DNA of 64,000 nucleotides from Halogranum rubrum (GTDB lineage Archaea > Halobacteriota > Halobacteria > Halobacteriales > Haloferacaceae): contig NZ_FOTC01000003.1 in assembly GCF_900114455.1 (NCBI RefSeq), positions 246,124-310,123 on the forward strand. The letters run 5' to 3'. How positions within the stretch are numbered: the stretch's first letter is position 1; every line of letters begins with the position of its first letter. The notes beneath the pieces were generated by a model, which ran no database searches, was not told the origin of the DNA, and was given only the letters and a program-made list of their open reading frames with translations. Of the stretch, positions 1-64,000 are shown piece after piece. Both the position numbers and the translations under genes were made by a program.

Positions 1-1437
1 CACGCCCTGCTCGCGCTCGGATTCGTCGCACTCGTCCCCTACGCCAAGCCGTTCCACATGATTTCGTCGTTCGCCAACGTCGTCACCCGCGACGAGAAAG
101 CGGGCAAGCGCCTTCCCGGTGTTCCGGCCGACCTCGCGCCCGACGACATCGGCTACACCTCCGCCGACGACTTCTCGTGGAAACAGATGCTCGACATGGA
201 TGCCTGTACGAAATGTGGCCGGTGTTCGGCCGTCTGTCCGGCGAAGGCAAGCGGTCGAAACCTCGACCCGCGAGACGTCATCCTCGACTTGAAACAGTAT
301 CGCGACGACCTCGACGCCGGCCGAACGGAGTCCGTCGACATCGTCGCCGACGGCGGTTCTTCGGTGATTGCCTCCGAGTCGATGGAGTCGTGTATGGCCT
401 GCATGGCCTGCATGGACGCCTGCCCGGTCGAAATCGAGCACTTGAGCCACTTCACCGAGATGAACCGGCGGCTAACCGAGACGGGGCAGATGCAGGAGTC
501 GGTTCAGGAGACGATGATGAACGTGTTCCAGAACGGCAACACGTTCGGCGAACCCGAGCGCAAGCGCGGCAACTGGACCGACGAACTCGACTTCGAGGTG
601 CCGGACGCCCGCGAGGAAGACGTCGAGTTCCTCTGGTACGTCGGCGACTACCCCTCCTACGACGAACGGAACCAGCGCGTCGCCCGCGCGATGGCGCGGC
701 TGTTCCACGAGTCGGGCGTCTCTTACGGCATCCTCTACGAGGACGAGAAACACGACGGTAACGACGTCCGGCGCGTGGGTGAGGAAGGCCTCTACGAGAT
801 GCTCGTCGAGGACAACGTCGCCGCCTTCGACGACTGCGAGTTCGAGAAAATCGTCTGTACCGACCCACACTCGTACAACACGTTCATGAACGAGTATCCG
901 GAGATGGTCGACGGCTTCGACTACCCGATCTACCACTACACGCAAGTCGTCGAGTCGCTCGTCGACTCGGGTCGTCTAGGTCTCGACGGCACCGAACTCG
1001 ACTACAGCGTCACCTACCACGACCCGTGTCACCTCGGGCGGTACAACGGCGAGTACGAGGCCCCACGGGCGGTCATCCGCGCGACGGGCGTGACGCTCTC
1101 GGAGATGCCGCGCAACCGCAAGAACTCGTTCTGTTGCGGCGGCGGTGGCGGCGGCCTCTGGATGGACCTCGAAGAGGAGTCGAAACCGAGCGAAGAACGA
1201 CTCCGCGAGGCACTGGAGGACACCGACGCCGGGTCGGCAGTCGAGAAGTTCGTCGTCGCCTGTCCGATGTGCGGGACGATGTACGAAGACGGTCGGAAGA
1301 CGGGGAACTTCGAGGACGACATCGACATCGTCGACATCAGCGAACTCATCGTCGAAGCGCTCGACGCGAAAGCGGCCCGGTCGGGTGCAGTGAGTACGGA
1401 CGAGTTCGGCGGCGGACCGGCGACGGCCGACGACTGA
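1..1437 (+). CDS. HdrD-like (Fe-S)-binding oxidoreductase, 5' end outside window
   Basis: The reading frame is open from base 1 (a hydrophobic stretch precedes the first in-window ATG at 58), so the gene begins before the window and probably has an N-terminal membrane domain. Counting from that ATG, two [4Fe-4S] motifs are seen: CTKCGRCSAVCP near residue 50 and CMACMACMDACP near 112. A CCG-type domain follows, with DPCHLGRY near 324, CCGGGGGG near 361 and CPMCG near 402; an earlier CCG repeat looks degenerate. This is the architecture of heterodisulfide-reductase subunit D / glycolate-oxidase-type Fe-S proteins. In haloarchaea, which lack methanogenesis, such proteins are thought to pass electrons from flavoproteins to the quinone pool. 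The acyl-CoA dehydrogenase at 3650 fits that idea, but the link is inference. Confidence 0.88.
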   Translation, partial: HALLALGFVALVPYAKPFHMISSFANVVTRDEKAGKRLPGVPADLAPDDIGYTSADDFSWKQMLDMDACTKCGRCSAVCPAKASGRNLDPRDVILDLKQYRDDLDAGRTESVDIVADGGSSVIASESMESCMACMACMDACPVEIEHLSHFTEMNRRLTETGQMQESVQETMMNVFQNGNTFGEPERKRGNWTDELDFEVPDAREEDVEFLWYVGDYPSYDERNQRVARAMARLFHESGVSYGILYEDEKHDGNDVRRVGEEGLYEMLVEDNVAAFDDCEFEKIVCTDPHSYNTFMNEYPEMVDGFDYPIYHYTQVVESLVDSGRLGLDGTELDYSVTYHDPCHLGRYNGEYEAPRAVIRATGVTLSEMPRNRKNSFCCGGGGGGLWMDLEEESKPSEERLREALEDTDAGSAVEKFVVACPMCGTMYEDGRKTGNFEDDIDIVDISELIVEALDAKAARSGAVSTDEFGGGPATADD

Positions 1438-1531
1438 GTCGGGACGTCGCTGTCGCTGGGAGTCGAGCCAAAAATCGAAGCGTCGAGAGTCGAAGAATCG
1501 ACGAGTCGACAAAACCGACGGCCGAATCGAC

Positions 1532-1987
1532 TTAGTTGTCGTCGTACTCTTTCTTGAACCCGCGGAACTCCGTGCGGTGGGCTTCCTCGTCTGCGAGGTT
1601 GCCGACGGCCAGGTCCTCGGTTACTGGGTCGCCTGCTTCTTCGGCCGCGTCGATGATAGCGCGGTAGGTTTCAATGGCGTCTTCCTCGGCGTCGAGGACA
1701 CCGTTGATGACCGAGAGGACGTCCGTAGAGTCCTCCGGCGGCTGGAGGCTGTCCTGGTTCGCCTGGAACTCGGCCGAACCCGGCGGACGCTCGTCGAGTT
1801 GCTTCAGACGCTGGCCGATCATCTGCGCGTGGTTGAGTTCCTCCTGAATGTCCGCCTGCAGTGACTCCTTGATCTCCTCGGCGTGGATACCGTCGAGGAT
1901 GATGGAGTTCGTCATGTAGTTCATCACCGTCTCGATTTCGTCACCGTACGCCTTCTTCAGCAGGTCGGTAACTTCCTGAGAGGTCAT
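1532..1987 (-). CDS. Ferritin-like / bacterioferritin-family protein
   Basis: The 151-residue protein is predicted to be all-helical with diiron-carboxylate motifs. A first Glu lies in DEIET near residue 17, an ExxH pair in EELNHAQ near 49-53, a Glu in EEDAIETY near 103, and a final ExxH in DEEAHRTEF near 134-137. This is the four-helix-bundle pattern of ferritin-like proteins, which oxidise and store iron or detoxify peroxide. The ATG is followed directly by the helix start MTSQEVTDLL. It is convergent with the Fe-S oxidoreductase gene. The subfamily (bacterioferritin, Dps or rubrerythrin-like) cannot be fixed by eye; no rubredoxin or haem-binding Met is evident. Confidence 0.8.
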   Translation of the reverse strand: MTSQEVTDLLKKAYGDEIETVMNYMTNSIILDGIHAEEIKESLQADIQEELNHAQMIGQRLKQLDERPPGSAEFQANQDSLQPPEDSTDVLSVINGVLDAEEDAIETYRAIIDAAEEAGDPVTEDLAVGNLADEEAHRTEFRGFKKEYDDN

Positions 1988-2106
1988 TGCACCCTCAACT
2001 TACCTCGCCACGGACAAGAAGGTACTCGCCGGAGCAAAATACGGTGGTCGTCGAGGGCCGAAGCGCATCACGGAAACCGTCTCACTGAGCGGACTCCCGT
2101 CTCTCT

Positions 2107-2631
2107 TCAGCAGCCGTCTTGGACACCGCTGTCGGCGGGCGGTGTCTGTCGAAACGAGACCTCGGCCGTACCCGAGAGTCCGTGGTCGCCGCTCTCGTCT
2201 CTGTCCCACCGGAGTTCGCCCGTCGTCGACTCGTCGGAGAACCCGGTTTCTCGCAGACGGAACCAGAGCACGAGGTCGTCGACACCGTCGCCGTCCACGT
2301 CGCGGACGCGACACGCTCGGACTGCCTCGGCACCGCCGCCGTCTGCGACGACTTCGGGTGCGCCGAATCGATAGCTCGACGCTTCGCTCGTCGCGTCGAC
2401 GTCGTCGACGTTGGTCACTGCCACGCGGACGAATCCGCGGTCCGGATGCGGAAGCGGTCGACTGTCGACGAAGGGCGCGACGTCGACGTCCAGTTCGGCG
2501 GGGAAGTGTGCGACCGCAGTCCCCGAAAGCGTCGACAGCGTGCCACCGGCCGTGATAAGGCCGAAGAGGCCGGTCAGCACAGTTCGTCGGTCGGTCCGTC
2601 TCGTCGGTGAGTGTCGAGTTCGGGTCACCAC
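2107..2631 (-). CDS. Tat-exported protein with DxDGDG calcium-type motif
   Basis: A GTG start (2631, or the adjacent GTG at 2628) gives about 174 residues. The N-terminus is a twin-arginine signal: RRTDRRTVLTG near residue 10-20, then a hydrophobic run ending in AVAHF. Tat export of folded proteins is the main secretion route in haloarchaea. The mature part is Asp-rich and has VRDVDGDGVDDLVLWF near residue 110, which resembles Ca-binding loops of FG-GAP/dockerin-like repeats, here as a single copy. No enzymatic motif is seen and the function is unknown. It probably acts outside the cell or at its surface. Confidence 0.6.
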   Translation of the reverse strand: MVTRTRHSPTRRTDRRTVLTGLFGLITAGGTLSTLSGTAVAHFPAELDVDVAPFVDSRPLPHPDRGFVRVAVTNVDDVDATSEASSYRFGAPEVVADGGGAEAVRACRVRDVDGDGVDDLVLWFRLRETGFSDESTTGELRWDRDESGDHGLSGTAEVSFRQTPPADSGVQDGC

Positions 2632-2699
2632 ATAATCCGAATACTGGGCGGAACAAAGGCCATCTGGCGCACTCCTCGAAAACGATTCTCGAAAACAGC

Positions 2700-4813
<2,114 letters not shown>

Positions 4814-4899
4814 GAACGACTCTCGGCGCGGTTCGGTCAAAAGCGTTCGCAAGTGTTGCCTCGTCGAACCGAACGAGAGAACGAAAAGAGTGCCGCCGG

Positions 4900-5610
4900 C
4901 TATACCGTCGCCGTCGACGTCGACTCCTCGCGGACCTGTGAGGCGTACTGGAGGAAGTTGTCGAACAGTTGTTTGACCTCACAGGCCGCAGCGTAGTTCT
5001 CGGGAGTGATGCCCGCGAGCACAGACTGGATACGCTCGTCGCCGAGGAACTCGCCTTTGCTCCGCGCAATCTTCTCGGCGGTGTCGGTGTCGTACTCGGG
5101 GTGGAACTGGACGCCGAAACAGTGGCCCTTTCGGAAGCCGTGGTTGCCGTACTCGTTCGCGGCGATGGGTTCGGCACCCGGTGGGAGTTCCGTCACAACG
5201 TCGCCGTGGCTGGTGAAGACGGTGAAGCGCTCGTCGACACCGTCGAACAGAAGGCTGTCTCCCGAGTGTTCGACCTCGGTGTAGCCGAGTTCGAACGACC
5301 CCATGTCGTCGACGGTGCCGCCGAGTGCCTCTGCCAACACCTGGTGGCCGAAACAGACGCCCAAGACCGGAATACCGCGGTCCACCGCCTCGGTGACCCA
5401 GTCGACGAGGTTCGTAATCCACTCTTCGTCCCAGTAGACCGATGCACGTGACCCGGAGATAGCGACGGCGTCGTAGTCGAAAGAAGAGGGGAGGTGCCCG
5501 CCGCTGGCATCGAACTCGACGAGGTCGGCGTCGAGTTCGCGGCGGAAGTTACGTTTCGTGGTTTCGTCGTTGTGTGACGCGTCGAGAAAGGCCACACGCA
5601 GTCTACTCAT
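4900..5610 (-). CDS. Class-I glutamine amidotransferase domain protein
   Basis: The 236-residue protein is a stand-alone GATase1 domain. The nucleophile elbow is GVCFGHQ (Cys near residue 87) and the catalytic His-Glu pair is in VQFHPEYD near 170. An oxyanion-side strand AISGSRASVYWD lies near 50. It resembles the amidotransferase halves of GMP synthase and the stand-alone YfeJ/GuaA-like hydrolases, with an extended C-terminus ending in a Thr-rich tail. No synthase partner gene is adjacent, so it may hydrolyse a small gamma-glutamyl compound rather than feed a synthase. Confidence 0.8.
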   Translation of the reverse strand: MSRLRVAFLDASHNDETTKRNFRRELDADLVEFDASGGHLPSSFDYDAVAISGSRASVYWDEEWITNLVDWVTEAVDRGIPVLGVCFGHQVLAEALGGTVDDMGSFELGYTEVEHSGDSLLFDGVDERFTVFTSHGDVVTELPPGAEPIAANEYGNHGFRKGHCFGVQFHPEYDTDTAEKIARSKGEFLGDERIQSVLAGITPENYAAACEVKQLFDNFLQYASQVREESTSTATV

Positions 5611-5675
5611 TGTATCGTCCGTCGGGGCCCGGTGGAAAATGCCTTGTGTTCGTGCCGGGTTCTGCCGGTCTTTCG

Positions 5676-6446
5676 TTACTGTTCGACCAAGAAATCGAGC
5701 AATCGGTCGTTGACGACGCGAGAGTGCTCGACGTGAGCGAGGTGGCCCGCTCCGTCGATTGCCTCGAACGACCCACGCGGGAGACCCTCGGCCAACTCGC
5801 GGCCGCGCTCGACCGGCCAGACGGCGTCGTCGGAGCCATGCAACACGAGCGTCGGCGTCGTCATCTCGTACAGGCGGTCGGAGACGTCGAACCGCTCGAC
5901 TGCGGCGGCTTGCGCCTCCCACGTCGCTCTGGCGGCGTCTTCCTCGCCACGCCACGCGACGATTTGGTCGATTACGTCGGGTTGCTCGTCGAAGAAGTCG
6001 GCCGAGAACGCCGCATCGAGCGACGCGCGGCACTCCTGTGGGTTCGTCGGCGTCCCGTAGAGCGGCGAGAGGTCGAGTTCTCGCCCGGCGGCCGCCGTAC
6101 CGACGAGCGTCAGACTCGCCGCGCGCGACGAGGAGAAGGCGGTCTGGAGGGCGACCATCCCGCCGAGTCCGGCCCCGACGAGGTGGGCGTTCCGCGCGCC
6201 GTGGTCCGCGAGGACGACTTCGAGGTCCTGTGCGAGTTGGCCGACCGTGTACGGACCGTCAGGCGCGTCCGACCGACCGGTTCCCCGAATATCCATCACG
6301 AGACTCTCGTACGGCCCGGCGACGGCGGCGTGTTGCCACCCCCACTGCCACGCGCCGTAGCCGACGTCGCCGACGAAGGCGACTGTCTCACCGTCGCCGT
6401 CGGTGTCGTAGTAGAGCGAGACGTCGCCATTGCGTGCGGTAGGCAT
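5676..6446 (-). CDS. Alpha/beta-hydrolase fold protein, nucleophile Ser replaced
   Basis: The 256-residue protein follows the enol-lactonase/haloperoxidase type: oxyanion strand VAFVGDVGYGAWQW near residue 24, the elbow, an Asp in LVLHGSDDAVWP near 205 and a His in IDGAGHLAHVEH near 230. At the elbow, where the family has G-x-S-x-G, this protein reads VGAGLGGM: Gly stands in place of the nucleophilic Ser, confirmed in the codons. It may be a non-hydrolytic member (as some of this fold are), or use a different residue. The ATG at 6446 gives the usual short N-terminus. Confidence 0.8.
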   Translation of the reverse strand: MPTARNGDVSLYYDTDGDGETVAFVGDVGYGAWQWGWQHAAVAGPYESLVMDIRGTGRSDAPDGPYTVGQLAQDLEVVLADHGARNAHLVGAGLGGMVALQTAFSSSRAASLTLVGTAAAGRELDLSPLYGTPTNPQECRASLDAAFSADFFDEQPDVIDQIVAWRGEEDAARATWEAQAAAVERFDVSDRLYEMTTPTLVLHGSDDAVWPVERGRELAEGLPRGSFEAIDGAGHLAHVEHSRVVNDRLLDFLVEQ

Positions 6447-6572
6447 GGACGACCGTTCTCGAAGAAACCGGTTCAACCCACCGGTTGGGCCGCTCTCGAA
6501 GGAATCGAGAGAACCGAAGAGAGTGAAGAAGGTGAACGAAGCGGAAGAAGAGCGCAGAGTGGTCCGCCCGAT

Positions 6573-7112
6573 TTAGCCGAGCAGGTACCGGAGCACCGGG
6601 CGCTGGCGGACGGCGTCGTACTTCTCGATGACGGCGTCGAGGCCGAAGATGCGGCCCGCCGCGAACACGCCGACGAACACGAACATCAGCAGTCCGAACA
6701 GGTCGGCGTTGACGTAGCCGTGCGCCCAGTCGGCCTTCCCGAGGTAGAAGAACACCATCAGGAGGCCGCCGAAGAACGCCGCGAGGCGAACCAGCGCGCC
6801 CACGATGAGGCCGAGACCGATGAGCGTCTCACCGACGGGAATCATGAAGTTCGTGAACTCCAAGAGCCACGGCGTACCGGCGGCCCACACGAAGAATCCG
6901 TGGATGGGCGACGCCGTCGTGCCGTTCGCCAGCCATCCGGCGGCGTTGAACGGTTCTGCGGCCAGAATCTTCGTGTAGCCGGCGTGGAAGAACCAGTAGC
7001 CGGTGACGAGGCGAATCAGGACGGTGGTGTAGCCCGCGACGCTCGTTGCGTAGTCGAAGTCGATACTCTTGCCGAACCAGCTTGCCTGTCGGGTTGGTTG
7101 TTGAATGGACAT
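6573..7112 (-). CDS. DoxX-family membrane protein
   Basis: The 179-residue protein has about four hydrophobic segments and the DoxX/DoxD-like features RLVTGYWFFHAGYTKIL near residue 37 and a second GLGLIVGALVRLAAFFGGLLM segment in the middle. DoxD relatives are quinone-linked subunits of thiosulfate oxidation, but most DoxX proteins have unproven roles in membrane redox or stress. A TATA-like element at 7152-7160 lies about 40 bases before the ATG at 7112 and about 31 before an in-frame GTG at 7121, so either start is possible. Confidence 0.82.
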   Translation of the reverse strand: MSIQQPTRQASWFGKSIDFDYATSVAGYTTVLIRLVTGYWFFHAGYTKILAAEPFNAAGWLANGTTASPIHGFFVWAAGTPWLLEFTNFMIPVGETLIGLGLIVGALVRLAAFFGGLLMVFFYLGKADWAHGYVNADLFGLLMFVFVGVFAAGRIFGLDAVIEKYDAVRQRPVLRYLLG

Positions 7113-7151
7113 GATTGACACCTTAACAGATGAACAGTCGCACTACGATAG

Positions 7152-7160
7152 TATATAAAT
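7152..7160 (-). promoter_or_regulatory. TATA element of the doxX-like gene
   Basis: On the minus strand this reads ATTTATATA, in the middle of an AT-rich island within GC-rich DNA. It lies about 27 bases upstream of a predicted start site near 7128, giving a very short leader for the gene that starts at 7112. Confidence 0.6.
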
Positions 7161-7295
7161 AGAGACTGATTCCAGACCGGTGAGAATCGGCCTGTAGGAC
7201 CGTGTGAGATGTGATGTACGGAAGAACGACGGACCGCTCGAAGAAGCCGTGGAGCGAGTGGTCGTTTCGGGCCGCACCTCCCCGACAGCGTATCT

Positions 7296-7317
7296 ACGCC
7301 CGCAGAAGGGCGGGCGT
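7296..7317 (-). terminator. Stem-loop just after alaS
   Basis: An 8-bp perfect stem (ACGCCCGC / GCGGGCGT) with a 6-base loop lies 11 bases beyond the alaS stop codon. There is no clear T-run after it on the minus strand, so it may stabilise or process the 3' end rather than terminate transcription by itself. Bases 7122-7295 otherwise hold only the divergent promoter region. Confidence 0.4.
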
Positions 7318-7328
7318 GCTGTGCCGTC

Positions 7329-10097
7329 TCAGGCGTTCAGCACACTCTTCAACAGTTCCGGCGCGTCGTCGAGTGCGTCGTCAAGTTCGTCGACGTCCGG
7401 GCCGCCGCCCTGCGCGAAGTCCGCGGGACCGCCGCCCCCGCCGCCGACCTTTTGCGCTAACTGGCCGACGAGTTCGCCCGCGTTGACGTCGACGTCGTCC
7501 GGGACGCCGACGACGAACGTCGCGCTACCGCCGTTGGCGCTACCGAGGACGGCCACCTTCCCCTCGTCGACGAAGGCGTTGGCCATCTTCCGCAACTCGT
7601 CGGTGTCGCCGTCGAGTCGCTGGACGACGACGGGCGTGCCGTCGATGTCTATCTCGTCGCCGCCCGCGGCGGCGCGCGCTTCGGCGAGTTCGGACTTGAG
7701 ACGGTCGATGGTCTTGCCGCGCTCCTTCCACTCCGTGAAGAAGCGTTCGGCGGTGTCCGGCACTTCTTGGGGTGTGACGTCGAGCACGTCTGCGGCGTCG
7801 TACAGTGCGTCCTCGCTACGCTGTGTCGCGTCGATAGCGGCGTCGCCCGCGGCGAAGACGATGCGCTCGATGCCGTCCTGAACGGGTTCGGTGTTCAGAA
7901 TCTTGATACAGCCGATGTCGCCCGTCCGCTTGACGTGCGTGCCACCGCAGGCCTGCACGTCGTCGGCGACGTGGATGAGCCGAATGTTGGTACCCGGCGG
8001 GATGCCACCCTGATACAGGTCGAAGCCGTGTTTCTCCTCGGCCTCGTGGCGGTGGGGCCACTCCTGTTTGACCGGGTGGTTGTCCATCACGATCTCGTTG
8101 GCGACGTGCTCTATCTCCTTGACCTGCTCGCGCGTGATGCGCTCGTAGTGGGTGATGTCGAAGCGGGAACTCGTCGTCCCCTTCTGGGCACCGGCCTGTC
8201 GGATGTGGTCGCCGAGCACCTGCCGGGCCGCGTAGCCGACGACGTGTGTCGCCGTGTGGTGGCGCATCAGGCGGCGGCGACGGGTGACGTCGACCTGTCC
8301 GCGGACGAACTCGCCCTTGCCGGGGTCGCGGTCCGTCCGGTGGAGGACGATGCCGTCACGAATCTGGACGTCCGACACTTCCGCGGTGAGGTCTTCGCTC
8401 GTGAGCGACCCTCTGTCAGCGGGTTGGCCACCGCCCTCGGGGTAGAACATCGTCTGGTCGAGGACGACGTCGTAGCCCTCCTCGCGCTCGAAGACGTCGA
8501 GGACGACGGCTTCGAACTCCGTGCGCTGTTGGTCCTCGTAGTAGAGCTTCTCGGTGTCCGGGAGTTCACGGAGGCGGTCGTCCGTCTCGTCTTGGTCCTG
8601 GAACGCCTGCTCGGAGTCGTGGCGGGCGGCCACGAGCGAGTAGAAGTCGTCCGGGACGTCGACGGTGGCACCGCGCTCCTCGGCGATCTCCTTGACCATG
8701 TCTGGCTGGATGCCGTGGGAGTCGTAGAGTTCGAGCAGTTCGTCGGTCGGGATGGGGTCACCCGTCCCGGCGTGCTCGTCGGCGAGTTGCTCGATGCGGC
8801 GACTGCCGCGTTCGAGCGTCTTGCGGTACTTCGCCTCCTCGGTGCGGACGATGTCGCGGATGGTGTCGCGGTTGTGGTAGTCGAGGCGCTTGGCCTGCAT
8901 GTCGACGAGTTCGTCGAGCGGTGCGTCGATACCGACGTTGTCGACGAGACGCTTCGTGCGGCGGAGCACCATCCGGGCGAGGTAGCCCGTGCCGACGTTC
9001 GACGGGACGATGCCGTCGCCGAACATGTAGGCGAGCGCACGGCAGTGGTCGGCGATGGCGTAGATGTCCTCCAGCGGACGCGTGAGCGCCGTGAGTTCCG
9101 AGACGTTGACGTCGAGTTTGTCCGCGATGTTGTCGCGGGCGACGTCCATGTCGTCGGCCTCGTCGATGTCCATGTGGCCGGCGAGTTTCGCGGCGCGGTG
9201 GATGAGTTGCTCTTCGTCCTCGGAGTGCTCGATACCGGCGTTCTCCTTGAGGAACGCGATCATGTCGGGGTAGACCGCCTCGTAGACGGTCGGCGTCCCT
9301 TGGCTCATCCACGTCCATCGCTCCAGCCCGTAGCCGGTGTCGACGATGTACGTGTCCATCGGCGAGTAACGGTTGCCGTCCTTGAGTTCGTACTCGCCCT
9401 CGGGGTCCTGCTTCATCGACATGAAGACGAGCGTCGCCAGTTCCGCTCCCTTGTAGATGACCTCGATTGCGGGGCCAGCGTTGCCGCCGCCGACCCACGG
9501 GTCTTCGATGTAGACGATTTCGTCGAGATTCGCGCCCATCGACTCGAACAGTTCGTCACAGTAGCGGACGGTGTCGTTCTTCCAGTAGACTTCGCCCTCG
9601 TAGGCGTACTCCCCTTCGGCCTCTTCGCGGGCGTTGAACGCGTGGTGGGCCATCATCTCGAAGGCCATCGTGTGTCGGCCCGTCCGGCCGACGTTGTCGA
9701 TGTCCTGCATCCGGATACACGGCTGGGAGATACAGAGCGGGTTCGCCGGCGGCGGCGTCTCACCGGAGGTGACGAGGGGCTGAAAGTCGTAGATAGAAGC
9801 CTGCGTCAGAAGGACGTCGTCGCGCCAGCGGTTGGCGGCGACCGGATACGGGTCGATACGCGCGTGGTCGTTGTCCTCGAAGAAAGAGAGGAACGCCTCA
9901 CGCATCTCCTCCATGGTGTATGCCTCGTCGAACCCCGGGTTGTCGATGAAGCTGTAATCTGCACACGGCGGCTCGCCGCACGTCTCGCGGTCGTGGTCGC
10001 GCGTCCAGAAGTGCGCTCCGCAGGAGGGACACTCCTTTCGCACGAAGTCGTTCTCCTCAAAGTATTCGAGGCGATACTCCGATTCGAGTTCGCTCAT
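7329..10097 (-). CDS. alaS: Alanyl-tRNA synthetase
   Basis: The 922-residue protein charges tRNA-Ala. It shows the archaeal AlaRS layout. A zinc-ribbon-like N-terminal extension ([23 protein letters not shown], residues 19-41) is followed by class-II catalytic motifs, including [20 protein letters not shown] near 130. The editing domain carries HHTATH near 610 and CGGTH near 715, the HxxxH and Cx3H zinc-site motifs. The C-Ala region has a Gly-rich GGGGGG near 890. The start is ATG at 10097. Length and motifs are complete and nothing is broken. Confidence 0.97.
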
Positions 10098-10229
10098 TGT
10101 CTGTTATCTGGCCGATGCCGGGGTAAAACAGTTCCGCAACACCCAGTTCAGCAGGCCAGACACCCCGGTTCATCACAACGTTTTTGCGCTCAGTTCGCTA
10201 TTGTCTGGTACTCTGACTAGTGCGAGGAC

Positions 10230-12662
10230 ATGACCACCACAGGACCTCTTCAGATACTCATCGGCGTCGACGAGCCGATGGTTTCGTCCCTGTTAGCGGA
10301 CTGTCCGGACGTCGAGATAATTTCCCACGAGACACTCGGGACCGCCGACACCGACGAGACGGACCCGGGTCGGAACACGCAGAAAGTTGCTGCGACACTC
10401 GACGCGCTCGACCCCGACTGTCTTCTCGTCACCGGCCCAGACAGTCTCGACGTGGCGGTGGTCGAGGCGGTCCGGGCGCGAGGGATTCCGGTCGTCGCCT
10501 ACACCGACGCCGCAATCGACCGACTCACGACGTGTGAGCACATCTCCGGCTACGTCCGGCGTGACGACGGCGGTGCGGACGACCGCCGTCGCCTCCTCGA
10601 CGAACTCGCGTGGGTCACGTCTCAAGAGACTCGACAGCAACTTCGAGACAGTACCGACCAGGTCACGATGCTTCACGACGCGACGGCCGAACTGGTCGGT
10701 GCGGAGACGCCCGAAGAACTGTACCAGTCGACGGTCGACGTCGCCGCCAACGTCCTCGATTTCGACACCTGCTACGTCGGCATCGTCGACGGCGAGTATA
10801 TCGTCCCGAAGGCAGTCTCGACGGACACACCGGACAGCGGTTTTCGTCGGATGCGCATCGACGAAGGACTCGCCGGAAAGACCTACCAGACGAAGACGTC
10901 ACAACTGGTCCACCACATCGAAGAAGACAGCGACGCCAAACCGGCCCAATCGTCGTATCGGTCCGGTATCAGCGTCCCCATCGGCTCACACGGCGTCTTT
11001 CAGGCGGTGTCGACTCACCTCGACGCGTTCGACGAACGAGACCGGCAGTTGGCCGAACTGCTCATCGGACACGTCGCCGAGATACTGACACGGCTCCGAG
11101 CCGAGTCGGTAGTCCAGACTCGACAGACCAAGATCACTCGCCTCCACGAGGGAGCGATGGACCTCGTCGCCGCTCGCTCCCGAGCGGAACTCTTCGAGCG
11201 GACGGTCACCGTCGCCAAGACGATCCTCGACTTCGACCGGACGTACATCTTCGCCGCGTCCGGTGGCGAGTTCGTCCCGGTGGCGAAGTCGGCGCCACCG
11301 GACGCCGTCGACGTCGGCCGACTTCCGCTCGACTACGGTGCCGTCGGCAAGACCTACCGAACCGGCGAGTCACGGCTGACGCCGGACATCCACGCCGACG
11401 CCGACGCCGACCCAGTCGGCGACATCTACGGGTCGGGAATCAGCGTCCGCATCGACGATGTCGGCGTCTTTCAGGCTGCTGCACGTGACACACGTCAGTT
11501 CGACGAGACCGACCTCGAACTGGCAGAGTTACTCATCTCACACGTGACGGCGACGTTGAAACGCATCGAAGCCGAGTCGGGGCTCCGAGACGAGCGTGAC
11601 CGTCTGGCCGCCCTCTTCGAGAACATTCCCGACGCGGCAGTCACGTTCGAGTTCGACGACGACCGACCCGTCGTTCAGCGGGTCAACACCATGTTCGAGT
11701 ACGTGTTCGGCTACCCGGCCGACGAAATCGTCGGCGCGAACATCGACGAGTACGTCGTCCCACCGGCGAACGACGCAGAGGCGACGACGTTCAACGAGAA
11801 GCTTCAACAGGGGACGAGCCTCCGGACGAGCGTCCGCAGGCAGACGGCGACTGGCGTCCGCGACTTCTTACTCCACGTCGTCCCTGTCCACCTCGACCAG
11901 ACGAACACCAGTGGCTACGCTATCTACACCGACGTCACCGAGCAGAGGGAGCGAGAACGCGAACTCCGACGACAGAACGAGCGACTGGACGAGTTCGCGA
12001 GCATCGTCTCACACGACCTCCGGAACCCGCTCACCGTCGCGACGGGGTATCTCGACCTCGTCCAAGAGACAGTCGACGACCCGAATCTCGAACCAATCGA
12101 CGACGCACTCGACCAGATGGCCCGACTCATCGACGACCTCCTGACGCTCGCACGCAAGGGGCAGGTCGTGGGCGAGACGACGACAGTCGACCTCCAGACG
12201 GCGACGATGGACGCGTGGAGTCACGTCGAGACGAGCGACGTCGAACTCGTGGTGTCGCTCAGTGAGGAGTCGACGGTCGACGCGGACTACAACCGCCTCA
12301 TCGACCTCCTCCAGAACCTGTTTCGGAACGCGGTGGAGCATGGCTCCACGAGCAACCGGACGAACTGGACGGAGTCCGGTGACGCGGTGGAGCACGGGTC
12401 GACAGCGGACGACGACCCGGAGACAGCCAAGACGACAACTGTTCGCGTCGAGAACACCGCCGACGGGTTCGCCGTCGAGGACGACGGACCCGGAATCCCG
12501 GCGGGCGACCGCGAGTCGGTGTTCGAGACGGGGTACTCGACGTCAACGGACGGCACTGGATTCGGCCTCGCTATCGTCCGGCGAATCGCCGAGGCACACG
12601 GCTGGGAGGTCACCGTCGAGGCCGGGAGCGAGGGCGGTGCTCGCTTCGAGTTCTCGGTGTGA
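10230..12662 (+). CDS. Sensor histidine kinase: REC-like, GAF, GAF, PAS, HisKA, HATPase
   Basis: The 810-residue soluble kinase has, in order: an N-terminal receiver-like fold (about 1-125) in which the strand expected to carry the phospho-acceptor Asp reads CLLVTGPDS, so it is probably not phosphorylated; two GAF domains (about 140-300 and 305-455); a PAS domain (about 465-580); a HisKA box with IVSHDLRNPL near 596; and an HATPase with an N-box LLQNLFRNAVEHGS and G-boxes DDGPGIP and GTGFGLAIV. No membrane segment is visible, so it should sense a cytoplasmic or diffusible signal such as redox state or light. The segment AVEHGST occurs twice, 25 residues apart, inside the HATPase domain. No response regulator is adjacent. 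Confidence 0.92.
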   Translation: MTTTGPLQILIGVDEPMVSSLLADCPDVEIISHETLGTADTDETDPGRNTQKVAATLDALDPDCLLVTGPDSLDVAVVEAVRARGIPVVAYTDAAIDRLTTCEHISGYVRRDDGGADDRRRLLDELAWVTSQETRQQLRDSTDQVTMLHDATAELVGAETPEELYQSTVDVAANVLDFDTCYVGIVDGEYIVPKAVSTDTPDSGFRRMRIDEGLAGKTYQTKTSQLVHHIEEDSDAKPAQSSYRSGISVPIGSHGVFQAVSTHLDAFDERDRQLAELLIGHVAEILTRLRAESVVQTRQTKITRLHEGAMDLVAARSRAELFERTVTVAKTILDFDRTYIFAASGGEFVPVAKSAPPDAVDVGRLPLDYGAVGKTYRTGESRLTPDIHADADADPVGDIYGSGISVRIDDVGVFQAAARDTRQFDETDLELAELLISHVTATLKRIEAESGLRDERDRLAALFENIPDAAVTFEFDDDRPVVQRVNTMFEYVFGYPADEIVGANIDEYVVPPANDAEATTFNEKLQQGTSLRTSVRRQTATGVRDFLLHVVPVHLDQTNTSGYAIYTDVTEQRERERELRRQNERLDEFASIVSHDLRNPLTVATGYLDLVQETVDDPNLEPIDDALDQMARLIDDLLTLARKGQVVGETTTVDLQTATMDAWSHVETSDVELVVSLSEESTVDADYNRLIDLLQNLFRNAVEHGSTSNRTNWTESGDAVEHGSTADDDPETAKTTTVRVENTADGFAVEDDGPGIPAGDRESVFETGYSTSTDGTGFGLAIVRRIAEAHGWEVTVEAGSEGGARFEFSV

Positions 12663-12719
12663 CGTCGTGAGTCTGTAACCAGGCGGAACGTTCAGGCCGT
12701 TCGCGTCCCTACCGCCTGT

Positions 12720-13232
12720 ATGGAACTGACACAGAGAGCACCGACTGGACGGCGCGACTGGGCGGCGCTCGTCGGATTCGTCGTCCTCGTCAACGTCGTC
12801 GGCGCGGTGCCGGCAGTGCTCGGCGGGCCGAACAGCGCGTGGTTCGCCGCGCTGGAGAAACCGTGGTTCTACCCACCACCGGCGACGTTCGGCGTCGTCT
12901 GGACGCTCCTGTTCACGCTGATGGGCGTCGCCGTCTGGCTGGTCTGGCGACGAGGGACGGACCGGAGACCGGTTCGACTCGCACTCGGTCTGTTCGTGCT
13001 CCAGTTCGTGTTCAACGTGGCGTGGACGCCCGTCTTCTTCGCGCTGGAGTCACCCGGCGTCGCGTTCTGGATCATCGTCGCGCTCGTCGTCGCCGTCGCG
13101 GGAACCATCGCCGCGTTCGCCCGCGTCGACCGACGCGCGGCCACACTGCTCGTTCCCTACCTCCTGTGGGGCTGTTTCGCGGCGGTGTTGAACTACACTA
13201 TCGTCCAGTTGAACGGGTACGCGCTCGTCTGA
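12720..13232 (+). CDS. tspO: TspO/MBR (tryptophan-rich sensory) protein
   Basis: The 170-residue membrane protein has five hydrophobic segments and family residues: WFAALEKPWFYPPPATFGVVW near 40-60, then FVFNVAWTPVFF near 100 and LLWGCFAAVLNYTIVQLN near the C-terminus. TspO proteins bind porphyrins and other tetrapyrroles and are linked to oxidative or light stress responses. It starts 57 bases after the histidine kinase and may be co-transcribed with it, which would join a GAF/PAS sensor with a tetrapyrrole-binding membrane protein. Confidence 0.92.
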   Translation: MELTQRAPTGRRDWAALVGFVVLVNVVGAVPAVLGGPNSAWFAALEKPWFYPPPATFGVVWTLLFTLMGVAVWLVWRRGTDRRPVRLALGLFVLQFVFNVAWTPVFFALESPGVAFWIIVALVVAVAGTIAAFARVDRRAATLLVPYLLWGCFAAVLNYTIVQLNGYALV

Positions 13233-13241
13233 AGCCGGAAC

Positions 13242-14261
13242 CTACTCGACGACCGTCGCGATGCGGTCGACGGCCTCGTCGATATCTTCGTCGGAGACGT
13301 CCCAGTTCGTACAGAAACGTGTCGTGTACTCGCCGAACGCGCCACAGCCGACGCCCGCCTCGGTACAGCGGTCGGCGAACTCGTCGCCCGTCATGCTCGC
13401 GCCCTCGCTGTCGACGACGACGATGTTAGTGTCCGGTGTCGGTACAGAGAGCCCCGAAACCTCGTTCAGGCCGTCGGCAAGCGCCTTTGCGTTCGCGTGG
13501 TCGGCGGCGAGTCGCTCGACGTTCTCGAGTGCGAGGAGACCGGGTGCGGCAATCATCCCGGCCTGTCGCATCCCGCCACCGAGGAGCTTCCGCGTGCGAC
13601 GCGCGCGAGCGATGAACTCCTCTGAACCAGCGAGCATCGACCCGACCGGCGCGCCGAGACCCTTCGAGAGACAGAACATGACGCTGTCGACGGGGGCGAC
13701 GAGGTCAGCGGGGTCGACGTCGAGCGCGATTGCGGCGTTGAACACGCGTGCACCGTCGAGGTGGACCGGCACGTCGTGCTCGTGGGCAGTCTCGGCGGCC
13801 GCTTCGATGTGGTCGACGGGGACGGCGATGCCGCCGCGACTGTTGTGGGTATTCTCGAGTGAGAGCAGGCCGGTTCCGGGGCGGTGGAGGTCCTCGTCGA
13901 CGAGATTCGTTCGTACTTGCTCGGGTGTCGGCACCGCGCGTTCGCCGCAGTCGACGGTGCGAACTTGGAGCCCCGACAACTGCGCGAGGCCACCGAGTTC
14001 CCACTTGACGACGTGGGCCTGGTCGTCGACGAGAATCTCCTGTCCTCTATCCGTGTGTGTCCGTGCAGCAATCTGGTTACCCATCGTCCCCGTCGGGACG
14101 TAGAGTGCGGCCTCCGTGCCGACGAGGTCCGCCGCGCGGCGTTCGAGTTCGTTGACGGTCGGGTCGTCGCCGTAGACGTCGTCGCCGACGTCGGCGTCGC
14201 GGGCGGCATCGCGCATGGCGTCGCTCGGGCGGGTGACGGTGTCGCTACGAAGGTCTATCAT
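13242..14261 (-). CDS. ltaE: Low-specificity L-threonine aldolase
   Basis: The 339-residue PLP enzyme splits L-threonine or allo-threonine to glycine and acetaldehyde. The family start DLRSDTVTRPSDAMRDA is at residues 3-19, the strand PVHLDGARVFNAA near 165 contains the PLP-binding Asp, and the Schiff-base Lys is in FCLSKGLGAPVGSML near 200. The gene is complete with an ATG at 14261 and is convergent with tspO, 9 bases away. Confidence 0.92.
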   Translation of the reverse strand: MIDLRSDTVTRPSDAMRDAARDADVGDDVYGDDPTVNELERRAADLVGTEAALYVPTGTMGNQIAARTHTDRGQEILVDDQAHVVKWELGGLAQLSGLQVRTVDCGERAVPTPEQVRTNLVDEDLHRPGTGLLSLENTHNSRGGIAVPVDHIEAAAETAHEHDVPVHLDGARVFNAAIALDVDPADLVAPVDSVMFCLSKGLGAPVGSMLAGSEEFIARARRTRKLLGGGMRQAGMIAAPGLLALENVERLAADHANAKALADGLNEVSGLSVPTPDTNIVVVDSEGASMTGDEFADRCTEAGVGCGAFGEYTTRFCTNWDVSDEDIDEAVDRIATVVE

Positions 14262-14339
14262 ATCCTCTCGATTCGGGGGCGGGGTGAAAGAAGTCGTGGT
14301 CGCGGCGGTGTGGGTCGTTCAGGCGGTGTGAAGTTCGGC

Positions 14340-15221
14340 TCAGGCGGTGTGACCGCGGCCGCGTCCACGGCCGCCGGCGAGGAGACCGTACGCCAGTCCG
14401 ACGACGGCGCTCAGACCGAGTAGCCCGCCGAGCCCGAACGACGACGAGAAGCCGTCGGGGCCGCTCTCGAACTGGAGGAGGTTCCACAGCGTCCCGGCCG
14501 GGCCGATGGTCAGCGACGTGACGCCGGCGATATCGAGCAGCATCGGGGCGAGCATCGCCGCGAGGACGAACAGGCCGAGGGCGACGCCGAAGCCGACGAG
14601 GCTGCTGCGGAGGACGGTCCGCGGGCTGTCGACGGGCACGTGCTCCGCGTCGCCGAAGACCCGAAGCCCGGTCACGTCGTCGACGACGTCGACGTCCGCG
14701 GGGTAGCGCAACAGGATCCGAACCATCCAGAGGTCGCCGACTGCGCCACCGATATTGAGCGCCAGCGGGACGGCGAGGACGGGCAGGTCCAACAGGAGCA
14801 TGAGCGGGACGCCGACGGCCGTGATGACGACGAGTGGCGTCAACGCGACGACGATAAACTGGTTGCGGGTGAACTCGGTGTCCGTCGTCGCGTACGCGTA
14901 CGGGAGGACGAAATAGGCGACGCCCGCGCCGTAGCGAGGCTTTCCGCCGTAGCGCTTCATCGCGACGCCGTGGAGGAGTTCGTGGACGACGATGGTACCG
15001 ACGGAGAGCAGGAGGACGACACCGACGCCGGCGGCGGCGTTGCCGAGGTTGTCGGCGTCGATGGTGACCGAGAGGTCGGTGTTGCCGGTCACGAGTGCGT
15101 AGAGGCCCGTGAGTGCGAAGAGGGCGGCCACGAATCCGGCGGTTCCGATACCGGTCCACTCGATAGCAGTCTGGCGGGAGACGGTGAACGTCGTGAGGGG
15201 TGAACGAGAGGATAGTGTCAT
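14340..15221 (-). CDS. DUF3267-type membrane zinc metalloprotease
   Basis: The 293-residue protein has about six hydrophobic segments and an HExxH zinc motif, TIVVHELLHGVAMKRYGG near residue 75-90, inside the membrane region. A second conserved-looking strand, FIVVALTPLVVITAVG, lies near 125, and the Asp of LNIGGAVGDLWM near 160 could be the third zinc ligand. This matches the DUF3267/YhfC-like intramembrane peptidase families rather than the S2P type with CBS domains found at 44910. Substrate unknown. The ATG at 15221 is preferred; the open frame runs further upstream but is antisense to the M29 gene. Confidence 0.8.
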   Translation of the reverse strand: MTLSSRSPLTTFTVSRQTAIEWTGIGTAGFVAALFALTGLYALVTGNTDLSVTIDADNLGNAAAGVGVVLLLSVGTIVVHELLHGVAMKRYGGKPRYGAGVAYFVLPYAYATTDTEFTRNQFIVVALTPLVVITAVGVPLMLLLDLPVLAVPLALNIGGAVGDLWMVRILLRYPADVDVVDDVTGLRVFGDAEHVPVDSPRTVLRSSLVGFGVALGLFVLAAMLAPMLLDIAGVTSLTIGPAGTLWNLLQFESGPDGFSSSFGLGGLLGLSAVVGLAYGLLAGGRGRGRGHTA

Positions 15222-15359
15222 AACATAGAGATCAACCGGCGAGGAGATAGCCTTGCTGTGAGAAGTGTACACTAGTGAGAGCAGACAGAGAAGCGGGTAT
15301 CGAGACGCTCCGACGACGGAACCCGAAAGGAGTATCCGCCACCTGTATGAAGAACCGGT

Positions 15360-16442
15360 ATGGACGCACGAATCCGCGAACACGCAGAGGTCATCGTCGA
15401 CCACTCGACGGACATCCAAGAGGGCGACAACGTCGTCGTCTACCTCCCGTCGGAGGCCGAGGACCTCGGCGTCGCGCTCCACGAACTCATCGGTGACCGC
15501 GGGGCGAACCCGCTGTATCTGAACTACTCGGACCGTGCCGACCGGGCGTTCCTCCGCGCACGCGAAGACGACTTCGACACACCGAGTCACCACCTCGCGA
15601 TGTACGAGGAAGCCGACGTGGTCATTCTCGCCCGCGCAGGCCCGAACCCCTCCGAGAAGAGCGACGTCTCGCCGGAGACGAACGCCGCCTACCGCCGCGC
15701 CTACCAGCCAGTCCAGAAGGAACGACTCTCGACGCGCTGGTGTCTCACGCAGTATCCGACGGGTGGCTACGCCCAGTTGGCGGGCATGAGCACCGAAGGC
15801 TACGAGAACTTCGTCTGGGACGCCGTCAACAAAGACTGGGACGAACAGCGCGAGTTCCAAGCCCAGATGGTCGAGATTCTCGACGGTGCCGACGAGGTTC
15901 ACATCGTGAGCGGCGACGAGACGGATCTGACGATGTCCGTCGCGGGCAACTCGACGCTCAACGACTACGGCGAGAAGAACCTCCCCGGCGGCGAAGTCTT
16001 TACTGCTCCTGTCAAGGACAGCGTCGAAGGCGACGTCTACTTCGACATGCCGCTGTACCGCTACGGCCGCGAAATCGAGGGCGTTCGCCTGACGTTCGAG
16101 AACGGAAAGGTCGTCTCGCACAGCGCCGAGCGCAACGAAGACCTGCTGACGGGCATCCTCGACACCGACGAGGGTGCACGCTACCTCGGCGAACTCGGTA
16201 TCGGGATGAACCGGTCTATCGACCAGTTCACCTACAACATGCTCTTCGACGAGAAGATGGGTGACACCGTCCACATGGCCGTCGGCAGCGCCTACGGCGA
16301 GACGGTCGGCGACGAGAACGAGACGAACGAGTCGGCCGAACACGTCGACATGATCGTCGACATGAGCGAGGAGTCGGTCATCGAAGTCGACGGCGACGTC
16401 GTCCAGCGCAACGGGACGTTCGTCTTCGAGGACGACTTCTAA
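15360..16442 (+). CDS. M29-family (thermophilic) aminopeptidase
   Basis: The 360-residue protein has the aminopeptidase T/PepS fold. The N-terminal NADH-like domain includes EGDNVVVYLPSEAEDLGVAL. The C-terminal metal-binding domain includes LPGGEVFTAPVKDSVEG near 210, GILDTDEGARYLGELGIGMN near 265 and the His/Glu-rich MGDTVHMAVGSAYGE near 298. These give the Glu, His and Asp ligands of the dinuclear cobalt/zinc site. It removes N-terminal residues from peptides in the cytoplasm. Its last nine codons and the following bases are copied 98 bp downstream (see the repeat at 16413). Confidence 0.88.
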   Translation: MDARIREHAEVIVDHSTDIQEGDNVVVYLPSEAEDLGVALHELIGDRGANPLYLNYSDRADRAFLRAREDDFDTPSHHLAMYEEADVVILARAGPNPSEKSDVSPETNAAYRRAYQPVQKERLSTRWCLTQYPTGGYAQLAGMSTEGYENFVWDAVNKDWDEQREFQAQMVEILDGADEVHIVSGDETDLTMSVAGNSTLNDYGEKNLPGGEVFTAPVKDSVEGDVYFDMPLYRYGREIEGVRLTFENGKVVSHSAERNEDLLTGILDTDEGARYLGELGIGMNRSIDQFTYNMLFDEKMGDTVHMAVGSAYGETVGDENETNESAEHVDMIVDMSEESVIEVDGDVVQRNGTFVFEDDF

Positions 16443-16557
16443 GAGTCTCTCAGTGGTCTTTTCATCCACGTTTTGCGAGTGAGCGAAGCGAGCGAGTAAA
16501 AGGTGGAACTGGGACGTTCGTCTTCGAGGACGACTTCTAAGAGTCTCTCAGCGGTCT
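16413..16557 (+). repeat. Direct duplication of the M29 gene 3' end
   Basis: Bases 16413-16459 and 16511-16557 are identical over 47 bp except for one change (T at 16454, C at 16552). The unit covers the last codons of the aminopeptidase, its stop and about 17 bases of 3' sequence. Between the copies is an imperfect stem (CCACGTTTT, 16466-16474, against AAAAGGTGG, 16498-16506) enclosing a GAGCGA-rich loop. Each copy ends near a T-containing run (16459-16461; 16566-16571), so both may act as termination sites. The second copy is out of any plausible reading frame. Confidence 0.9.
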
Positions 16558-16582
16558 CTTCGCGATTTTTTCGTCTGCGGCG

Positions 16583-17035
16583 TTACGCGCTCTGTCTCGT
16601 CGATGCCCAGTGACGAGCGGAACTGGCGACGACCCACAACCCACCGAGAAGCGTGAGCACCGTCCCGAGTCCGACGAGGCCGAGCCATCCGCCGAACTGG
16701 TAGAGGACGGGGTCCAGACCGAGTCGCTCCCACGGAATCGCGAGCGCGGCGTGCCCGAGCGCGGCGAACCCACAGCCGGTTTGTAAGACGAGTCGCTGGC
16801 GTCCGTCGAGTCGGGCGAACCGTTCGCTCGCGGCGAGGACGACGGCGTCGAACGCGACGACGAGCGCCGAGAGGCCGAGGGCAAGACCGAAGGCGGCGAC
16901 GAGACCCGCGACGAAGCCGTCACCGCGTGGTCCTTCGGAGACGGAGGAGAGTGTCTGCCAGCTGTACACGAGGACGGCGACACTTGAGAGACCACCGAAG
17001 CCAGCGATGGCGAACGACCGAGTGCGGGAATCCAT
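16583..17035 (-). CDS. Small membrane protein of unknown function
   Basis: The 150-residue protein has four hydrophobic segments: near residues 8-25, 40-70, 85-105 and 115-140. It starts at MDSRTRSFAIAGF (ATG at 17035), which places the first membrane segment at the N-terminus with the positive charges before it. No motif was recognised. It is convergent with the aminopeptidase and its duplicated tail. Confidence 0.65.
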   Translation of the reverse strand: MDSRTRSFAIAGFGGLSSVAVLVYSWQTLSSVSEGPRGDGFVAGLVAAFGLALGLSALVVAFDAVVLAASERFARLDGRQRLVLQTGCGFAALGHAALAIPWERLGLDPVLYQFGGWLGLVGLGTVLTLLGGLWVVASSARHWASTRQSA

Positions 17036-17174
17036 AGCCGGACGACAGGTCGAGCATCGATAAGCCCTCGTCGTCTTGAATCTCGTGTGAGAAATAGTTT
17101 CACAGGAATCGAAAATACAACTTCTCACGACAGTTGGCGCAGGATTTAACTGTGTGTTTCACTCTCACATACAT

Positions 17175-17330
17175 ATGCCGAAACTGAACTGTCCAGACTG
17201 CCAGCGAGACATCGGGATGCACGAACTGAAGGCGAAGACGACGACCGTCCAGTCCGGCGGGTTCAGTACGAAGTATCGGTGTCCGTTCTGTCGAACCGAC
17301 ATGGACAGCGTCGCCGACTATCTGGTGTAG
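17175..17330 (+). CDS. 51-residue zinc-ribbon mini protein
   Basis: A short ORF from ATG 17175 to TAG 17328 encodes 51 residues. Two CxxC knuckles, CPDC at 6-9 and CPFC at 37-40, are separated by 27 residues containing a Gly-Gly turn, which is a typical zinc ribbon. Haloarchaea have many such proteins below 60 residues; several are needed for swarming or biofilm behaviour, but this one cannot be matched to any of them. A weak TATA-like TTTAACT lies near 17145, about 25-30 bases before the start. It is convergent with lrp. Confidence 0.75.
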   Translation: MPKLNCPDCQRDIGMHELKAKTTTVQSGGFSTKYRCPFCRTDMDSVADYLV

Positions 17331-17372
17331 CTAGCGCTCGGCGAGAGTGAGAGACGGGGTGAGGAGCGGCCG

Positions 17373-17831
17373 TTACTCTTCGACGTCGAGTTCGAACTGC
17401 TCGTTCTCGACGACGGAGTTGAGGACGACGCTGGTGTTGGACTCGCGGATGTCGGCGTCCGTGAGCAGCGCCTTGATCTGGCGGTTCATGCCGTCGGTGT
17501 CGGTGAACTTGCCGATGGCGATGACGTCGTAGTCGCCCGTGACCTCGTAGACGGAGATCATCTGCTTCTCTTCGCGGAGTCGCTCGGTGATGTCGGGGAG
17601 TTTGCTCCCTTCGACCTTCAGTTGGATGACGGCCGTGACGTCGTAGCCGAGCGCGTCGTAGTTGACCTTCGGTGTGTACCCCTCGATGACACCTTCGTCT
17701 TCGAGGTCGCGGAGGTGATTCGACACGGTCGTGACCGAGACGTCGAGTTTCTCCGCGAGACTTCGAAGACTCGCGCGACCGTCGCCGAGCAGTGCATTGA
17801 TAAGTTTGGCGTCGAGGTTTTCGTACGTCAT
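17373..17831 (-). CDS. lrp: Lrp/AsnC-family transcriptional regulator
   Basis: The 152-residue protein has an N-terminal winged HTH ([20 protein letters not shown], recognition helix in [17 protein letters not shown], about 5-50) and a C-terminal RAM effector domain (about 65-140, with [17 protein letters not shown]). Lrp proteins form octamers that sense amino acids. It is divergent from glnA with 126 bases between the starts. The same arrangement is known in Halobacterium, where Lrp affects glnA, so control of glutamine synthesis is the likely role. The ATG at 17831 is preferred over the in-frame upstream codon at 17852. Confidence 0.92.
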
Positions 17832-17957
17832 TACACCAACGGTCTCCCTCACCCCATTAGAATTTTACGAATATCCACTTCTCACAGAGACCTGCCGCGT
17901 TTGCACCAGCCGATAAAATCTTTATACTGGGTGTATTCGGTAACGAGTGTCCAGAAC
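17832..17957. promoter_or_regulatory. Divergent lrp-glnA control region
   Basis: For glnA, a TATA element CTTTATACT at 17920-17928 lies about 30-35 bases before the ATG. For lrp, an AT-rich block (minus strand CGTAAAATTC, around 17860-17870) lies about 30 bases before its ATG. The centre (17871-17915) is available for regulator binding; no clear perfect palindrome is visible there. Confidence 0.6.
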
Positions 17958-19322
17958 ATGACGGACGAAAATATAGCACCCGATGGTGGTCTGAGCGCGG
18001 ACGCACAGGCCGTCGTTGACGAGATTGAAGAGAACGATGTCGACTTCCTCCGGTTGCAGTTTACCGACATCCTGGGAACCGTCAAAAACGTCGCCGTCCC
18101 GGCCACACAGGCCGAGAAGGCGTTCACCGAAGGAATCTATTTCGACGGGTCGTCTATCGAAGGCTTCGTGCGCATTCAGGAATCCGACATGCGCCTCACC
18201 CCCGACCCCTCGACGTTTGCGATTCTGCCGTGGCGCGACGGCCGCTCGGCGCGCCTCATCTGTGACGTTGTCAACACCTCGACCGGCGAACCGTTCGAGG
18301 GCGACCCCCGAACCATCCTGAAGGACGCCATCGACCGCGCCAACGAGATGGGTTACAAGGTCAACGCCGCTCCGGAACCGGAGTTCTTCCTCTTCGAGGA
18401 GGACGAAGACGGGCGCGCGACGACGAAGACGAACGACGTCGGTGGCTACTTCGACCTCGCTCCGAAGGACCTCGCGTCCGACGTCCGTCGTGACATCATC
18501 TACGGTCTCGAACAGATGGACTTCGAGATCGAAGCCTCGCACCACGAGGTCGCCGAGGGCCAACACGAGATCAACTTCGAGTACGACGACGCGCTCACGA
18601 CGGCCGACAACGTCGGAACGTTCCGAACGGTCGTTCGCGCCATCGCCGCACAGCACGACCTGCACGCGACGTTCATGCCGAAGCCGATTCCGAAGATCAA
18701 CGGCTCCGGGATGCACACCCACATCTCGCTTTTCACCGAGGACGGCGAGAACGCGTTCCACGACGACGACGACGAGTTCAACCTGAGCAGCACGGCACAC
18801 TCGTTCCTCCAAGGAATTCTGGAACACGCCCCGGCACTCGCCGCCGTCACCAACCCGACGGTCAACAGCTACAAGCGTCTGGTTCCCGGCTACGAGGCAC
18901 CCGTCTACATCGCGTGGTCCGACCGTAACCGCTCGGCGCTCATCCGCAAGCCGGCCGCGCGCGTCCCGGCCGCCTCCCGTATCGAGGCTCGCTTCCCGGA
19001 CCCGTCGTGTAACCCGTACCTCGCACTCGCCGCGCTCATCCACGCCGGTCTGGAAGGTATCGAGAACGACCTCGAAGCGCCGGACCCGGTCCGCGAGAAC
19101 ATCTACGAGTTCGACGAGGAGAAGCGCAAAGAGTACGGCATCGAGACGCTGCCGTCGAACCTCGGCGAGGCCATCGACGCGCTCGAAGAGGACGAAGTCG
19201 TCCAAAACGCACTCGGTGAGCACGTCTACGAGAAGTTCGTCGAGGCCAAGCGCCAAGAGTACGACGAGTACCGTATCGACGTCTCCCAGTGGGAACTCGA
19301 CCAGTACCTCGAGAAGTTCTAA
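17958..19322 (+). CDS. glnA: Glutamine synthetase, type I
   Basis: The 454-residue enzyme makes glutamine from glutamate, ammonia and ATP. Visible signatures: the N-terminal [25 protein letters not shown] near 60, the metal-site [11 protein letters not shown] near 135, [17 protein letters not shown] near 195, [19 protein letters not shown] near 235 and [19 protein letters not shown] near 305. The adenylylation loop typical of GSI-beta is not present, which fits archaeal GSI. The ATG at 17958 follows a TATA box at about 17920. Ammonia assimilation is its role, with Lrp next door as probable regulator. Confidence 0.96.
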
Positions 19323-19414
19323 CGCCGACTCACCGACTCGGTCTTTTTTGGCTGTCACGCCCCACTAGCCGTCGGTACGCGACGACGAATCCGACCGCAA
19401 TCGCGGAGGACCGC

Positions 19415-19648
19415 GTGAACGACAACCACGACGACGAGTGGTGGGTCTACTCGTCGGGCACCGACTCAGACCGCTGGCAAGCAAAAACCCGTCTCGTCGA
19501 GTTGGTCAGGAGTACAAAGGGCGTGAGAAGACTGTGGTCGCAGTCACGAGAAACTCGGCGGCACCGTAACTACGTAGTACGATTCGCGAGGAGAACGGTT
19601 ATTGACGCTTCTCGCGGACTTTTCCAGCGGCCTTCGCCGGGACGCTGA
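19415..19648 (+). CDS. Possible 77-residue protein (weak)
   Basis: A frame from a GTG at 19415, preceded by GGAGGA at 19405-19410, encodes a 77-residue protein whose first half looks coding (DDEWWVYSSGTDSDRWQ) but whose second half is Arg-rich, and it runs 50 bases into the 3' end of the BrkB gene on the other strand. No family was recognised. Otherwise the 276 bases between glnA and BrkB hold only a T-run after glnA (19345-19350). Confidence 0.28.
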   Translation: MNDNHDDEWWVYSSGTDSDRWQAKTRLVELVRSTKGVRRLWSQSRETRRHRNYVVRFARRTVIDASRGLFQRPSPGR

Positions 19649-20867
19649 GGAGGTTGAAGCTCAGCCCGACCATCACGAAGAGGACGTAGAGGCCGAGCGT
19701 CGAGAGGAAGATGATGAGCATCGCGGCGATGGCGAGCAGGCCGCTCTCGAACGTGAAGAACGCCCCGAGGGTCAGCACGGTGCCGTAGAGGAGGACGAGA
19801 TACGGCCCCCAGCCACGGGCGTGGCCACGGCGCATCTTCGCACGGACGTACCGCTTCATCTCCTGTTCGAGTTCCGGTTTCTTCACCGTCCGCTCGTCGA
19901 CGTCGTGCTCGAAGGCGTCCAGGTCCGCGCGGAGTTCCTCGACACGGTCTTCGAGTTCGTTGATATCCGGTGCTCCCGCGGGTTCGACGTCGCGGCGCGT
20001 CGCCTCGTCTGTTCGCTCCTCACTCATATCCGTCTGGGCGAACTGTCGGCCCACGGGCTGTTGTAGCTGCCGGTCCGAGAGTCGCCCGCCCATCACGGCG
20101 TTGACGACGGCACCGGTGAGCAGCAGTATCCCCGAGAAGTAGAAGTACGTGAGGAGGAGGAGAATCGCACCGACGGCGGCCGCGCCGCCGGAACCAGATG
20201 GCTGACTCGCGTAGATTCCGAATCCGGTCCCAAGAAGCGTCCAACCGATGGCGGCAAAGACCGTCCCTGGAAGCGCCTCCCGCAGGTCGAAGTCGACGTC
20301 CGGGAGGACGTAGTAGAACGGGAAGAAGGCGATACAGAGCGTCGCGAGCAACACGAGCGGACTGATGAGTTCGATGAACGGAATCTGAACGAGCGCAATC
20401 ACCGACGTGACGACGGTGATACCGACGACGCCGAGGCCGATGGCTCCGAGGACGATGAGGCCGTCGCGGACTTGGTCGAGCAGACCGCCCGGTTCGGAAC
20501 CGTAGATGCGCGAGAACGCGACGTCGACGCCGCGGAAGATTTTGAGCGCCCCCCAGAGGGTCAACCCGAGACTCACGACGCCGAGGCCGCTCTGTGCGCT
20601 CTCGGCTTCCAGCGTCTCCTTGATGAGGCCGAAACTGGCGTCCGGGAGGTTGGCTTCGGCGAACTCCAGAATCTCCAACCGTAGCGGATCTCCGCCGATG
20701 AACAGTGCGACGATGACGGCGAGGACGAGTAGGGGAATCAACGAGACGAACGAGTAGTAGGAGATGCTCGCCGCCATGAACGTCACCTCCCGCTCTTGGA
20801 TAGTCTGGATTACACTCCGTCCGACGGCAACCACGTCAGACGGTCCAGAGATAGTTACTGATGACAC
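19599..20867 (-). CDS. YihY/BrkB-family membrane protein
   Basis: The 422-residue protein has the BrkB core: EVTFMAASISYYSFVSLIPL near residue 27-46, GLTLWGALKIFRGVDVAFSRIY near 105-125, and PDVDFDLREALPGTVFAAIGW near 190-210 among about six membrane helices. After this comes a hydrophilic, coiled-coil-like segment (about 275-355) and two further hydrophobic segments at the C-terminus. The start is a GTG at 20867: a TATA element (minus strand ACTTATAAC, about 20889-20897) lies 26 bases before it, giving a leaderless transcript. The biochemical function of BrkB proteins is unknown. Confidence 0.85.
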   Translation of the reverse strand: MSSVTISGPSDVVAVGRSVIQTIQEREVTFMAASISYYSFVSLIPLLVLAVIVALFIGGDPLRLEILEFAEANLPDASFGLIKETLEAESAQSGLGVVSLGLTLWGALKIFRGVDVAFSRIYGSEPGGLLDQVRDGLIVLGAIGLGVVGITVVTSVIALVQIPFIELISPLVLLATLCIAFFPFYYVLPDVDFDLREALPGTVFAAIGWTLLGTGFGIYASQPSGSGGAAAVGAILLLLTYFYFSGILLLTGAVVNAVMGGRLSDRQLQQPVGRQFAQTDMSEERTDEATRRDVEPAGAPDINELEDRVEELRADLDAFEHDVDERTVKKPELEQEMKRYVRAKMRRGHARGWGPYLVLLYGTVLTLGAFFTFESGLLAIAAMLIIFLSTLGLYVLFVMVGLSFNLLSVPAKAAGKVREKRQ

Positions 20868-20934
20868 GCAACAGCGTTCGGACGGTTGTTATAAGTATTC
20901 GACGGCACCCTTTGCGGTTTTCCCGCTCTCTCTT

Positions 20935-22062
20935 TCAGGTCTCTTTCTGGGGTTCGGCAGCCTCGCGAATCTCGGCGACGCTCGCGTCCGTCTTGAACGA
21001 CGTCCCCGAGTAGTGGGCGTGGCTGGTCTCGTACCCCGCCGCGTCGAGGTCCGCGAGAAAGTCCTCCATCGAGTTGGCCGGGACGTTCCACTGCTTGCAG
21101 AGGCGATGCTGGTCGTAGTTCGTCGGCGTGTCGAGTTCCTCGGCTACCGTGTCGAGCATCCGGCGGGCCTTCTTCGCCTCGCCCATGTCGTCGGTCACTT
21201 CGTCGCGGACGGCCAGCGCGAACGCCGAGTCCGCGATAGGACCGAGCCAAATCGGACCGGCAGTGAGCATGCGGTTCCCGCCACAGTTCGGACACGTCTC
21301 GAGCGGATGGGCGTGGAGGCCGAACTCGTGTTCGCGGGCGAGACAGTCCTCGCAGTGATAGACGTGGCCCAACTGTTCGATGGCGGCGTCGGCGCGGGTC
21401 GCGCGGTGGTCGAGTTCGAGGTAGGTCCGCGCGTAGTGTCGCGAGACGTGCGAGAGGATGGGGACAGCGGCGACGTCGTAGCGCGCGGCGGTTCGGACGA
21501 GCGCCGAGAGCAGTACTCGAAGCCCCATCTCGGCGTGGTAGTCCGTGTTGCGCGGGACGGTCGAGTACTTCCGAATCCCGCTGTTGAGGTGCGCGCCACA
21601 GAGCGGCGCGGTGTCGGTGGCGGTGACGCAGACGAGGTTCCGGGCGTTGGCGAAGGCGGCGTCGGCGAAGGGCATCGGCGTCCCGAACGGGTCGATGTCG
21701 ACGACGTCGAACAGTTCCTCGTGCATGATGACGTTGGCGTCCTTCTCGACGGCGCGCCCGGAGAGGCTGTTACGTTCGAGGTTCGATTCGGCCAAGGAGA
21801 CGGCGTCGGCGTCGATGTCCGCGCAGGTCACGTCGTAGCCCTCGTTGGCGGCGCGAACCCCTCGGATACCGCTCGCGGCCATCGCGTCCAGATACGTCTC
21901 GACGCGCGGTTCGCGGTTCTCGTAGGCGCGGAGCGCCGCCACGGTGACGTCCCGGTTCAGTTCCTGCGTGGGGTTGAAGAAGACCCCGTCGCCTGCGCCC
22001 TCGCTCGCGCCGTCGCGGGCGGACTGCACCTCGACGTCGACGCCGCCCTCGGAGATGTTCAT
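20935..22062 (-). CDS. trm1: tRNA (guanine(26)-N2)-dimethyltransferase
   Basis: The 375-residue protein methylates G26 of tRNAs using S-adenosylmethionine. The N-terminal [15 protein letters not shown] is the family start signature, [18 protein letters not shown] near 60 is the SAM-binding motif I, and [14 protein letters not shown] near 118 is the catalytic loop. The C-terminal domain carries zinc-type Cys pairs CEDC near 245 and CPNC near 265. It is complete; the ATG at 22062 begins [13 protein letters not shown]. Confidence 0.95.
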
Positions 22063-22613
22063 GAGTGTGGTCGACGAGCGACGGCGAAAAGTCGCCCGAT
22101 TAGTCGTTGGTGCGATTGGGAATCTGCCAACTGTGTCAGTACCTCGTGAGGTACAGTCAGTTGTCGGGAACGGAGCAACCAGCCAGAAAGCCCCGAGTCG
22201 CTGAACTCGGGCGACTCGCTGTCGTTCGAAAGACGCAAAGCGTCTTTCGTGATGACGAGAGAGCGCTGCTCTCTCGAACCATGCTCCTCGTCGTTCGCCC
22301 CGCTCACTCCTGTGGTGCTTGCATCGTCGTCCTTCGTTCAGCGACTCTCCCCTTCCAGCCCACCCAACAGCATAGCCACACCCTCCCCAACCGACTCCTT
22401 CGTTCACTCGCTACCGCTCGCTCACTCAGTCATCCCTCGCGTGTGTGTCTCGCGGCAACGCAAGAGCCTGAGGCTCTTGCTGGCCTCCGCTTGGTTCCCT
22501 CGCGGAGACACGAAAGCCGCGAAGCCACGCGCCACGTCGTCGTCTCGCTCTCGCCTCGCTCTTTCGTCCAGTGCATCGAACCTGTTTTGTCCGGCCCCCC
22601 GAAACCACGAGAC
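22063..22613. repeat. Hairpin-rich intergenic region without a gene
   Basis: No frame in these 551 bases has haloarchaeal coding character. Five short inverted repeats are seen: 22139-22154 (GTACCTC stem), 22192-22211 (CCCGAGT stem, 6-base loop), 22227-22249 (10-bp stem CGAAAGACGC, loop AAA), 22256-22276 (9-bp stem CGAGAGAGC, loop GCT) and 22460-22480 (9-bp stem GCAAGAGCC, loop TGA). Three have perfect stems of 9-10 bp and three-base loops. A CTCGCT-type low-complexity tract lies near 22410-22440. The AAAGCCCCGAG...CTCGGG block resembles the 3' palindrome of IS200/IS605-type elements, but no transposase or TnpB remnant was found, so that is only a possibility. Confidence 0.8.
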
Positions 22614-22967
22614 GTGACTGACGGCGAGGGCGACGACTGGCGGGATGCACTCGAAGCCGAGGGGAAACTCACCCCGGCCGTAGCCGACGCCATCGCCTCG
22701 ACCCACGACAAGCGCGGCCTGCGCGCCATCGACGCCGTCTCCGAGGGGCGAGTGAAGCAGTACCGTGACTTCACCGTCGTCGTCGGCTACGACGACGAGT
22801 ACGTCGTCGAAGACCGGGGCTGTACCTGCAAGGACAGTTCGTACAACCTCGACACCGAAGACCCCGACCAGCGCTGCTGGCACGTCCTCGCCGTCGACAT
22901 CGCCGAGGCACTCGGTGAAGTCGACCACCACGACATGTGGTACTCCGAGGTCAGAGAGTTCCTCTAG
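22614..22967 (+). CDS. SWIM zinc-finger protein
   Basis: From a GTG at 22614 the protein has 117 residues. The SWIM motif is CTCKDSSYNLDTEDPDQRCWHVLAV, given here as CxC at about 77-79 and CxH at about 95-97. The preceding strand YRDFTVVVGYDDEYVVEDRG is the usual lead into this domain. SWIM domains bind nucleic acid or protein partners; in archaea some accompany recombination proteins, but no such partner is next to this one. Its stop codon TAG shares the palindrome CTAG with the stop of the convergent signal peptidase gene. Confidence 0.78.
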   Translation: MTDGEGDDWRDALEAEGKLTPAVADAIASTHDKRGLRAIDAVSEGRVKQYRDFTVVVGYDDEYVVEDRGCTCKDSSYNLDTEDPDQRCWHVLAVDIAEALGEVDHHDMWYSEVREFL

Positions 22968-23593
22968 ACGAAACAGCTGTTCTCACCGAAGCCGAGTCGA
23001 AGACAACCGAGCGCCGGCACCCGGCCACGAGCGACGCCGCGAACGCGGTCCGGTGCGACCGGCGGAGCGAGGCCGTTCGCCTGGTCGTACTCGGCGTTGT
23101 TGTCGCCCTTCGTGACGAACCCGGCGTTCGGCGCGGGACAGTTCGTCAACTCCCGACAGTTCTCTGCGGCGACGTAACTCGCGTTCGCTCGGTCGTACCA
23201 GTTCTCACCCTCCTCGACCCAGAAGTGCGCGCGGTGGATGACCGGCGACGAGGTCCGCTCGGCCTCGTAGACGACGACAGACCCGGCCGCACCGAACGCC
23301 TCGTGACCGCTCGACTGTCCCATCTCGGACGTCACGACGCCCGTCTCTCTGAACGCCGCGTCCGACGTGAACCGTCCCGGTTCGGTGACGAAGACGAGGT
23401 CACCGCGGACCATGTGTGGTTGCATGCTCCCGCTCTCGACGGCGACGAGCGGGGGCCAGAGGCCGCTGGCACCGAACAGGACGAGTGCGACGCAAGCGAC
23501 GAACGCGACGCTCGACAGAATCTCTCTGAGCAGTCGAAGCGGACCGTCGTCGGCGTGGAGAAACCGGTGAAGGGGACTGTCGTCTGAAGACAT
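22964..23593 (-). CDS. Archaeal signal peptidase I (Sec11 type, family S26B)
   Basis: The 209-residue membrane protein has one N-terminal hydrophobic segment (about 25-45), then the catalytic VESGSMQP (Ser near 56), SPVIHRAHFWVEEGEN with the His that replaces the bacterial Lys (near 118), and GFVTKGDNNAEYDQ with the catalytic Asp (near 160). It cleaves signal peptides of Sec-exported proteins at the outer face of the membrane. The Pro/Arg-rich C-terminal end lacks a clear second membrane helix. Confidence 0.9.
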   Translation of the reverse strand: MSSDDSPLHRFLHADDGPLRLLREILSSVAFVACVALVLFGASGLWPPLVAVESGSMQPHMVRGDLVFVTEPGRFTSDAAFRETGVVTSEMGQSSGHEAFGAAGSVVVYEAERTSSPVIHRAHFWVEEGENWYDRANASYVAAENCRELTNCPAPNAGFVTKGDNNAEYDQANGLAPPVAPDRVRGVARGRVPALGCLRLGFGENSCFV

Positions 23594-23696
23594 AGCGGTC
23601 GTTCACCTGTCGGTGAGTTGAATCTATCGCTCGGTTCGGTCGAGCGCGCGAGCAGTCCCACAACACTTTCGCACCGACCACGAGAATCACGGAGCA

Positions 23697-24632
23697 ATGA
23701 GTACGGACGACAGCATCGAAGAGAAGCGTGTCTACAGCGACAAGTCGGGGAAAGTCGAGGTCTTTCTGGCCACCGAACTCGGCGTCGTCGTCGTCGACGT
23801 CGCCGGTGACCGCGTCGGCGAGTTCGGTCTGGACCACCGATGTACTGCCCGGGCCGTCGCGTCGGCAGGCGACCACGTCGCCGTCGCGACCGACGAGGAC
23901 GTCGACCTCGCGGTCGGTGACACCGAGTTCGAGTCGACCGGTTTCGGCCCCGCCGTCGCCATCGGCTTCTGGGACGGACAGCTCGTCGCCGCAAACGACG
24001 AGGGCTGGGTCGCCCGCTACGACCCGGATGCCGTCGACGGCGCAGACGTCGACACCGACCTCGCCGACCTCGACGCCGCAGACGAGGACGTCGCCGAGAC
24101 GCTCGCGTGGGAGACGATTGGCCGCCTCGACACCGTTCGAGCACTCGACGGGCCGCTCGTCGCCGCCGCCGACGGCGTCTATCAACTCGGCGAGGACGGC
24201 CTCACCCACGTCGGACTGGACGACGCGCGCGACGTGGCGGGGCGAGGCGTGCCGCTGGCGGCGACCGGCGAGGCACTCTACCGCCTCGGCAACGGCTGGA
24301 TGGACGTCGTCGACGGGAACTTCCGCGCAGTCGCCAGCGACGGTGGCGCGCGCGCTCACGCCGTCGCGTCGACGACGCTCTACGAGTACGGCGGCGTCTC
24401 CGCGGGCGAGGCGAGCGACGCGAGCGGAGGCTCGTCGGCGGAGTCCGACGAATCCGACAGTGACTGGCGAGCGGTGACGCTGCCGACGACAGACCCGGTG
24501 GTCGACGTCGCCTACAGCCCCGAGGCAGTCTTCGCCGTGACCGAGTCCGGAACGCTCCTCGTAGACGCGGGTGACGGCTGGCAGACCCAAGAGTTAGGCG
24601 TCCGAGGTGTCGCCGGACTCGCCGTCAGGTAG
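23697..24632 (+). CDS. Haloarchaeal beta-propeller-like protein
   Basis: The 311-residue protein has repeated beta-strand units ending in turns such as GVVVVDVAGDRVGEF, GPLVAAADGVYQLGEDG and EAVFAVTESGTLLVDAGDGW, as in WD40/NHL-like propellers. It lacks membrane segments and enzymatic motifs. It resembles a haloarchaea-restricted beta-propeller family that I associate, from memory, with Haloferax HVO_0234, located next to prs as here. It is likely a cytoplasmic scaffold; partners unknown. Confidence 0.65.
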   Translation: MSTDDSIEEKRVYSDKSGKVEVFLATELGVVVVDVAGDRVGEFGLDHRCTARAVASAGDHVAVATDEDVDLAVGDTEFESTGFGPAVAIGFWDGQLVAANDEGWVARYDPDAVDGADVDTDLADLDAADEDVAETLAWETIGRLDTVRALDGPLVAAADGVYQLGEDGLTHVGLDDARDVAGRGVPLAATGEALYRLGNGWMDVVDGNFRAVASDGGARAHAVASTTLYEYGGVSAGEASDASGGSSAESDESDSDWRAVTLPTTDPVVDVAYSPEAVFAVTESGTLLVDAGDGWQTQELGVRGVAGLAVR

Positions 24633-24725
24633 TCACCGGCCGTACCGTCGCGCTGGACACGAGAACTGTCCTCGTACCCGTGGCCAACGAAAACCTGTTT
24701 AACGCCGAACGTAGTGCCCTCGAAT

Positions 24726-25586
24726 ATGATACTGCCCGGCTCTGCCTCACAGGCACTCGCGGCTGCGCTCGCCGACGCAACCGACGAACCGCTGGCGACA
24801 GTCGAGTACCAGACGTTCCCGGACGGTGAACTGCTCGTCTCGGTCGACGCACTCGCCGAGGAGACGCCCGAGCGAGCCGTCGTCGTCGCCTCGACGGTGA
24901 CGAGCGACGCCCACCTCGAACTGCTCCAACTGCAGGACGCCGCCCGTGAAGCCGGTGTCGACGAAGTGGTCACCGTCGTTCCCTACATGGGCTACGCCCG
25001 GCAGGATTCGGCGTTCAAGGCCGGACAGCCAGTCTCCGCCCGCGCTGTCGCCGCCGCGGTCAGTTCGGGCACTGACCGCGTCGTCCTCGTGAATCCCCAC
25101 GAAGAGGCTATCGCCGAGTTCTTCGACGTCCCCTGTGACACCGTCGACGCGGCGTCAGTCCTCGCCGACCCACTCCCGCCGAAACTCGCCGACCCGCTGT
25201 TTCTCTCCCCCGACTCGGGTGCCATCGCACTGGCCGAGACAGTCCGCGACGCCTACGGGACGGGCGACGTGGACTACTTCGAGAAGGAGCGCGACTACGA
25301 CACGGGCGACGTCGAGGTCAGTCCGAGCGACGCCGGCGTCGAGGGCCGCGACGTCGTCCTCGTCGACGACATCATCGCCACCGGGTCGACGATGAGTGAG
25401 TCTATCGACGTGCTCCACGAGCGTGGTGTCGGCGGCGTGTTCGTCACGTGCGTCCATCCGCTGCTCGCCGCCAACGCGCGGACGAAACTCGCCTCGGCAG
25501 GTGTCGACGGACTCTACGGAACCGACACTATCGAACGGGACGTTTCGACGGTCAGCGTCGCCAACATGCTCGCCGAGACGCTCTGA
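24726..25586 (+). CDS. prs: Ribose-phosphate pyrophosphokinase
   Basis: The 286-residue enzyme makes PRPP from ribose-5-phosphate and ATP for nucleotide, histidine and tryptophan synthesis. The start MILPGSASQALA (ATG at 24726) is the family N-terminus; YQTFPDGELLVSV, VTVVPYMGYARQDSAFKAGQ near 90 and the PRPP loop DVVLVDDIIATGSTM near 215 are all present. An in-frame GTG at 24714 is a less likely start. At 286 residues it is of the short archaeal type. Confidence 0.95.
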   Translation: MILPGSASQALAAALADATDEPLATVEYQTFPDGELLVSVDALAEETPERAVVVASTVTSDAHLELLQLQDAAREAGVDEVVTVVPYMGYARQDSAFKAGQPVSARAVAAAVSSGTDRVVLVNPHEEAIAEFFDVPCDTVDAASVLADPLPPKLADPLFLSPDSGAIALAETVRDAYGTGDVDYFEKERDYDTGDVEVSPSDAGVEGRDVVLVDDIIATGSTMSESIDVLHERGVGGVFVTCVHPLLAANARTKLASAGVDGLYGTDTIERDVSTVSVANMLAETL

Positions 25587-25641
25587 GCGGACGGCGACTC
25601 GTCTCGCAACGGTTTTATTCCCGAATGATAGACCACGGGGT

Positions 25642-25872
25642 ATGTCCGGTCGTTACGGTGACGTCGACTACCATCGTCTGACGAAGACGAGCGTCGGGTT
25701 CGGTGTCTCACTCTTCGTCGTCGCCGCTTTGGGAACGTTCGCCGGCGACGCGATGTTCGGCGAGATGACTGGCCTCGGTGAGACACTGTTGACCAACGCG
25801 GAGTTGCTCGGTGTCGCCATCGCCTTCACCGCACCCTTCGTGTTCGGGATTCTCTTGCCACTCACGGAGTAA
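25642..25872 (+). CDS. 76-residue two-helix membrane protein (copy 1)
   Basis: The protein begins MSGRYGDVDYHRLTKT, has two hydrophobic segments (about 17-36 and 52-72) and ends FGILLPLTE. It is the same length as, and clearly paralogous to, the product at 26299: the N-terminal GRYG-x2-DY-x-RLTKT, the central helix and the final FGILLPLTE agree. A TTTTATT element about 27 bases before the ATG suggests leaderless transcription. Function unknown. Confidence 0.75.
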   Translation: MSGRYGDVDYHRLTKTSVGFGVSLFVVAALGTFAGDAMFGEMTGLGETLLTNAELLGVAIAFTAPFVFGILLPLTE

Positions 25873-25961
25873 CGTCTACGCGGCGGGAAATAGGATAGAA
25901 CGGAAATCTGTCGTCGTCGCTTCGTGAGTCTTCGTCGCAGTCGTCTCAGTTCGTCACCGAA

Positions 25962-26219
25962 TCAGCGCGTGGCGTTCGGGCCGAGATACGCGCTCACACG
26001 GGGGAGCAGTTCGGTGTACCCGAACAGATACAGTCCGAAGTAGAACGCCATCACGCCGAACCCGGCGAACCAGAGCGCAAGGAACGTCTCTCCGGCCGCG
26101 AGCGTCTCTAGTGCGAGTTCTTCAAGGTAGATACCGACTGTCGAGAGGCCACCCGATCCGACCGCGAAGAACAGAATCGCAGCGAGTTCTGGAACCGTTT
26201 CGGCTAGCAGTTCGTACAT
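25962..26219 (-). CDS. 85-residue membrane protein between two paralogs
   Basis: The protein starts MYELLAETVPELAAILFF and has two to three hydrophobic segments (about 10-30, 45-68). No family was recognised. It lies on the opposite strand between the two paralogous 76-residue proteins; its ATG at 26219 is 80 bases from the divergent start at 26299. Confidence 0.6.
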   Translation of the reverse strand: MYELLAETVPELAAILFFAVGSGGLSTVGIYLEELALETLAAGETFLALWFAGFGVMAFYFGLYLFGYTELLPRVSAYLGPNATR

Positions 26220-26298
26220 ACAGTGAGGAGATTGGTCCTCAGTAGTGAGTCTTTCGCTCTCGAAAGTGGTTTTACCCACCGGTGAAGTACTACTGGTT

Positions 26299-26529
26299 AT
26301 GACAGGCCGCTACGGCAAACTCGACTATCCCCGCCTGACGAAGACTGGGTTCGCGTTCGGTGTCGCACTGTTCGCGTTCGGCGTGCTCGGCCACTTCGTC
26401 GGAAACGCCTTCTTCGCACCGCTCCCCGGATGGGAGTCGGTCCTCTTGACCGACCTGGAGATTCTCGGCATCCTCGTCGCGTTCTTCTCGCCCATCGTCT
26501 TCGGCATCCTCCTGCCGCTGACGGAGTAA
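26299..26529 (+). CDS. 76-residue two-helix membrane protein (copy 2)
   Basis: It begins MTGRYGKLDYPRLTKTGFA, has two hydrophobic segments and ends VFGILLPLTE, matching the product at 25642 over its whole length. A TTTTACC element at 26269-26275 lies about 27 bases before the ATG. An upstream in-frame start at 26245 would add 18 residues but would sit before the promoter. Function unknown; it lies 13 bases before the uracil-DNA glycosylase gene. Confidence 0.75.
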   Translation: MTGRYGKLDYPRLTKTGFAFGVALFAFGVLGHFVGNAFFAPLPGWESVLLTDLEILGILVAFFSPIVFGILLPLTE

Positions 26530-26542
26530 GTACCGCCTCTCG

Positions 26543-27190
26543 ATGCCACAGCATCCACCAGCGACGGCGAGAAACGTCCTCGAACCCGACTGCACTCGCT
26601 GTCCGGCACTCGTCGACTCCCGCACGTGTATCTCGTGGGGCACGCTCCCCGTCGACGAGGACGGCCAGCCGTTGGCACCCGATGCAGCAGATATCGTCGT
26701 CGTCGGTGAAGCCCCCGGTGCAGGCGACCCGGACGCCGAGACGTGGAAGGGCGGCAACCACACCGGTCTCGCCTACACTTCTCGGCACTCCGGTCGACGG
26801 ATTCGCTCGTTGTTCGAGGACCTCGGCTACGGAGCGCGGACGTACTACACGAACGCGATGAAGTGTTTCCCGGGAGACGGCGACGGGTCGAACCGCGAAC
26901 CCACTCGTGCAGAACTCGACAACTGCCGAGGACACCTCGAAACCGAACTCGCACGGGTCGACCCGGCCGTCGTCGTCGCCACGGGCAAACACGCCACGGA
27001 GACGATGCTCGCCTTCGAAGGGACAAAAGTAGATGGCTTTCTCGACAGCGTCCTCGAACCCGTCGACTGTCCGTCACTCGGTGTGACACTCCTCCCGATT
27101 CTGCATCCCTCCTACCAAGAGGTCTGGCTCTCGCGACTCGGCTACACCGCCGACGAGTACCGGCGTGAAATCGCTGCCCGGTTGCCTTGA
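26543..27190 (+). CDS. Uracil-DNA glycosylase, family 4/5 type (Fe-S)
   Basis: The 215-residue protein removes uracil from DNA. Motif A is VVVGEAPGAGDPDAE near residue 52, the Asn-containing motif is YYTNAMKCFPG near 102, and the C-terminal catalytic loop is LLPILHPSYQE near 185. Cysteines of the [4Fe-4S] site appear as CTRC near 17-20, KCFP near 108 and NCRG near 128. An insertion around 70-80 (WKGGNHTGLAYTSRHSG) replaces the shorter loop of the standard family. Close relatives include UdgX-like proteins, but the KRRIH-type insertion of UdgX is not seen. Confidence 0.8.
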   Translation: MPQHPPATARNVLEPDCTRCPALVDSRTCISWGTLPVDEDGQPLAPDAADIVVVGEAPGAGDPDAETWKGGNHTGLAYTSRHSGRRIRSLFEDLGYGARTYYTNAMKCFPGDGDGSNREPTRAELDNCRGHLETELARVDPAVVVATGKHATETMLAFEGTKVDGFLDSVLEPVDCPSLGVTLLPILHPSYQEVWLSRLGYTADEYRREIAARLP

Positions 27191-27249
27191 CGTCTCGCTC
27201 ACGTCGACCGCGGGAAATCTTCTTACCGCTCGCCGCCGACCCTCGACGC

Positions 27250-27672
27250 ATGTCCGAAGACTGCATCTTCTGTTCCATCGTCGCCGGCGACATCCCCGGC
27301 CGAGTCGTCAGCGAGACGGAGACGACGCTCGCCTTCCTCGACGTGAACCCCCTCGCGCCGGGTCACACGCTCGTCGTCCCGAAGGACCACCACGCGCGAC
27401 TGGGTGATTTGCCAGACGACGTCGCCGCCGACCTCTTCGCAGAGGTCCACGCACTCGCCCCGCGCGTCGAGGACGCCGTCGACGCCGACGCGACGACCAT
27501 CGGTATCAACGACGGCGAAGCGGCGGGTCAGGAGGTACCGCACGTCCACGCCCACATCGTCCCGCGCTTCGACGGCGACGGCGGCGGCCCGATTCACGCC
27601 GTCGCGGGCGACCGCCCGGACCTGAGCGACGCGGAGATGGACGATATCGAGAGCGCCATCACGTCAACATAG
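27250..27672 (+). CDS. HIT-family nucleotide hydrolase/transferase
   Basis: The 140-residue protein has the N-terminal CIFCSIVAGDIPGRVV, the Lys-Asp-His strand HTLVVPKDHHARLGDL near 53 and the histidine-triad motif VPHVHAHIVPRF near 108-118. HIT proteins hydrolyse or transfer nucleotidyl groups, for example adenosine phosphoramidates or dinucleotides. The ATG at 27250 is chosen because upstream codons are non-coding in character. It follows the glycosylase by 59 bases. Confidence 0.92.
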   Translation: MSEDCIFCSIVAGDIPGRVVSETETTLAFLDVNPLAPGHTLVVPKDHHARLGDLPDDVAADLFAEVHALAPRVEDAVDADATTIGINDGEAAGQEVPHVHAHIVPRFDGDGGGPIHAVAGDRPDLSDAEMDDIESAITST

Positions 27673-27725
27673 AACAACGTCTTCTAACAGAGAATTTTAA
27701 TCGGAGGAAGAAGAGAACTCCGTTC

Positions 27726-28478
27726 ATGCCCGGAACGACCACCGCTCTCGTCGGCGCGACGGGTGGTGCAGGTGTGACGCGAACGACTGTCGAACTCGCA
27801 GCGATGCTCGCACGCGACGGCGACGAGGTGGCCATCCTCGACGCCGCGTACGCGACACAGGGACTCTCGCAGTACGTCGGCGGTCGCCTCGACCCGGATA
27901 CGACGGCGCTCGTCACCGACAGCGACGCCCCACTCGACGCCGGCCTCGTCGACTTCGATCTCACCGACGTGGATGGACGCGTCGCCTGTTGTCCGGCCGC
28001 TGCACCGTTCGAGCGACTGGCCCGCGCGAAGACGCCGGAGGCCGCCCAGCGACTCGAAGACCGAATCGACGAGGCCGCCGAGGCGTTCGACCACGTCCTC
28101 GTCGACACGCCGCCGGTCGCGGCGAATCAGGCCGTCGCCGCCGTGTCGGCCGTCGACCGAATTGTTCTCGTCACCCCTGGAACCCCGCGCGGAGCAGACG
28201 CCCTTCAGCAGATGCGTGGCCGACTCCGCGATGTTGGCGTCACTGCGGAGGCGACGCTGTCGACACGCGGAGCCATCGACGACGCCGACGCCGTCGTTCC
28301 CGAGAGCGACGTGACTGCTCCGGACGACGCGCCGGCCTGTCTGGCCTCAGCGGGTGCGTTCGCTCCCGCCGTCGCACTGGCGACCGAAGTCGCCGTCGAC
28401 GACGAACTGAGCGTGGAGTTCGACGAGGAGAGTCTGCTGGAGACGGTCGAATCGTACGTCTCAGAGCGACGACGCTGA
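27726..28478 (+). CDS. ParA/MinD-like protein with degenerate P-loop
   Basis: The 250-residue protein has the MinD/ParA fold: strand TTALVGATGGAG, then VAILDAAYATQGLSQYVGG near 38, and DHVLVDTPPVAANQAVAAV near 122 (switch II-like DTPP). The deviant Walker A motif, usually KGGxGKTT, here reads TGGAGVTRTT: both lysines are absent. It therefore may not hydrolyse ATP in the normal way and could act as a regulator or anchor. A TTTTAATC element near 27693-27700 and a GGAGGAA sequence precede the start. A canonical MinD-like gene lies 2.5 kb away at 30249. Confidence 0.78.
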   Translation: MPGTTTALVGATGGAGVTRTTVELAAMLARDGDEVAILDAAYATQGLSQYVGGRLDPDTTALVTDSDAPLDAGLVDFDLTDVDGRVACCPAAAPFERLARAKTPEAAQRLEDRIDEAAEAFDHVLVDTPPVAANQAVAAVSAVDRIVLVTPGTPRGADALQQMRGRLRDVGVTAEATLSTRGAIDDADAVVPESDVTAPDDAPACLASAGAFAPAVALATEVAVDDELSVEFDEESLLETVESYVSERRR

Positions 28479-28507
28479 CTCGGTCAGGAGAGACGCTCGA
28501 TGGACGG

Positions 28508-28708
28508 CGTCACCGAAGTGAACCCGTATCACTCGGGACCGACTCAATCTCAGGTTCGGTGACCGGCGTCACCGAAGCGACATCGCATCTGAACTGGCAC
28601 AGCTAGCAGGCACGCTGACCGACGTCAGCGCAGGCTACCTGCACCAGTTTAGAGTAATCCGTCTTCAAGTTCGGTGACCGACGTCACCGAAGTGAACCCG
28701 TATCACTC
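28508..28708. repeat. Palindromes and duplicated gene tail
   Basis: A 27-base unit at 28508-28534 is repeated exactly at 28682-28708; the second copy is the 3' coding end and stop of the minus-strand gene at 28684. Two near-identical palindromes, TTCGGTGAC-CGGC-GTCACCGAA (28555-28576) and the same with loop CGAC (28670-28691), and a smaller one, CGCTGAC-CGAC-GTCAGCG (28613-28630), share CGRC loops. The whole lies between convergent genes and could end transcription from both sides, though no T-runs are present. Confidence 0.88.
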
Positions 28709-29220
28709 ATCGTCTCACCCAACGCGTCTCGCTTCGCCACCGTGGCGTTCGTCTCGGGCGTGAGTGTTCCTTCGACTGCTTCTTCGAGCGCCGGGACGGC
28801 GTCGTGCGTCTCGATGTACGTCGCCAGCGCGAACTCGGTCTGTGTCGCGTCGGTGAGCGCGAGCGCGTCCGAGCGCGGCAGTTCTCCGGCCAACCAGTCG
28901 CGGAGAATCTCGCGCGCCATCGGCGACAACGGTGTCACGCCGGCGACGCCACAGCGGTGCAGCACTTTCGCGGCCGTCATCGGCGTGAGTCCCGCCTCTC
29001 GGGCACTCTCGCCGACGCTCGTGCCGGTCGTGTGCGTCTCGACGACTGTCGCCGCCGCTTCGGGTGTACACGGGAGCGTCGACGCGTGCGGAGCGAACCG
29101 CTCGACCAACTCGGCGTCGGTGTCGTCGACGGTCGCCAACCCGCGGTCGCACTGCTCGGTCGTCACCTCGATTCCTGCCGCGATCTCCTCCAATCCCATG
29201 ACACGAGTTTGAAAACTCAT
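28684..29220 (-). CDS. Haloarchaeal protein with HTH-like segments, unknown function
   Basis: The 178-residue acidic protein (ATG at 29220, MSFQTRVMGLEE; alternative ATG at 29199) contains helix-turn-helix-like stretches: TTGTSVGESAREAGLTPMTAAKVLHRCGV near 75-103 and PMAREILRDWLAGELPRSDAL near 110. No enzyme motif is seen. A minus-strand TATA-like TTCTTAATAT at about 29241-29250 sits 25 bases before the upstream ATG, which supports that start. The last codons lie inside a duplicated, palindromic sequence (28508-28708). Confidence 0.6.
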   Translation of the reverse strand: MSFQTRVMGLEEIAAGIEVTTEQCDRGLATVDDTDAELVERFAPHASTLPCTPEAAATVVETHTTGTSVGESAREAGLTPMTAAKVLHRCGVAGVTPLSPMAREILRDWLAGELPRSDALALTDATQTEFALATYIETHDAVPALEEAVEGTLTPETNATVAKRDALGETMSDTGSLR

Positions 29221-29372
29221 CTGACTAAAACTTACTGGTGATATTAAGAAAATCACGGGGCATCGCGGGCAGAGCATACCGGTCACCGGTACGTTCTCCT
29301 CGCCGTAGTCGGTCGATTTGGGTCGAAACGTCCTGTCTTTAAATGTGCAATCGGGACCAAGTTCGATATGTA

Positions 29373-30239
29373 ATGAGCCAAGCACGCTCTCCGAACTGTC
29401 CGGAATGTGACGGTCGACTGAACGCCCACGGCGACGAGACGGTCTGCGGCGAGTGCGGACTCGTCGTCGCCGAAGACCGAATCGACCGCGGCCCCGAGTG
29501 GCGGTCGTTCGCGGACGACGATACGAACCCCGAACGCACGGGTGCGCCACTGACCCGTTCCCGACACGACCGTGGCCTCTCGACGGAGATCGGCCGGTCG
29601 ACTCGCTTGAAGGGTCGCAAACGCCGGCAGATGGCCCGACTCCGTCGCCAGCACAACCGGGCGCGCATCTCGTCGAAGCGCGAGCGTAACCAAGTGTACG
29701 CGTTCACCGAGATTCGGCGTCTCGTGAGCAGACTCTCGCTCCCCGAGCAAGTGCGGGACCACGCCTGTTCGCTCGTCCGCTCCGCACAGAACGAAGACCT
29801 CGTCCGCGGACGGTCGTTGGAAGGGTTCGCCGCCGCGTCGGTGTACGCCGCCTGTCGTGTCGCCGGCGTCTCCCGAACCGTCGACGAAGTGACCGACGTC
29901 GCTCGCGCCGACGCGAACGAACAGCAGGCCGCCTACGACGCACTCAACCGCGAACTGGGTCTCCCCGTCGGCCCCATCGACCCCGTCGAGTACATCCCGC
30001 GGTTCGCGAGTAAACTCGACGTCGACGCCAGTGTCGAACGACGCGCACGAACGTTCGCCGAGGAGGCGCGCAAGGCCGGAATCACCACGGGACGCAACCC
30101 CAGCGGCGTCGCTGCGGCCTGTCTCTACACCGCTGCACGGGGGACCGACTGCCAACTCACTCAACGAGAGACCGCCGACGTCGCCGGAGTCACGCCGGTG
30201 ACGCTCCGGAACACCTACACCGACCTCCAGAACCAGTAA
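29373..30239 (+). CDS. tfb: Transcription initiation factor IIB
   Basis: The 288-residue protein recruits RNA polymerase to TBP-bound promoters. It has the N-terminal zinc ribbon CPECDGRLNAHGDETVCGECG (Cys pairs at about 9-12 and 26-29), the B-finger/linker region ending RGLSTEIGRSTRLKGRKRRQ, and two cyclin-like repeats (about 105-190 and 200-288; the second includes TQRETADVAGVTPVTLRNTY). Haloarchaea usually carry several TFBs; this one cannot be assigned to a number. The TATA at about 29336-29344 is 30 bases before the ATG at 29373, so the upstream ATG at 29343 is less likely. Confidence 0.93.
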   Translation: MSQARSPNCPECDGRLNAHGDETVCGECGLVVAEDRIDRGPEWRSFADDDTNPERTGAPLTRSRHDRGLSTEIGRSTRLKGRKRRQMARLRRQHNRARISSKRERNQVYAFTEIRRLVSRLSLPEQVRDHACSLVRSAQNEDLVRGRSLEGFAAASVYAACRVAGVSRTVDEVTDVARADANEQQAAYDALNRELGLPVGPIDPVEYIPRFASKLDVDASVERRARTFAEEARKAGITTGRNPSGVAAACLYTAARGTDCQLTQRETADVAGVTPVTLRNTYTDLQNQ

Positions 30240-30248
30240 GCGACCGGA

Positions 30249-30941
30249 CTACCGAGACTGATAGGACCGAACCGCCGCCGCGAGTTGCGTGATTCCTTCT
30301 GCTGCCCGACTGCTGGCCGCCGCGTCGACGAGTGGGCTGTGCTCCGCTATCGAGACGGCTACCCGTGGGTCTGCTGGAATCGTCGTCACCGGGGCGCCGA
30401 GCGTCTCTGCGACCGTCTCGACCGTCTCGGTCGACAACTCGTCGACGACGCGGTTGACGACGACGCCGACAAGCGCTGTGTCGAGTTCGCGTGCGAGTGC
30501 TCTCGTTCGAACCGCGTCGGCGAGAGCGAACGGTCGCGGCGAGGCGACGAGGACCGCACAGTCGGCGACGGCGAGTGGGACGCCCGCGTCGGCACGCATT
30601 CCGGCAGGACAGTCGACGACGACGGCACCGAATTCTCGCTCGACCTGTTCGAGAACCGTCGCCAACGCGGTCACGTCCGCCGCTCGGGCACCGGCGAGTG
30701 AGCGGCCACACGGGAGCACGCCGAACGAGGACGACCCCTCGTCCGCTCCCATCGAGCGCACCGCTTCGAGCGGGTCTGCACGACCGGCCAACACGTCGTG
30801 GAGGTCCGAACCGGGACTCGTCGGCAGGTCGGCCATCCCGAGGTCCGCGTCGACGACGACGGCACCGAGTGCCGCCCCGAGGTTGTACGCGACAGTCGAT
30901 TTCCCGACGCCACCTTTCCCGCCGGTGACCGCGAGAATCAC
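30249..30941 (-). CDS. MinD/ParA-type ATPase
   Basis: The 230-residue protein starts at a GTG (30941), directly before the strand ILAVTGGKGGVGKSTVAYN, a canonical deviant Walker A motif. AVVVDADLGMADLP near 32 and AVVVDCPAGMRADA near 102 complete the switch motifs. There is no clear C-terminal membrane-targeting amphipathic helix. MinD-type proteins position complexes in the cell by ATP-dependent dimerisation; haloarchaea have several. The start overlaps the stop of the preceding gene in GTGA, so the two are translationally coupled. Confidence 0.88.
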   Translation of the reverse strand: MILAVTGGKGGVGKSTVAYNLGAALGAVVVDADLGMADLPTSPGSDLHDVLAGRADPLEAVRSMGADEGSSSFGVLPCGRSLAGARAADVTALATVLEQVEREFGAVVVDCPAGMRADAGVPLAVADCAVLVASPRPFALADAVRTRALARELDTALVGVVVNRVVDELSTETVETVAETLGAPVTTIPADPRVAVSIAEHSPLVDAAASSRAAEGITQLAAAVRSYQSR

Positions 30942-31750
30942 GCCAACCTCTCTAACTCCGCCAGCGCGACGTCCGTCTCTGCGGCGCGGTCGGCGAGTGC
31001 TACCGCTCGCTCGGCGACGGTCCGCAACTGTTCGGCGTCGGCGTCGACGCTCGCTTGCAGTCCGTCGACTTCCTCCAACCCACCGACGTCGGCGAGCACC
31101 TCGGTCGCCGCCGAAACCGATGGCTCGGTCAGTCGCTCCGCGTAGTCGAGACGGGTCTGGACCGTCGTGAGCCACGTCTCGACGGAGTCCGGAAGCGGTC
31201 GGTCCGGCGGTGTCGGTCGCGGTCTCTCCTCGGCGTCCTGTTCGTCGTCTGCTAGTGGTGCAACTGGTCGAGACGCTCGGATAGCTTCGGGTTCGCAGTC
31301 GACGCCAACCGAACTGACGTCTGGGCGCGAAGGTTCGTCGGAAGCCGGAATCTCGGGGGCCTCGGAAAACTCGACCGCTGCCGGCGGAACGGCGTCGCGA
31401 GGTGGGGTCGCCCGACCGAGGCGGCGAACGACCGCGTCGGGTGTGGCGGCGTTCGCATCGCTCTCCTCTGTCGCCCGTTCGTCGCTGGCGACGACGACAG
31501 GTGGGTCGCGTTCGGGTGCTGGAGAAGCGTAGCCGACGGCGAGCGTCGTGTTCGCCGGAACGACCGTCTCGAACCCGTCGTCGTCCCATCCTGCTTCCGG
31601 AACGCCGTCCGTTCGCGGCGGCATGACGGGACCGCCGAGACAGTTGCGGAGACGAACGTCTCGGTCGACCGGTGTGTCGTTGTCGAGACGGACGGTGACG
31701 AGCGTCACCTCGCTGAGTGTCGTCGTCTCGCAGTCGATAGAGATGACCAT
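30938..31750 (-). CDS. Haloarchaeal protein upstream of MinD-like ATPase
   Basis: The 270-residue protein has three parts. An N-terminal beta-rich domain (about 1-80) reads like an Ig/arrestin-like fold (EVTLVTVRLDNDTPVDRDVRLRN). A Pro/Asp/Glu-rich linker (about 80-175) follows, and then a helical C-terminal part (about 180-270) with heptad-like Ala/Leu spacing. No catalytic motif was recognised. It has its own promoter: a minus-strand GTTTAAATC at about 31773-31782 lies 27 bases before the ATG. Coupling to the MinD-like ATPase suggests a partner or cargo. Confidence 0.65.
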   Translation of the reverse strand: MVISIDCETTTLSEVTLVTVRLDNDTPVDRDVRLRNCLGGPVMPPRTDGVPEAGWDDDGFETVVPANTTLAVGYASPAPERDPPVVVASDERATEESDANAATPDAVVRRLGRATPPRDAVPPAAVEFSEAPEIPASDEPSRPDVSSVGVDCEPEAIRASRPVAPLADDEQDAEERPRPTPPDRPLPDSVETWLTTVQTRLDYAERLTEPSVSAATEVLADVGGLEEVDGLQASVDADAEQLRTVAERAVALADRAAETDVALAELERLA

Positions 31751-31807
31751 GGGCCGTCTGGCTTCGGTCTCCGATTTAAACGTAGACGTGTGCGCGCCCT
31801 ACAGAAC

Positions 31808-32665
31808 CTACAGAAGAATCACGGATGCGTCGAGCGAGCGTGCTGCCGACCGAGCGTCCGTGAACACCGACGCGGAGACGACGACCGGAGCGGCGAGGTC
31901 GGCGACGCGAACGGCGACCAGTTGACTCAGAAGGTCGTCGGAAGTGACAGACACGTCGGCGTCGGCACCGTCGAACTCCACGGAACCGAGTGCATCCAGC
32001 GACCCAAGCGAATCCCGTTCCTCGTCGAACACCGACGAGATGCGTTCGGCCAACGACGCGCGCATTCGGCGTTCGAGATTGGCCACGCGGTCCTCCAGTT
32101 CGAGTCGTCGTTGTCTCACCTCGCGGGCGTCGGCGGCACGGCGCTCCTGTCGGTCGAGTGCCTGTTCGGCCGCGATGCGCTCGGTTTCGACCTCCGAGAG
32201 GCGAGCAGCAGTGTCGGTGAGGTCGGTCGTGACGGACGCTGTCTCGGCGTCCGTCTCGCGGCGTGCCTGCAGGCGACCACGGAGGGTCGCCATCCGCTCG
32301 CGAAGCTGTGCTTCTTCGGCCCCGGCGTCGGCGACTCGTTTTCGGGCCGTCGCCACGTCGACGGTCGGAACCTCCAGTTCGCGGAGTTTCCGCAGGGAAG
32401 CGTCGTACGCTGGTCGCTGGGGAGCGGTGTGTCCTCGCGACCGTGCCGCGGCGGCGAGGAGTGCACGCCTCGACGGGATCGCGTCGTCGAGGCTCACGTG
32501 TCCGAGCACGTCGTGCGGCGGCGTCGGCGACGAACACGTGACATCGAGCGATGTCGGTGACTCGCCGCGTATCGCAGCGAGAAGGTCGGCGGCGGCGACG
32601 GTCGTGTCTCGCAAGTCGAGAGCAGTACCGTCGTACACGCCGTGAGACGTCGAGACGACCACCAT
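31808..32665 (-). CDS. Coiled-coil haloarchaeal protein
   Basis: The 285-residue protein has a beta/alpha N-terminal part (about 1-95), then a long coiled coil (about 100-205, with ARKRVADAGAEEAQLRERM and later LELEDRVANLERRM) and a C-terminal alpha/beta part (about 225-285). No motif for catalysis is seen. The coiled coil suggests dimerisation or binding to a partner in the same operon. It starts 5 bases after the preceding gene. Confidence 0.65.
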   Translation of the reverse strand: MVVVSTSHGVYDGTALDLRDTTVAAADLLAAIRGESPTSLDVTCSSPTPPHDVLGHVSLDDAIPSRRALLAAAARSRGHTAPQRPAYDASLRKLRELEVPTVDVATARKRVADAGAEEAQLRERMATLRGRLQARRETDAETASVTTDLTDTAARLSEVETERIAAEQALDRQERRAADAREVRQRRLELEDRVANLERRMRASLAERISSVFDEERDSLGSLDALGSVEFDGADADVSVTSDDLLSQLVAVRVADLAAPVVVSASVFTDARSAARSLDASVILL

Positions 32666-32670
32666 CGGGG

Positions 32671-33009
32671 TCAGAGGTCGCGACTACGAAGCGTCGATGG
32701 GTCGGGATGGTCGGTGCCGGCGGCGAACTTGTCGTAGGGTGTACTCGGTGTCTCTCGGTTCTCGTACGCCTCGGCAGCGTCGCGAACGTCGGCGGCGACG
32801 GCGGCGAACTCGTTCAGCGGCTCCGTGCGTTCGATTTGGACGTCACCGCCGTGTTTCTCGCGGAGTCGAAGCGCGAGAAACGCCCCGAACTCGGTCTCGT
32901 CGAACAGCGCGGCGCGACCGAACCGCCGGACGACGGTCTCGTCGTGCGTTCGACAGACGTTTCGGAGGGTGCCGCGAGCGGCCTTCGAGTACGTGACGAC
33001 CAGCAACAC
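32671..33009 (-). CDS. 112-residue haloarchaeal protein
   Basis: The protein starts at a GTG (33009) with MLLVVTYSKAARGTLRNVCRTHDETVVRRFG and is mixed alpha/beta. The C-terminal SRDL tail is polar. A strong AT-rich promoter element (minus strand ATTTAATTTA, about 33029-33040) lies about 25 bases before the start, so this gene and those after it can be transcribed separately from mcm. No family was recognised. Confidence 0.65.
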   Translation of the reverse strand: MLLVVTYSKAARGTLRNVCRTHDETVVRRFGRAALFDETEFGAFLALRLREKHGGDVQIERTEPLNEFAAVAADVRDAAEAYENRETPSTPYDKFAAGTDHPDPSTLRSRDL

Positions 33010-33115
33010 GAACTCACCTCTCGAAGTGATTAAATTAAATCTGTCGTCACGTGCTGGCAGTCGGCGAAGACTGTGGCGCTCGAGATGGCTCCGTGAGAGG
33101 ACTCCGTGGGGTGGC

Positions 33116-33397
33116 TCAGCCGAGACGGTCGAGGTCGAACGAGACCGCGTCGTCGACGTCGCAGAGCGTTCGGACCAGCTCTCGTGCCTCCGGTTCGGAG
33201 GGTGCGACGACGACAGTTCCGTCGACGGCGTCGGAACCGGTCGCTCGGTACGCCGCTCGTGCGTCCTCGTCGAACTCGGTGGCGTACGTCCGAAGGACGG
33301 TGACGACGCGCTGTTCGGTCGTCGCGAGGTCGCTCTCGCCGTGTTCGAACGCTCGGAGCGCGTCTTCGACGTTCCGGAGGGCGGAGATTCGGTCCAT
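33116..33397 (-). CDS. 93-residue protein directly after mcm
   Basis: The protein begins MDRISALRNVEDALRAFEHGESDLATTEQRVV, a helical N-terminus, and ends with the alpha/beta segment DGTVVVAPSEPEARELVRTLCDVDDAVSFDLD. It starts 5 bases after the mcm stop and is surely co-transcribed. No motif recognised; a role with the MCM helicase is guilt by association only. Confidence 0.68.
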   Translation of the reverse strand: MDRISALRNVEDALRAFEHGESDLATTEQRVVTVLRTYATEFDEDARAAYRATGSDAVDGTVVVAPSEPEARELVRTLCDVDDAVSFDLDRLG

Positions 33398-33402
33398 CGG
33401 CG

Positions 33403-35505
33403 TTATGTCGTTCGGAGGTGGTCGGTCTTCGGTTCGTACACTTCGCCCTTCCGGCGGAGCTTCTCGATTTCGTCTTCGGCCTTGTCGCGGCCCATGTTGA
33501 GTTCGTCGGCCCGTTTGAGCACTTCGTCGATGGGTGCGCCCTCTTCGAATTCTTCTTCGATTTCGCTGATGAGCTGTTTGAGCGTCTTGATGCGGTCACG
33601 TTGGCTCTTCGAGGTTCCTGTCTCGACGACGTCGGCGTCGAACTGTCCCGTCTCGGGGTCGACGCCGATGTCCTGCAGACACGAGCGGACGATTTCGATG
33701 ACGCGAGTGGCGTCCTCCTCGCTCACCTCGTCGGAGAGGCGAACCCGTGCACTCGCTTCCGCGAGTCGGACCAGCGCTTCGAGTTTTCGGGCCGTGACGG
33801 GGACGGGGGCGTCTTCGTCTGCCCCTTTCGCGCGGAGGTTGACGTAGAACTCGCGGATGGCCTCTTTGGCCTCCGGCGTCATCGTCGGGAAGCAGTTGCG
33901 CTTCGAGAAGGCGATGTACTTCCGGAGGAGTTCGGCGTCGATTTCGGGGGCGACTTCCTCGGTGACGGCGTTGACTTCCTCTTCGGTGAACTTCGAGGTC
34001 GGAACGTGTGTCCGCTGCGTGTTCAACTCACCCGCGTAGTTCGTCTTGAGGATGTGGTCTGCGAGTTTTCCGTCGTGTTCCGGGTCGGGCTGGTCGGTGA
34101 CGGTGAAGATGAGGTCGAACCGCGAGATGAGGGCGGGTTCGAGGTCGATCTGCTCGCCGATCGACTCGTACTGGTCGAACCGGCCGTACTTGGGGTTCGC
34201 CGCACCGAGCAGCGAACACCGGGACTTGAGCGTCGCGTTGATGCCGGCTTTCGAGATGGAGATCTTCTGCTGTTCGAGCGCCTCGTGCATCGCCGAGCGG
34301 TCCTCCGGCCGCATCTTGTCCAGTTCGTCGACCGCCGCGATACCCTTGTCGGCGAGGACGAGCGCACCGGCTTCGAGCGTCCACTGCTGGCCGTCGCCGA
34401 AGTCGTCGCGGACGGCGGCGGCGGTCAGACCGGCCGAGGACGAACCCTTCCCGGAGGTGTAGACCGAGCGAGGAGCGATGTTCTGAATATACGAAATCAT
34501 TTGGGACTTCCCCGTACCGGGGTCCCCGATCAGGAGCATGTGCAGGTCGCCACGAATCCGAGAGCCGTCGGGGAGATGTTTGGTGACGCCCGAGAAGAGT
34601 TGGAGAATCATCGCGAGTTTCTCCTCGTCGTAACCGTAGATGGCGGGGGCGACGGAGGCGACCATGTCCTCGTAGATGGTCTCGCGGTCGGAGAGTTCGA
34701 TTATCTGCTGTTTGTCCTCCTCGGTGATCTCCATATCCTCGAACTCCTCGTCTTCGATGTCGATGGAGACGCCGTCCATGTAGAGGTCGAAGATGGCGGA
34801 CTTCTCTTGGCCGCTCTGCTGCTGTTCGATGTGGAGGACGCCGGTGATGGTGACGTGGTCGCCGGCGGTCACCTTGCCCGTGACGTCGTCTTCCATGTTG
34901 ACGTCGATCGACTGCGGCGTCTCGCCGCCGCGGAGACCCTCGGGACTCTCTTGGACCCGAATCTTCTGGGCGTCGATGAACTCCGATTGGTCGAAGTTGA
35001 CCCGGAACGGCCCCTGGCGCTCACAGCCTTGGCACTCGTGCGGTTCCTGGAAGTTCCCGTCCGACTGCGGGATGTAGGTCATCGTCCCACAGCGCTGGCA
35101 CTCGAAGGCCGCCTCGGTGATTTTGGGTCGGACGTCCGTCGCCTTGCGGACGATGCCGGACACCGAGATGAGTTTCCCGATGTGGTCGTCGTGGACACGA
35201 ATCGAGCGGATGTCGACGGCACGGTCGATGTTTCGGAGTCGGACGTGTGCCTTACCGAGTTTCACGTCCGCGGGGAGGTCGTAGAGGCGGAGGGCCTCCT
35301 CGGCGTACTCCTGTATCTGGTCGGGTTGGTTGAGGTAGTCGTCGGCGAGGTCCGTGTCGAACCGATAGAGGTCGTCGTAGTCGATGTAGAGCGACCGTTT
35401 CTCGTTGGGGTACTTCTGGGCGAGTTGACCGATGGCGTCCCGGTAGTAGTTGCGGTAGAACTGAATGAACCGCTCGGTCAACTCTTGATTCTGTGCCTGA
35501 GCCAT
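33403..35505 (-). CDS. mcm: MCM replicative DNA helicase
   Basis: The 700-residue protein is the hexameric 3'-5' helicase of archaeal replication. The N-terminal domain carries a zinc motif (CQRC near 137 and CQGC near 157) and the OB fold. The AAA+ core has Walker A GDPGTGKSQ near 330, Walker B VDELDKM near 390, sensor 1 LLGAANPKYG and the arginine finger ISRFDLIF near 455. A winged-helix domain closes the C-terminus (about 630-700). Many haloarchaeal MCMs are interrupted by inteins; this one is continuous. The ATG at 35505 fits the family. Confidence 0.96.
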   Translation of the reverse strand: MAQAQNQELTERFIQFYRNYYRDAIGQLAQKYPNEKRSLYIDYDDLYRFDTDLADDYLNQPDQIQEYAEEALRLYDLPADVKLGKAHVRLRNIDRAVDIRSIRVHDDHIGKLISVSGIVRKATDVRPKITEAAFECQRCGTMTYIPQSDGNFQEPHECQGCERQGPFRVNFDQSEFIDAQKIRVQESPEGLRGGETPQSIDVNMEDDVTGKVTAGDHVTITGVLHIEQQQSGQEKSAIFDLYMDGVSIDIEDEEFEDMEITEEDKQQIIELSDRETIYEDMVASVAPAIYGYDEEKLAMILQLFSGVTKHLPDGSRIRGDLHMLLIGDPGTGKSQMISYIQNIAPRSVYTSGKGSSSAGLTAAAVRDDFGDGQQWTLEAGALVLADKGIAAVDELDKMRPEDRSAMHEALEQQKISISKAGINATLKSRCSLLGAANPKYGRFDQYESIGEQIDLEPALISRFDLIFTVTDQPDPEHDGKLADHILKTNYAGELNTQRTHVPTSKFTEEEVNAVTEEVAPEIDAELLRKYIAFSKRNCFPTMTPEAKEAIREFYVNLRAKGADEDAPVPVTARKLEALVRLAEASARVRLSDEVSEEDATRVIEIVRSCLQDIGVDPETGQFDADVVETGTSKSQRDRIKTLKQLISEIEEEFEEGAPIDEVLKRADELNMGRDKAEDEIEKLRRKGEVYEPKTDHLRTT

Positions 35506-38002
<2,497 letters not shown>

Positions 38003-38120
38003 GTCCACTAATCGCTGCCGACGCGGTGTCGTCGTCGGGGATTTTTTCGTGTTTTACAGGAGGACGCTGACGCTGCGAAGGCGTCACCATCCACAGAGGG
38101 AAGTACAATGGATAGCGTTT

Positions 38121-38183
38121 CCCGGATTTGAACCACGGTCACTCCACTCGCTTACGCTCGTTTCGTTCCCTGATTCAAATCCG
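38121..38183 (-). repeat. tRNA-Pro T-arm fragment with inverted copy
   Basis: Bases 38121-38142 match the 3' part of the intact tRNA-Pro (38281-38302) at 20 of 22 positions; the T-stem 5' strand is altered. A perfect 10-bp inverted copy (CGGATTTGAA at 38123-38132 against TTCAAATCCG at 38174-38183) closes a 41-base spacer that begins CCACGGTC and ends TCCCTGA. The same plan is seen beside tRNA-His (46691-46762). Confidence 0.85.
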
Positions 38184-38198
38184 CGGTCATCCAGACAG

Positions 38199-38266
38199 AT
38201 GCGAGTCGAATTCGTACTCGCACACGCCTCGCTATCGCTCGACGGTGCTCAGTGGATGACTCGCAT
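38199..38266. repeat. Long inverted repeat downstream of tRNA-Pro
   Basis: GATGCGAGTC (38199-38208) and GACTCGCATC (38257-38266) form a perfect 10-bp stem around a 48-base loop that contains CTCGCT-type repeats. The element ends 8 bases before the tRNA 3' end. It may act in 3' processing or termination of the tRNA transcript, or be a trace of the neighbouring element. Confidence 0.6.
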
Positions 38267-38273
38267 CAGAAAT

Positions 38274-38345
38274 GGGATCGCCCGGATTTGAACCGGGGTC
38301 ACGGGCACCCAAGGCCCGAAGTATACCAGGCTAACCCACGATCCC
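38274..38345 (-). tRNA. tRNA-Pro (anticodon UGG)
   Basis: Reading the minus strand, a 72-base cloverleaf is formed: acceptor GGGATCG pairs with CGATCCC, the D-arm contains GGTTAGCCTGG, the anticodon stem-loop CGGGC-CTTGGGT-GCCCG gives anticodon TGG, and the T-arm is CCCCGGTTCAAATCCGGG. No CCA is encoded and no intron is present. Its T-arm is partly copied just downstream, at 38121-38183. Confidence 0.93.
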
Positions 38346-38412
38346 GTATCTACATCATACCCGCACCACCTGTAAAGCGTTTCGTTCCGCTGTATGCGTG
38401 TCAGCCTCACGG

Positions 38413-40260
38413 TCAGAGGCCGAAGAAGAACGCGATGCCGAGCGTCGTGACGACGGCGAACAGCAGTTGCAGCGGCGCGCCGACACGCATGTAGTCGGTG
38501 AAGCGGTAGCCGCCGGGACCGTAGACGAACAGGTTCGTCTGGTAGCCGACGGGCGTCATGAACGCCGTACTCGCCGCGAACGTCACGGCGAGGATGAACG
38601 AGAGCGGTCGTGCACCGAGCGTCACTGCCGCCTCGAAGGCGACCGGAATCATCAGGACCACGCTGGCGTTGTTGCTGACGACGTTCGTCAGGAGGGCAGT
38701 GACGACGTAGAACACGCCCAAGACGGCCAACAGCGGGAGGAAATCCGCCGTCAGCACGACGAAGTCCGCGAGGAGCGTCGCCGCGCCGGTCTGCTCCATG
38801 GCGATGCCGAGTGGGATGACACCTGCGAGGAGGAAGATGACGTCCCACTGGACGGCGTCGTAGATTTCGGTGGGTTTCAAGCATCCGGTGGCGACCATCG
38901 CCAGTGCGCCCGCGAGCGCCGAGACGACGATGGGGACGAAGTCGAGTGCGGCGAGACCGACGACGGCGGCGACGATGCCGACGGCGACGAGAATCTTCGA
39001 GTCGCGGTAGTCGTGGCGTTCGACCTCTTGGGCGACGATGAAGTCACGGTTCTGGTCGAGACGTTCAATGCTCCCCGTCGTCGCCTGGACGAGCAGCGTG
39101 TCGCCGACGCGAAGCGGGATGTTGTCCATCCGGCGACGAATCAGTGCGCCACCGCGCCGGAGCGCGAGCACCGTGGCGTTGTAGCGCTGACGGAACGACG
39201 CCGAGGCGAGCGACTCGCCGACGAGCGACGACCCCGGTGCGACGACGACTTCGACGAGGTTCTGCCCACCACTCGCCACCTCCAGTTCGGCCTCGTCGAC
39301 GGTCACCTCGGGTACGAGGTCCAACCCTTCCACGTCCAGCAAGTCGACGAGTGTGTTGCGGTCGGTCCGGATGGCGAAGACGTCGCCCGCCTGAATCTGC
39401 TTCGGCCCGAGGGGTTCGAGGAACACCTCCTCGTTACGGATGAGTTGGATGAGGTCGACGTCGAACTCCGTCTCCACGAGCGCCGTCTGGACCTGCTGAC
39501 CGACAAGCGGCGAGTCCGCACGGACCGTGACCTCGGTGAGATAGTCGGCCATCTCGAACTCCTCGGTCAGGTCGACCTGCGGTTTGATGCGCTCGGGGAT
39601 GAGATATCGACCGACGGTCAGGAGATAGGCCGTTCCGAACAGCGAGACGACGAGTCCTAACTGGGTGAACTGGAACATCGAGAACGCGCCAACGCCCAGT
39701 CGCTCGGACAACTGCGAGGCGAGGATGTTCGTGGACGTCCCGATGAGCGTGAGCATCCCGCCGAACATCGACGCGAACGAGAGCGGCATCAAGAGTTTCG
39801 ACGGCGACGTCTTCCCCCGCTCTGCGAGGTCTGTCACCATCGGCAGCAGGATAGCGACGGCCGCAGTGTTGTTGATGAACCCCGAGATGGGGCCGACGAC
39901 GCCGATAGTTGCACCCAACTGTTTCGTCTCGCTGTCACCCGTGAGCGTCGAAATCTTCGCTCCGAGAATCTGGACGACGCCGGTCCGTTGGACGCCCTCA
40001 CTGAGGATGAACATCGCGAGCACCGTAATCGTCGCGGCGCTCGAAAACCCCGAGATACCCTGCTCCGGTGTAATCGTCTCGATGGGTGCCGAGAGGAGCC
40101 CAAGCGAGACGAGAAGGCCCGATACCGGAGGCACGAGCATCAGCGCGACCATCACCCCGATGGCCGTCACGTCGACCGGGACGGGTTCCGTCGCGAAGAA
40201 CAGCAACGCGAGGAGGATAATTGCGAAGACGACGACCATTCCCGGCGTTATCGCTACCAC
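38413..40260 (-). CDS. SLC13-family permease with two TrkA-C (RCK_C) domains
   Basis: About 615 residues. The N-terminal half (about 1-195) and the C-terminal half (about 395-615) are membrane-spanning and carry the family features TEPVPVDVTAIGVM near 25 and INNTAAVAILLPMV near 120. Between them are two cytoplasmic RCK_C-type domains (about 205-300 and 305-390). It should transport an anion such as sulfate, a dicarboxylate or similar with a cation. The GTG at 40260 gives a compact N-terminus; the frame also permits a TTG at 40287. The neighbours give no hint to the substrate. Confidence 0.85.
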   Translation of the reverse strand: MVAITPGMVVVFAIILLALLFFATEPVPVDVTAIGVMVALMLVPPVSGLLVSLGLLSAPIETITPEQGISGFSSAATITVLAMFILSEGVQRTGVVQILGAKISTLTGDSETKQLGATIGVVGPISGFINNTAAVAILLPMVTDLAERGKTSPSKLLMPLSFASMFGGMLTLIGTSTNILASQLSERLGVGAFSMFQFTQLGLVVSLFGTAYLLTVGRYLIPERIKPQVDLTEEFEMADYLTEVTVRADSPLVGQQVQTALVETEFDVDLIQLIRNEEVFLEPLGPKQIQAGDVFAIRTDRNTLVDLLDVEGLDLVPEVTVDEAELEVASGGQNLVEVVVAPGSSLVGESLASASFRQRYNATVLALRRGGALIRRRMDNIPLRVGDTLLVQATTGSIERLDQNRDFIVAQEVERHDYRDSKILVAVGIVAAVVGLAALDFVPIVVSALAGALAMVATGCLKPTEIYDAVQWDVIFLLAGVIPLGIAMEQTGAATLLADFVVLTADFLPLLAVLGVFYVVTALLTNVVSNNASVVLMIPVAFEAAVTLGARPLSFILAVTFAASTAFMTPVGYQTNLFVYGPGGYRFTDYMRVGAPLQLLFAVVTTLGIAFFFGL

Positions 40261-40338
40261 GGCGTGTTCGACGGCACCAGTCGGCAAAAGGGTGTGGGAA
40301 ACCGAACGTCGGCGGCCGATTCGAGCGGAGACCGACCG

Positions 40339-41856
40339 TTAGAACGGGTACTCTCGTGGTTCGCGCTGGACGCTGACCCACTTCGGTTGAGTGAACTCCT
40401 CTAAGACGTGTTCACCGTTGAACCGGCCGATACCCGACGCCTTCATCCCGCCGAACGGGACGTGCGGTTCGTCGTTCACCGGCATGTCGTTGAGGTGGAC
40501 CATCCCGGCGTCGACGTCGTCGGCGACGTCCTCGGCACGCCCGCGGTCTGCCGAGAAGACCGACGCGGCGAGACCGTACTCGGTGTCGTTGGCGAGTTCG
40601 ACCGCCTCCTCGTCGTCGGAGAAGGGGATGACGGGCGCGATGGGACCGAAGTGCTCGTTGCACGCGGCCGCCATCTCGTTCGTCGCCTCCGAGAGCACCG
40701 TCGGCTGGACGAACAGGCTGTCGGCGTCGTCGACGTCGACACCGTCCGGGACGACGGAGTCGCCGCCCGTCTCCAGCGTCGCACCCGCGTCGACCGTCTC
40801 CTCGACGTACTCTAGCATCTCGTCGCGCTGTGACTCGTCGATGATGGGGCCGACGACCGTCTCCTCGTCGCGTGGGTCACCGATGGGGAGCGACGCCGCC
40901 TTCTCGGCCAGTTTCTCGACGTACTCGTCGTACACCGACTCGTGGACGAGGTGGCGGTTGATAGAGATACAGATCTGTCCCTGGTGGAGGAAGCTCCCGA
41001 ACGCACCCGCGTCGACGGCCTGGTCGACGTCGGCGTCTTCGAGGACGACGTGCGGGCCGTTCCCGCCGAGTTCCATCGCCGGGAGCGCGAGGTTGTCGAC
41101 GGCCTGTTTCGCTACCTGTCGACCGACCGGCGTCGACCCGGTGAACGCGACGACGTCGGCCTCGGGGTGGCCAGCCATCCGGTCGCCGATGTCGGAGCCC
41201 TTGCCCGTGACGACGTTCAGCACGCCTTCTGGAAGCCCCGCAGCCTCGAAGATGCGAGCGAGGAGCAACCCACCCGTGATGGGTGTGTTCGAAGCGGGCT
41301 TGAGTACGACAGTGTTCCCCGTCGCCAGCGCGGGAGCGACGGCCCGAATCGACAGGTGAAGCGGGAAGTTCCACGGCGAGATGACGCCGACGACACCCAT
41401 CGGTTCGCGCTTGACGATGTTGTCTTTGCCCGCGATGTTCGAGTCTTTGTAGTCGCCACCCATCCGGTTCGGGAAACTCGCGGCTTCGCTCGTGACGCCC
41501 GCCGCGTTCCCGAACTCGGCTTGCGCCTTCACACGGCTACTGCCCGACTCGACGGCGAGCAGTTGGCTAACTTCCTCGCGGTTCTCGTGCAGTACGTCGA
41601 CGGCCTTCGAGACGATTTCAGCGCGTCCTGCGGGCGAGCGCTCGGCCCACGCCTCCTGTGCCTCGGCCGCCGTCTCGTACGCCTCGTTCACGTCGTCGAC
41701 GCTCCCACGAGGGACTTCGGCGAACGGCTCGCGAGTCGTCGGGTTCTCGACTGCGATGGTCTCCCCGTCGACGTCGCGTTCGCCGTCGATGTAGAGACTG
41801 GTCCAGTCGTCGTCCGGAGCGAGTGCGACTGCCGTCGACTCGGTGGTGTCGGACAT
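40339..41856 (-). CDS. NAD(P)-dependent aldehyde dehydrogenase
   Basis: The 505-residue enzyme oxidises an aldehyde to the acid. The Asn of VISPWNFPLHLS near 166, the nucleotide site FTGSTPVGRQVAKQA near 245, the catalytic Glu in MELGGNGPH near 270 and the nucleophile Cys in HQGQICISINR near 303 are all intact. It is nearest to the benzaldehyde/vanillin dehydrogenase-like group by motif, but the substrate is not determined. It is transcribed toward the permease, with 78 bases between them. Confidence 0.9.
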   Translation of the reverse strand: MSDTTESTAVALAPDDDWTSLYIDGERDVDGETIAVENPTTREPFAEVPRGSVDDVNEAYETAAEAQEAWAERSPAGRAEIVSKAVDVLHENREEVSQLLAVESGSSRVKAQAEFGNAAGVTSEAASFPNRMGGDYKDSNIAGKDNIVKREPMGVVGVISPWNFPLHLSIRAVAPALATGNTVVLKPASNTPITGGLLLARIFEAAGLPEGVLNVVTGKGSDIGDRMAGHPEADVVAFTGSTPVGRQVAKQAVDNLALPAMELGGNGPHVVLEDADVDQAVDAGAFGSFLHQGQICISINRHLVHESVYDEYVEKLAEKAASLPIGDPRDEETVVGPIIDESQRDEMLEYVEETVDAGATLETGGDSVVPDGVDVDDADSLFVQPTVLSEATNEMAAACNEHFGPIAPVIPFSDDEEAVELANDTEYGLAASVFSADRGRAEDVADDVDAGMVHLNDMPVNDEPHVPFGGMKASGIGRFNGEHVLEEFTQPKWVSVQREPREYPF

Positions 41857-41994
41857 CGTAGCTCGGAGTTGGGGCCGTGTAGAAAAGAGCCACCGGGTGG
41901 CGGTGATGCGGAGGGTGAGCGTGTGGCTTTTAGCTCCGGAAGACGCGGCACAAGACGGTTCCGGCCACGTATCCGCGAACCCGAACGTCGATAC

Positions 41995-44052
41995 CTACGA
42001 TTCGTTCTCGGCGAGTTCCATCTCGGCGACGATGTCGTAGGGGTCGAGTCCGGTTCGAATCCCGTCGAGCATCCGGAAGGCGTCCTTCGGCGAGAGGAAG
42101 TGCCGGGTCACGACTCGACCCAACGGCGTCGGCTTCAGCCCGTCGATGAACTGCCACTCCAGAAGGCGGCCGACCGACCGCTGGGTGTCGATGTCGCCGA
42201 GCATCCGGTCGTTGAGGCGCTTGGCCCGCTTGCCGGCGACGGTGATGTTCGCCAGCGTCTCCTCGACGGCGGCAGACTCGGTGTACCGCGTCCGGACGTC
42301 CTCCATCTCGCCTTTGAGCAACTTGATGGCGACCTCGTCTTCGGTCATGTCCATGCTACCGTGGTAGCGGCAGTCGGGTTCGACGAGCATGTAGACGATA
42401 CCCCGGTCGTGGAAGTCAGGTCGACCCGCACGGCCGAGCATCTGACTGAACTCCTGGACCGAGAGCCACTCGATACCCATCGCCAGCGAGTCGAAGACGA
42501 CCTGTGAGGCCGGGAAGTCGACACCGGCGGCGAGGGCGGCGGTGGTGACGACGGCCGCAATCTCCTGGTCGCCGAACATCCGCTCGACCTTCTTCCGGCG
42601 GCCGTAGTCCAACCCTGCGTGGTATGGGGCCGACGAGTACTCTATCTTCCGGGAGATTTCGTGACACCGTCGCCGGGAGTTGGTGAAGATGATGGTCTGC
42701 CCGCGGAAGTCCTTCGAAGACTTTCGGTCGAACTCGCGCTTGACGAGACGATTCTCGATTCTGCTCTTCTCTTGGCCATCGACGAACGTCAGGTGGCGTT
42801 CGATGGGAACGGGCCGCTCCTCGAACTCGATGAGCGTCGCCCGCAGTCGTTTGGCCAGCCACTCGGGGTTACCGACGGTCGCCGAGAGGTAGACGTACTG
42901 CGCGCCGTCGTAGCCGTCGCGCTTCTTCGCGCGCTCTTCGCAGTAGTACTTGAGCCGCGAAATCATCCCGTCGAGGCGGTGGCCGCGTTCGTCCTCTTTG
43001 AGGGTGTGAACTTCGTCGATGACGACGGTGCCGACGTCGCCGAGGTCTTTGCCCGTCCGGAGGGCGTGGTCGATACCCTCGTAGGTGCCGACGATGACGT
43101 CGGCGTTGGGGTCGAAGCGGTTGCCGTCGTCGTTGATGCGACTCGCGCCGACGCGGATGGTGACGTTCAACCCGAGGTCGCTGTAGCGTTTCTTGAAGTC
43201 CTCGTGTTTCTGGTTGGCGAGGGCGACGAGCGGAACGAGAAAGAGCAGTTTGCCCTGTCCTTTCAGCGCTCGGTCGACACCGGCGAGTTCGCCGACGAGC
43301 GTCTTCCCCGTCGCCGTCGCACTCACGACCAGTTGGTCGTCGCCGTCGAACAGACCGTTTCGCACCGAGAGACTCTGGACGGGAAGCAGCGTCTCGAAGC
43401 GGCCTTCGACCTGGTTCTGTAGCTTCGGGTGGAGGTCGAGGTCGGCCGTCCGCACGGGGTCGACGTCGTCGACGGTTGCGCCGATCTCGTCGAACTTCGT
43501 CAGGTCGGGGTCGAGGTCACCCTTGAGGAGGTTGGTGATGCGGTCGAGGTCCTGCACGTCGAGGAGGAGGTCCTCCAGTCGGTCCTGTGCGGCCCCCGTG
43601 AGACCGCCTTTGAACGAGAGTTCGCGTTCGAGTTCGCGGGTCGCGCAGTCGGGACAGATGTAGTCGCGGTCGGCCTTGATGGCGGTGTCCTCGGTAATCG
43701 GGGAGTACCGACCGTTGCCGGCGCAGTACCGACACGTCCGGACGACGAGCGCCTCCAACTGGTAGCCGTCGAGCATCTCCTGTAGCTCCGCGCGGCCCGG
43801 TTTCGAGGTGTGGTCGGAGATGCGGATGCGCTCGGCGCTCCGAGCGAGTTCGACGAACTCGTCGGGACTCCGCGGTTTCTCGCTCGACCCGTCTTTCTTC
43901 CGGAACTTCCCGGGGCGGGGGCCAGCGTTCGTCTCTTTCAGTTCGAGCACGCCGCGGAAGACACGCTCACCGTCGCGGGTGACCACGACCTGAAATCTGT
44001 CACCGAGTTCGTGGAGGAACAGAGTGTCCACCTGTGCGACCTGCTGAGACAC
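41995..44052 (-). CDS. Ski2-like DEAD/DEAH-box helicase with N-terminal zinc domain
   Basis: The 685-residue protein begins at a GTG (44052). The N-terminal part (about 1-200) is specific to haloarchaea and has a zinc motif: CRYC near 107 and CPDC near 135. Helicase domain 1 has Walker A SATATGKT near 245 and a DEVH box in VVIDEVHTLKEDERGH near 345. Domain 2 has FTNSRRRCHE near 450 and QMLGRAGRPDF near 540 (motif VI). A winged-helix-like C-terminal region follows. It resembles Hel308/Ski2 helicases but has a different N-terminus, so the substrate (DNA or RNA) is open. Confidence 0.85.
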   Translation of the reverse strand: MSQQVAQVDTLFLHELGDRFQVVVTRDGERVFRGVLELKETNAGPRPGKFRKKDGSSEKPRSPDEFVELARSAERIRISDHTSKPGRAELQEMLDGYQLEALVVRTCRYCAGNGRYSPITEDTAIKADRDYICPDCATRELERELSFKGGLTGAAQDRLEDLLLDVQDLDRITNLLKGDLDPDLTKFDEIGATVDDVDPVRTADLDLHPKLQNQVEGRFETLLPVQSLSVRNGLFDGDDQLVVSATATGKTLVGELAGVDRALKGQGKLLFLVPLVALANQKHEDFKKRYSDLGLNVTIRVGASRINDDGNRFDPNADVIVGTYEGIDHALRTGKDLGDVGTVVIDEVHTLKEDERGHRLDGMISRLKYYCEERAKKRDGYDGAQYVYLSATVGNPEWLAKRLRATLIEFEERPVPIERHLTFVDGQEKSRIENRLVKREFDRKSSKDFRGQTIIFTNSRRRCHEISRKIEYSSAPYHAGLDYGRRKKVERMFGDQEIAAVVTTAALAAGVDFPASQVVFDSLAMGIEWLSVQEFSQMLGRAGRPDFHDRGIVYMLVEPDCRYHGSMDMTEDEVAIKLLKGEMEDVRTRYTESAAVEETLANITVAGKRAKRLNDRMLGDIDTQRSVGRLLEWQFIDGLKPTPLGRVVTRHFLSPKDAFRMLDGIRTGLDPYDIVAEMELAENES

Positions 44053-44238
44053 GTGTCACGATACGTGGACGGGGTATTTCAGAGGCACGATACCGTAGGC
44101 GAGTGACGAACGCCGTGTCGAGTGACGTGGTGTCAAACTACACAGATTGGCACCACACAGACAATGACTAACACGAACAATCGGATAATTCTCCAAATCA
44201 GACAGATATTTACGCTTTCAGAGACAATACCAAAGTGA

Positions 44239-44448
44239 ATGTCGAGTAACATCGGACGAGACCCACACGCTCGTCCACCGAAGATGGTCCTCATCTGCCC
44301 GACGTGTGGCCACGAGAGTCCGTTGGGTGGTGACTGGCGAATCGATAACCGACACGACAGCACCGACGACCTCGCCGAGTCAGTCTACGTCTGTCCCGAG
44401 TGTACGTCGGACGTCACGCGACGGCCGGCGGAGTCACTCGTCGAGTAA
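44239..44448 (+). CDS. 69-residue zinc-ribbon protein
   Basis: The small protein has CPTC at 20-23 and CPEC at 52-55, spaced as in a zinc ribbon, with an acidic loop between. A TATA-like GATATTTACG at about 44205-44214 lies about 28 bases before the ATG, consistent with a leaderless transcript. It overlaps the convergent cupin gene by 15 bases. Function unknown. Confidence 0.72.
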   Translation: MSSNIGRDPHARPPKMVLICPTCGHESPLGGDWRIDNRHDSTDDLAESVYVCPECTSDVTRRPAESLVE

Positions 44449-44814
44449 GTCGATACTGTCGTCGCCGTTCGGAACCGCACAGAGAAACGCACCCTCCAGT
44501 TCGCCGTCGTTTCGGTACCAGTGAACCGTCCCAGCAGGGATGAGGAGTGAATCGCCCGCAGCGACGGTGTACTCTTCTTCACCGATTCCGACCGTATACT
44601 CACCCGCGAGAACGTACTGTTCGTGTTCGACTTCGTTGGTGTGTTTCGGGACGGACGCACCCGCTTCGAGCCGAAACCGACGAATCGCGAAGTGTGGTGC
44701 GCCGTCGGACTCGTCGATGAGAACGGCTTTCGACATTCCGTCGGCCGCACCGACCGATTCGTACTCGACGTCGCGTGCACGTTTGACGACTGGCTTCGAA
44801 CCTGTGTCACCCAT
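44434..44814 (-). CDS. Single-domain cupin protein
   Basis: The 126-residue protein has cupin motif 1 (PKHTNEVEHEQYVLAGEYTVGIG near 57-80, with His and Glu ligands) and motif 2 (DSLLIPAGTVHWYRN near 88-102). Cupins of this size bind a metal and act as dioxygenases, isomerases or sensors; the reaction is not predictable. It is convergent with the zinc-ribbon gene, with a 15-base overlap at the 3' ends. Confidence 0.85.
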   Translation of the reverse strand: MGDTGSKPVVKRARDVEYESVGAADGMSKAVLIDESDGAPHFAIRRFRLEAGASVPKHTNEVEHEQYVLAGEYTVGIGEEEYTVAAGDSLLIPAGTVHWYRNDGELEGAFLCAVPNGDDSIDLLDE

Positions 44815-44909
44815 AGTCTCGTCTACGGCGGGGGCCGAGTAAGCGTTATCCCCGACAGCGCCGCGACTGACGTGACCGGACTTAAGAGTCCGGGCCGGCT
44901 AGTAGGGGT

Positions 44910-46097
44910 ATGCGAGGCATTCGCATCGGGACTGTATTCGGTATTCCCATCAAACTCGACTTCACGTTCCTCCTAGTGTTGCCGTTCTTCGCGTACCTCA
45001 TTGGGGCGGACGTCGGAAACCTCACAAGTGCCATCAACGGGCTCTTCGGGTCAAGTATCGAGGCGGGACCACTCACCACCAGTCCGATGTCGTGGGTCAT
45101 CGGCATCGCTGCCGCCCTCGGACTCTTCCTCGGCGTCCTCCTCCACGAGTTCGGTCACTCGCTCGTCGCCCGGAACTTCGGCTTCGAAATCGAGTCCATC
45201 ACGCTCTGGCTGTTCGGCGGCGTCGCTCGGTTCACGGAGATTCCCGAAGACTGGAAACAGGAGTTCTACATCGCCGTCGCCGGCCCCATCGTGAGCGTCC
45301 TCGTCGGCGTCGTCTCCTTCGTCGGCTTTCTCGTCGTCCCCAACAGCCAAGCGGCGGTCAAGTTCGTCCTCGGCTATCTGGCGATGACGAACGTCGCACT
45401 CGCCGTCTTCAACATGCTCCCCGGGTTCCCGATGGACGGCGGACGTGTCCTCCGGGCACTCCTCGCCCGAAACCGACCGCACGCGCGAGCGACGCAGATC
45501 GCCGCCGAAGTCGGGAAGATGTTCGCGTTCCTCCTCGGTATCTTCGGCCTCTTCACGAATCTGTTCCTCATCGCACTGGCTTTCTTCATCTACATCGGTG
45601 CCTCCAGTGAAGCCCAGCAGACGGTGATGAAGGCGGCCTTCGAGAACGTCGTCGTCCGCGACATCATGACCGCTCGCGAGGACCTTCACACGGTCACCGA
45701 ACAGACGAGCGTCGCCGAGTTGATGGAGCAGATGTTCCGCGAACGCCACACCGGCTATCCGGTGATGCGAAACGGCAACCTCGTCGGGATGGTGACGCTC
45801 AACGACGCCCGCGGGGTCAACGAAGTCGAACGCGACGCCTACCGCGTCGAGGACGTCATGTCCGACGACGTGACGAGTATCACGCCAGACGCCGGTGCGA
45901 TGGACGCGCTGGCGGCGATGCAAGAGCACAACGTCGGGCGACTGCCGGTCATCGACGTCGACGGCGAACTCATCGGCTTGGTGTCGCGAACCGACCTCAT
46001 GACCGCCTTCGACATCATCCAGACGACCGGGTCGCTCAACCCCGTGTCGGCCACGGATGCGGTCGGTGAGCGGTCGTCGCCGTCGGACGTGCGATAG
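44910..46097 (+). CDS. Site-2 protease (M50) with CBS pair
   Basis: The 395-residue membrane protease has the zinc motif LLHEFGHSLVARNFG near 75 and the second active-site motif NMLPGFPMDGGRVLRALL near 168-185, within about six membrane helices. Two CBS domains (about 245-300 and 310-370) follow, usually adenine-nucleotide or metal-ion sensing modules. Family members cleave transmembrane segments of regulatory proteins. The TATA-like ACTTAAGA at about 44879-44887 is 25-30 bases before the ATG. Confidence 0.92.
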   Translation: MRGIRIGTVFGIPIKLDFTFLLVLPFFAYLIGADVGNLTSAINGLFGSSIEAGPLTTSPMSWVIGIAAALGLFLGVLLHEFGHSLVARNFGFEIESITLWLFGGVARFTEIPEDWKQEFYIAVAGPIVSVLVGVVSFVGFLVVPNSQAAVKFVLGYLAMTNVALAVFNMLPGFPMDGGRVLRALLARNRPHARATQIAAEVGKMFAFLLGIFGLFTNLFLIALAFFIYIGASSEAQQTVMKAAFENVVVRDIMTAREDLHTVTEQTSVAELMEQMFRERHTGYPVMRNGNLVGMVTLNDARGVNEVERDAYRVEDVMSDDVTSITPDAGAMDALAAMQEHNVGRLPVIDVDGELIGLVSRTDLMTAFDIIQTTGSLNPVSATDAVGERSSPSDVR

Positions 46098-46148
46098 GCG
46101 ACTGTCCTGCCCCAAACCCATTTTTCGATATCGGTCGATTGGCTACGT

Positions 46149-46625
46149 ATGGACACAGTCGTCATCGACGACGTGGCGTCGACGTCGTTCGAGACCGAAC
46201 TCGACCGTCGCGGCCTGTCCGACCCGCTCGGAACGACCGACGTCGCACTGAACCAGTATCGACTCGCTCCGGGACAACGCCTCTCGACCGGTCTTCACGC
46301 CCACGCGGACCAAGAGGAGGTGTTCGTCGTCGTCGACGGCGAACTCACCTTCGAAACGGAAGACAACGACGTCGTCGTCCGCAACGGCGAAGCGATTCGG
46401 TTCGCACCCGGTGAGTTTCAGTCGGGGAAGAACGCTAGCGACGCCGAGGTCGTCGTGTTCGCGATAGGCGCACCGCGCGAGACCACCGACGTTCGCGTTC
46501 CGAAGGAGTGTCCCAAGTGTGGACACGAGGACATGCGCGTCGTCGCGGGCGGCGAGGGGGACAACCTTCGATGCCCTGAGTGTGACTGTCTGCTGGAGAA
46601 TCCACCGCCGCGTGCGGAGTGGTGA
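46149..46625 (+). CDS. Cupin fused to a C-terminal zinc ribbon
   Basis: The 158-residue protein has a cupin domain (about 20-110; motif 1 LHAHADQEEVFVVVDGELTF, motif 2 IRFAPGEFQSGKN) and then a zinc ribbon with CPKC near 119 and CPEC near 139. The zinc part suggests binding to nucleic acid or another protein with a small-molecule-sensing cupin, but no function is known. It lies 51 bases after the site-2 protease and may be co-transcribed. Confidence 0.85.
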   Translation: MDTVVIDDVASTSFETELDRRGLSDPLGTTDVALNQYRLAPGQRLSTGLHAHADQEEVFVVVDGELTFETEDNDVVVRNGEAIRFAPGEFQSGKNASDAEVVVFAIGAPRETTDVRVPKECPKCGHEDMRVVAGGEGDNLRCPECDCLLENPPPRAEW

Positions 46626-46635
46626 GTGGGGCGGC

Positions 46636-46762
46636 GAGAATCGAAGCAGACCGAGGTTCTGCGTGGAACACAGAGATGAGGGCCAGGTGCGAGAATCGAA
46701 CCACGGTCGGACGTGCTCGCTCACTACCGTTCGCTGTGCGCGACCTCCCTGCTTCGATTCTC
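46636..46762 (-). repeat. tRNA-His T-arm fragments with inverted copy
   Basis: A 20-base piece at 46683-46702 is identical to 46850-46869 of the intact tRNA-His. A further copy at 46636-46649 (GAGAATCGAAGCAG) and one inverted copy at 46749-46762 (CTGCTTCGATTCTC) form a perfect 14-bp inverted repeat; 46691-46700 pairs with 46753-46762 over 10 bp. The 52-base spacer begins CCACGGTC and ends TCCCTGC, as at the tRNA-Pro locus. Confidence 0.85.
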
Positions 46763-46799
46763 TTCGTACGGACTTCTCCTCACGTACTGTCTGTTCGCG

Positions 46800-46819
46800 G
46801 TGCTCGCTGACGCGAGCAC
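46800..46819 (-). terminator. Stem-loop downstream of tRNA-His
   Basis: GTGCTCGC-TGAC-GCGAGCAC is a perfect 8-bp stem with a 4-base loop, 27 bases beyond the 3' end of tRNA-His. It could end or protect the tRNA transcript. No T-run follows, so the role is tentative. Confidence 0.45.
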
Positions 46820-46846
46820 ACGCTCACCGAGTGGCGTTCGGAAGAA

Positions 46847-46921
46847 GGTCCAGGTGCGAGAATCGAACCCGCGTCTCAGCCTCCACAAGGCTGAAGGATG
46901 GTCCACTACCCCAACCCGGAC
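46847..46921 (-). tRNA. tRNA-His (anticodon GUG)
   Basis: The minus strand gives a 75-base cloverleaf: acceptor GTCCGGG pairs with CCTGGAC (one G-U), discriminator C73, D-arm GGGGTAGTGGACC, anticodon loop TTGTGGA (anticodon GTG) closed by CAGCC/GGCTG, and T-arm GCGGGTTCGATTCTCGC. The base before position 1 is T in the genome, so the G-1 identity nucleotide of tRNA-His is not encoded and must be added after transcription. No CCA is encoded. Confidence 0.92.
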
Positions 46922-47062
46922 ACACCCAGTGCTACTCCCGTTTCGCTCAAATACGTTACGACTTCCGCGTTCGTGTGTGTCGATTCCGCACGCTCGAAGG
47001 CAGTGACACAATCTCCAGAAGCGGGGTGCTTTTCAGGCACACTGCCCTATCCTCCCACAAGC

Positions 47063-47518
47063 GTGGCCATCACGGACAAAATCTACCTGAAGAACCACCG
47101 CCAGATCGCCTCCCAGTTAGAGGCGAACATCCCGAAAGGGGCGTTCAAGGGGGCGACGCTGGACCTCGTGTTCACCGGCGAGGGCCTGACGAAACTCGAC
47201 GACGCCACCCAAGAGCGCGTCCTCGACTTCGCACAGGACTTCCTCGACTGCGACTGCGAGGACAACCCCTACTGCGGCCACCCCGAGCGGAAGTTCATCC
47301 GCTATCTCCTGGAACTCCGCGCACAGGGACTCGGCCCCGACGCTATCGTCGACGTGATGTCCGACGAGTACATGCTCTACGCCTACTCGGGTGACATCCT
47401 CTCCTTTCTCGACCAGTCGGTCCGGACGCTCGAAGCGGTCGAAGCCCTCGCTGGCGTCGAAGGGGACAGAGAGATGGAGGAGAAGGCGTCGACGGCGAAG
47501 CGCGAACTGAGTGGCTAA
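47063..47518 (+). CDS. Acidic DUF-type haloarchaeal protein
   Basis: From a GTG (47063) the protein has 151 residues, starting MAITDKIYLKNHRQIASQLE. It is helical; a Cys/His cluster, CDCEDNPYCGHPERKF near 71-86, could bind metal. The C-terminal third is likely a helical bundle (ILSFLDQSVRTLEAVEAL). I do not recognise the family. Its stop is directly adjacent to the convergent coiled-coil gene at 47519, with no spacing. Confidence 0.68.
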   Translation: MAITDKIYLKNHRQIASQLEANIPKGAFKGATLDLVFTGEGLTKLDDATQERVLDFAQDFLDCDCEDNPYCGHPERKFIRYLLELRAQGLGPDAIVDVMSDEYMLYAYSGDILSFLDQSVRTLEAVEALAGVEGDREMEEKASTAKRELSG

Positions 47519-47923
47519 CTAGCCGAGACGGAACTGCGGTTCGTCGCTCTCCTCGTCTAAGTCTTCGAGGAAGATGACCTCCTCTTCGTCGTCGAGTTGC
47601 TCGCGGAGGTGGGTGACGTAGCGTTTGTACTCTTCTAACTGCTCGCGGAGGTGGTCGGCTTCGAGTTCGAGGCGCTCGTGTTCGCGGACGAAACTCTTCG
47701 GCACCTCTATCTTCGGCGGGAAACTCGGTTCGTCGCCGTCGTCGAGTCCGTCGAGTTCGTGCTCGGGGACGATTCGTACTTGGCCGTCGTGGGCAACGAG
47801 TGTGTCGACGTAGTCACGAAAGACCGCAGACAGCGAGATGTCGCGTTCTTCGGCAATCTCCCGAAGGGTCTCGAAGGCGTCCTCGTTGACCCGAAACGAG
47901 ATGGTCTTGTTTTTGTTGCCCAT
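47519..47923 (-). CDS. Ribbon-helix-helix DNA-binding protein with coiled coil
   Basis: The 134-residue protein begins MGNKNKTISFRVNEDAFETLREIAEERDISLSAVFRDYVDTLV, a CopG/Arc-type ribbon (KTISFRV) followed by two helices. After a linker, a coiled coil (about 80-115, EHERLELEADHLREQLEEYKRY) leads to an acidic tail. This suggests a dimeric DNA-binding regulator with an added oligomerisation domain. The ATG at 47923 is chosen over the upstream frame; an AT-rich element near 47951 lies about 28 bases upstream. Confidence 0.75.
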   Translation of the reverse strand: MGNKNKTISFRVNEDAFETLREIAEERDISLSAVFRDYVDTLVAHDGQVRIVPEHELDGLDDGDEPSFPPKIEVPKSFVREHERLELEADHLREQLEEYKRYVTHLREQLDDEEEVIFLEDLDEESDEPQFRLG

Positions 47924-48074
47924 CGTTGTGCTCACTCGACCAGCCAACCACTTAATCGTTTGTCAGACGAGTCCGAGAAGCCGATTCGCCCTCGAAATCC
48001 GGAGACACTGATAAATCCTCCCGCACCTGGTGGGGGTCGTATTTTGTGAGTCATTCACAACCGTGTTCACAGAC

Positions 48075-49535
48075 ATGGCGACCGAGTCCCAAAACTCACA
48101 GGAGCGCGTCTGGACCGTCGAGGCGGACCCGGCGACGCAAGACATCGACGACATCGAACTGCACGAGTACGACCGGAGCGCAGTGGCGAAGTTTCTGTTC
48201 GCCTTCGCACTCGGCGGCTTCTTCTTTCTCCTCCCGATTCCGTGGCAGGGCGAGGTGACCGTCCCGTTCGACGTCGCCGTCGACGCCATCGTCGCGGCGT
48301 TTCCGAACGCCGTCGGCGTGTACGTCTTCGGCATCATCGTCGCCGGCGGACTGCTGACGACGCTCGCCGAACTGGACCGCCGTGGAGTCCTCTCGCTCGG
48401 TGTCGACCTCTCGGCCTTCGAGAGTTCGACCGTGTTCTGGCTCCTTCGGGTTGCAGGCGCAGTCGTCGCCCCAGTCATGTTCTTCCACCTCGAATCGATA
48501 GGCGGCTACGACATCGGGTGGCTCTGGGCACCGGGCATCGGCGAGTTCATGTGGAGCACGCTCATCTACAGCGTCGGCGTCATCATCCCGCTCGGCGCGG
48601 TGTTCGTCACGATATTCGTCGAACTCGGCGGGTTGGAGTTCGTCGGGACGCTCACCCGTCCGCTCATGCGACCACTGTTCGGCCTCCCCGGACGGGCCGC
48701 CCTCGACAGCGTCGCCTCGTGGGTCGGGTCCTATAGCGTCGGTCTCTACGTCACCCGCAACGTGTTCGAGCGCGGTGGCTACCACAAGCGCGACGTGTTC
48801 ACCATCGCGACCTGTTTCTCCACCGTCAGCATCGGGTTCGTCGGCGTCGTCGCCGCGACGGTCGGCATGCTCGATATCTTCCCGGTCATCTTCCTCGCGT
48901 ACTTCGTCTCCGTCGTCGTCTGTGGTGTCATCCTCGTCCGAGTGCCGCCGATTAGTCGGATGCCCGAGGAGTATATCGCCGAACCTGACCCCGAGATACC
49001 GTTCTCGGGGAGTCCCGTCGACTACCTCCGCTTCGCACTCAGCGAAGCCGCAGCACAGGCCCAGGAGGGGGACAGCTTCCGCTCGGCGGCCACGCGCGGT
49101 TTCGTCGACGGTCTCAGGCTGACGAGTCTCGTCCTCGGGACGATTCTGGCGGTCGGTCTCGCCGCCGTCCTCGTCTCCGCGTACACGCCCACCTTCGATA
49201 TCCTCGGCGCACCGCTCGTCCCGGTCATCGACGCACTCGGCATCCCGAACCCCGAAACCGTCGCTCCGGCCACTATCGTCGGCATCACCGAGATGTACGT
49301 CCCCGTCCTCCTCGTCGACGGGGCCGAACCGATGGCGCGCTTCTTCGTCGCGGTTCTCGCCATCTCGCAACTCATCTTCTTCTCCAGCGTCGGCCCGATG
49401 ACGATGGACATGTTCCGCGACGTCCCCATTCGGTTCCGTGACCTCGTCGCGCTGTTCGCCCTCCGGACGGCGATTCTCGTGCCGCTCGTCGCCGCAATGA
49501 CGCATCTGGTCGCCGCACTCGGGCTGCTCGGCTAG
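48075..49535 (+). CDS. YjiH-family (nucleoside-recognition/Gate) membrane protein, putative histidine-locus permease
   Basis: The 486-residue protein has about ten hydrophobic segments; the central FGLPGRAALDSVASWVGSYSVGLYVT near 215 and the paired DVFTIATCFSTVSIGFVGVVAATVG near 250 match the YjiH/Gate family. The N-terminal 40 residues are polar. Gate-domain proteins are transporters or pumps of unclear specificity. Its place immediately before the hut regulator and hut enzymes suggests uptake of histidine or urocanate. The ATG at 48075 is preceded by a GTATTTTG element about 30 bases upstream. Confidence 0.78.
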   Translation: MATESQNSQERVWTVEADPATQDIDDIELHEYDRSAVAKFLFAFALGGFFFLLPIPWQGEVTVPFDVAVDAIVAAFPNAVGVYVFGIIVAGGLLTTLAELDRRGVLSLGVDLSAFESSTVFWLLRVAGAVVAPVMFFHLESIGGYDIGWLWAPGIGEFMWSTLIYSVGVIIPLGAVFVTIFVELGGLEFVGTLTRPLMRPLFGLPGRAALDSVASWVGSYSVGLYVTRNVFERGGYHKRDVFTIATCFSTVSIGFVGVVAATVGMLDIFPVIFLAYFVSVVVCGVILVRVPPISRMPEEYIAEPDPEIPFSGSPVDYLRFALSEAAAQAQEGDSFRSAATRGFVDGLRLTSLVLGTILAVGLAAVLVSAYTPTFDILGAPLVPVIDALGIPNPETVAPATIVGITEMYVPVLLVDGAEPMARFFVAVLAISQLIFFSSVGPMTMDMFRDVPIRFRDLVALFALRTAILVPLVAAMTHLVAALGLLG

Positions 49536-49548
49536 GTAGCTAGGTAGC

Positions 49549-50208
49549 TCAGAGATAGTCGACCAGCGCGTCGAGAATCTTGTTCTCCGCCCGTCTGAGG
49601 TGTTCTTCGGCCGTCCGCCGTTCGACGCCGACCGACGTGGCAATCTCCTCGGTCGTCGTTCGCCGCGGAATCTCGTAGTAGCCCGCGTCGAAGGCAGTCT
49701 TGAGCACCTCGCGCTGCCGCTCGGTCAGCGTCGGTAAGGCGTCGTCGAGCGAGAGCAGCGGCGCGTCCTGCCGAACCGACGATATCTCGCGCTTGGAGTC
49801 GACGCCGACGCGGTAGCCGTCCTCGACGAGGTCACGGTAACACGCCGAGAGCGCCGCGGGGTCGAGCGCGAGGACGCGACAGAGTTTCGCCCCCCGGGCG
49901 TACCGAAGCGGCGGCAAGAGGAGACAGCCGTGTCGGGCCAAATACCTCTCCACGTGTGAGGGGTCGTGTGACTGGAGGCAGTCGGCCGTGACGAGCACGA
50001 GTTCCTCCGCCGTCTCCAGTCGGTCTTGCACGCCGACCAGTTCCTCGACGCGTTCGACGACCGTCGCCGCGGCGTCTCGGTCGCCGCCGCTCGTGACGTG
50101 CAGCAGGTCGCAGTGGTCGTTACACCAGAGTTCGATTCGGGCGTCCGAGTCGGCCGTCGCGGCCGCGTAGGACCCGGCGTCGGGGATACGGAACGTCGCC
50201 TCGTACAT
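49549..50208 (-). CDS. HTH-10 (Bat-type) transcriptional regulator
   Basis: The 219-residue protein has a sensor-like N-terminal part (about 1-150) and a C-terminal HTH-10 domain: LPTLTERQREVLKTAFDAGYYEIPRRTTTEEIATSVG at about 160-197. The ATG at 50208 is leaderless: the TATA element at 50231-50238 is 27 bases before it. It is divergent from hutU, and the shared promoter points to control of the hut genes, probably by histidine or urocanate. The ligand is inference. Confidence 0.85.
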   Translation of the reverse strand: MYEATFRIPDAGSYAAATADSDARIELWCNDHCDLLHVTSGGDRDAAATVVERVEELVGVQDRLETAEELVLVTADCLQSHDPSHVERYLARHGCLLLPPLRYARGAKLCRVLALDPAALSACYRDLVEDGYRVGVDSKREISSVRQDAPLLSLDDALPTLTERQREVLKTAFDAGYYEIPRRTTTEEIATSVGVERRTAEEHLRRAENKILDALVDYL

Positions 50209-50228
50209 CGAACACAGATTCCGCGCCC

Positions 50229-50240
50229 ACATATAAATAC
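50229..50240. promoter_or_regulatory. Shared TATA element of hut regulator and hutU
   Basis: ATATAAATAC here reads GTATTTATAT on the other strand, so the same bases can serve both directions. For the regulator the distance to the ATG is 27 (leaderless). For hutU the expected start site near 50262 leaves a 35-base leader. One regulator dimer could thus control both genes. Confidence 0.55.
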
Positions 50241-50296
50241 ACCACCATAGGCGGGGTTCACCGTCTTTGGGTATCCGTCACACTCTGTAGGTAGAG

Positions 50297-52036
50297 ATGA
50301 GCGAGCAACACACCTCCACGACGGACAGATTCGGAACGCCTAGCCCCGAGTGGCGGCGGTATCAGGGCGCACCGACCGGCACCGACATCGAGTGCAAGGG
50401 GTGGCGGCAGGAAGCGGCGCTCAGGATGCTGAACAACAACCTCGACCCCGACGTCGCCGAGGACCCGGAGAACCTCGTCGTCTACGGCGGCACCGGTCGC
50501 GCGGCCCGCTCGTGGGACGCTTACGACGCCATCCTCGGTGAACTCCGTGAGTTGGACGACGACGAGACCCTCTTGGTCCAGTCGGGGAAACCGGTCGGTC
50601 GGTTCACGACCCACGAACGCGCCCCGCGCGTGCTCATCGCCAACTCCAATCTCGTCGGCAAGTGGGACAACTGGGAGCACTTCCACGAACTCGAAGCCGA
50701 GGGCAAGATCATGTACGGCCAGATGACCGCGGGGTCGTGGGCCTACATCGGCACGCAAGGAATCCTGCAGGGAACCTACGAGACGCTCGCCGAGGCGGGT
50801 CGACAGCAGTTCCCGGACAACGACGGACTCCGCGGCACGATCACCGTCACCGGCGGCCTCGGCGGGATGGGCGGCGCACAACCGCTCGCAGTGACGATGA
50901 ACCACGGCGTGTGCATCGCCGCCGAAGTCAACGAGCATCGCATCGACCGGCGCATCGAGACGCGCTACTGCATGGAACGGACGGACGACTTGGACGAGGC
51001 CATCGAGAAAGCCCGTGAGGCGGCCGAGAAGGGCGAACCGTACTCCATCGCGGTCCACGCGAACGCCGCCGACGTGCTCGAAGGGATGCTCGAACGCGAC
51101 TTCGTCCCCAACTTCCTGACGGACCAGACAAGCGCCCACGACGAACTGGAAGGCTACTACCCATCGGGCTACACCGTCGAAGAGGCAGACCGACTCCGCG
51201 AAGACGACCCCGACCGATACGTCGAGGAGAGCCTCGACACGATGCAGCGGCACGTGCAGGCGATGCTCGACTTGCAAGAGCGCGGTGCTGTGACCTTCGA
51301 GTACGGCAACAACATCCGCGGGCAGGTGCAGGAGCACAGAGAGATGACGAATGCGTTCGACTTCCCCGGATTCGTCCCGGCGTACATTCGCCCGCTGTTC
51401 TGCCGCGGAAAGGGACCGTTCCGTTGGGTCGCTCTCTCGGGCGACCCCGCGGACATTCACCGCACCGACGAGGCGGTCAGAGAACTGTTCCCCGAGAAGG
51501 AGCATCTCGGGCGCTGGATAGACCTCGCGCACGAACAGGTCGAGTTCCAAGGTCTCCCGAGTCGCGTCTGCTGGCTGGGCTACTCGACGGACGAAGAGGG
51601 AATCACCGAACGTGCGAAGTTCGCACTCCGCATCAACGAACTCGTCCGTGACGGCGAGATTAGCGCACCGGTGGTCGTCACCCGCGACCACCTCGACGCG
51701 GGGAGCGTCGCCAGCCCCCACCGCGAGACGGAGGCCATGAAAGACGGCACCGACGCCGTCGCCGACTGGCCCATCCTCAACGCACTCCTGAACTGCGCGG
51801 CGGGCGCGGACATCGTCTCTGTCCACGACGGCGGCGGCGTCGGCATCGGCAACTCGCTGCACACGAACAACCACGTCGTCCTCGACGGCTCCGACCTCGC
51901 CGCCGAGAAGGCCCGACGCGTCTTCACCACCGACCCCGGGATGGGCGTGATTCGTCACGCAGACGCCGGCTACGAGGAGGCACTGGACGAAGCCGAGCAG
52001 TCGAACGTCGCCGTTCCGATGCGGGACCACGAATGA
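50297..52036 (+). CDS. hutU: Urocanate hydratase (urocanase)
   Basis: The 579-residue enzyme converts urocanate to imidazolonepropionate, the second step of histidine degradation, with bound NAD. Motifs: [18 protein letters not shown] near 20, [13 protein letters not shown] near 65, [18 protein letters not shown] near 185 (NAD site) and [17 protein letters not shown] near 375 with the active-site Cys. Length is normal. The stop overlaps the hutG start in ATGA, so translation is coupled. Confidence 0.96.
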
Positions 52037-53010
52037 CCGAGTTCACGCACACGTTCGAGTGGCACGGTACCTCCTCGGACCCGAACGACGAACAGTTCGG
52101 TCACGTCGTTCGAGAGACCACTATCGACGACGTCGCCGACGGCGACGAGTCCACCGTCGTCCTCGTCGGCGAACCGGTCGACCGGGCGGTCATCGGTCGC
52201 CGCGGTGCGAAAGCGGGACCGTCGGCGCTCCGGGAAGCCCTCGCGGGCGTCAAGACCAACCACTTCGAGACGGGTGCCGTCGGTCGTGACTCGACCGTCG
52301 CCGACCTCGGCGACGTGGCCGACCTCGTCCGTCTCGACGACCGCTCGGCGAACGCGACGGTCGGCGGCATCCAGAATCTCGTCCGGCAGGCGACCGACCG
52401 AGTCCACGCACTCGACGCACTCCCGGTCTTCCTCGGCGGCGACAACTCCTTGACCTACCCGAACGTCGCACCACTTCTCGACGAGGGTAGCGTCGGCGTC
52501 GTCAACCTCGACGCCCACCTCGACGTCCGAGAGGTGCGAGACGACGCGACGAGCGGAACCCCGTACCGGCAACTGTTCGAGGCCGGACTCGACGGCTACG
52601 CCTGTCTCGGCGCGCGGCACTTCGAGACGTCGACGCCCTACGCCGAGTACGTCGAAGAGCAGGGCGGCGAAATCGTCACTGCCGACGAGGTCGGTTCAGA
52701 CCCACTCGCCGCCGCAGACCGCGCACTCGACGCCCTCGGCGACGTCGAGCACGTCTACGTCAGCGTCGACTTGGACGTCCTCGACGCCTCGGCCGCTCCG
52801 GGCGTGTCGGCACCGACGCCTGGCGGTCTCACCACTCGTGAACTGTTCTCCATCCTCAGACGACTCGCCAGCGACGACCGAATCGCCGGCTTCGAAGTCG
52901 TCGAGTGCGCACCACCGCTCGACAGAGAGGGGATGACGACGGCGGCCGGTGCCCGTGCCGTGGCCCACTTCCTAAGTGGATACGCGGCGAACGGAGGGCA
53001 TCATGAGTGA
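52033..53010 (+). CDS. hutG: Formimidoylglutamase (arginase/ureohydrolase family)
   Basis: The 325-residue enzyme splits N-formimidoyl-glutamate to glutamate and formamide. The binuclear manganese ligands are all seen: LGGDNSL near 136, [10 protein letters not shown] near 158 (DAHxD) and [23 protein letters not shown] near 240 (DxDxxD). It sits in the hut operon and overlaps its neighbours at both ends, which supports the formimidoylglutamase assignment over arginase or agmatinase. Confidence 0.93.
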
Positions 53011-54226
53011 ACTCACCGCCGTCGTCCACGACGCCGCAGAGGTGGTCGTTGGCGAGGGAGAGGCCCCCCTCTACTGCCTCGAAGACGCCGCCGTCGCCGT
53101 CGAAGACGGCCACGTCGTCGCCGTCGGTCCGAGTGACGAAATCGTCCGCGAGTACCCAGCCGAAAACGCGCGCCACACTGTCGACGCGACGGGCCGGAGC
53201 GTGATTCCGGGGTTCGTCGACTCGCACACCCACGCCTGCTTCGCGGGCGACCGTTCCGACGAGTTCGAGGCCAAGTTGCGCGGCAAGACGTATCAGGAGA
53301 TTATGGCCGAAGGGGGCGGCATCCTCCGGACCGTTCGTGCGACTCGCGAGGCGAGCGACGACGAACTCCTCCAGAACCTCCTCTCGCATCTCGACACGAT
53401 GCTCTCGCACGGTAGTACGACCGTCGAGGTCAAGTCGGGCTACGGCCTCGACACCGACACCGAACTCCGAATGTTGGACGCAATTCGGCGCGCCGACGAG
53501 CAGCATCCCGTCGACGTCGTCGCGACGTTCATGGGCGCACACGCCGTCCCCGACGGTCGAGACACCGACGACTACGTCGAGGAAGTCGTCTCCGAGCAAC
53601 TCCCTGCAGTGGAAACACAGGGGGTCGCCGAGTTCTGTGACGTCTTCTGCGAGGAGGGTGTCTTCTCCGTCGAGCAGTCCCGGCGGGTCCTCGAAGCGGG
53701 CGTCGAACACGGTCTGACGCCGAAGGTCCACGCCGAGGAGTTCGTCCACATCGGCGGTGCACGACTGGCCGCCGACCTCGACGCGGCGAGTGCAGACCAC
53801 CTCTTGCAGGCCAACGACAGCGACGTCGACACGCTAACCGAGTCGGACGTGACCCCAGTCTTCCTGCCGGGAACGGCCTTCTCGCTCGGCGAGGCGTACG
53901 CCGACGCGCGGTCGTTCGTCGATGCAGGAGGCCAAATAGCCGTCGCGACGGATTTCAACCCGAACTGCTACTCACAGAGCATGCCCTTTGCCGTCGCGCT
54001 GGCCTGTGTCGGGATGAAACTGACTCCTGCAGAGGCGCTCGTCGCCGGAACTGAAGGCGGAGCGCGCGCACTAAATCGAACGGGTGGGCTGGGGACGCTC
54101 CGCGAGGGCGCACCCGCGGACCTCGTCGTCCTCGATGCACCCTCGTACCGACACATCCCGTACAACTTCGGCGTCAACCCCGTGTCGGCCGTGCTCAAAG
54201 AGGGTGAGGTAGTCCATGCAGAGTGA
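53003..54226 (+). CDS. hutI: Imidazolonepropionase
   Basis: The 407-residue amidohydrolase opens imidazolonepropionate to formimidoylglutamate. Metal-site motifs: [15 protein letters not shown] near 75, [13 protein letters not shown] near 145, [11 protein letters not shown] near 175, [15 protein letters not shown] near 242 and [15 protein letters not shown] near 315. The ATG at 53003 lies 8 bases inside hutG; an upstream in-frame codon at 52976 is unlikely. Confidence 0.95.
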
Positions 54227-55808
54227 GACGGTCGTCCTCGACGGCGACTCGCTTACCGTCGAAGACGTCGTGGCCGTCGCCCGCGACGGTGCGACGGTCG
54301 AACTCGCCGCCGACGCCCGCGAGGCCATCCGTACCTCCCGCGAGCGAATCGAAGACATCGTCGAGAGCGGCGACCCCGTCTACGGCGTCAACACCGGGTT
54401 CGGCGAACTCGTCGACACCCAGATTCCGCGTGAGAAGGTCGACCAGTTGCAGACGAACCTCGTTCGAAGTCACGCCGCCGGTGCGGATAGAGAGCTTCGT
54501 CGGGAAGAGGTCCGTTCGATGCTCGTGACCCGAATCAACGCACTCGCGAAGGGCTACTCGGGTATCCGCGAAGTCGTCGTCGACCACCTCGTCGCGATGC
54601 TGAACGAAGGCGTTCACCCCGTCGTGAAGTCTCGTGGGAGCCTCGGCGCGAGCGGTGACCTCGCGCCGCTTGCGCACATGTCACTCGTGCTCTTGGGTGA
54701 AGGAGAAGCCATCGTGGAGGGTGACGGTGGAACGACGAAGCGACTCCCGGGGGACGAAGCACTCGCGGCCGCCGGTCTGGAACCGCTGACGCTCAGAGCG
54801 AAGGAGGGACTCGCGCTCATCAACGGGACGCAGTTGTCCGTCGGACTGGCCGCGATGGTCGTCGTCGACGCCGAGCGCGTCCTCCGTGCGGCCGACGCCG
54901 GTGGCGCACTGACGACGGAGGTGACGATGGGAACAACCGCCTCCTGCGACCCGGCCATCCACGCGGTACGGCCCCACGCCGGCCAACAGGCGACCGCCCG
55001 AAACATCAAGCGACTCTGCAAAGGCTCCGAAATCGTCGAATCGCACCGCAACTGCGACCGGGTGCAGGACGCCTACGCACTCCGCTGCATTCCGCAGGTT
55101 CACGGGGCGGTCCGCGACGCCGTGTCACATCTCCGCGAGGCCGTCGAAGTCGAACTGAACAGCGTCACCGACAACCCGCTGGTCTTTCCCCGCGAGCAGG
55201 TCGACGAACGCGCCAGCGGGACGGCCCTCGGCGCGGTCATCTCGGGCGGGAACTTCCACGGCGAACCGCTCGCGCTCCGTCTCGACTACGCTGTCAACGC
55301 GCTCACCGAACTCGCGGCCATCTCGGAGCGTCGCGTCGACCGGATGGTCAACCCGAACCTCCAAGAACCGCATCTGCCACCCTTCCTGACCGAAGACAGC
55401 GGGTTCCAGTCGGGGTACATGATTCCGCAGTACACCGCCGCGGCGCTCCTCAACGAGTGTCGCTCGGAGGGTCGACCCTCGATGGACAGCACGCCCGTCA
55501 GCGGGGGCCAGGAGGACCACGTCAGCATGAGTGCGACGTCGGCGTTCGCCGCGCGGCGCGTGACGGAACGTGTCCGAACCGTCGTCGCCATCGAACTCCT
55601 CTGTGCGGCACAGGCCGCGGAGTTCGTCGACGAGGAACTGGCACACGCGCCCGGGACGGGAGCGGTCTACGAGAGTGTCCGCGACGTCGTCCCGCCACTC
55701 ACCGACGACCGGCCGCCGCATCCAGACATCGAGGCGGTGGACGCGCTGGTCGACGGGGGCCTATTGGACGAGCGACTCGACTCGGTGTTGAGCGAGTCGC
55801 TGGAGTGA
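54216..55808 (+). CDS. hutH: Histidine ammonia-lyase
   Basis: The 530-residue enzyme removes ammonia from histidine to give urocanate, the first step of the pathway. The MIO prosthetic-group motif is intact: SLGASGDLAPLAHMSL near 145, with Ala-Ser-Gly. The catalytic Tyr in VYGVNTGFG near 50 and QDAYALRCIPQVHG near 285 are present, and HVSMSATSAF lies near 435. It overlaps hutI by 11 bases. The gene order UGIH puts the first enzyme last. Confidence 0.96.
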   Translation: MQSETVVLDGDSLTVEDVVAVARDGATVELAADAREAIRTSRERIEDIVESGDPVYGVNTGFGELVDTQIPREKVDQLQTNLVRSHAAGADRELRREEVRSMLVTRINALAKGYSGIREVVVDHLVAMLNEGVHPVVKSRGSLGASGDLAPLAHMSLVLLGEGEAIVEGDGGTTKRLPGDEALAAAGLEPLTLRAKEGLALINGTQLSVGLAAMVVVDAERVLRAADAGGALTTEVTMGTTASCDPAIHAVRPHAGQQATARNIKRLCKGSEIVESHRNCDRVQDAYALRCIPQVHGAVRDAVSHLREAVEVELNSVTDNPLVFPREQVDERASGTALGAVISGGNFHGEPLALRLDYAVNALTELAAISERRVDRMVNPNLQEPHLPPFLTEDSGFQSGYMIPQYTAAALLNECRSEGRPSMDSTPVSGGQEDHVSMSATSAFAARRVTERVRTVVAIELLCAAQAAEFVDEELAHAPGTGAVYESVRDVVPPLTDDRPPHPDIEAVDALVDGGLLDERLDSVLSESLE

Positions 55809-55832
55809 ATAAGTGAAGAACGTGAGTGAGGA

Positions 55833-56042
55833 CTACGCGCCGGATTCGAGGCGGGCGAGATAGACCTCACAACACAGGTCGTCACCGTCGACGCCAGGAA
55901 TCCGGCCGCAGTCGGGACACGGTTCGAGGGTTGGTGAGTCGGTCGAGTCACCCTCGAACTCGTGGTCGACGCCGCCGTCCGCGCACAGTTCGCGGGCGAC
56001 ATCGCGCCACCCGCCGCTCGGGGAGGTGCGGTCACTGGGCAT
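55833..56042 (-). CDS. 69-residue zinc-finger protein (second of an overlapping pair)
   Basis: The protein starts MPSDRTSPSGGWRDVARELC and has CPDC near 42-45 followed by CC near 57-58, a possible zinc knuckle. The ATG at 56042 overlaps the 3' end of the upstream zinc protein by 11 bases, so the two are translationally coupled. The upstream reading frame continues but overlaps that gene. Function unknown. Confidence 0.6.
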   Translation of the reverse strand: MPSDRTSPSGGWRDVARELCADGGVDHEFEGDSTDSPTLEPCPDCGRIPGVDGDDLCCEVYLARLESGA

Positions 56043-56310
56043 CGTCGCCTCCGGTTTCGTCGGTTCCGTCGGCTTCGTCGTCTGTGGCATCTCTGCCGCC
56101 GACGCCGCAACGGAAACATCCGGTTCTGAGTGCTGGGTCGGCGCTCTCGAAGCCACAGTGCTCACAGCGCCAGTAGCGGTGGTCGAACGTGCCGTCGCTG
56201 TCGCGACCGTCGTGCGGTCCGGTGATTCGGCGATTTTTGTCGGCCTGTTGGTCGTTCGGTCTGTCGGTACCTTCTTGTGTGATTCCGCGGGTAACGGAGA
56301 GTGGGCTCAT
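56032..56310 (-). CDS. 92-residue RanBP2-like zinc-finger protein
   Basis: The small protein is polar and Asp-rich, with a core YWRCEHCGFES followed by GCFRCGV: W-x-C-x2-C and, 12 residues later, C-x2-C, a pattern like RanBP2-type zinc fingers or zinc ribbons. Start at ATG 56310. It may lie in the same transcript as rpa3-rpap3, but 240 bases separate it from rpap3. Confidence 0.6.
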   Translation of the reverse strand: MSPLSVTRGITQEGTDRPNDQQADKNRRITGPHDGRDSDGTFDHRYWRCEHCGFESADPALRTGCFRCGVGGRDATDDEADGTDETGGDDAQ

Positions 56311-56550
56311 GTGTTTACCTGGGGCCCGGCGTCTGGGTGCTGCAACACCCGGGCGACTTCGATTCTACGTCGACCCGTGACGCCGGTTTCTGTCGGATTC
56401 TTCGGATTCTGTCGATTCGATAGTCGATACGCGCTGCTCGTGGACGACAAATCGTCGCGAGTCGCGTCGCCGACGTCAGCGTGAGATGCTCACGTCGCCG
56501 TCACGACTCGATACGTGGGCGTGGGTGCATCCGCGCCCGGAGTGGCCGTC

Positions 56551-57165
56551 TTACGGCTCTGGCTCCGGCGCGTCGGATGCGAGTTCGTCGGTGGTCTCGG
56601 TGTCGAGGCTTTCGAGCGCCCCGATGGCAGCCTGCTTGTAGGCGTCGGTGGGAAGGTCGTACTGCTCTTTGGCCATGCGAGCGTACTCGTTACCTTCGTC
56701 GTCGAACGAGTCGATGCGTTCGAGCGTCCGCTGGGCCGTCTCGACGACCCATCGGTCGCGCGTCGCGGCGTTCACTTCGGTGATGGACTCGGGTCGGACG
56801 GAGACGTTGATGGAACCGTCGTCCGTCTCGAACGTCCGTGGCTTGCCGACGATGGCGACGTACGAGGGGGCGTCGAGTTCACGCAGCGCGCTCGCGGCCT
56901 CTGGCTGGTACTGACCCGCGTAGACGAAGAACGTCCCCGTCGGGTCGACGATGCGGCCGCGCCAGTACTCGGAGTCCTCGCCGACGTCTTCCTTCTCGGT
57001 CAGCGTTCCGACGACGAAGACGCGGTTCGCGCGCTCCCCGGTTGGGAGCAAGAGGTAGACCGGCGCACGCTCGTCGTCGGACTCTTTGAACGTGTATCCG
57101 GCGTCGTTGAACTCTTCGGCGAACACGCGTCGGGCGACTTCTCGGGAAGGGACTGATTGACTCAT
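56551..57165 (-). CDS. rpap3: RPA-associated protein (Rpap3, COG3390 type)
   Basis: The 204-residue protein has an OB-fold-like core (about 25-130: YLLLPTGERANRVFVVGTL and SYVAIVGKPRTFETDDGS) and a helical C-terminus that ends in an acidic Pro/Glu tail. The rpa3-rpap3 gene pair is known from Haloferax, where both products are involved in single-strand DNA binding. The ATG at 57165 directly follows the rpa3 stop, with no gap. Confidence 0.85.
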   Translation of the reverse strand: MSQSVPSREVARRVFAEEFNDAGYTFKESDDERAPVYLLLPTGERANRVFVVGTLTEKEDVGEDSEYWRGRIVDPTGTFFVYAGQYQPEAASALRELDAPSYVAIVGKPRTFETDDGSINVSVRPESITEVNAATRDRWVVETAQRTLERIDSFDDEGNEYARMAKEQYDLPTDAYKQAAIGALESLDTETTDELASDAPEPEP

Positions 57166-58101
57166 TTACATCGACCTCGCTTTGATGAGGACCGCTTCGG
57201 CATCGGCTGGACCGCTCAGTTCTTCGAACTCGTCGGCGAGCACGTACCGACCAAAGGTCGGGCCGGTGACGCGGTAGTAGCGACCGAGCACCATCGTTCG
57301 CATCTCGTCGGCGACGACGGTGGTATCGAGTGCGTCCATCGCCTGCTGTTTCGCTTCGTCGAGCGTGACGCCGGTGAGTTCCTCGGTCATCTCCTGGTTG
57401 AAGATGACTTCGTGGACTTCGGTCCCGTCGTCGAGGACACCTTTGATACGCAGGTCGAACTCGCCTTCGACGTTGCCGTGTTCCGAACAGCGACCGTTCT
57501 GGAGGACGCGCGTGCAGTCCTCCTCGGGGCAGCGCTTGATGAGGCCACTGCCGCTCTGGATGTCGACGAGTGCGCCTTCGACGGTGGCGTTGTCGTCGCC
57601 GACTTCGATCTCTTCGTCGAGTTCACTGATGGTCGTCGTCCGGTTGAGTTTGACCGAGAAGTTGCCCTCGTACTCGTCGGTGACGACGTTCTGGAGGCTG
57701 TACACCTTCCCTTCTTCGAGCGTTTCGAGTTCGGACGTCTGGAAGGCGACGAACTTCATCGTGCCGGACTCGTCGCCGACGAGTCCGACCTGTGCGATGG
57801 ACTCGTGGCCGGGGTCCCAGAGGTCGACGACTTTCACTTTGAGGTCGACCCACTGTTCGTCTTCCGCGATGTCGGCGAGTTCGACGAGTTGACTCCCGCC
57901 GGCACCGCCGGCGATGGCGTCGCGTTCGAGGCCGGCCTCGTCGAGATAGCTGTTGGTGACGCTTCGGCGCGCCTCCTCGACGGGGACTTTGTACTCGTTG
58001 ACGAGGTTGTCCAGTCGCTCCTCGACTTCGTCGACGCTGACGTCTAGGTGGTCCGAGAACTGTTCCGCAATCTCCGCTGCGTGGGTTCGCAGGTCTGTCA
58101 T
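57166..58101 (-). CDS. rpa3: Replication protein A, single OB fold plus zinc finger (Rpa3 type)
   Basis: The 311-residue single-strand-DNA-binding protein has a helical N-terminus (about 1-55), an OB fold (about 65-165: LKVKVVDLWDP...VGLVGDESGTMKFV) and a zinc finger CPEEDCTRVLQNGRCSEHG near 192-210. This layout fits haloarchaeal Rpa3, not the three-OB Rpa2. It is followed by rpap3. A TATA-like element (minus strand TTTTTATACC, about 58161-58170) lies upstream, leaving a leader of about 36 bases. Confidence 0.9.
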   Translation of the reverse strand: MTDLRTHAAEIAEQFSDHLDVSVDEVEERLDNLVNEYKVPVEEARRSVTNSYLDEAGLERDAIAGGAGGSQLVELADIAEDEQWVDLKVKVVDLWDPGHESIAQVGLVGDESGTMKFVAFQTSELETLEEGKVYSLQNVVTDEYEGNFSVKLNRTTTISELDEEIEVGDDNATVEGALVDIQSGSGLIKRCPEEDCTRVLQNGRCSEHGNVEGEFDLRIKGVLDDGTEVHEVIFNQEMTEELTGVTLDEAKQQAMDALDTTVVADEMRTMVLGRYYRVTGPTFGRYVLADEFEELSGPADAEAVLIKARSM

Positions 58102-58320
58102 AGGGTCTCACTGCCTCTGCTTGAGTTTTCGACGAGAGGCATACGTCGGTTGGTTCCCGATGGTATAAAAACATCGGCACTCGGTGAAAGTGAAATCGAG
58201 TTGGTGGAGTCGTCAGTCGTATGTCTGACGGGGTTTGGAGCGTGCGGAATGCGCTAGCCACGGGGGTTCTGAAAGGCGTCTACGAAGCGTCGAGTCGGCC
58301 GACTGTCGACCGTCCGAGGC

Positions 58321-60054
58321 TCACTCCTGGGTCGTCGACCCGTCGGTGTCGAGCGACGGCGTCACCGAGGAGTCGGGGTGCGGCGACGGCGGCGTCGAGA
58401 CCGGATGCTGCTGTGGAAGCAGCGTCGTCGAGAGCAGCATCACGAGGACGAGCAGTGTGAGTAAGAGGAGCGTTCCGCGCTGTGCATCGAGCATCGCAGC
58501 GTCGAAGACGCCACGCAAGACCTCCTGCTGCGTCGGCGTCAACTGCGCCAAGAACGCCTGTTGGCTCTCTGCGGTCGCCGTCTCGAGTGCATCTTCGAGT
58601 GCCACGACGAGGTCGTTTCGCTCGCCCTGTGAGATGGGCGTTCCCGTGGCGCTCAGCACCCCGTCGACGACGTTCTCGTAGAACCCTCTGAGCAAGTACG
58701 CGCCGACGACGGCAGTTCCGAGCGCGTAGCCCAGCATCGACGTCGCGTTCAGCACGCCCGAGGCGGCCGAGGAGTCGACGGTGTCGACCGCAGAGAGCGT
58801 CATGTCGATGAGTTGGGCCATCACGAGTCCGAGGCCGAGACCGAACGTCGCCATCGGCAACACCAGTTGCAGAATCGTCAGCGAGAGACTCGTCTGGACG
58901 ACGAGCCACAGCAGTCCGACGCCCATCAACACAGTCCCGGCTTGAACGAGCGTCCGCGGTGAGACGTGCTGTCGCCACCCGGTGGTGAGCGTCGACGCGA
59001 CGAGTGTGGCAGCAGAGAACGGCAACATGGCGAGTCCAGCCTCGAACGCGGAGTAGCCCACGGCCGACTGGAGAAAGACGGGGATGACGAAGATGAAGGC
59101 AGCGAGGACGAGCGACCGAATCGTGTTCGTCGCGACGCCGGCGGTCAACTGCGCGTTCCGCAGGAGGTACAGTGGGACCAACGGCGAACCGCCACGCTCT
59201 GCCACCCGCCGCTCGTACTGGACGAACGCGGCGAACGTGAGCAACCCGAACCCGACCAGCCACACCGTCGGCGACGTCCCGAAGGGATTCAACTGAACGC
59301 CGCCGAGGGCGAACGGTCGGCGGGCGAGCAGCCATCCGTATCGACTACTCAAGATGAACCCCGCGACCAGTGCGACGACGGCGACGACAGAGAGCACCGT
59401 GCCGCCGAGGTCCAACCGTTCGGGTTCGTCGCTGAGGCGGGTGTCGGGGAGGTAACGGACGAACCAGAGCGTGACGAGCACGACGAGTACCTCCAGTGCG
59501 AACCCCCAGCGCCAACTCGCGAACGTGGTCAGCGCCCCACCGAGGATCGGACCGACCGCCGTCCCAGTGGCGTTGACGCCCGCGAGGATACCGAGCGCCT
59601 TGGCCCTATCTCGCCCCTCGTAGCTCACGATGAGGACGGTGAAGGTCAGCGGCAGGAGGACGGCGGCGGCGGCACCCTCGATGAACGACCACCCGACGTA
59701 GAGGACGACCACGTTCCAACTGACGGCCGCGAGGAGCGTGCCGATGCCGTAGACGACCAACGTCACCCTTAGCAGTCGGCGGATGGGGAACATCGACGCG
59801 AGTTTCCCGCCGGGGAGAATCAGCGCGGCGATGACCATCGAGTAGAACGCGATGGCACCCTGAACGACCGCGACGGTCGTGTCGAGGTCGAGGACGATTG
59901 CGGGGATCGCGACGTTCATGAGCGTCGAGTCGATGACGCCGACGAACATGGCGAGACTCACTGCAATCGCTGGCCCCCAGTGACGCAACCAGCTATCGGA
60001 CTCCTCCGTCCCCGCGCCGGGCGTCGGACGAGTCGTGTCGGATGGGGAAGACAT
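58321..60054 (-). CDS. MFS transporter, DHA2 (14-helix drug/proton antiporter) type
   Basis: The 577-residue protein has about 14 hydrophobic segments. The first helix, MFVGVIDSTLMNVAIPAI near 37, matches the DHA2 motif D1, and GGALTTFASWRWGFALEVLV near 170 is motif C with the helix-6 WRWGF. Proteins of this group export hydrophobic compounds using proton influx. The C-terminal tail (about 530-577) is polar with Ser/Thr/Pro. No regulator is next to it. Confidence 0.9.
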   Translation of the reverse strand: MSSPSDTTRPTPGAGTEESDSWLRHWGPAIAVSLAMFVGVIDSTLMNVAIPAIVLDLDTTVAVVQGAIAFYSMVIAALILPGGKLASMFPIRRLLRVTLVVYGIGTLLAAVSWNVVVLYVGWSFIEGAAAAVLLPLTFTVLIVSYEGRDRAKALGILAGVNATGTAVGPILGGALTTFASWRWGFALEVLVVLVTLWFVRYLPDTRLSDEPERLDLGGTVLSVVAVVALVAGFILSSRYGWLLARRPFALGGVQLNPFGTSPTVWLVGFGLLTFAAFVQYERRVAERGGSPLVPLYLLRNAQLTAGVATNTIRSLVLAAFIFVIPVFLQSAVGYSAFEAGLAMLPFSAATLVASTLTTGWRQHVSPRTLVQAGTVLMGVGLLWLVVQTSLSLTILQLVLPMATFGLGLGLVMAQLIDMTLSAVDTVDSSAASGVLNATSMLGYALGTAVVGAYLLRGFYENVVDGVLSATGTPISQGERNDLVVALEDALETATAESQQAFLAQLTPTQQEVLRGVFDAAMLDAQRGTLLLLTLLVLVMLLSTTLLPQQHPVSTPPSPHPDSSVTPSLDTDGSTTQE

Positions 60055-60141
60055 ACAGCAGTATCGGGTTCAACTACTATCAACCACTATGGCTGTTCGC
60101 ACGAGGAGCAAGAAGCGAGAAACGGACGGTTCAGCCGTCGC

Positions 60142-60984
60142 TTACTCGTCGAATCGCACGTCGGCGACGACGGGCGCGTGGTCAGACGGCGGGGCACCGT
60201 CCCAGTGGTCGTCGACGACGGCGTGTTGGAAGACGCCGAACCCGTCGGTGACGAAGACGTAGTCTATCTTCTCCGTCGCACCGTCGAACCGGTTGAACGT
60301 TATCGTCGGGCCGTGGTGGCCGTACTCGGCACAGAACTGCGCGTCGAACAGGCGGCGGCCGTCGCCGTCGGCGGTAGTGAGTATTTCGTAGGGACGACTG
60401 GTGTCGGTACAGTTCAGGTCGCCGGTGACGACGGCCGGGAGGTCGCCCGCGACGGCCGAGAGTCGGCGTCGGAGGATGCCCGCACTCTCCTCGCGGGCCG
60501 TCGCACTGGCGTGCTCGAAGTGCGTGTTGCAGGCGACGAACGTCCGGTTCGTCTGCTCGTCGTGGAGTTCTGCCCACGTCGCCATCCGCGGGTACGTGGC
60601 CTCCGGATGTTTGCTTCCGCGGACGTTCGGTGTCTCTGACAGCCAGAACGTGTCGTGGTCGCGGAGGGTGAATCGGTCGCGACGGAACCCGACCGGGCCG
60701 TGTTCGCCCTCGTCTTCACCGTCGACGCGGCCGACGCCGACCCAGTCGTAGGCGGGCAGTTGCTCTCGGAGGAAGGCCAGTTGGTGTTCGAGCGGTTCCT
60801 GCAGACCGACGACGTCGGGCCGGTGGAACCGAATCACGCTCGCGACCCGCTCTTTCCGATACGGCCACGCGAGGTCACCGTCCTCGTCGGTGTCGTAGCG
60901 GACGTTGAACGTCATCACGCGAAGCGTGTCGGCCGAATCGGGAGAGACAGGGGTGTGAGGGGCAGTCTCGCTCTCGTCGTTCAT
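60142..60984 (-). CDS. Endonuclease/exonuclease/phosphatase-family hydrolase
   Basis: The 280-residue protein has the EEP fold catalytic residues: MTFNVRYDT near 24, VVGLQEPLEHQ near 60 (metal-binding Glu), HFEHASATAREESA near 155, VVTGDLNCT near 185 (Asp and Asn) and PPSDHAPVVADV near 265 (Asp-His). No signal peptide is seen, so it should be cytoplasmic. The substrate could be a phosphodiester, a phospholipid or an inositol-like phosphate; not resolved. Confidence 0.87.
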   Translation of the reverse strand: MNDESETAPHTPVSPDSADTLRVMTFNVRYDTDEDGDLAWPYRKERVASVIRFHRPDVVGLQEPLEHQLAFLREQLPAYDWVGVGRVDGEDEGEHGPVGFRRDRFTLRDHDTFWLSETPNVRGSKHPEATYPRMATWAELHDEQTNRTFVACNTHFEHASATAREESAGILRRRLSAVAGDLPAVVTGDLNCTDTSRPYEILTTADGDGRRLFDAQFCAEYGHHGPTITFNRFDGATEKIDYVFVTDGFGVFQHAVVDDHWDGAPPSDHAPVVADVRFDE

Positions 60985-61128
60985 CTCGAACCTCCGGGCG
61001 TGGTGAACCGCATCTATCGCGGTGTGGGGGCTTCACCAACTTATACTGTTGGCTGTAAGTCCGCCGAAGCGTTCGACACACCGAGGAGAGGCGACGGACC
61101 TTTGCCCTCGGCGAGCGCACACCGAGAC

Positions 61129-61422
61129 ATGGACGAGCGGTTCGAACGGTTCGTACGCACCACGTTCCGGTCCGCCGGGCGGCGCTACGCCGAGGCACGA
61201 AGCGCCTACCGAGAGGGCCAAGACGAGGCCAGCGACGGCGGCGTCGACTTCGACCTGCCCCGCGACGACGAGGGGAACGCCCGTCTCGTCTGTCGTCGCT
61301 ACGCCGAGAAGCGTGCCGTCCCCGTCGACAGCGAGGGACATCCGGCCTGTTTCGACCCCGACCACCCCGACTGCCGAGGCTGTGCCGAGGACGTTCGCGA
61401 AGGCGTCGTCGAAACGTGGTAG
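61129..61422 (+). CDS. 97-residue haloarchaeal protein with Cys cluster
   Basis: The protein begins MDERFERFVRTTFRSAGRRYAEARSAYREGQ, an amphipathic helix, and has Cys residues in LVCRRY near 54, HPACFDPDHPDCRGCAED near 70-87, a likely metal site (Cys at about 72, 80 and 83). The family was not recognised. It ends 44 bases before the guanylyltransferase gene and may be in its operon. Confidence 0.65.
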   Translation: MDERFERFVRTTFRSAGRRYAEARSAYREGQDEASDGGVDFDLPRDDEGNARLVCRRYAEKRAVPVDSEGHPACFDPDHPDCRGCAEDVREGVVETW

Positions 61423-61466
61423 TCCGCGGGCGGCGGGACTTTGTAGCGTCCGACTGAGAGTCCGGT

Positions 61467-62480
61467 ATGGACCGACCGCTCGTCGCACTCGTTCTCGCCG
61501 GCGGCACCGGCACTCGACTCTATCCGGCTAGCCGCGCCGACCGCCCCAAGCAGTTCCTCTCGCTCGTCGGCGACGACTCGCTTCTCGCACAGACCGCCGA
61601 CCGAGTAAACTTCGCCGACCACACCTTCGTCTCGACGCGCCCCGACTTCGCCGACGAGATTGCCGACCACGCGCCCGACGCCGCGGTCATCACCGAACCC
61701 GTCGCCAAAGACACCGGCCCGGCGCTGGTCTACGCGACACACCGAATCCGAGAGGAAGTCGGCGAGTGCGTCGTGCTCGTGGTGCCGAGCGACCACACCG
61801 TCGACGGTGACTTCCAGTCGGTAGCCACCAGCGGCGCCCGAGTCGCCAGCGAGACTGACGCGCTGGTGACGTTCGGTGTCGACCCGACCCGACCCGACAC
61901 GGGCTACGGCTACATCGAGCCAGGTGCAGAGCAGTCGCTCGACGGCGAGTCCTACTTCGACCTCGCGGCGTTCCACGAGAAACCGGACGTCGAGACGGCG
62001 AGTGAGTACGTCGACGCGGGCTACTACTGGAACGCGGGTATCTTCGCGTGGACGCCGGAGTCGTTGCTGTCGGCGGCCCGCGACTCGCCGCTGGAACCGC
62101 TGGTCGACGCACTCGACGCGGGCGAGGAGGAGCGTGGCTTCGACGACGTTCCCGAGGTGAGCATCGACTACGCGGTGATGGAACGTGCCGACCACGCCGC
62201 CGTCGTCCCGGCGACGTTCACGTGGGACGACTTGGGGTCGTGGGACGCACTGGAACGCGTGCTCGACGCCGACGAGGACGGGAACGTCGCACTCGGCGAG
62301 TCGCTGACGGTAGACTGCGAGAACACCGTCGTCGCGAGCGACGACAAACACGTCTCGCTCGTCGGCGTCTCTGACCTCGCCGTCGTCGCGTGGGACGACC
62401 GAGTGCTCGTCGTGCCGAAAGAGGACGCACAGCGCGTGCGCGAAGTCGTGTCGCAGTTGAAACAGGAAGGGCGGTTTTAG
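61467..62480 (+). CDS. Mannose-1-phosphate guanylyltransferase
   Basis: The 337-residue nucleotidyltransferase makes GDP-mannose from mannose-1-phosphate and GTP. The pyrophosphorylase motif GGTGTRLYP and RPKQF are near 12-30, VVPSDHTVDGDFQ near 113, GYGYIEPG near 147, and FHEKPDVETASEYVDAGYYWNAGIFAW near 175 (given here by its end points). It has the N-terminal domain and a short beta-helix remnant, without the isomerase half of bifunctional enzymes. It probably supports S-layer or exopolysaccharide glycosylation. Confidence 0.92.
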   Translation: MDRPLVALVLAGGTGTRLYPASRADRPKQFLSLVGDDSLLAQTADRVNFADHTFVSTRPDFADEIADHAPDAAVITEPVAKDTGPALVYATHRIREEVGECVVLVVPSDHTVDGDFQSVATSGARVASETDALVTFGVDPTRPDTGYGYIEPGAEQSLDGESYFDLAAFHEKPDVETASEYVDAGYYWNAGIFAWTPESLLSAARDSPLEPLVDALDAGEEERGFDDVPEVSIDYAVMERADHAAVVPATFTWDDLGSWDALERVLDADEDGNVALGESLTVDCENTVVASDDKHVSLVGVSDLAVVAWDDRVLVVPKEDAQRVREVVSQLKQEGRF

Positions 62481-62489
62481 TCTACTAGT

Positions 62490-63275
62490 CTAACTCCGCA
62501 GTCGCCCACCGTCGACAGGGAGGGCGACGCCGTTGACGAAGCTCGCGCGGCGACTGGCGAGGAACGTGACGACGTCGCCGAGTTCGCGCGGGTCGCCGAC
62601 GCGACCCAGTGGAATGTCGTCGGCCCAACTCTGTAGGCCTTCGTCGTAGCTGTCGTACTCGCCACGGTCGACCGAATCCTCGACGAGTTCCTCGATACGC
62701 GCCGTCTCGTGGGCACCGGGCAGGACGGCGTTGGCACGCACGTTCGGGGCGTACTCCCGAGCGAGCGTCTTCACGAGGCCGATGACGCCCCGGCGGACGG
62801 CGTTCGAGAGGACGAGGCCGTCGATAGCCTCCTGCACACTGGTCGAGGTGATGCAGGTGACGGTGCCCGCCTCGCTCTGTTTCAGGTAGGGAGCGGCCGT
62901 CTTGACCGTCCAGACGACGCTCATCACGAGCATGTCGTACGCGCCGTACCACTCCTTCTCGGTCAGCTCGTCGAACGTGCCCGGCGGAACACCGCCGGCA
63001 GAGGTGACGAGATGGTCGATACCGCCGAACTCGTCGACGGTGACTTCGACGAGGTTCTCGATGCTGTCGGGGTCGGTGATGTCGGCTTCGACGCCGACGA
63101 CGCGACCCGTGCCGACACCTTCGAGCGCCGTCTCGGCAGTGGCGAGTTTCTCGGCGTCACGACCACAGACGACCACGTTCGCGCCCGCCTCGGCGAGCGA
63201 TTCGGCGCTTCCGTAACCCAGTCCGGCGGAACTCGCGGTGACGAGTGCGACGTCGTCCTCCAGTTCGAGGTTCAT
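62490..63275 (-). CDS. SDR-family protein with atypical active site
   Basis: The 261-residue protein has the Rossmann fold: cofactor site VTASSAGLGYGSAESLAE near 13, in place of the usual TGxxxGIG, NAG-like TSAGGVPPG near 91 and CITSTSVQEAID near 142 with a Ser. Where the catalytic YxxxK should follow, it reads LVLSNAVRRG: neither Tyr nor Lys is present. This matches an atypical subgroup of beta-ketoacyl-reductase-like SDRs that lack the normal tetrad. It may bind NAD(P) but its reaction is unclear. Confidence 0.85.
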   Translation of the reverse strand: MNLELEDDVALVTASSAGLGYGSAESLAEAGANVVVCGRDAEKLATAETALEGVGTGRVVGVEADITDPDSIENLVEVTVDEFGGIDHLVTSAGGVPPGTFDELTEKEWYGAYDMLVMSVVWTVKTAAPYLKQSEAGTVTCITSTSVQEAIDGLVLSNAVRRGVIGLVKTLAREYAPNVRANAVLPGAHETARIEELVEDSVDRGEYDSYDEGLQSWADDIPLGRVGDPRELGDVVTFLASRRASFVNGVALPVDGGRLRS

Positions 63276-63359
63276 GCGTTGGGTGTCTCGGTGGGGTGAC
63301 TAAAGTGTGCGTCTCGACTCGACAGTCCACGTCGACTGTGGTGGGACGACCCGAACGGG

Positions 63360-63515
63360 CTACGAGTAGTGCTTGTAGAGGGCGAGTGCGAGGACCAGTA
63401 GCAGCGGAACGAACGGAAGTGCGTCCCGAAGTGGTATCAAGAACAGCAGTATCGAACCCATCACGACGAACTCGAGGGCGACCAAGACGCTGACTCTCTC
63501 GTGTGAACTCGTCAT
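63360..63515 (-). CDS. 51-residue two-helix membrane peptide
   Basis: A short ORF from ATG (63515) to TAG (63360) encodes 51 residues: a polar start MTSSHERVSV, a first helix VLVALEFVVMGSILLF (about 10-25), IPLRD turn, and a second helix FVPLLLVLALALY (about 35-47), ending KHYS. Composition differs sharply from the surrounding shadow frames. It could be a regulator or subunit of a membrane complex; no family is recognised. Confidence 0.55.
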   Translation of the reverse strand: MTSSHERVSVLVALEFVVMGSILLFLIPLRDALPFVPLLLVLALALYKHYS

Positions 63516-63630
63516 CGCTCGAATCAGTTCCTACGAACCGACTCACGTGGCAGGGAGTATCAATGTGACGCTGGTGAAACCGGTTCGAGACGGAGTAGAG
63601 ACCGACAGAACGGCCATCAACAGGTAGCCG

Positions 63631-64000
63631 CTACCCCGAACGGCGAACCCGCACCGCACCGTCGCTCGTCACGCCGACGAGAATCGACTCGCGAACCTCT
63701 CGGCCCTGTACCGCGTCGCCGGCGGCGTCGCTGACCAGTTTCATCAGGTCCGGGGCGGTGTGGTTGACCTTCACACCGGCCTCGTCACAGGCGTCGTAGA
63801 CCAGTTTCGGCACGTCGTAGAGGTCCGTTCCGGCGGTGACGTCGACCTGCACGGGGGCGGTGAGCGCCTCCGCGAAGGCGACCGTCTCGCGTGCCTTCTC
63901 GACGTTCGAACGAGCGCTCGCCTCGATGCTGGAGACGTTCGCGCGCGACGTGCCGAGGCGGTCGGCGATGACCGTCTGGCGGACGCCGCGTTCACGGAGG
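63631..64000 (-). CDS. Tfx-family DNA-binding protein, 5' end outside window
   Basis: The frame is open to the window edge, so the start lies beyond base 64000. The visible part holds the end of an HTH, RQTVIADRLGTSRANVSSIE, followed by ARSNVEKARETVAFAEAL, the pattern of archaeal Tfx-type regulators. The C-terminal domain (about 70 residues, QVDVTAGTDLYDVPKLVYDA and beyond) is mixed alpha/beta and may bind a ligand. In methanogens Tfx activates the molybdenum formylmethanofuran dehydrogenase operon; its haloarchaeal target is unknown. Confidence 0.85.
   Translation of the reverse strand, partial: LRERGVRQTVIADRLGTSRANVSSIEASARSNVEKARETVAFAEALTAPVQVDVTAGTDLYDVPKLVYDACDEAGVKVNHTAPDLMKLVSDAAGDAVQGREVRESILVGVTSDGAVRVRRSG

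Follow-up and report, generated by a model that had tools for sequence, protein, structure and literature searches.

Anatomy of the tRNA-anchored units

The window, a stretch of 64,000 nucleotides, is part of a 4.57 Mb haloarchaeal genome and contains a tRNA-Pro and a tRNA-His gene, both on the minus strand (ARAGORN). Downstream of each tRNA we found a unit of the same design (Table 1). Read on the tRNA strand, the tRNA tail is followed by a T-rich stretch with a hairpin (H1), an inverted T-arm piece (tail', 10 bases in both the Pro and the His unit), a second hairpin (H2) and a direct copy of the tail, joined at GG|TTC. The copied piece was the whole tRNA tail, from T54 to the tRNA 3' end, CCA not included. 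The junction lay at G|TTC throughout the units, always at T54. T-rich stretches followed both the tRNA and the tail copies, and H1 and H2 formed alternating centres of symmetry. The units were ~80–200 bp long and without genes, and their commonest H2 ends were CAGGGA…GACCGTGG.

Table 1 Features of the tRNA-Pro and tRNA-His loci in the window.
Feature	Position	Strand	Basis
tRNA-Pro (TGG), source of the copied tail	38273..38345	-	ARAGORN; Rfam RF00005, 57.4 bits
Pro unit, H1 hairpin, arms GATGCGAGTC/GACTCGCATC	38198..38267	-	sequence
Pro unit, tail', inverted tRNA-Pro T-loop/T-stem 3' side (CGGATTTGAA)	38174..38183	-	sequence comparison
Pro unit, H2, TCAGGGA...GACCGTGG, 2-bp helices with purine internal loops between them	38133..38173	-	sequence/folding
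tRNA-Pro direct tail copy, 15/20, exact across TTCAAATCCGGG (38121-38132)	38113..38132	-	tail matching
tRNA-His (GTG)	46847..46920	-	ARAGORN; Rfam
His unit, T-rich start and H1 hairpin	46763..46846	-	sequence
His unit, tail' (GAGAATCGAA)	46753..46762	-	sequence comparison
His unit, H2 (GCAGGGAGGTCGCG...GACCGTGG)	46701..46752	-	sequence/folding
tRNA-His direct tail copy, 19/20, reaching the tRNA 3' end	46681..46700	-	tail matching
Second, decayed tRNA-His tail copy, 15/20	46626..46645	-	tail matching

The second tRNA-His tail copy is likely the remnant of an older unit. At tRNA-His of another genome (G009), we observed tandem 107-bp units with an H2 from a different family (CACGCGAGAC...GTCTCGCACCG). 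This H2 is not of the CAGGGA type, so the unit plan exists without CAGGGA.

A sequence-only reading had described the Pro element as a 22-base T-arm copy, a spacer and an inverted T-arm piece, with the same plan at tRNA-His. The coordinates held. The direct copy at 38121–38142 matched 20 of 22 bases at 38281–38302, and CCACGGTC (38133–38140), TCCCTG (38167–38172) and the inverted piece (38173–38183) were all confirmed in place, as was the His unit (46681–46762). The 22-base match held only partly: six of its bases (GTGACC, tRNA strand) belong to a generic H2 motif, GTGACCGTGG, and the tRNA-derived part of the Pro copy is therefore TTCAAATCCGGG (15/20 of the tail). The “T-arm copy” had to be corrected to a copy of the entire tail, of which the T-arm is just a part. 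The spacer between CCACGGTC and TCCCTG turned out to be an ordered hairpin, the commonest among several H2 families, and a second hairpin, H1, was located between tRNA and element (38198–38267; 46763–46846).

Frequency in the own genome

The own genome gave 11 matches to CAGGGA-N10-40-GACCGNGGTTC, the Pro and His units included, and none to the reversed pattern. Copies of the tRNA’s own tail (≥18/20) were found downstream of 25 of the 68 tRNA calls (ARAGORN) and upstream of four, the latter being adjacent tRNA genes. With tails permuted among the tRNAs, downstream copies averaged 0.66 and never exceeded 3, vs the 25 observed. ARAGORN overcalled slightly in this genome (68 calls vs 64 Rfam tRNAs), and a few of the 25 copies were tandem tRNA genes. 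The pattern is beyond chance.

A virus- or plasmid-like region of the same genome (C13:160615–164451; loci L044, L045 and L356) packed some dozen tRNA genes into 4 kb. Good own-tail copies were almost absent from this cluster, which we use as an internal contrast.

Spread across haloarchaea

The pattern was present in 28 of 40 genomes of relatives, and the reversed-pattern control in none of the 40. A scan of 84,980 species returned at least 118 loci, and every listed locus belonged to a haloarchaeon or a euryarchaeal MAG. We collected 168 distinct haloarchaeal units. A same-sense tRNA lay within 500 bp upstream of 156 of them, an antisense tRNA in no case. The tRNAs beside units covered 32 anticodons, the tail copy had a mean identity of 94% with the adjacent tRNA tail, and the median distance between tRNA end and CAGGGA was 59 bp. 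Most of the 12 units without a nearby tRNA were close to contig ends or beside an integrated element, and at least one was spurious.

In a phylum-wide sample, 33 of 43 Halobacteriales genomes had matches. Outside this order, single matches were found in 18 of 204 genomes, none with the hairpin. The phylum-wide counts, like the interpretation of the sequences listed, are our own. In this sample the family is limited to Halobacteriales. The units thus form a Halobacteriales-wide family of tRNA-anchored [tail-H1-tail'-H2] repeats, located downstream of a tRNA and in its sense, with tail and arm matching that tRNA.

Matching of the arms to the adjacent tRNA

Across tail bases 8–20, the copy scored 11.1 against its adjacent tRNA, vs 5.7 with permuted tRNAs (maximum 6.2). 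For the inverted arm the scores were 5.4 and 4.1 (maximum 4.5). Tail copy and arm exceeded all 1000 permutations.

A general element with tRNA-specific arms had been proposed from the window, to be refuted by a lack of further instances or by arms not matching the adjacent tRNA. Neither was the case: further instances occurred at other tRNAs of the own genome and across Halobacteria, and the arms matched. The arms were constrained over only about 9–12 bases, the match being strong just across this first part. That a process copies each tRNA’s own sequence remains an inference.

Structure of the H2 hairpin

H2 followed a recognisable grammar. It had either 2-bp helices split by internal loops (GA/GA, GAA/GGA or GGA/GGA) or a triloop on a 5-bp stem. 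Sheared G.A pairs in the purine loops are inferred. Near its base H2 was asymmetric, which can be drawn as a bulged G. In the commonest class (29 distinct sequences), 93.7% of the cells paired and 12 of 22 pairs had double changes. Doubly changed cells numbered 51, vs 14.5 expected by shuffling, and the covariation score was 0.263 vs 0.112; neither value was reached in 500 shuffles. Sliding the partner by one column halved the pairing. Because the structure was drawn from the same 29 sequences, part of the cell pairing is built in; this does not apply to the double changes.

The sense-strand H2 folded better in 153 of 156 sequences, and the purine loops were on the sense strand only, showing that the units are structured on the tRNA-sense strand. 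The inner stem had 10 G.T mismatches vs one A.C; a folded sense strand is compatible with this, be it DNA or RNA. Arm mismatches were balanced (35 G.T, 36 A.C), without strand bias. Triloops were the commonest apical loops (43/93), the third base of GNNA tetraloops was almost always a pyrimidine, and wobble pairs were few. GNRA is the usual tetraloop in RNA, and triloops or GNNA loops with a pyrimidine are closer to stable DNA mini-hairpins. On this general ground the H2 apex appears more DNA-like than RNA-like, with the choice between the two undecided. The compensatory changes in H2 also leave RNA and single-stranded DNA unseparated.

A cmscan search against Rfam recovered tRNAs only, with no Rfam family for the units and no relationship to RtT. 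In the window at large, GA-type apical hairpins numbered 17, vs 8 under a simple Markov expectation. This excess is only about twofold, and such hairpins are therefore not obviously a genome-wide feature.

Gain, loss and arrays of units

At tRNA-Leu(CAA), one species had four units and its sister species one, with the same flank. Among the 53 species of one genus, several genomes were empty at this tRNA and others had one unit, the flank resuming exactly past the tail. Such precise occupied/empty pairs were seen on two unrelated flank sequences. Units are therefore present, absent or tandem as exact units. At tRNA-Lys of genome G178, four identical 111-bp units adjoined the tRNA, followed by diverged units with a different H2. 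In the 56 multi-copy loci, the better tail match was tRNA-proximal in 27, distal in 6 and tied in 23. This proximal preservation may point to growth beside the tRNA, but gene conversion by the tRNA would do likewise.

H2 hairpins within a genome resembled each other across different tRNAs (similarity 0.240, vs 0.085 between genomes; permuted maximum 0.138), and the same tRNA had different H2 classes in different species. H2 types are thus genome dialects common to different tRNAs. Together, these two observations indicate that H2 has been moved or converted between tRNA loci, with arms and tail matched to the host tRNA.

Two side observations concerned tRNA-Leu(CAA). In L438, L439 and L395, a second tRNA copy, truncated at its 5' end, had a hairpin inserted into the variable arm; interruption of tRNA copies by similar hairpins is therefore not confined to the T-loop. 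In L391–L417 and L421–L446, another hairpin, built from an inverted acceptor-stem piece (TGCGGAAGA...TCTTCCCTCGCA), lay past the last tail, representing another arm-from-tRNA design.

Mobile elements at the same loci

Integrase-bearing elements occurred at loci L221, L288 and L295 and on C14 of the own genome. The C14 element (C14:112788–120199, L376) was ~7.4 kb long, integrated at tRNA-Lys(CTT), and had a 401-aa tyrosine recombinase at its right end. The element in Haloterrigena salina (L221, about 100–3250) was 3.1 kb long and located at tRNA-Val; it encoded a broken-looking integrase and an ORC-CDC6-like/AAA ATPase. Both were located after the tRNA tail and ahead of H1, and each had a short tail copy of its own at its right end; in L288 and L295 a tail fragment likewise preceded H1. 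As the elements lie on the tRNA side of H1, the units appear to be resident flank and not an element attP. They are not classical integrase scars.

PF00589 counts did not correlate with unit counts across genomes, and no integrase was tied to the units. Genome G011, with nine units, had a single PF00589 protein, nearest to the archaeal XerA model but below its cut-off.

A viral origin was rejected. Strict viral scans gave no match with the TTGAA arm and one with the TCGAA arm (L084), beside a complete tRNA-Glu, and the viral matches of the loose pattern were almost all without arms. A plasmid similarity search found none. Retroposition of mature tRNA fragments was likewise rejected, the copies being without CCA.

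Alternative explanations

Two readings that require no recombination system are not excluded by our data. The units could be RNA: tRNA transcription, itself inferred here, would continue into the unit and yield a structured trailer or a small RNA. In it, the tail copy would act as a decoy tRNA 3' end, sequestered by tail'. This possibility is supported by a fold that is good only on the sense strand and always in the tRNA sense, by the strong compensatory changes in H2, the 10:1 ratio of G.T to A.C mismatches in the inner stem, and the T-rich stretches after tRNA and copies. Against it stand the clean absence of units at orthologous tRNAs of sister species, the few wobble pairs and non-GNRA tetraloops, the variation of H2 class between species at one and the same tRNA, and the lack of an Rfam family. 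Slightly less likely is that the units arose passively. Slippage or unequal crossing-over would duplicate tail-H1 in tandem, fold-back synthesis at H1 would give tail', and quasi-palindrome correction with gene conversion would keep tail, tail' and H2 matched, without a dedicated enzyme. Exact tandem arrays, the alternating symmetry centres of H1 and H2, and arm mismatches without strand bias fit this reading, and short direct repeats would suffice for loss between 20-bp tails, as reported for Haloquadratum (PMC3119063). Against it count the asymmetric H2 ends CAGGGA/GACCGTGG, kept across Halobacteriales and >30 anticodons, the constant junction at T54, and the H2 modules common to unlinked tRNAs, and a purely mutational process would be expected on both strands and elsewhere.

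Explanations by known mobile elements fared worse. The units could be scars or mini-satellites of integrative elements which use tRNA tails as attB (SNJ2-type and others) and have lost their interior. Integration typically duplicates the tail at tRNA 3' ends, and genuine elements with integrases exist at these loci. However, the arms are inverted and tRNA-specific, the units lie outside the right ends of the integrated elements, so that the attL/attR criterion is not met, and the same H2 at 32 anticodons is unexpected from site-specific integrases. We regard this origin as unlikely and, as a general one, largely refuted. Still less likely are non-autonomous IS200/IS605-like palindromes (PATE/REP type) moved by Y1 transposases, although the units are short palindromes with a single-strand hairpin logic and PATEs are known in haloarchaea (PMC3119063). 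Eight genomes with up to 11 units had no Y1_Tnp (PF01797), six genomes with up to 10 Y1_Tnp had no units, and the two counts were uncorrelated across genomes (Spearman 0.04). In addition, the tail is duplicated at the target and the arms change with it. As a general requirement, Y1 transposition is refuted.

A proposed folded single-strand recombination site

The best account we can offer takes H2, with tail' and tail on either side, as a recombination site that would act as folded single-stranded DNA, in the manner of the attC of integrons. It is inferred by analogy, and our doubts clearly outweigh our confidence. The evidence comprises unit orientation, arm and tail matching, precise gain and loss, the G|TTC junction, proximal preservation, covariation, the sense-strand fold, the DNA-like apex and the spread of H2. 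In attC, an extrahelical G, 9–11 nt of pairing and a variable terminal structure, from 3 unpaired nt, have been described (PMC2727003).

In the attC-like model, tail' and tail would pair into the recombinase-binding helix, an extrahelical or mismatched G would give strand polarity, and the hairpin top would be variable. Transcription of the tRNA may expose the sense strand. Strands would be exchanged in the T-loop, at G|TTC or beside it, so that one unit is gained or lost and the tRNA stays undamaged, the tail being the same in every unit. The tRNA would take the part of attI, its T-loop being the docking site; new units would enter next to the tRNA and old tails would be pushed outward. A swapped tail would ruin the tRNA, so the tail would have to match; for tail', the constraint would be the folding of the box. 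The model would thereby account for tRNA-specific ends, exchangeable H2 and precise gain and loss together. A tyrosine recombinase would be the likeliest enzyme, with a chromosomal XerA-like protein as candidate, none being linked to the units. An archaeal XerA binds stem-loop att structures weakly (reviewed in PMC8371274).

Against the attC-like site, we saw neither an excised circle nor a cargo-carrying unit. The balanced arm mismatches, the PF00589 counts that do not follow unit counts and the position of the extrahelical G also speak against it, and the 10:1 G.T ratio of the inner stem suits RNA as well. Several of its supports also allow other readings: unit absence could reflect loss by homologous recombination between 20-bp tails, proximal tail identity could stem from gene conversion, and the likeness of G|TTC to the integron R box might be coincidence, G|TTC being near-invariant in tRNAs. 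A bolder version, an undescribed gene-less integron-like system of Halobacteriales, anchored at tRNAs, with T-loop insertion, outward accumulation and perhaps a Xer-type recombinase, is no more than a possibility.

Comparison with known systems

In the literature searched, which left out most subscription papers, we found no description of the units, only prophage partial tRNAs and PATEs. Like attC (PMC2727003), the units are imperfect palindromes with conserved complementary ends, a variable top, an extrahelical G and strand-specific folding, and like integron arrays they have a G|TT junction and a tandem array that may grow from an anchor. Unlike integrons, they are gene-less, have no linked IntI-type integrase and use the tRNA T-loop as anchor; their end boxes change with the tRNA, and their extrahelical G is on the tail-copy side, the opposite arm to attC.

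Downstream of tRNA-Tyr, the tyrT/rtT locus of E. coli has tandem repeats that each include about 19 bases from the 3' end of the tRNA. The units likewise follow a tRNA in tandem and repeat its 3' end. However, rtT is one bacterial locus, not known to have an inverted arm or a shared H2 hairpin, and the units span an archaeal order and 32 anticodons. The archaeal SNJ2 integrase site is a 13–14 bp core at the tRNA 3' end (PMC8371274). The att sites of SNJ2, pNOB8 and SSV use the same DNA, the tRNA tail, but need an element and an integrase and have no inverted tRNA-specific arm; elements of this type sit here at the tail-H1 junction. Haloarchaeal PATEs/REP (PMC3119063) are also short, mobile-looking palindromes. 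In contrast to the units, which occur without Y1 genes, they are linked to Y1 transposases and have no fixed target and no tail copy. CRISPR arrays share the alternation of a repeat (here the tail) with intervening units, and far-end repeats that are more decayed, but in our units the intervening sequence is a conserved hairpin family, unlike foreign spacers. Integrons, integrase scars and Y1-linked elements each have a defining feature that the units, when tested for it, lacked.

If the units are a recombination system, a site-specific process would act at many tRNA genes and leave them undamaged, and it might be one reason for tRNA 3' ends being integration hot spots. If they are RNA, a whole archaeal order would have a so far unrecognised class of structured RNAs linked to tRNAs. 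Sister species with and without a unit at the same tRNA make direct testing feasible under either reading. What is new is a repeat family whose arms take on the sequence of the adjacent tRNA, a description that stands far more firmly than any claim on mechanism. Such arms, changing to fit each neighbouring tRNA, are unlike the target-blind repeats known in microbes.
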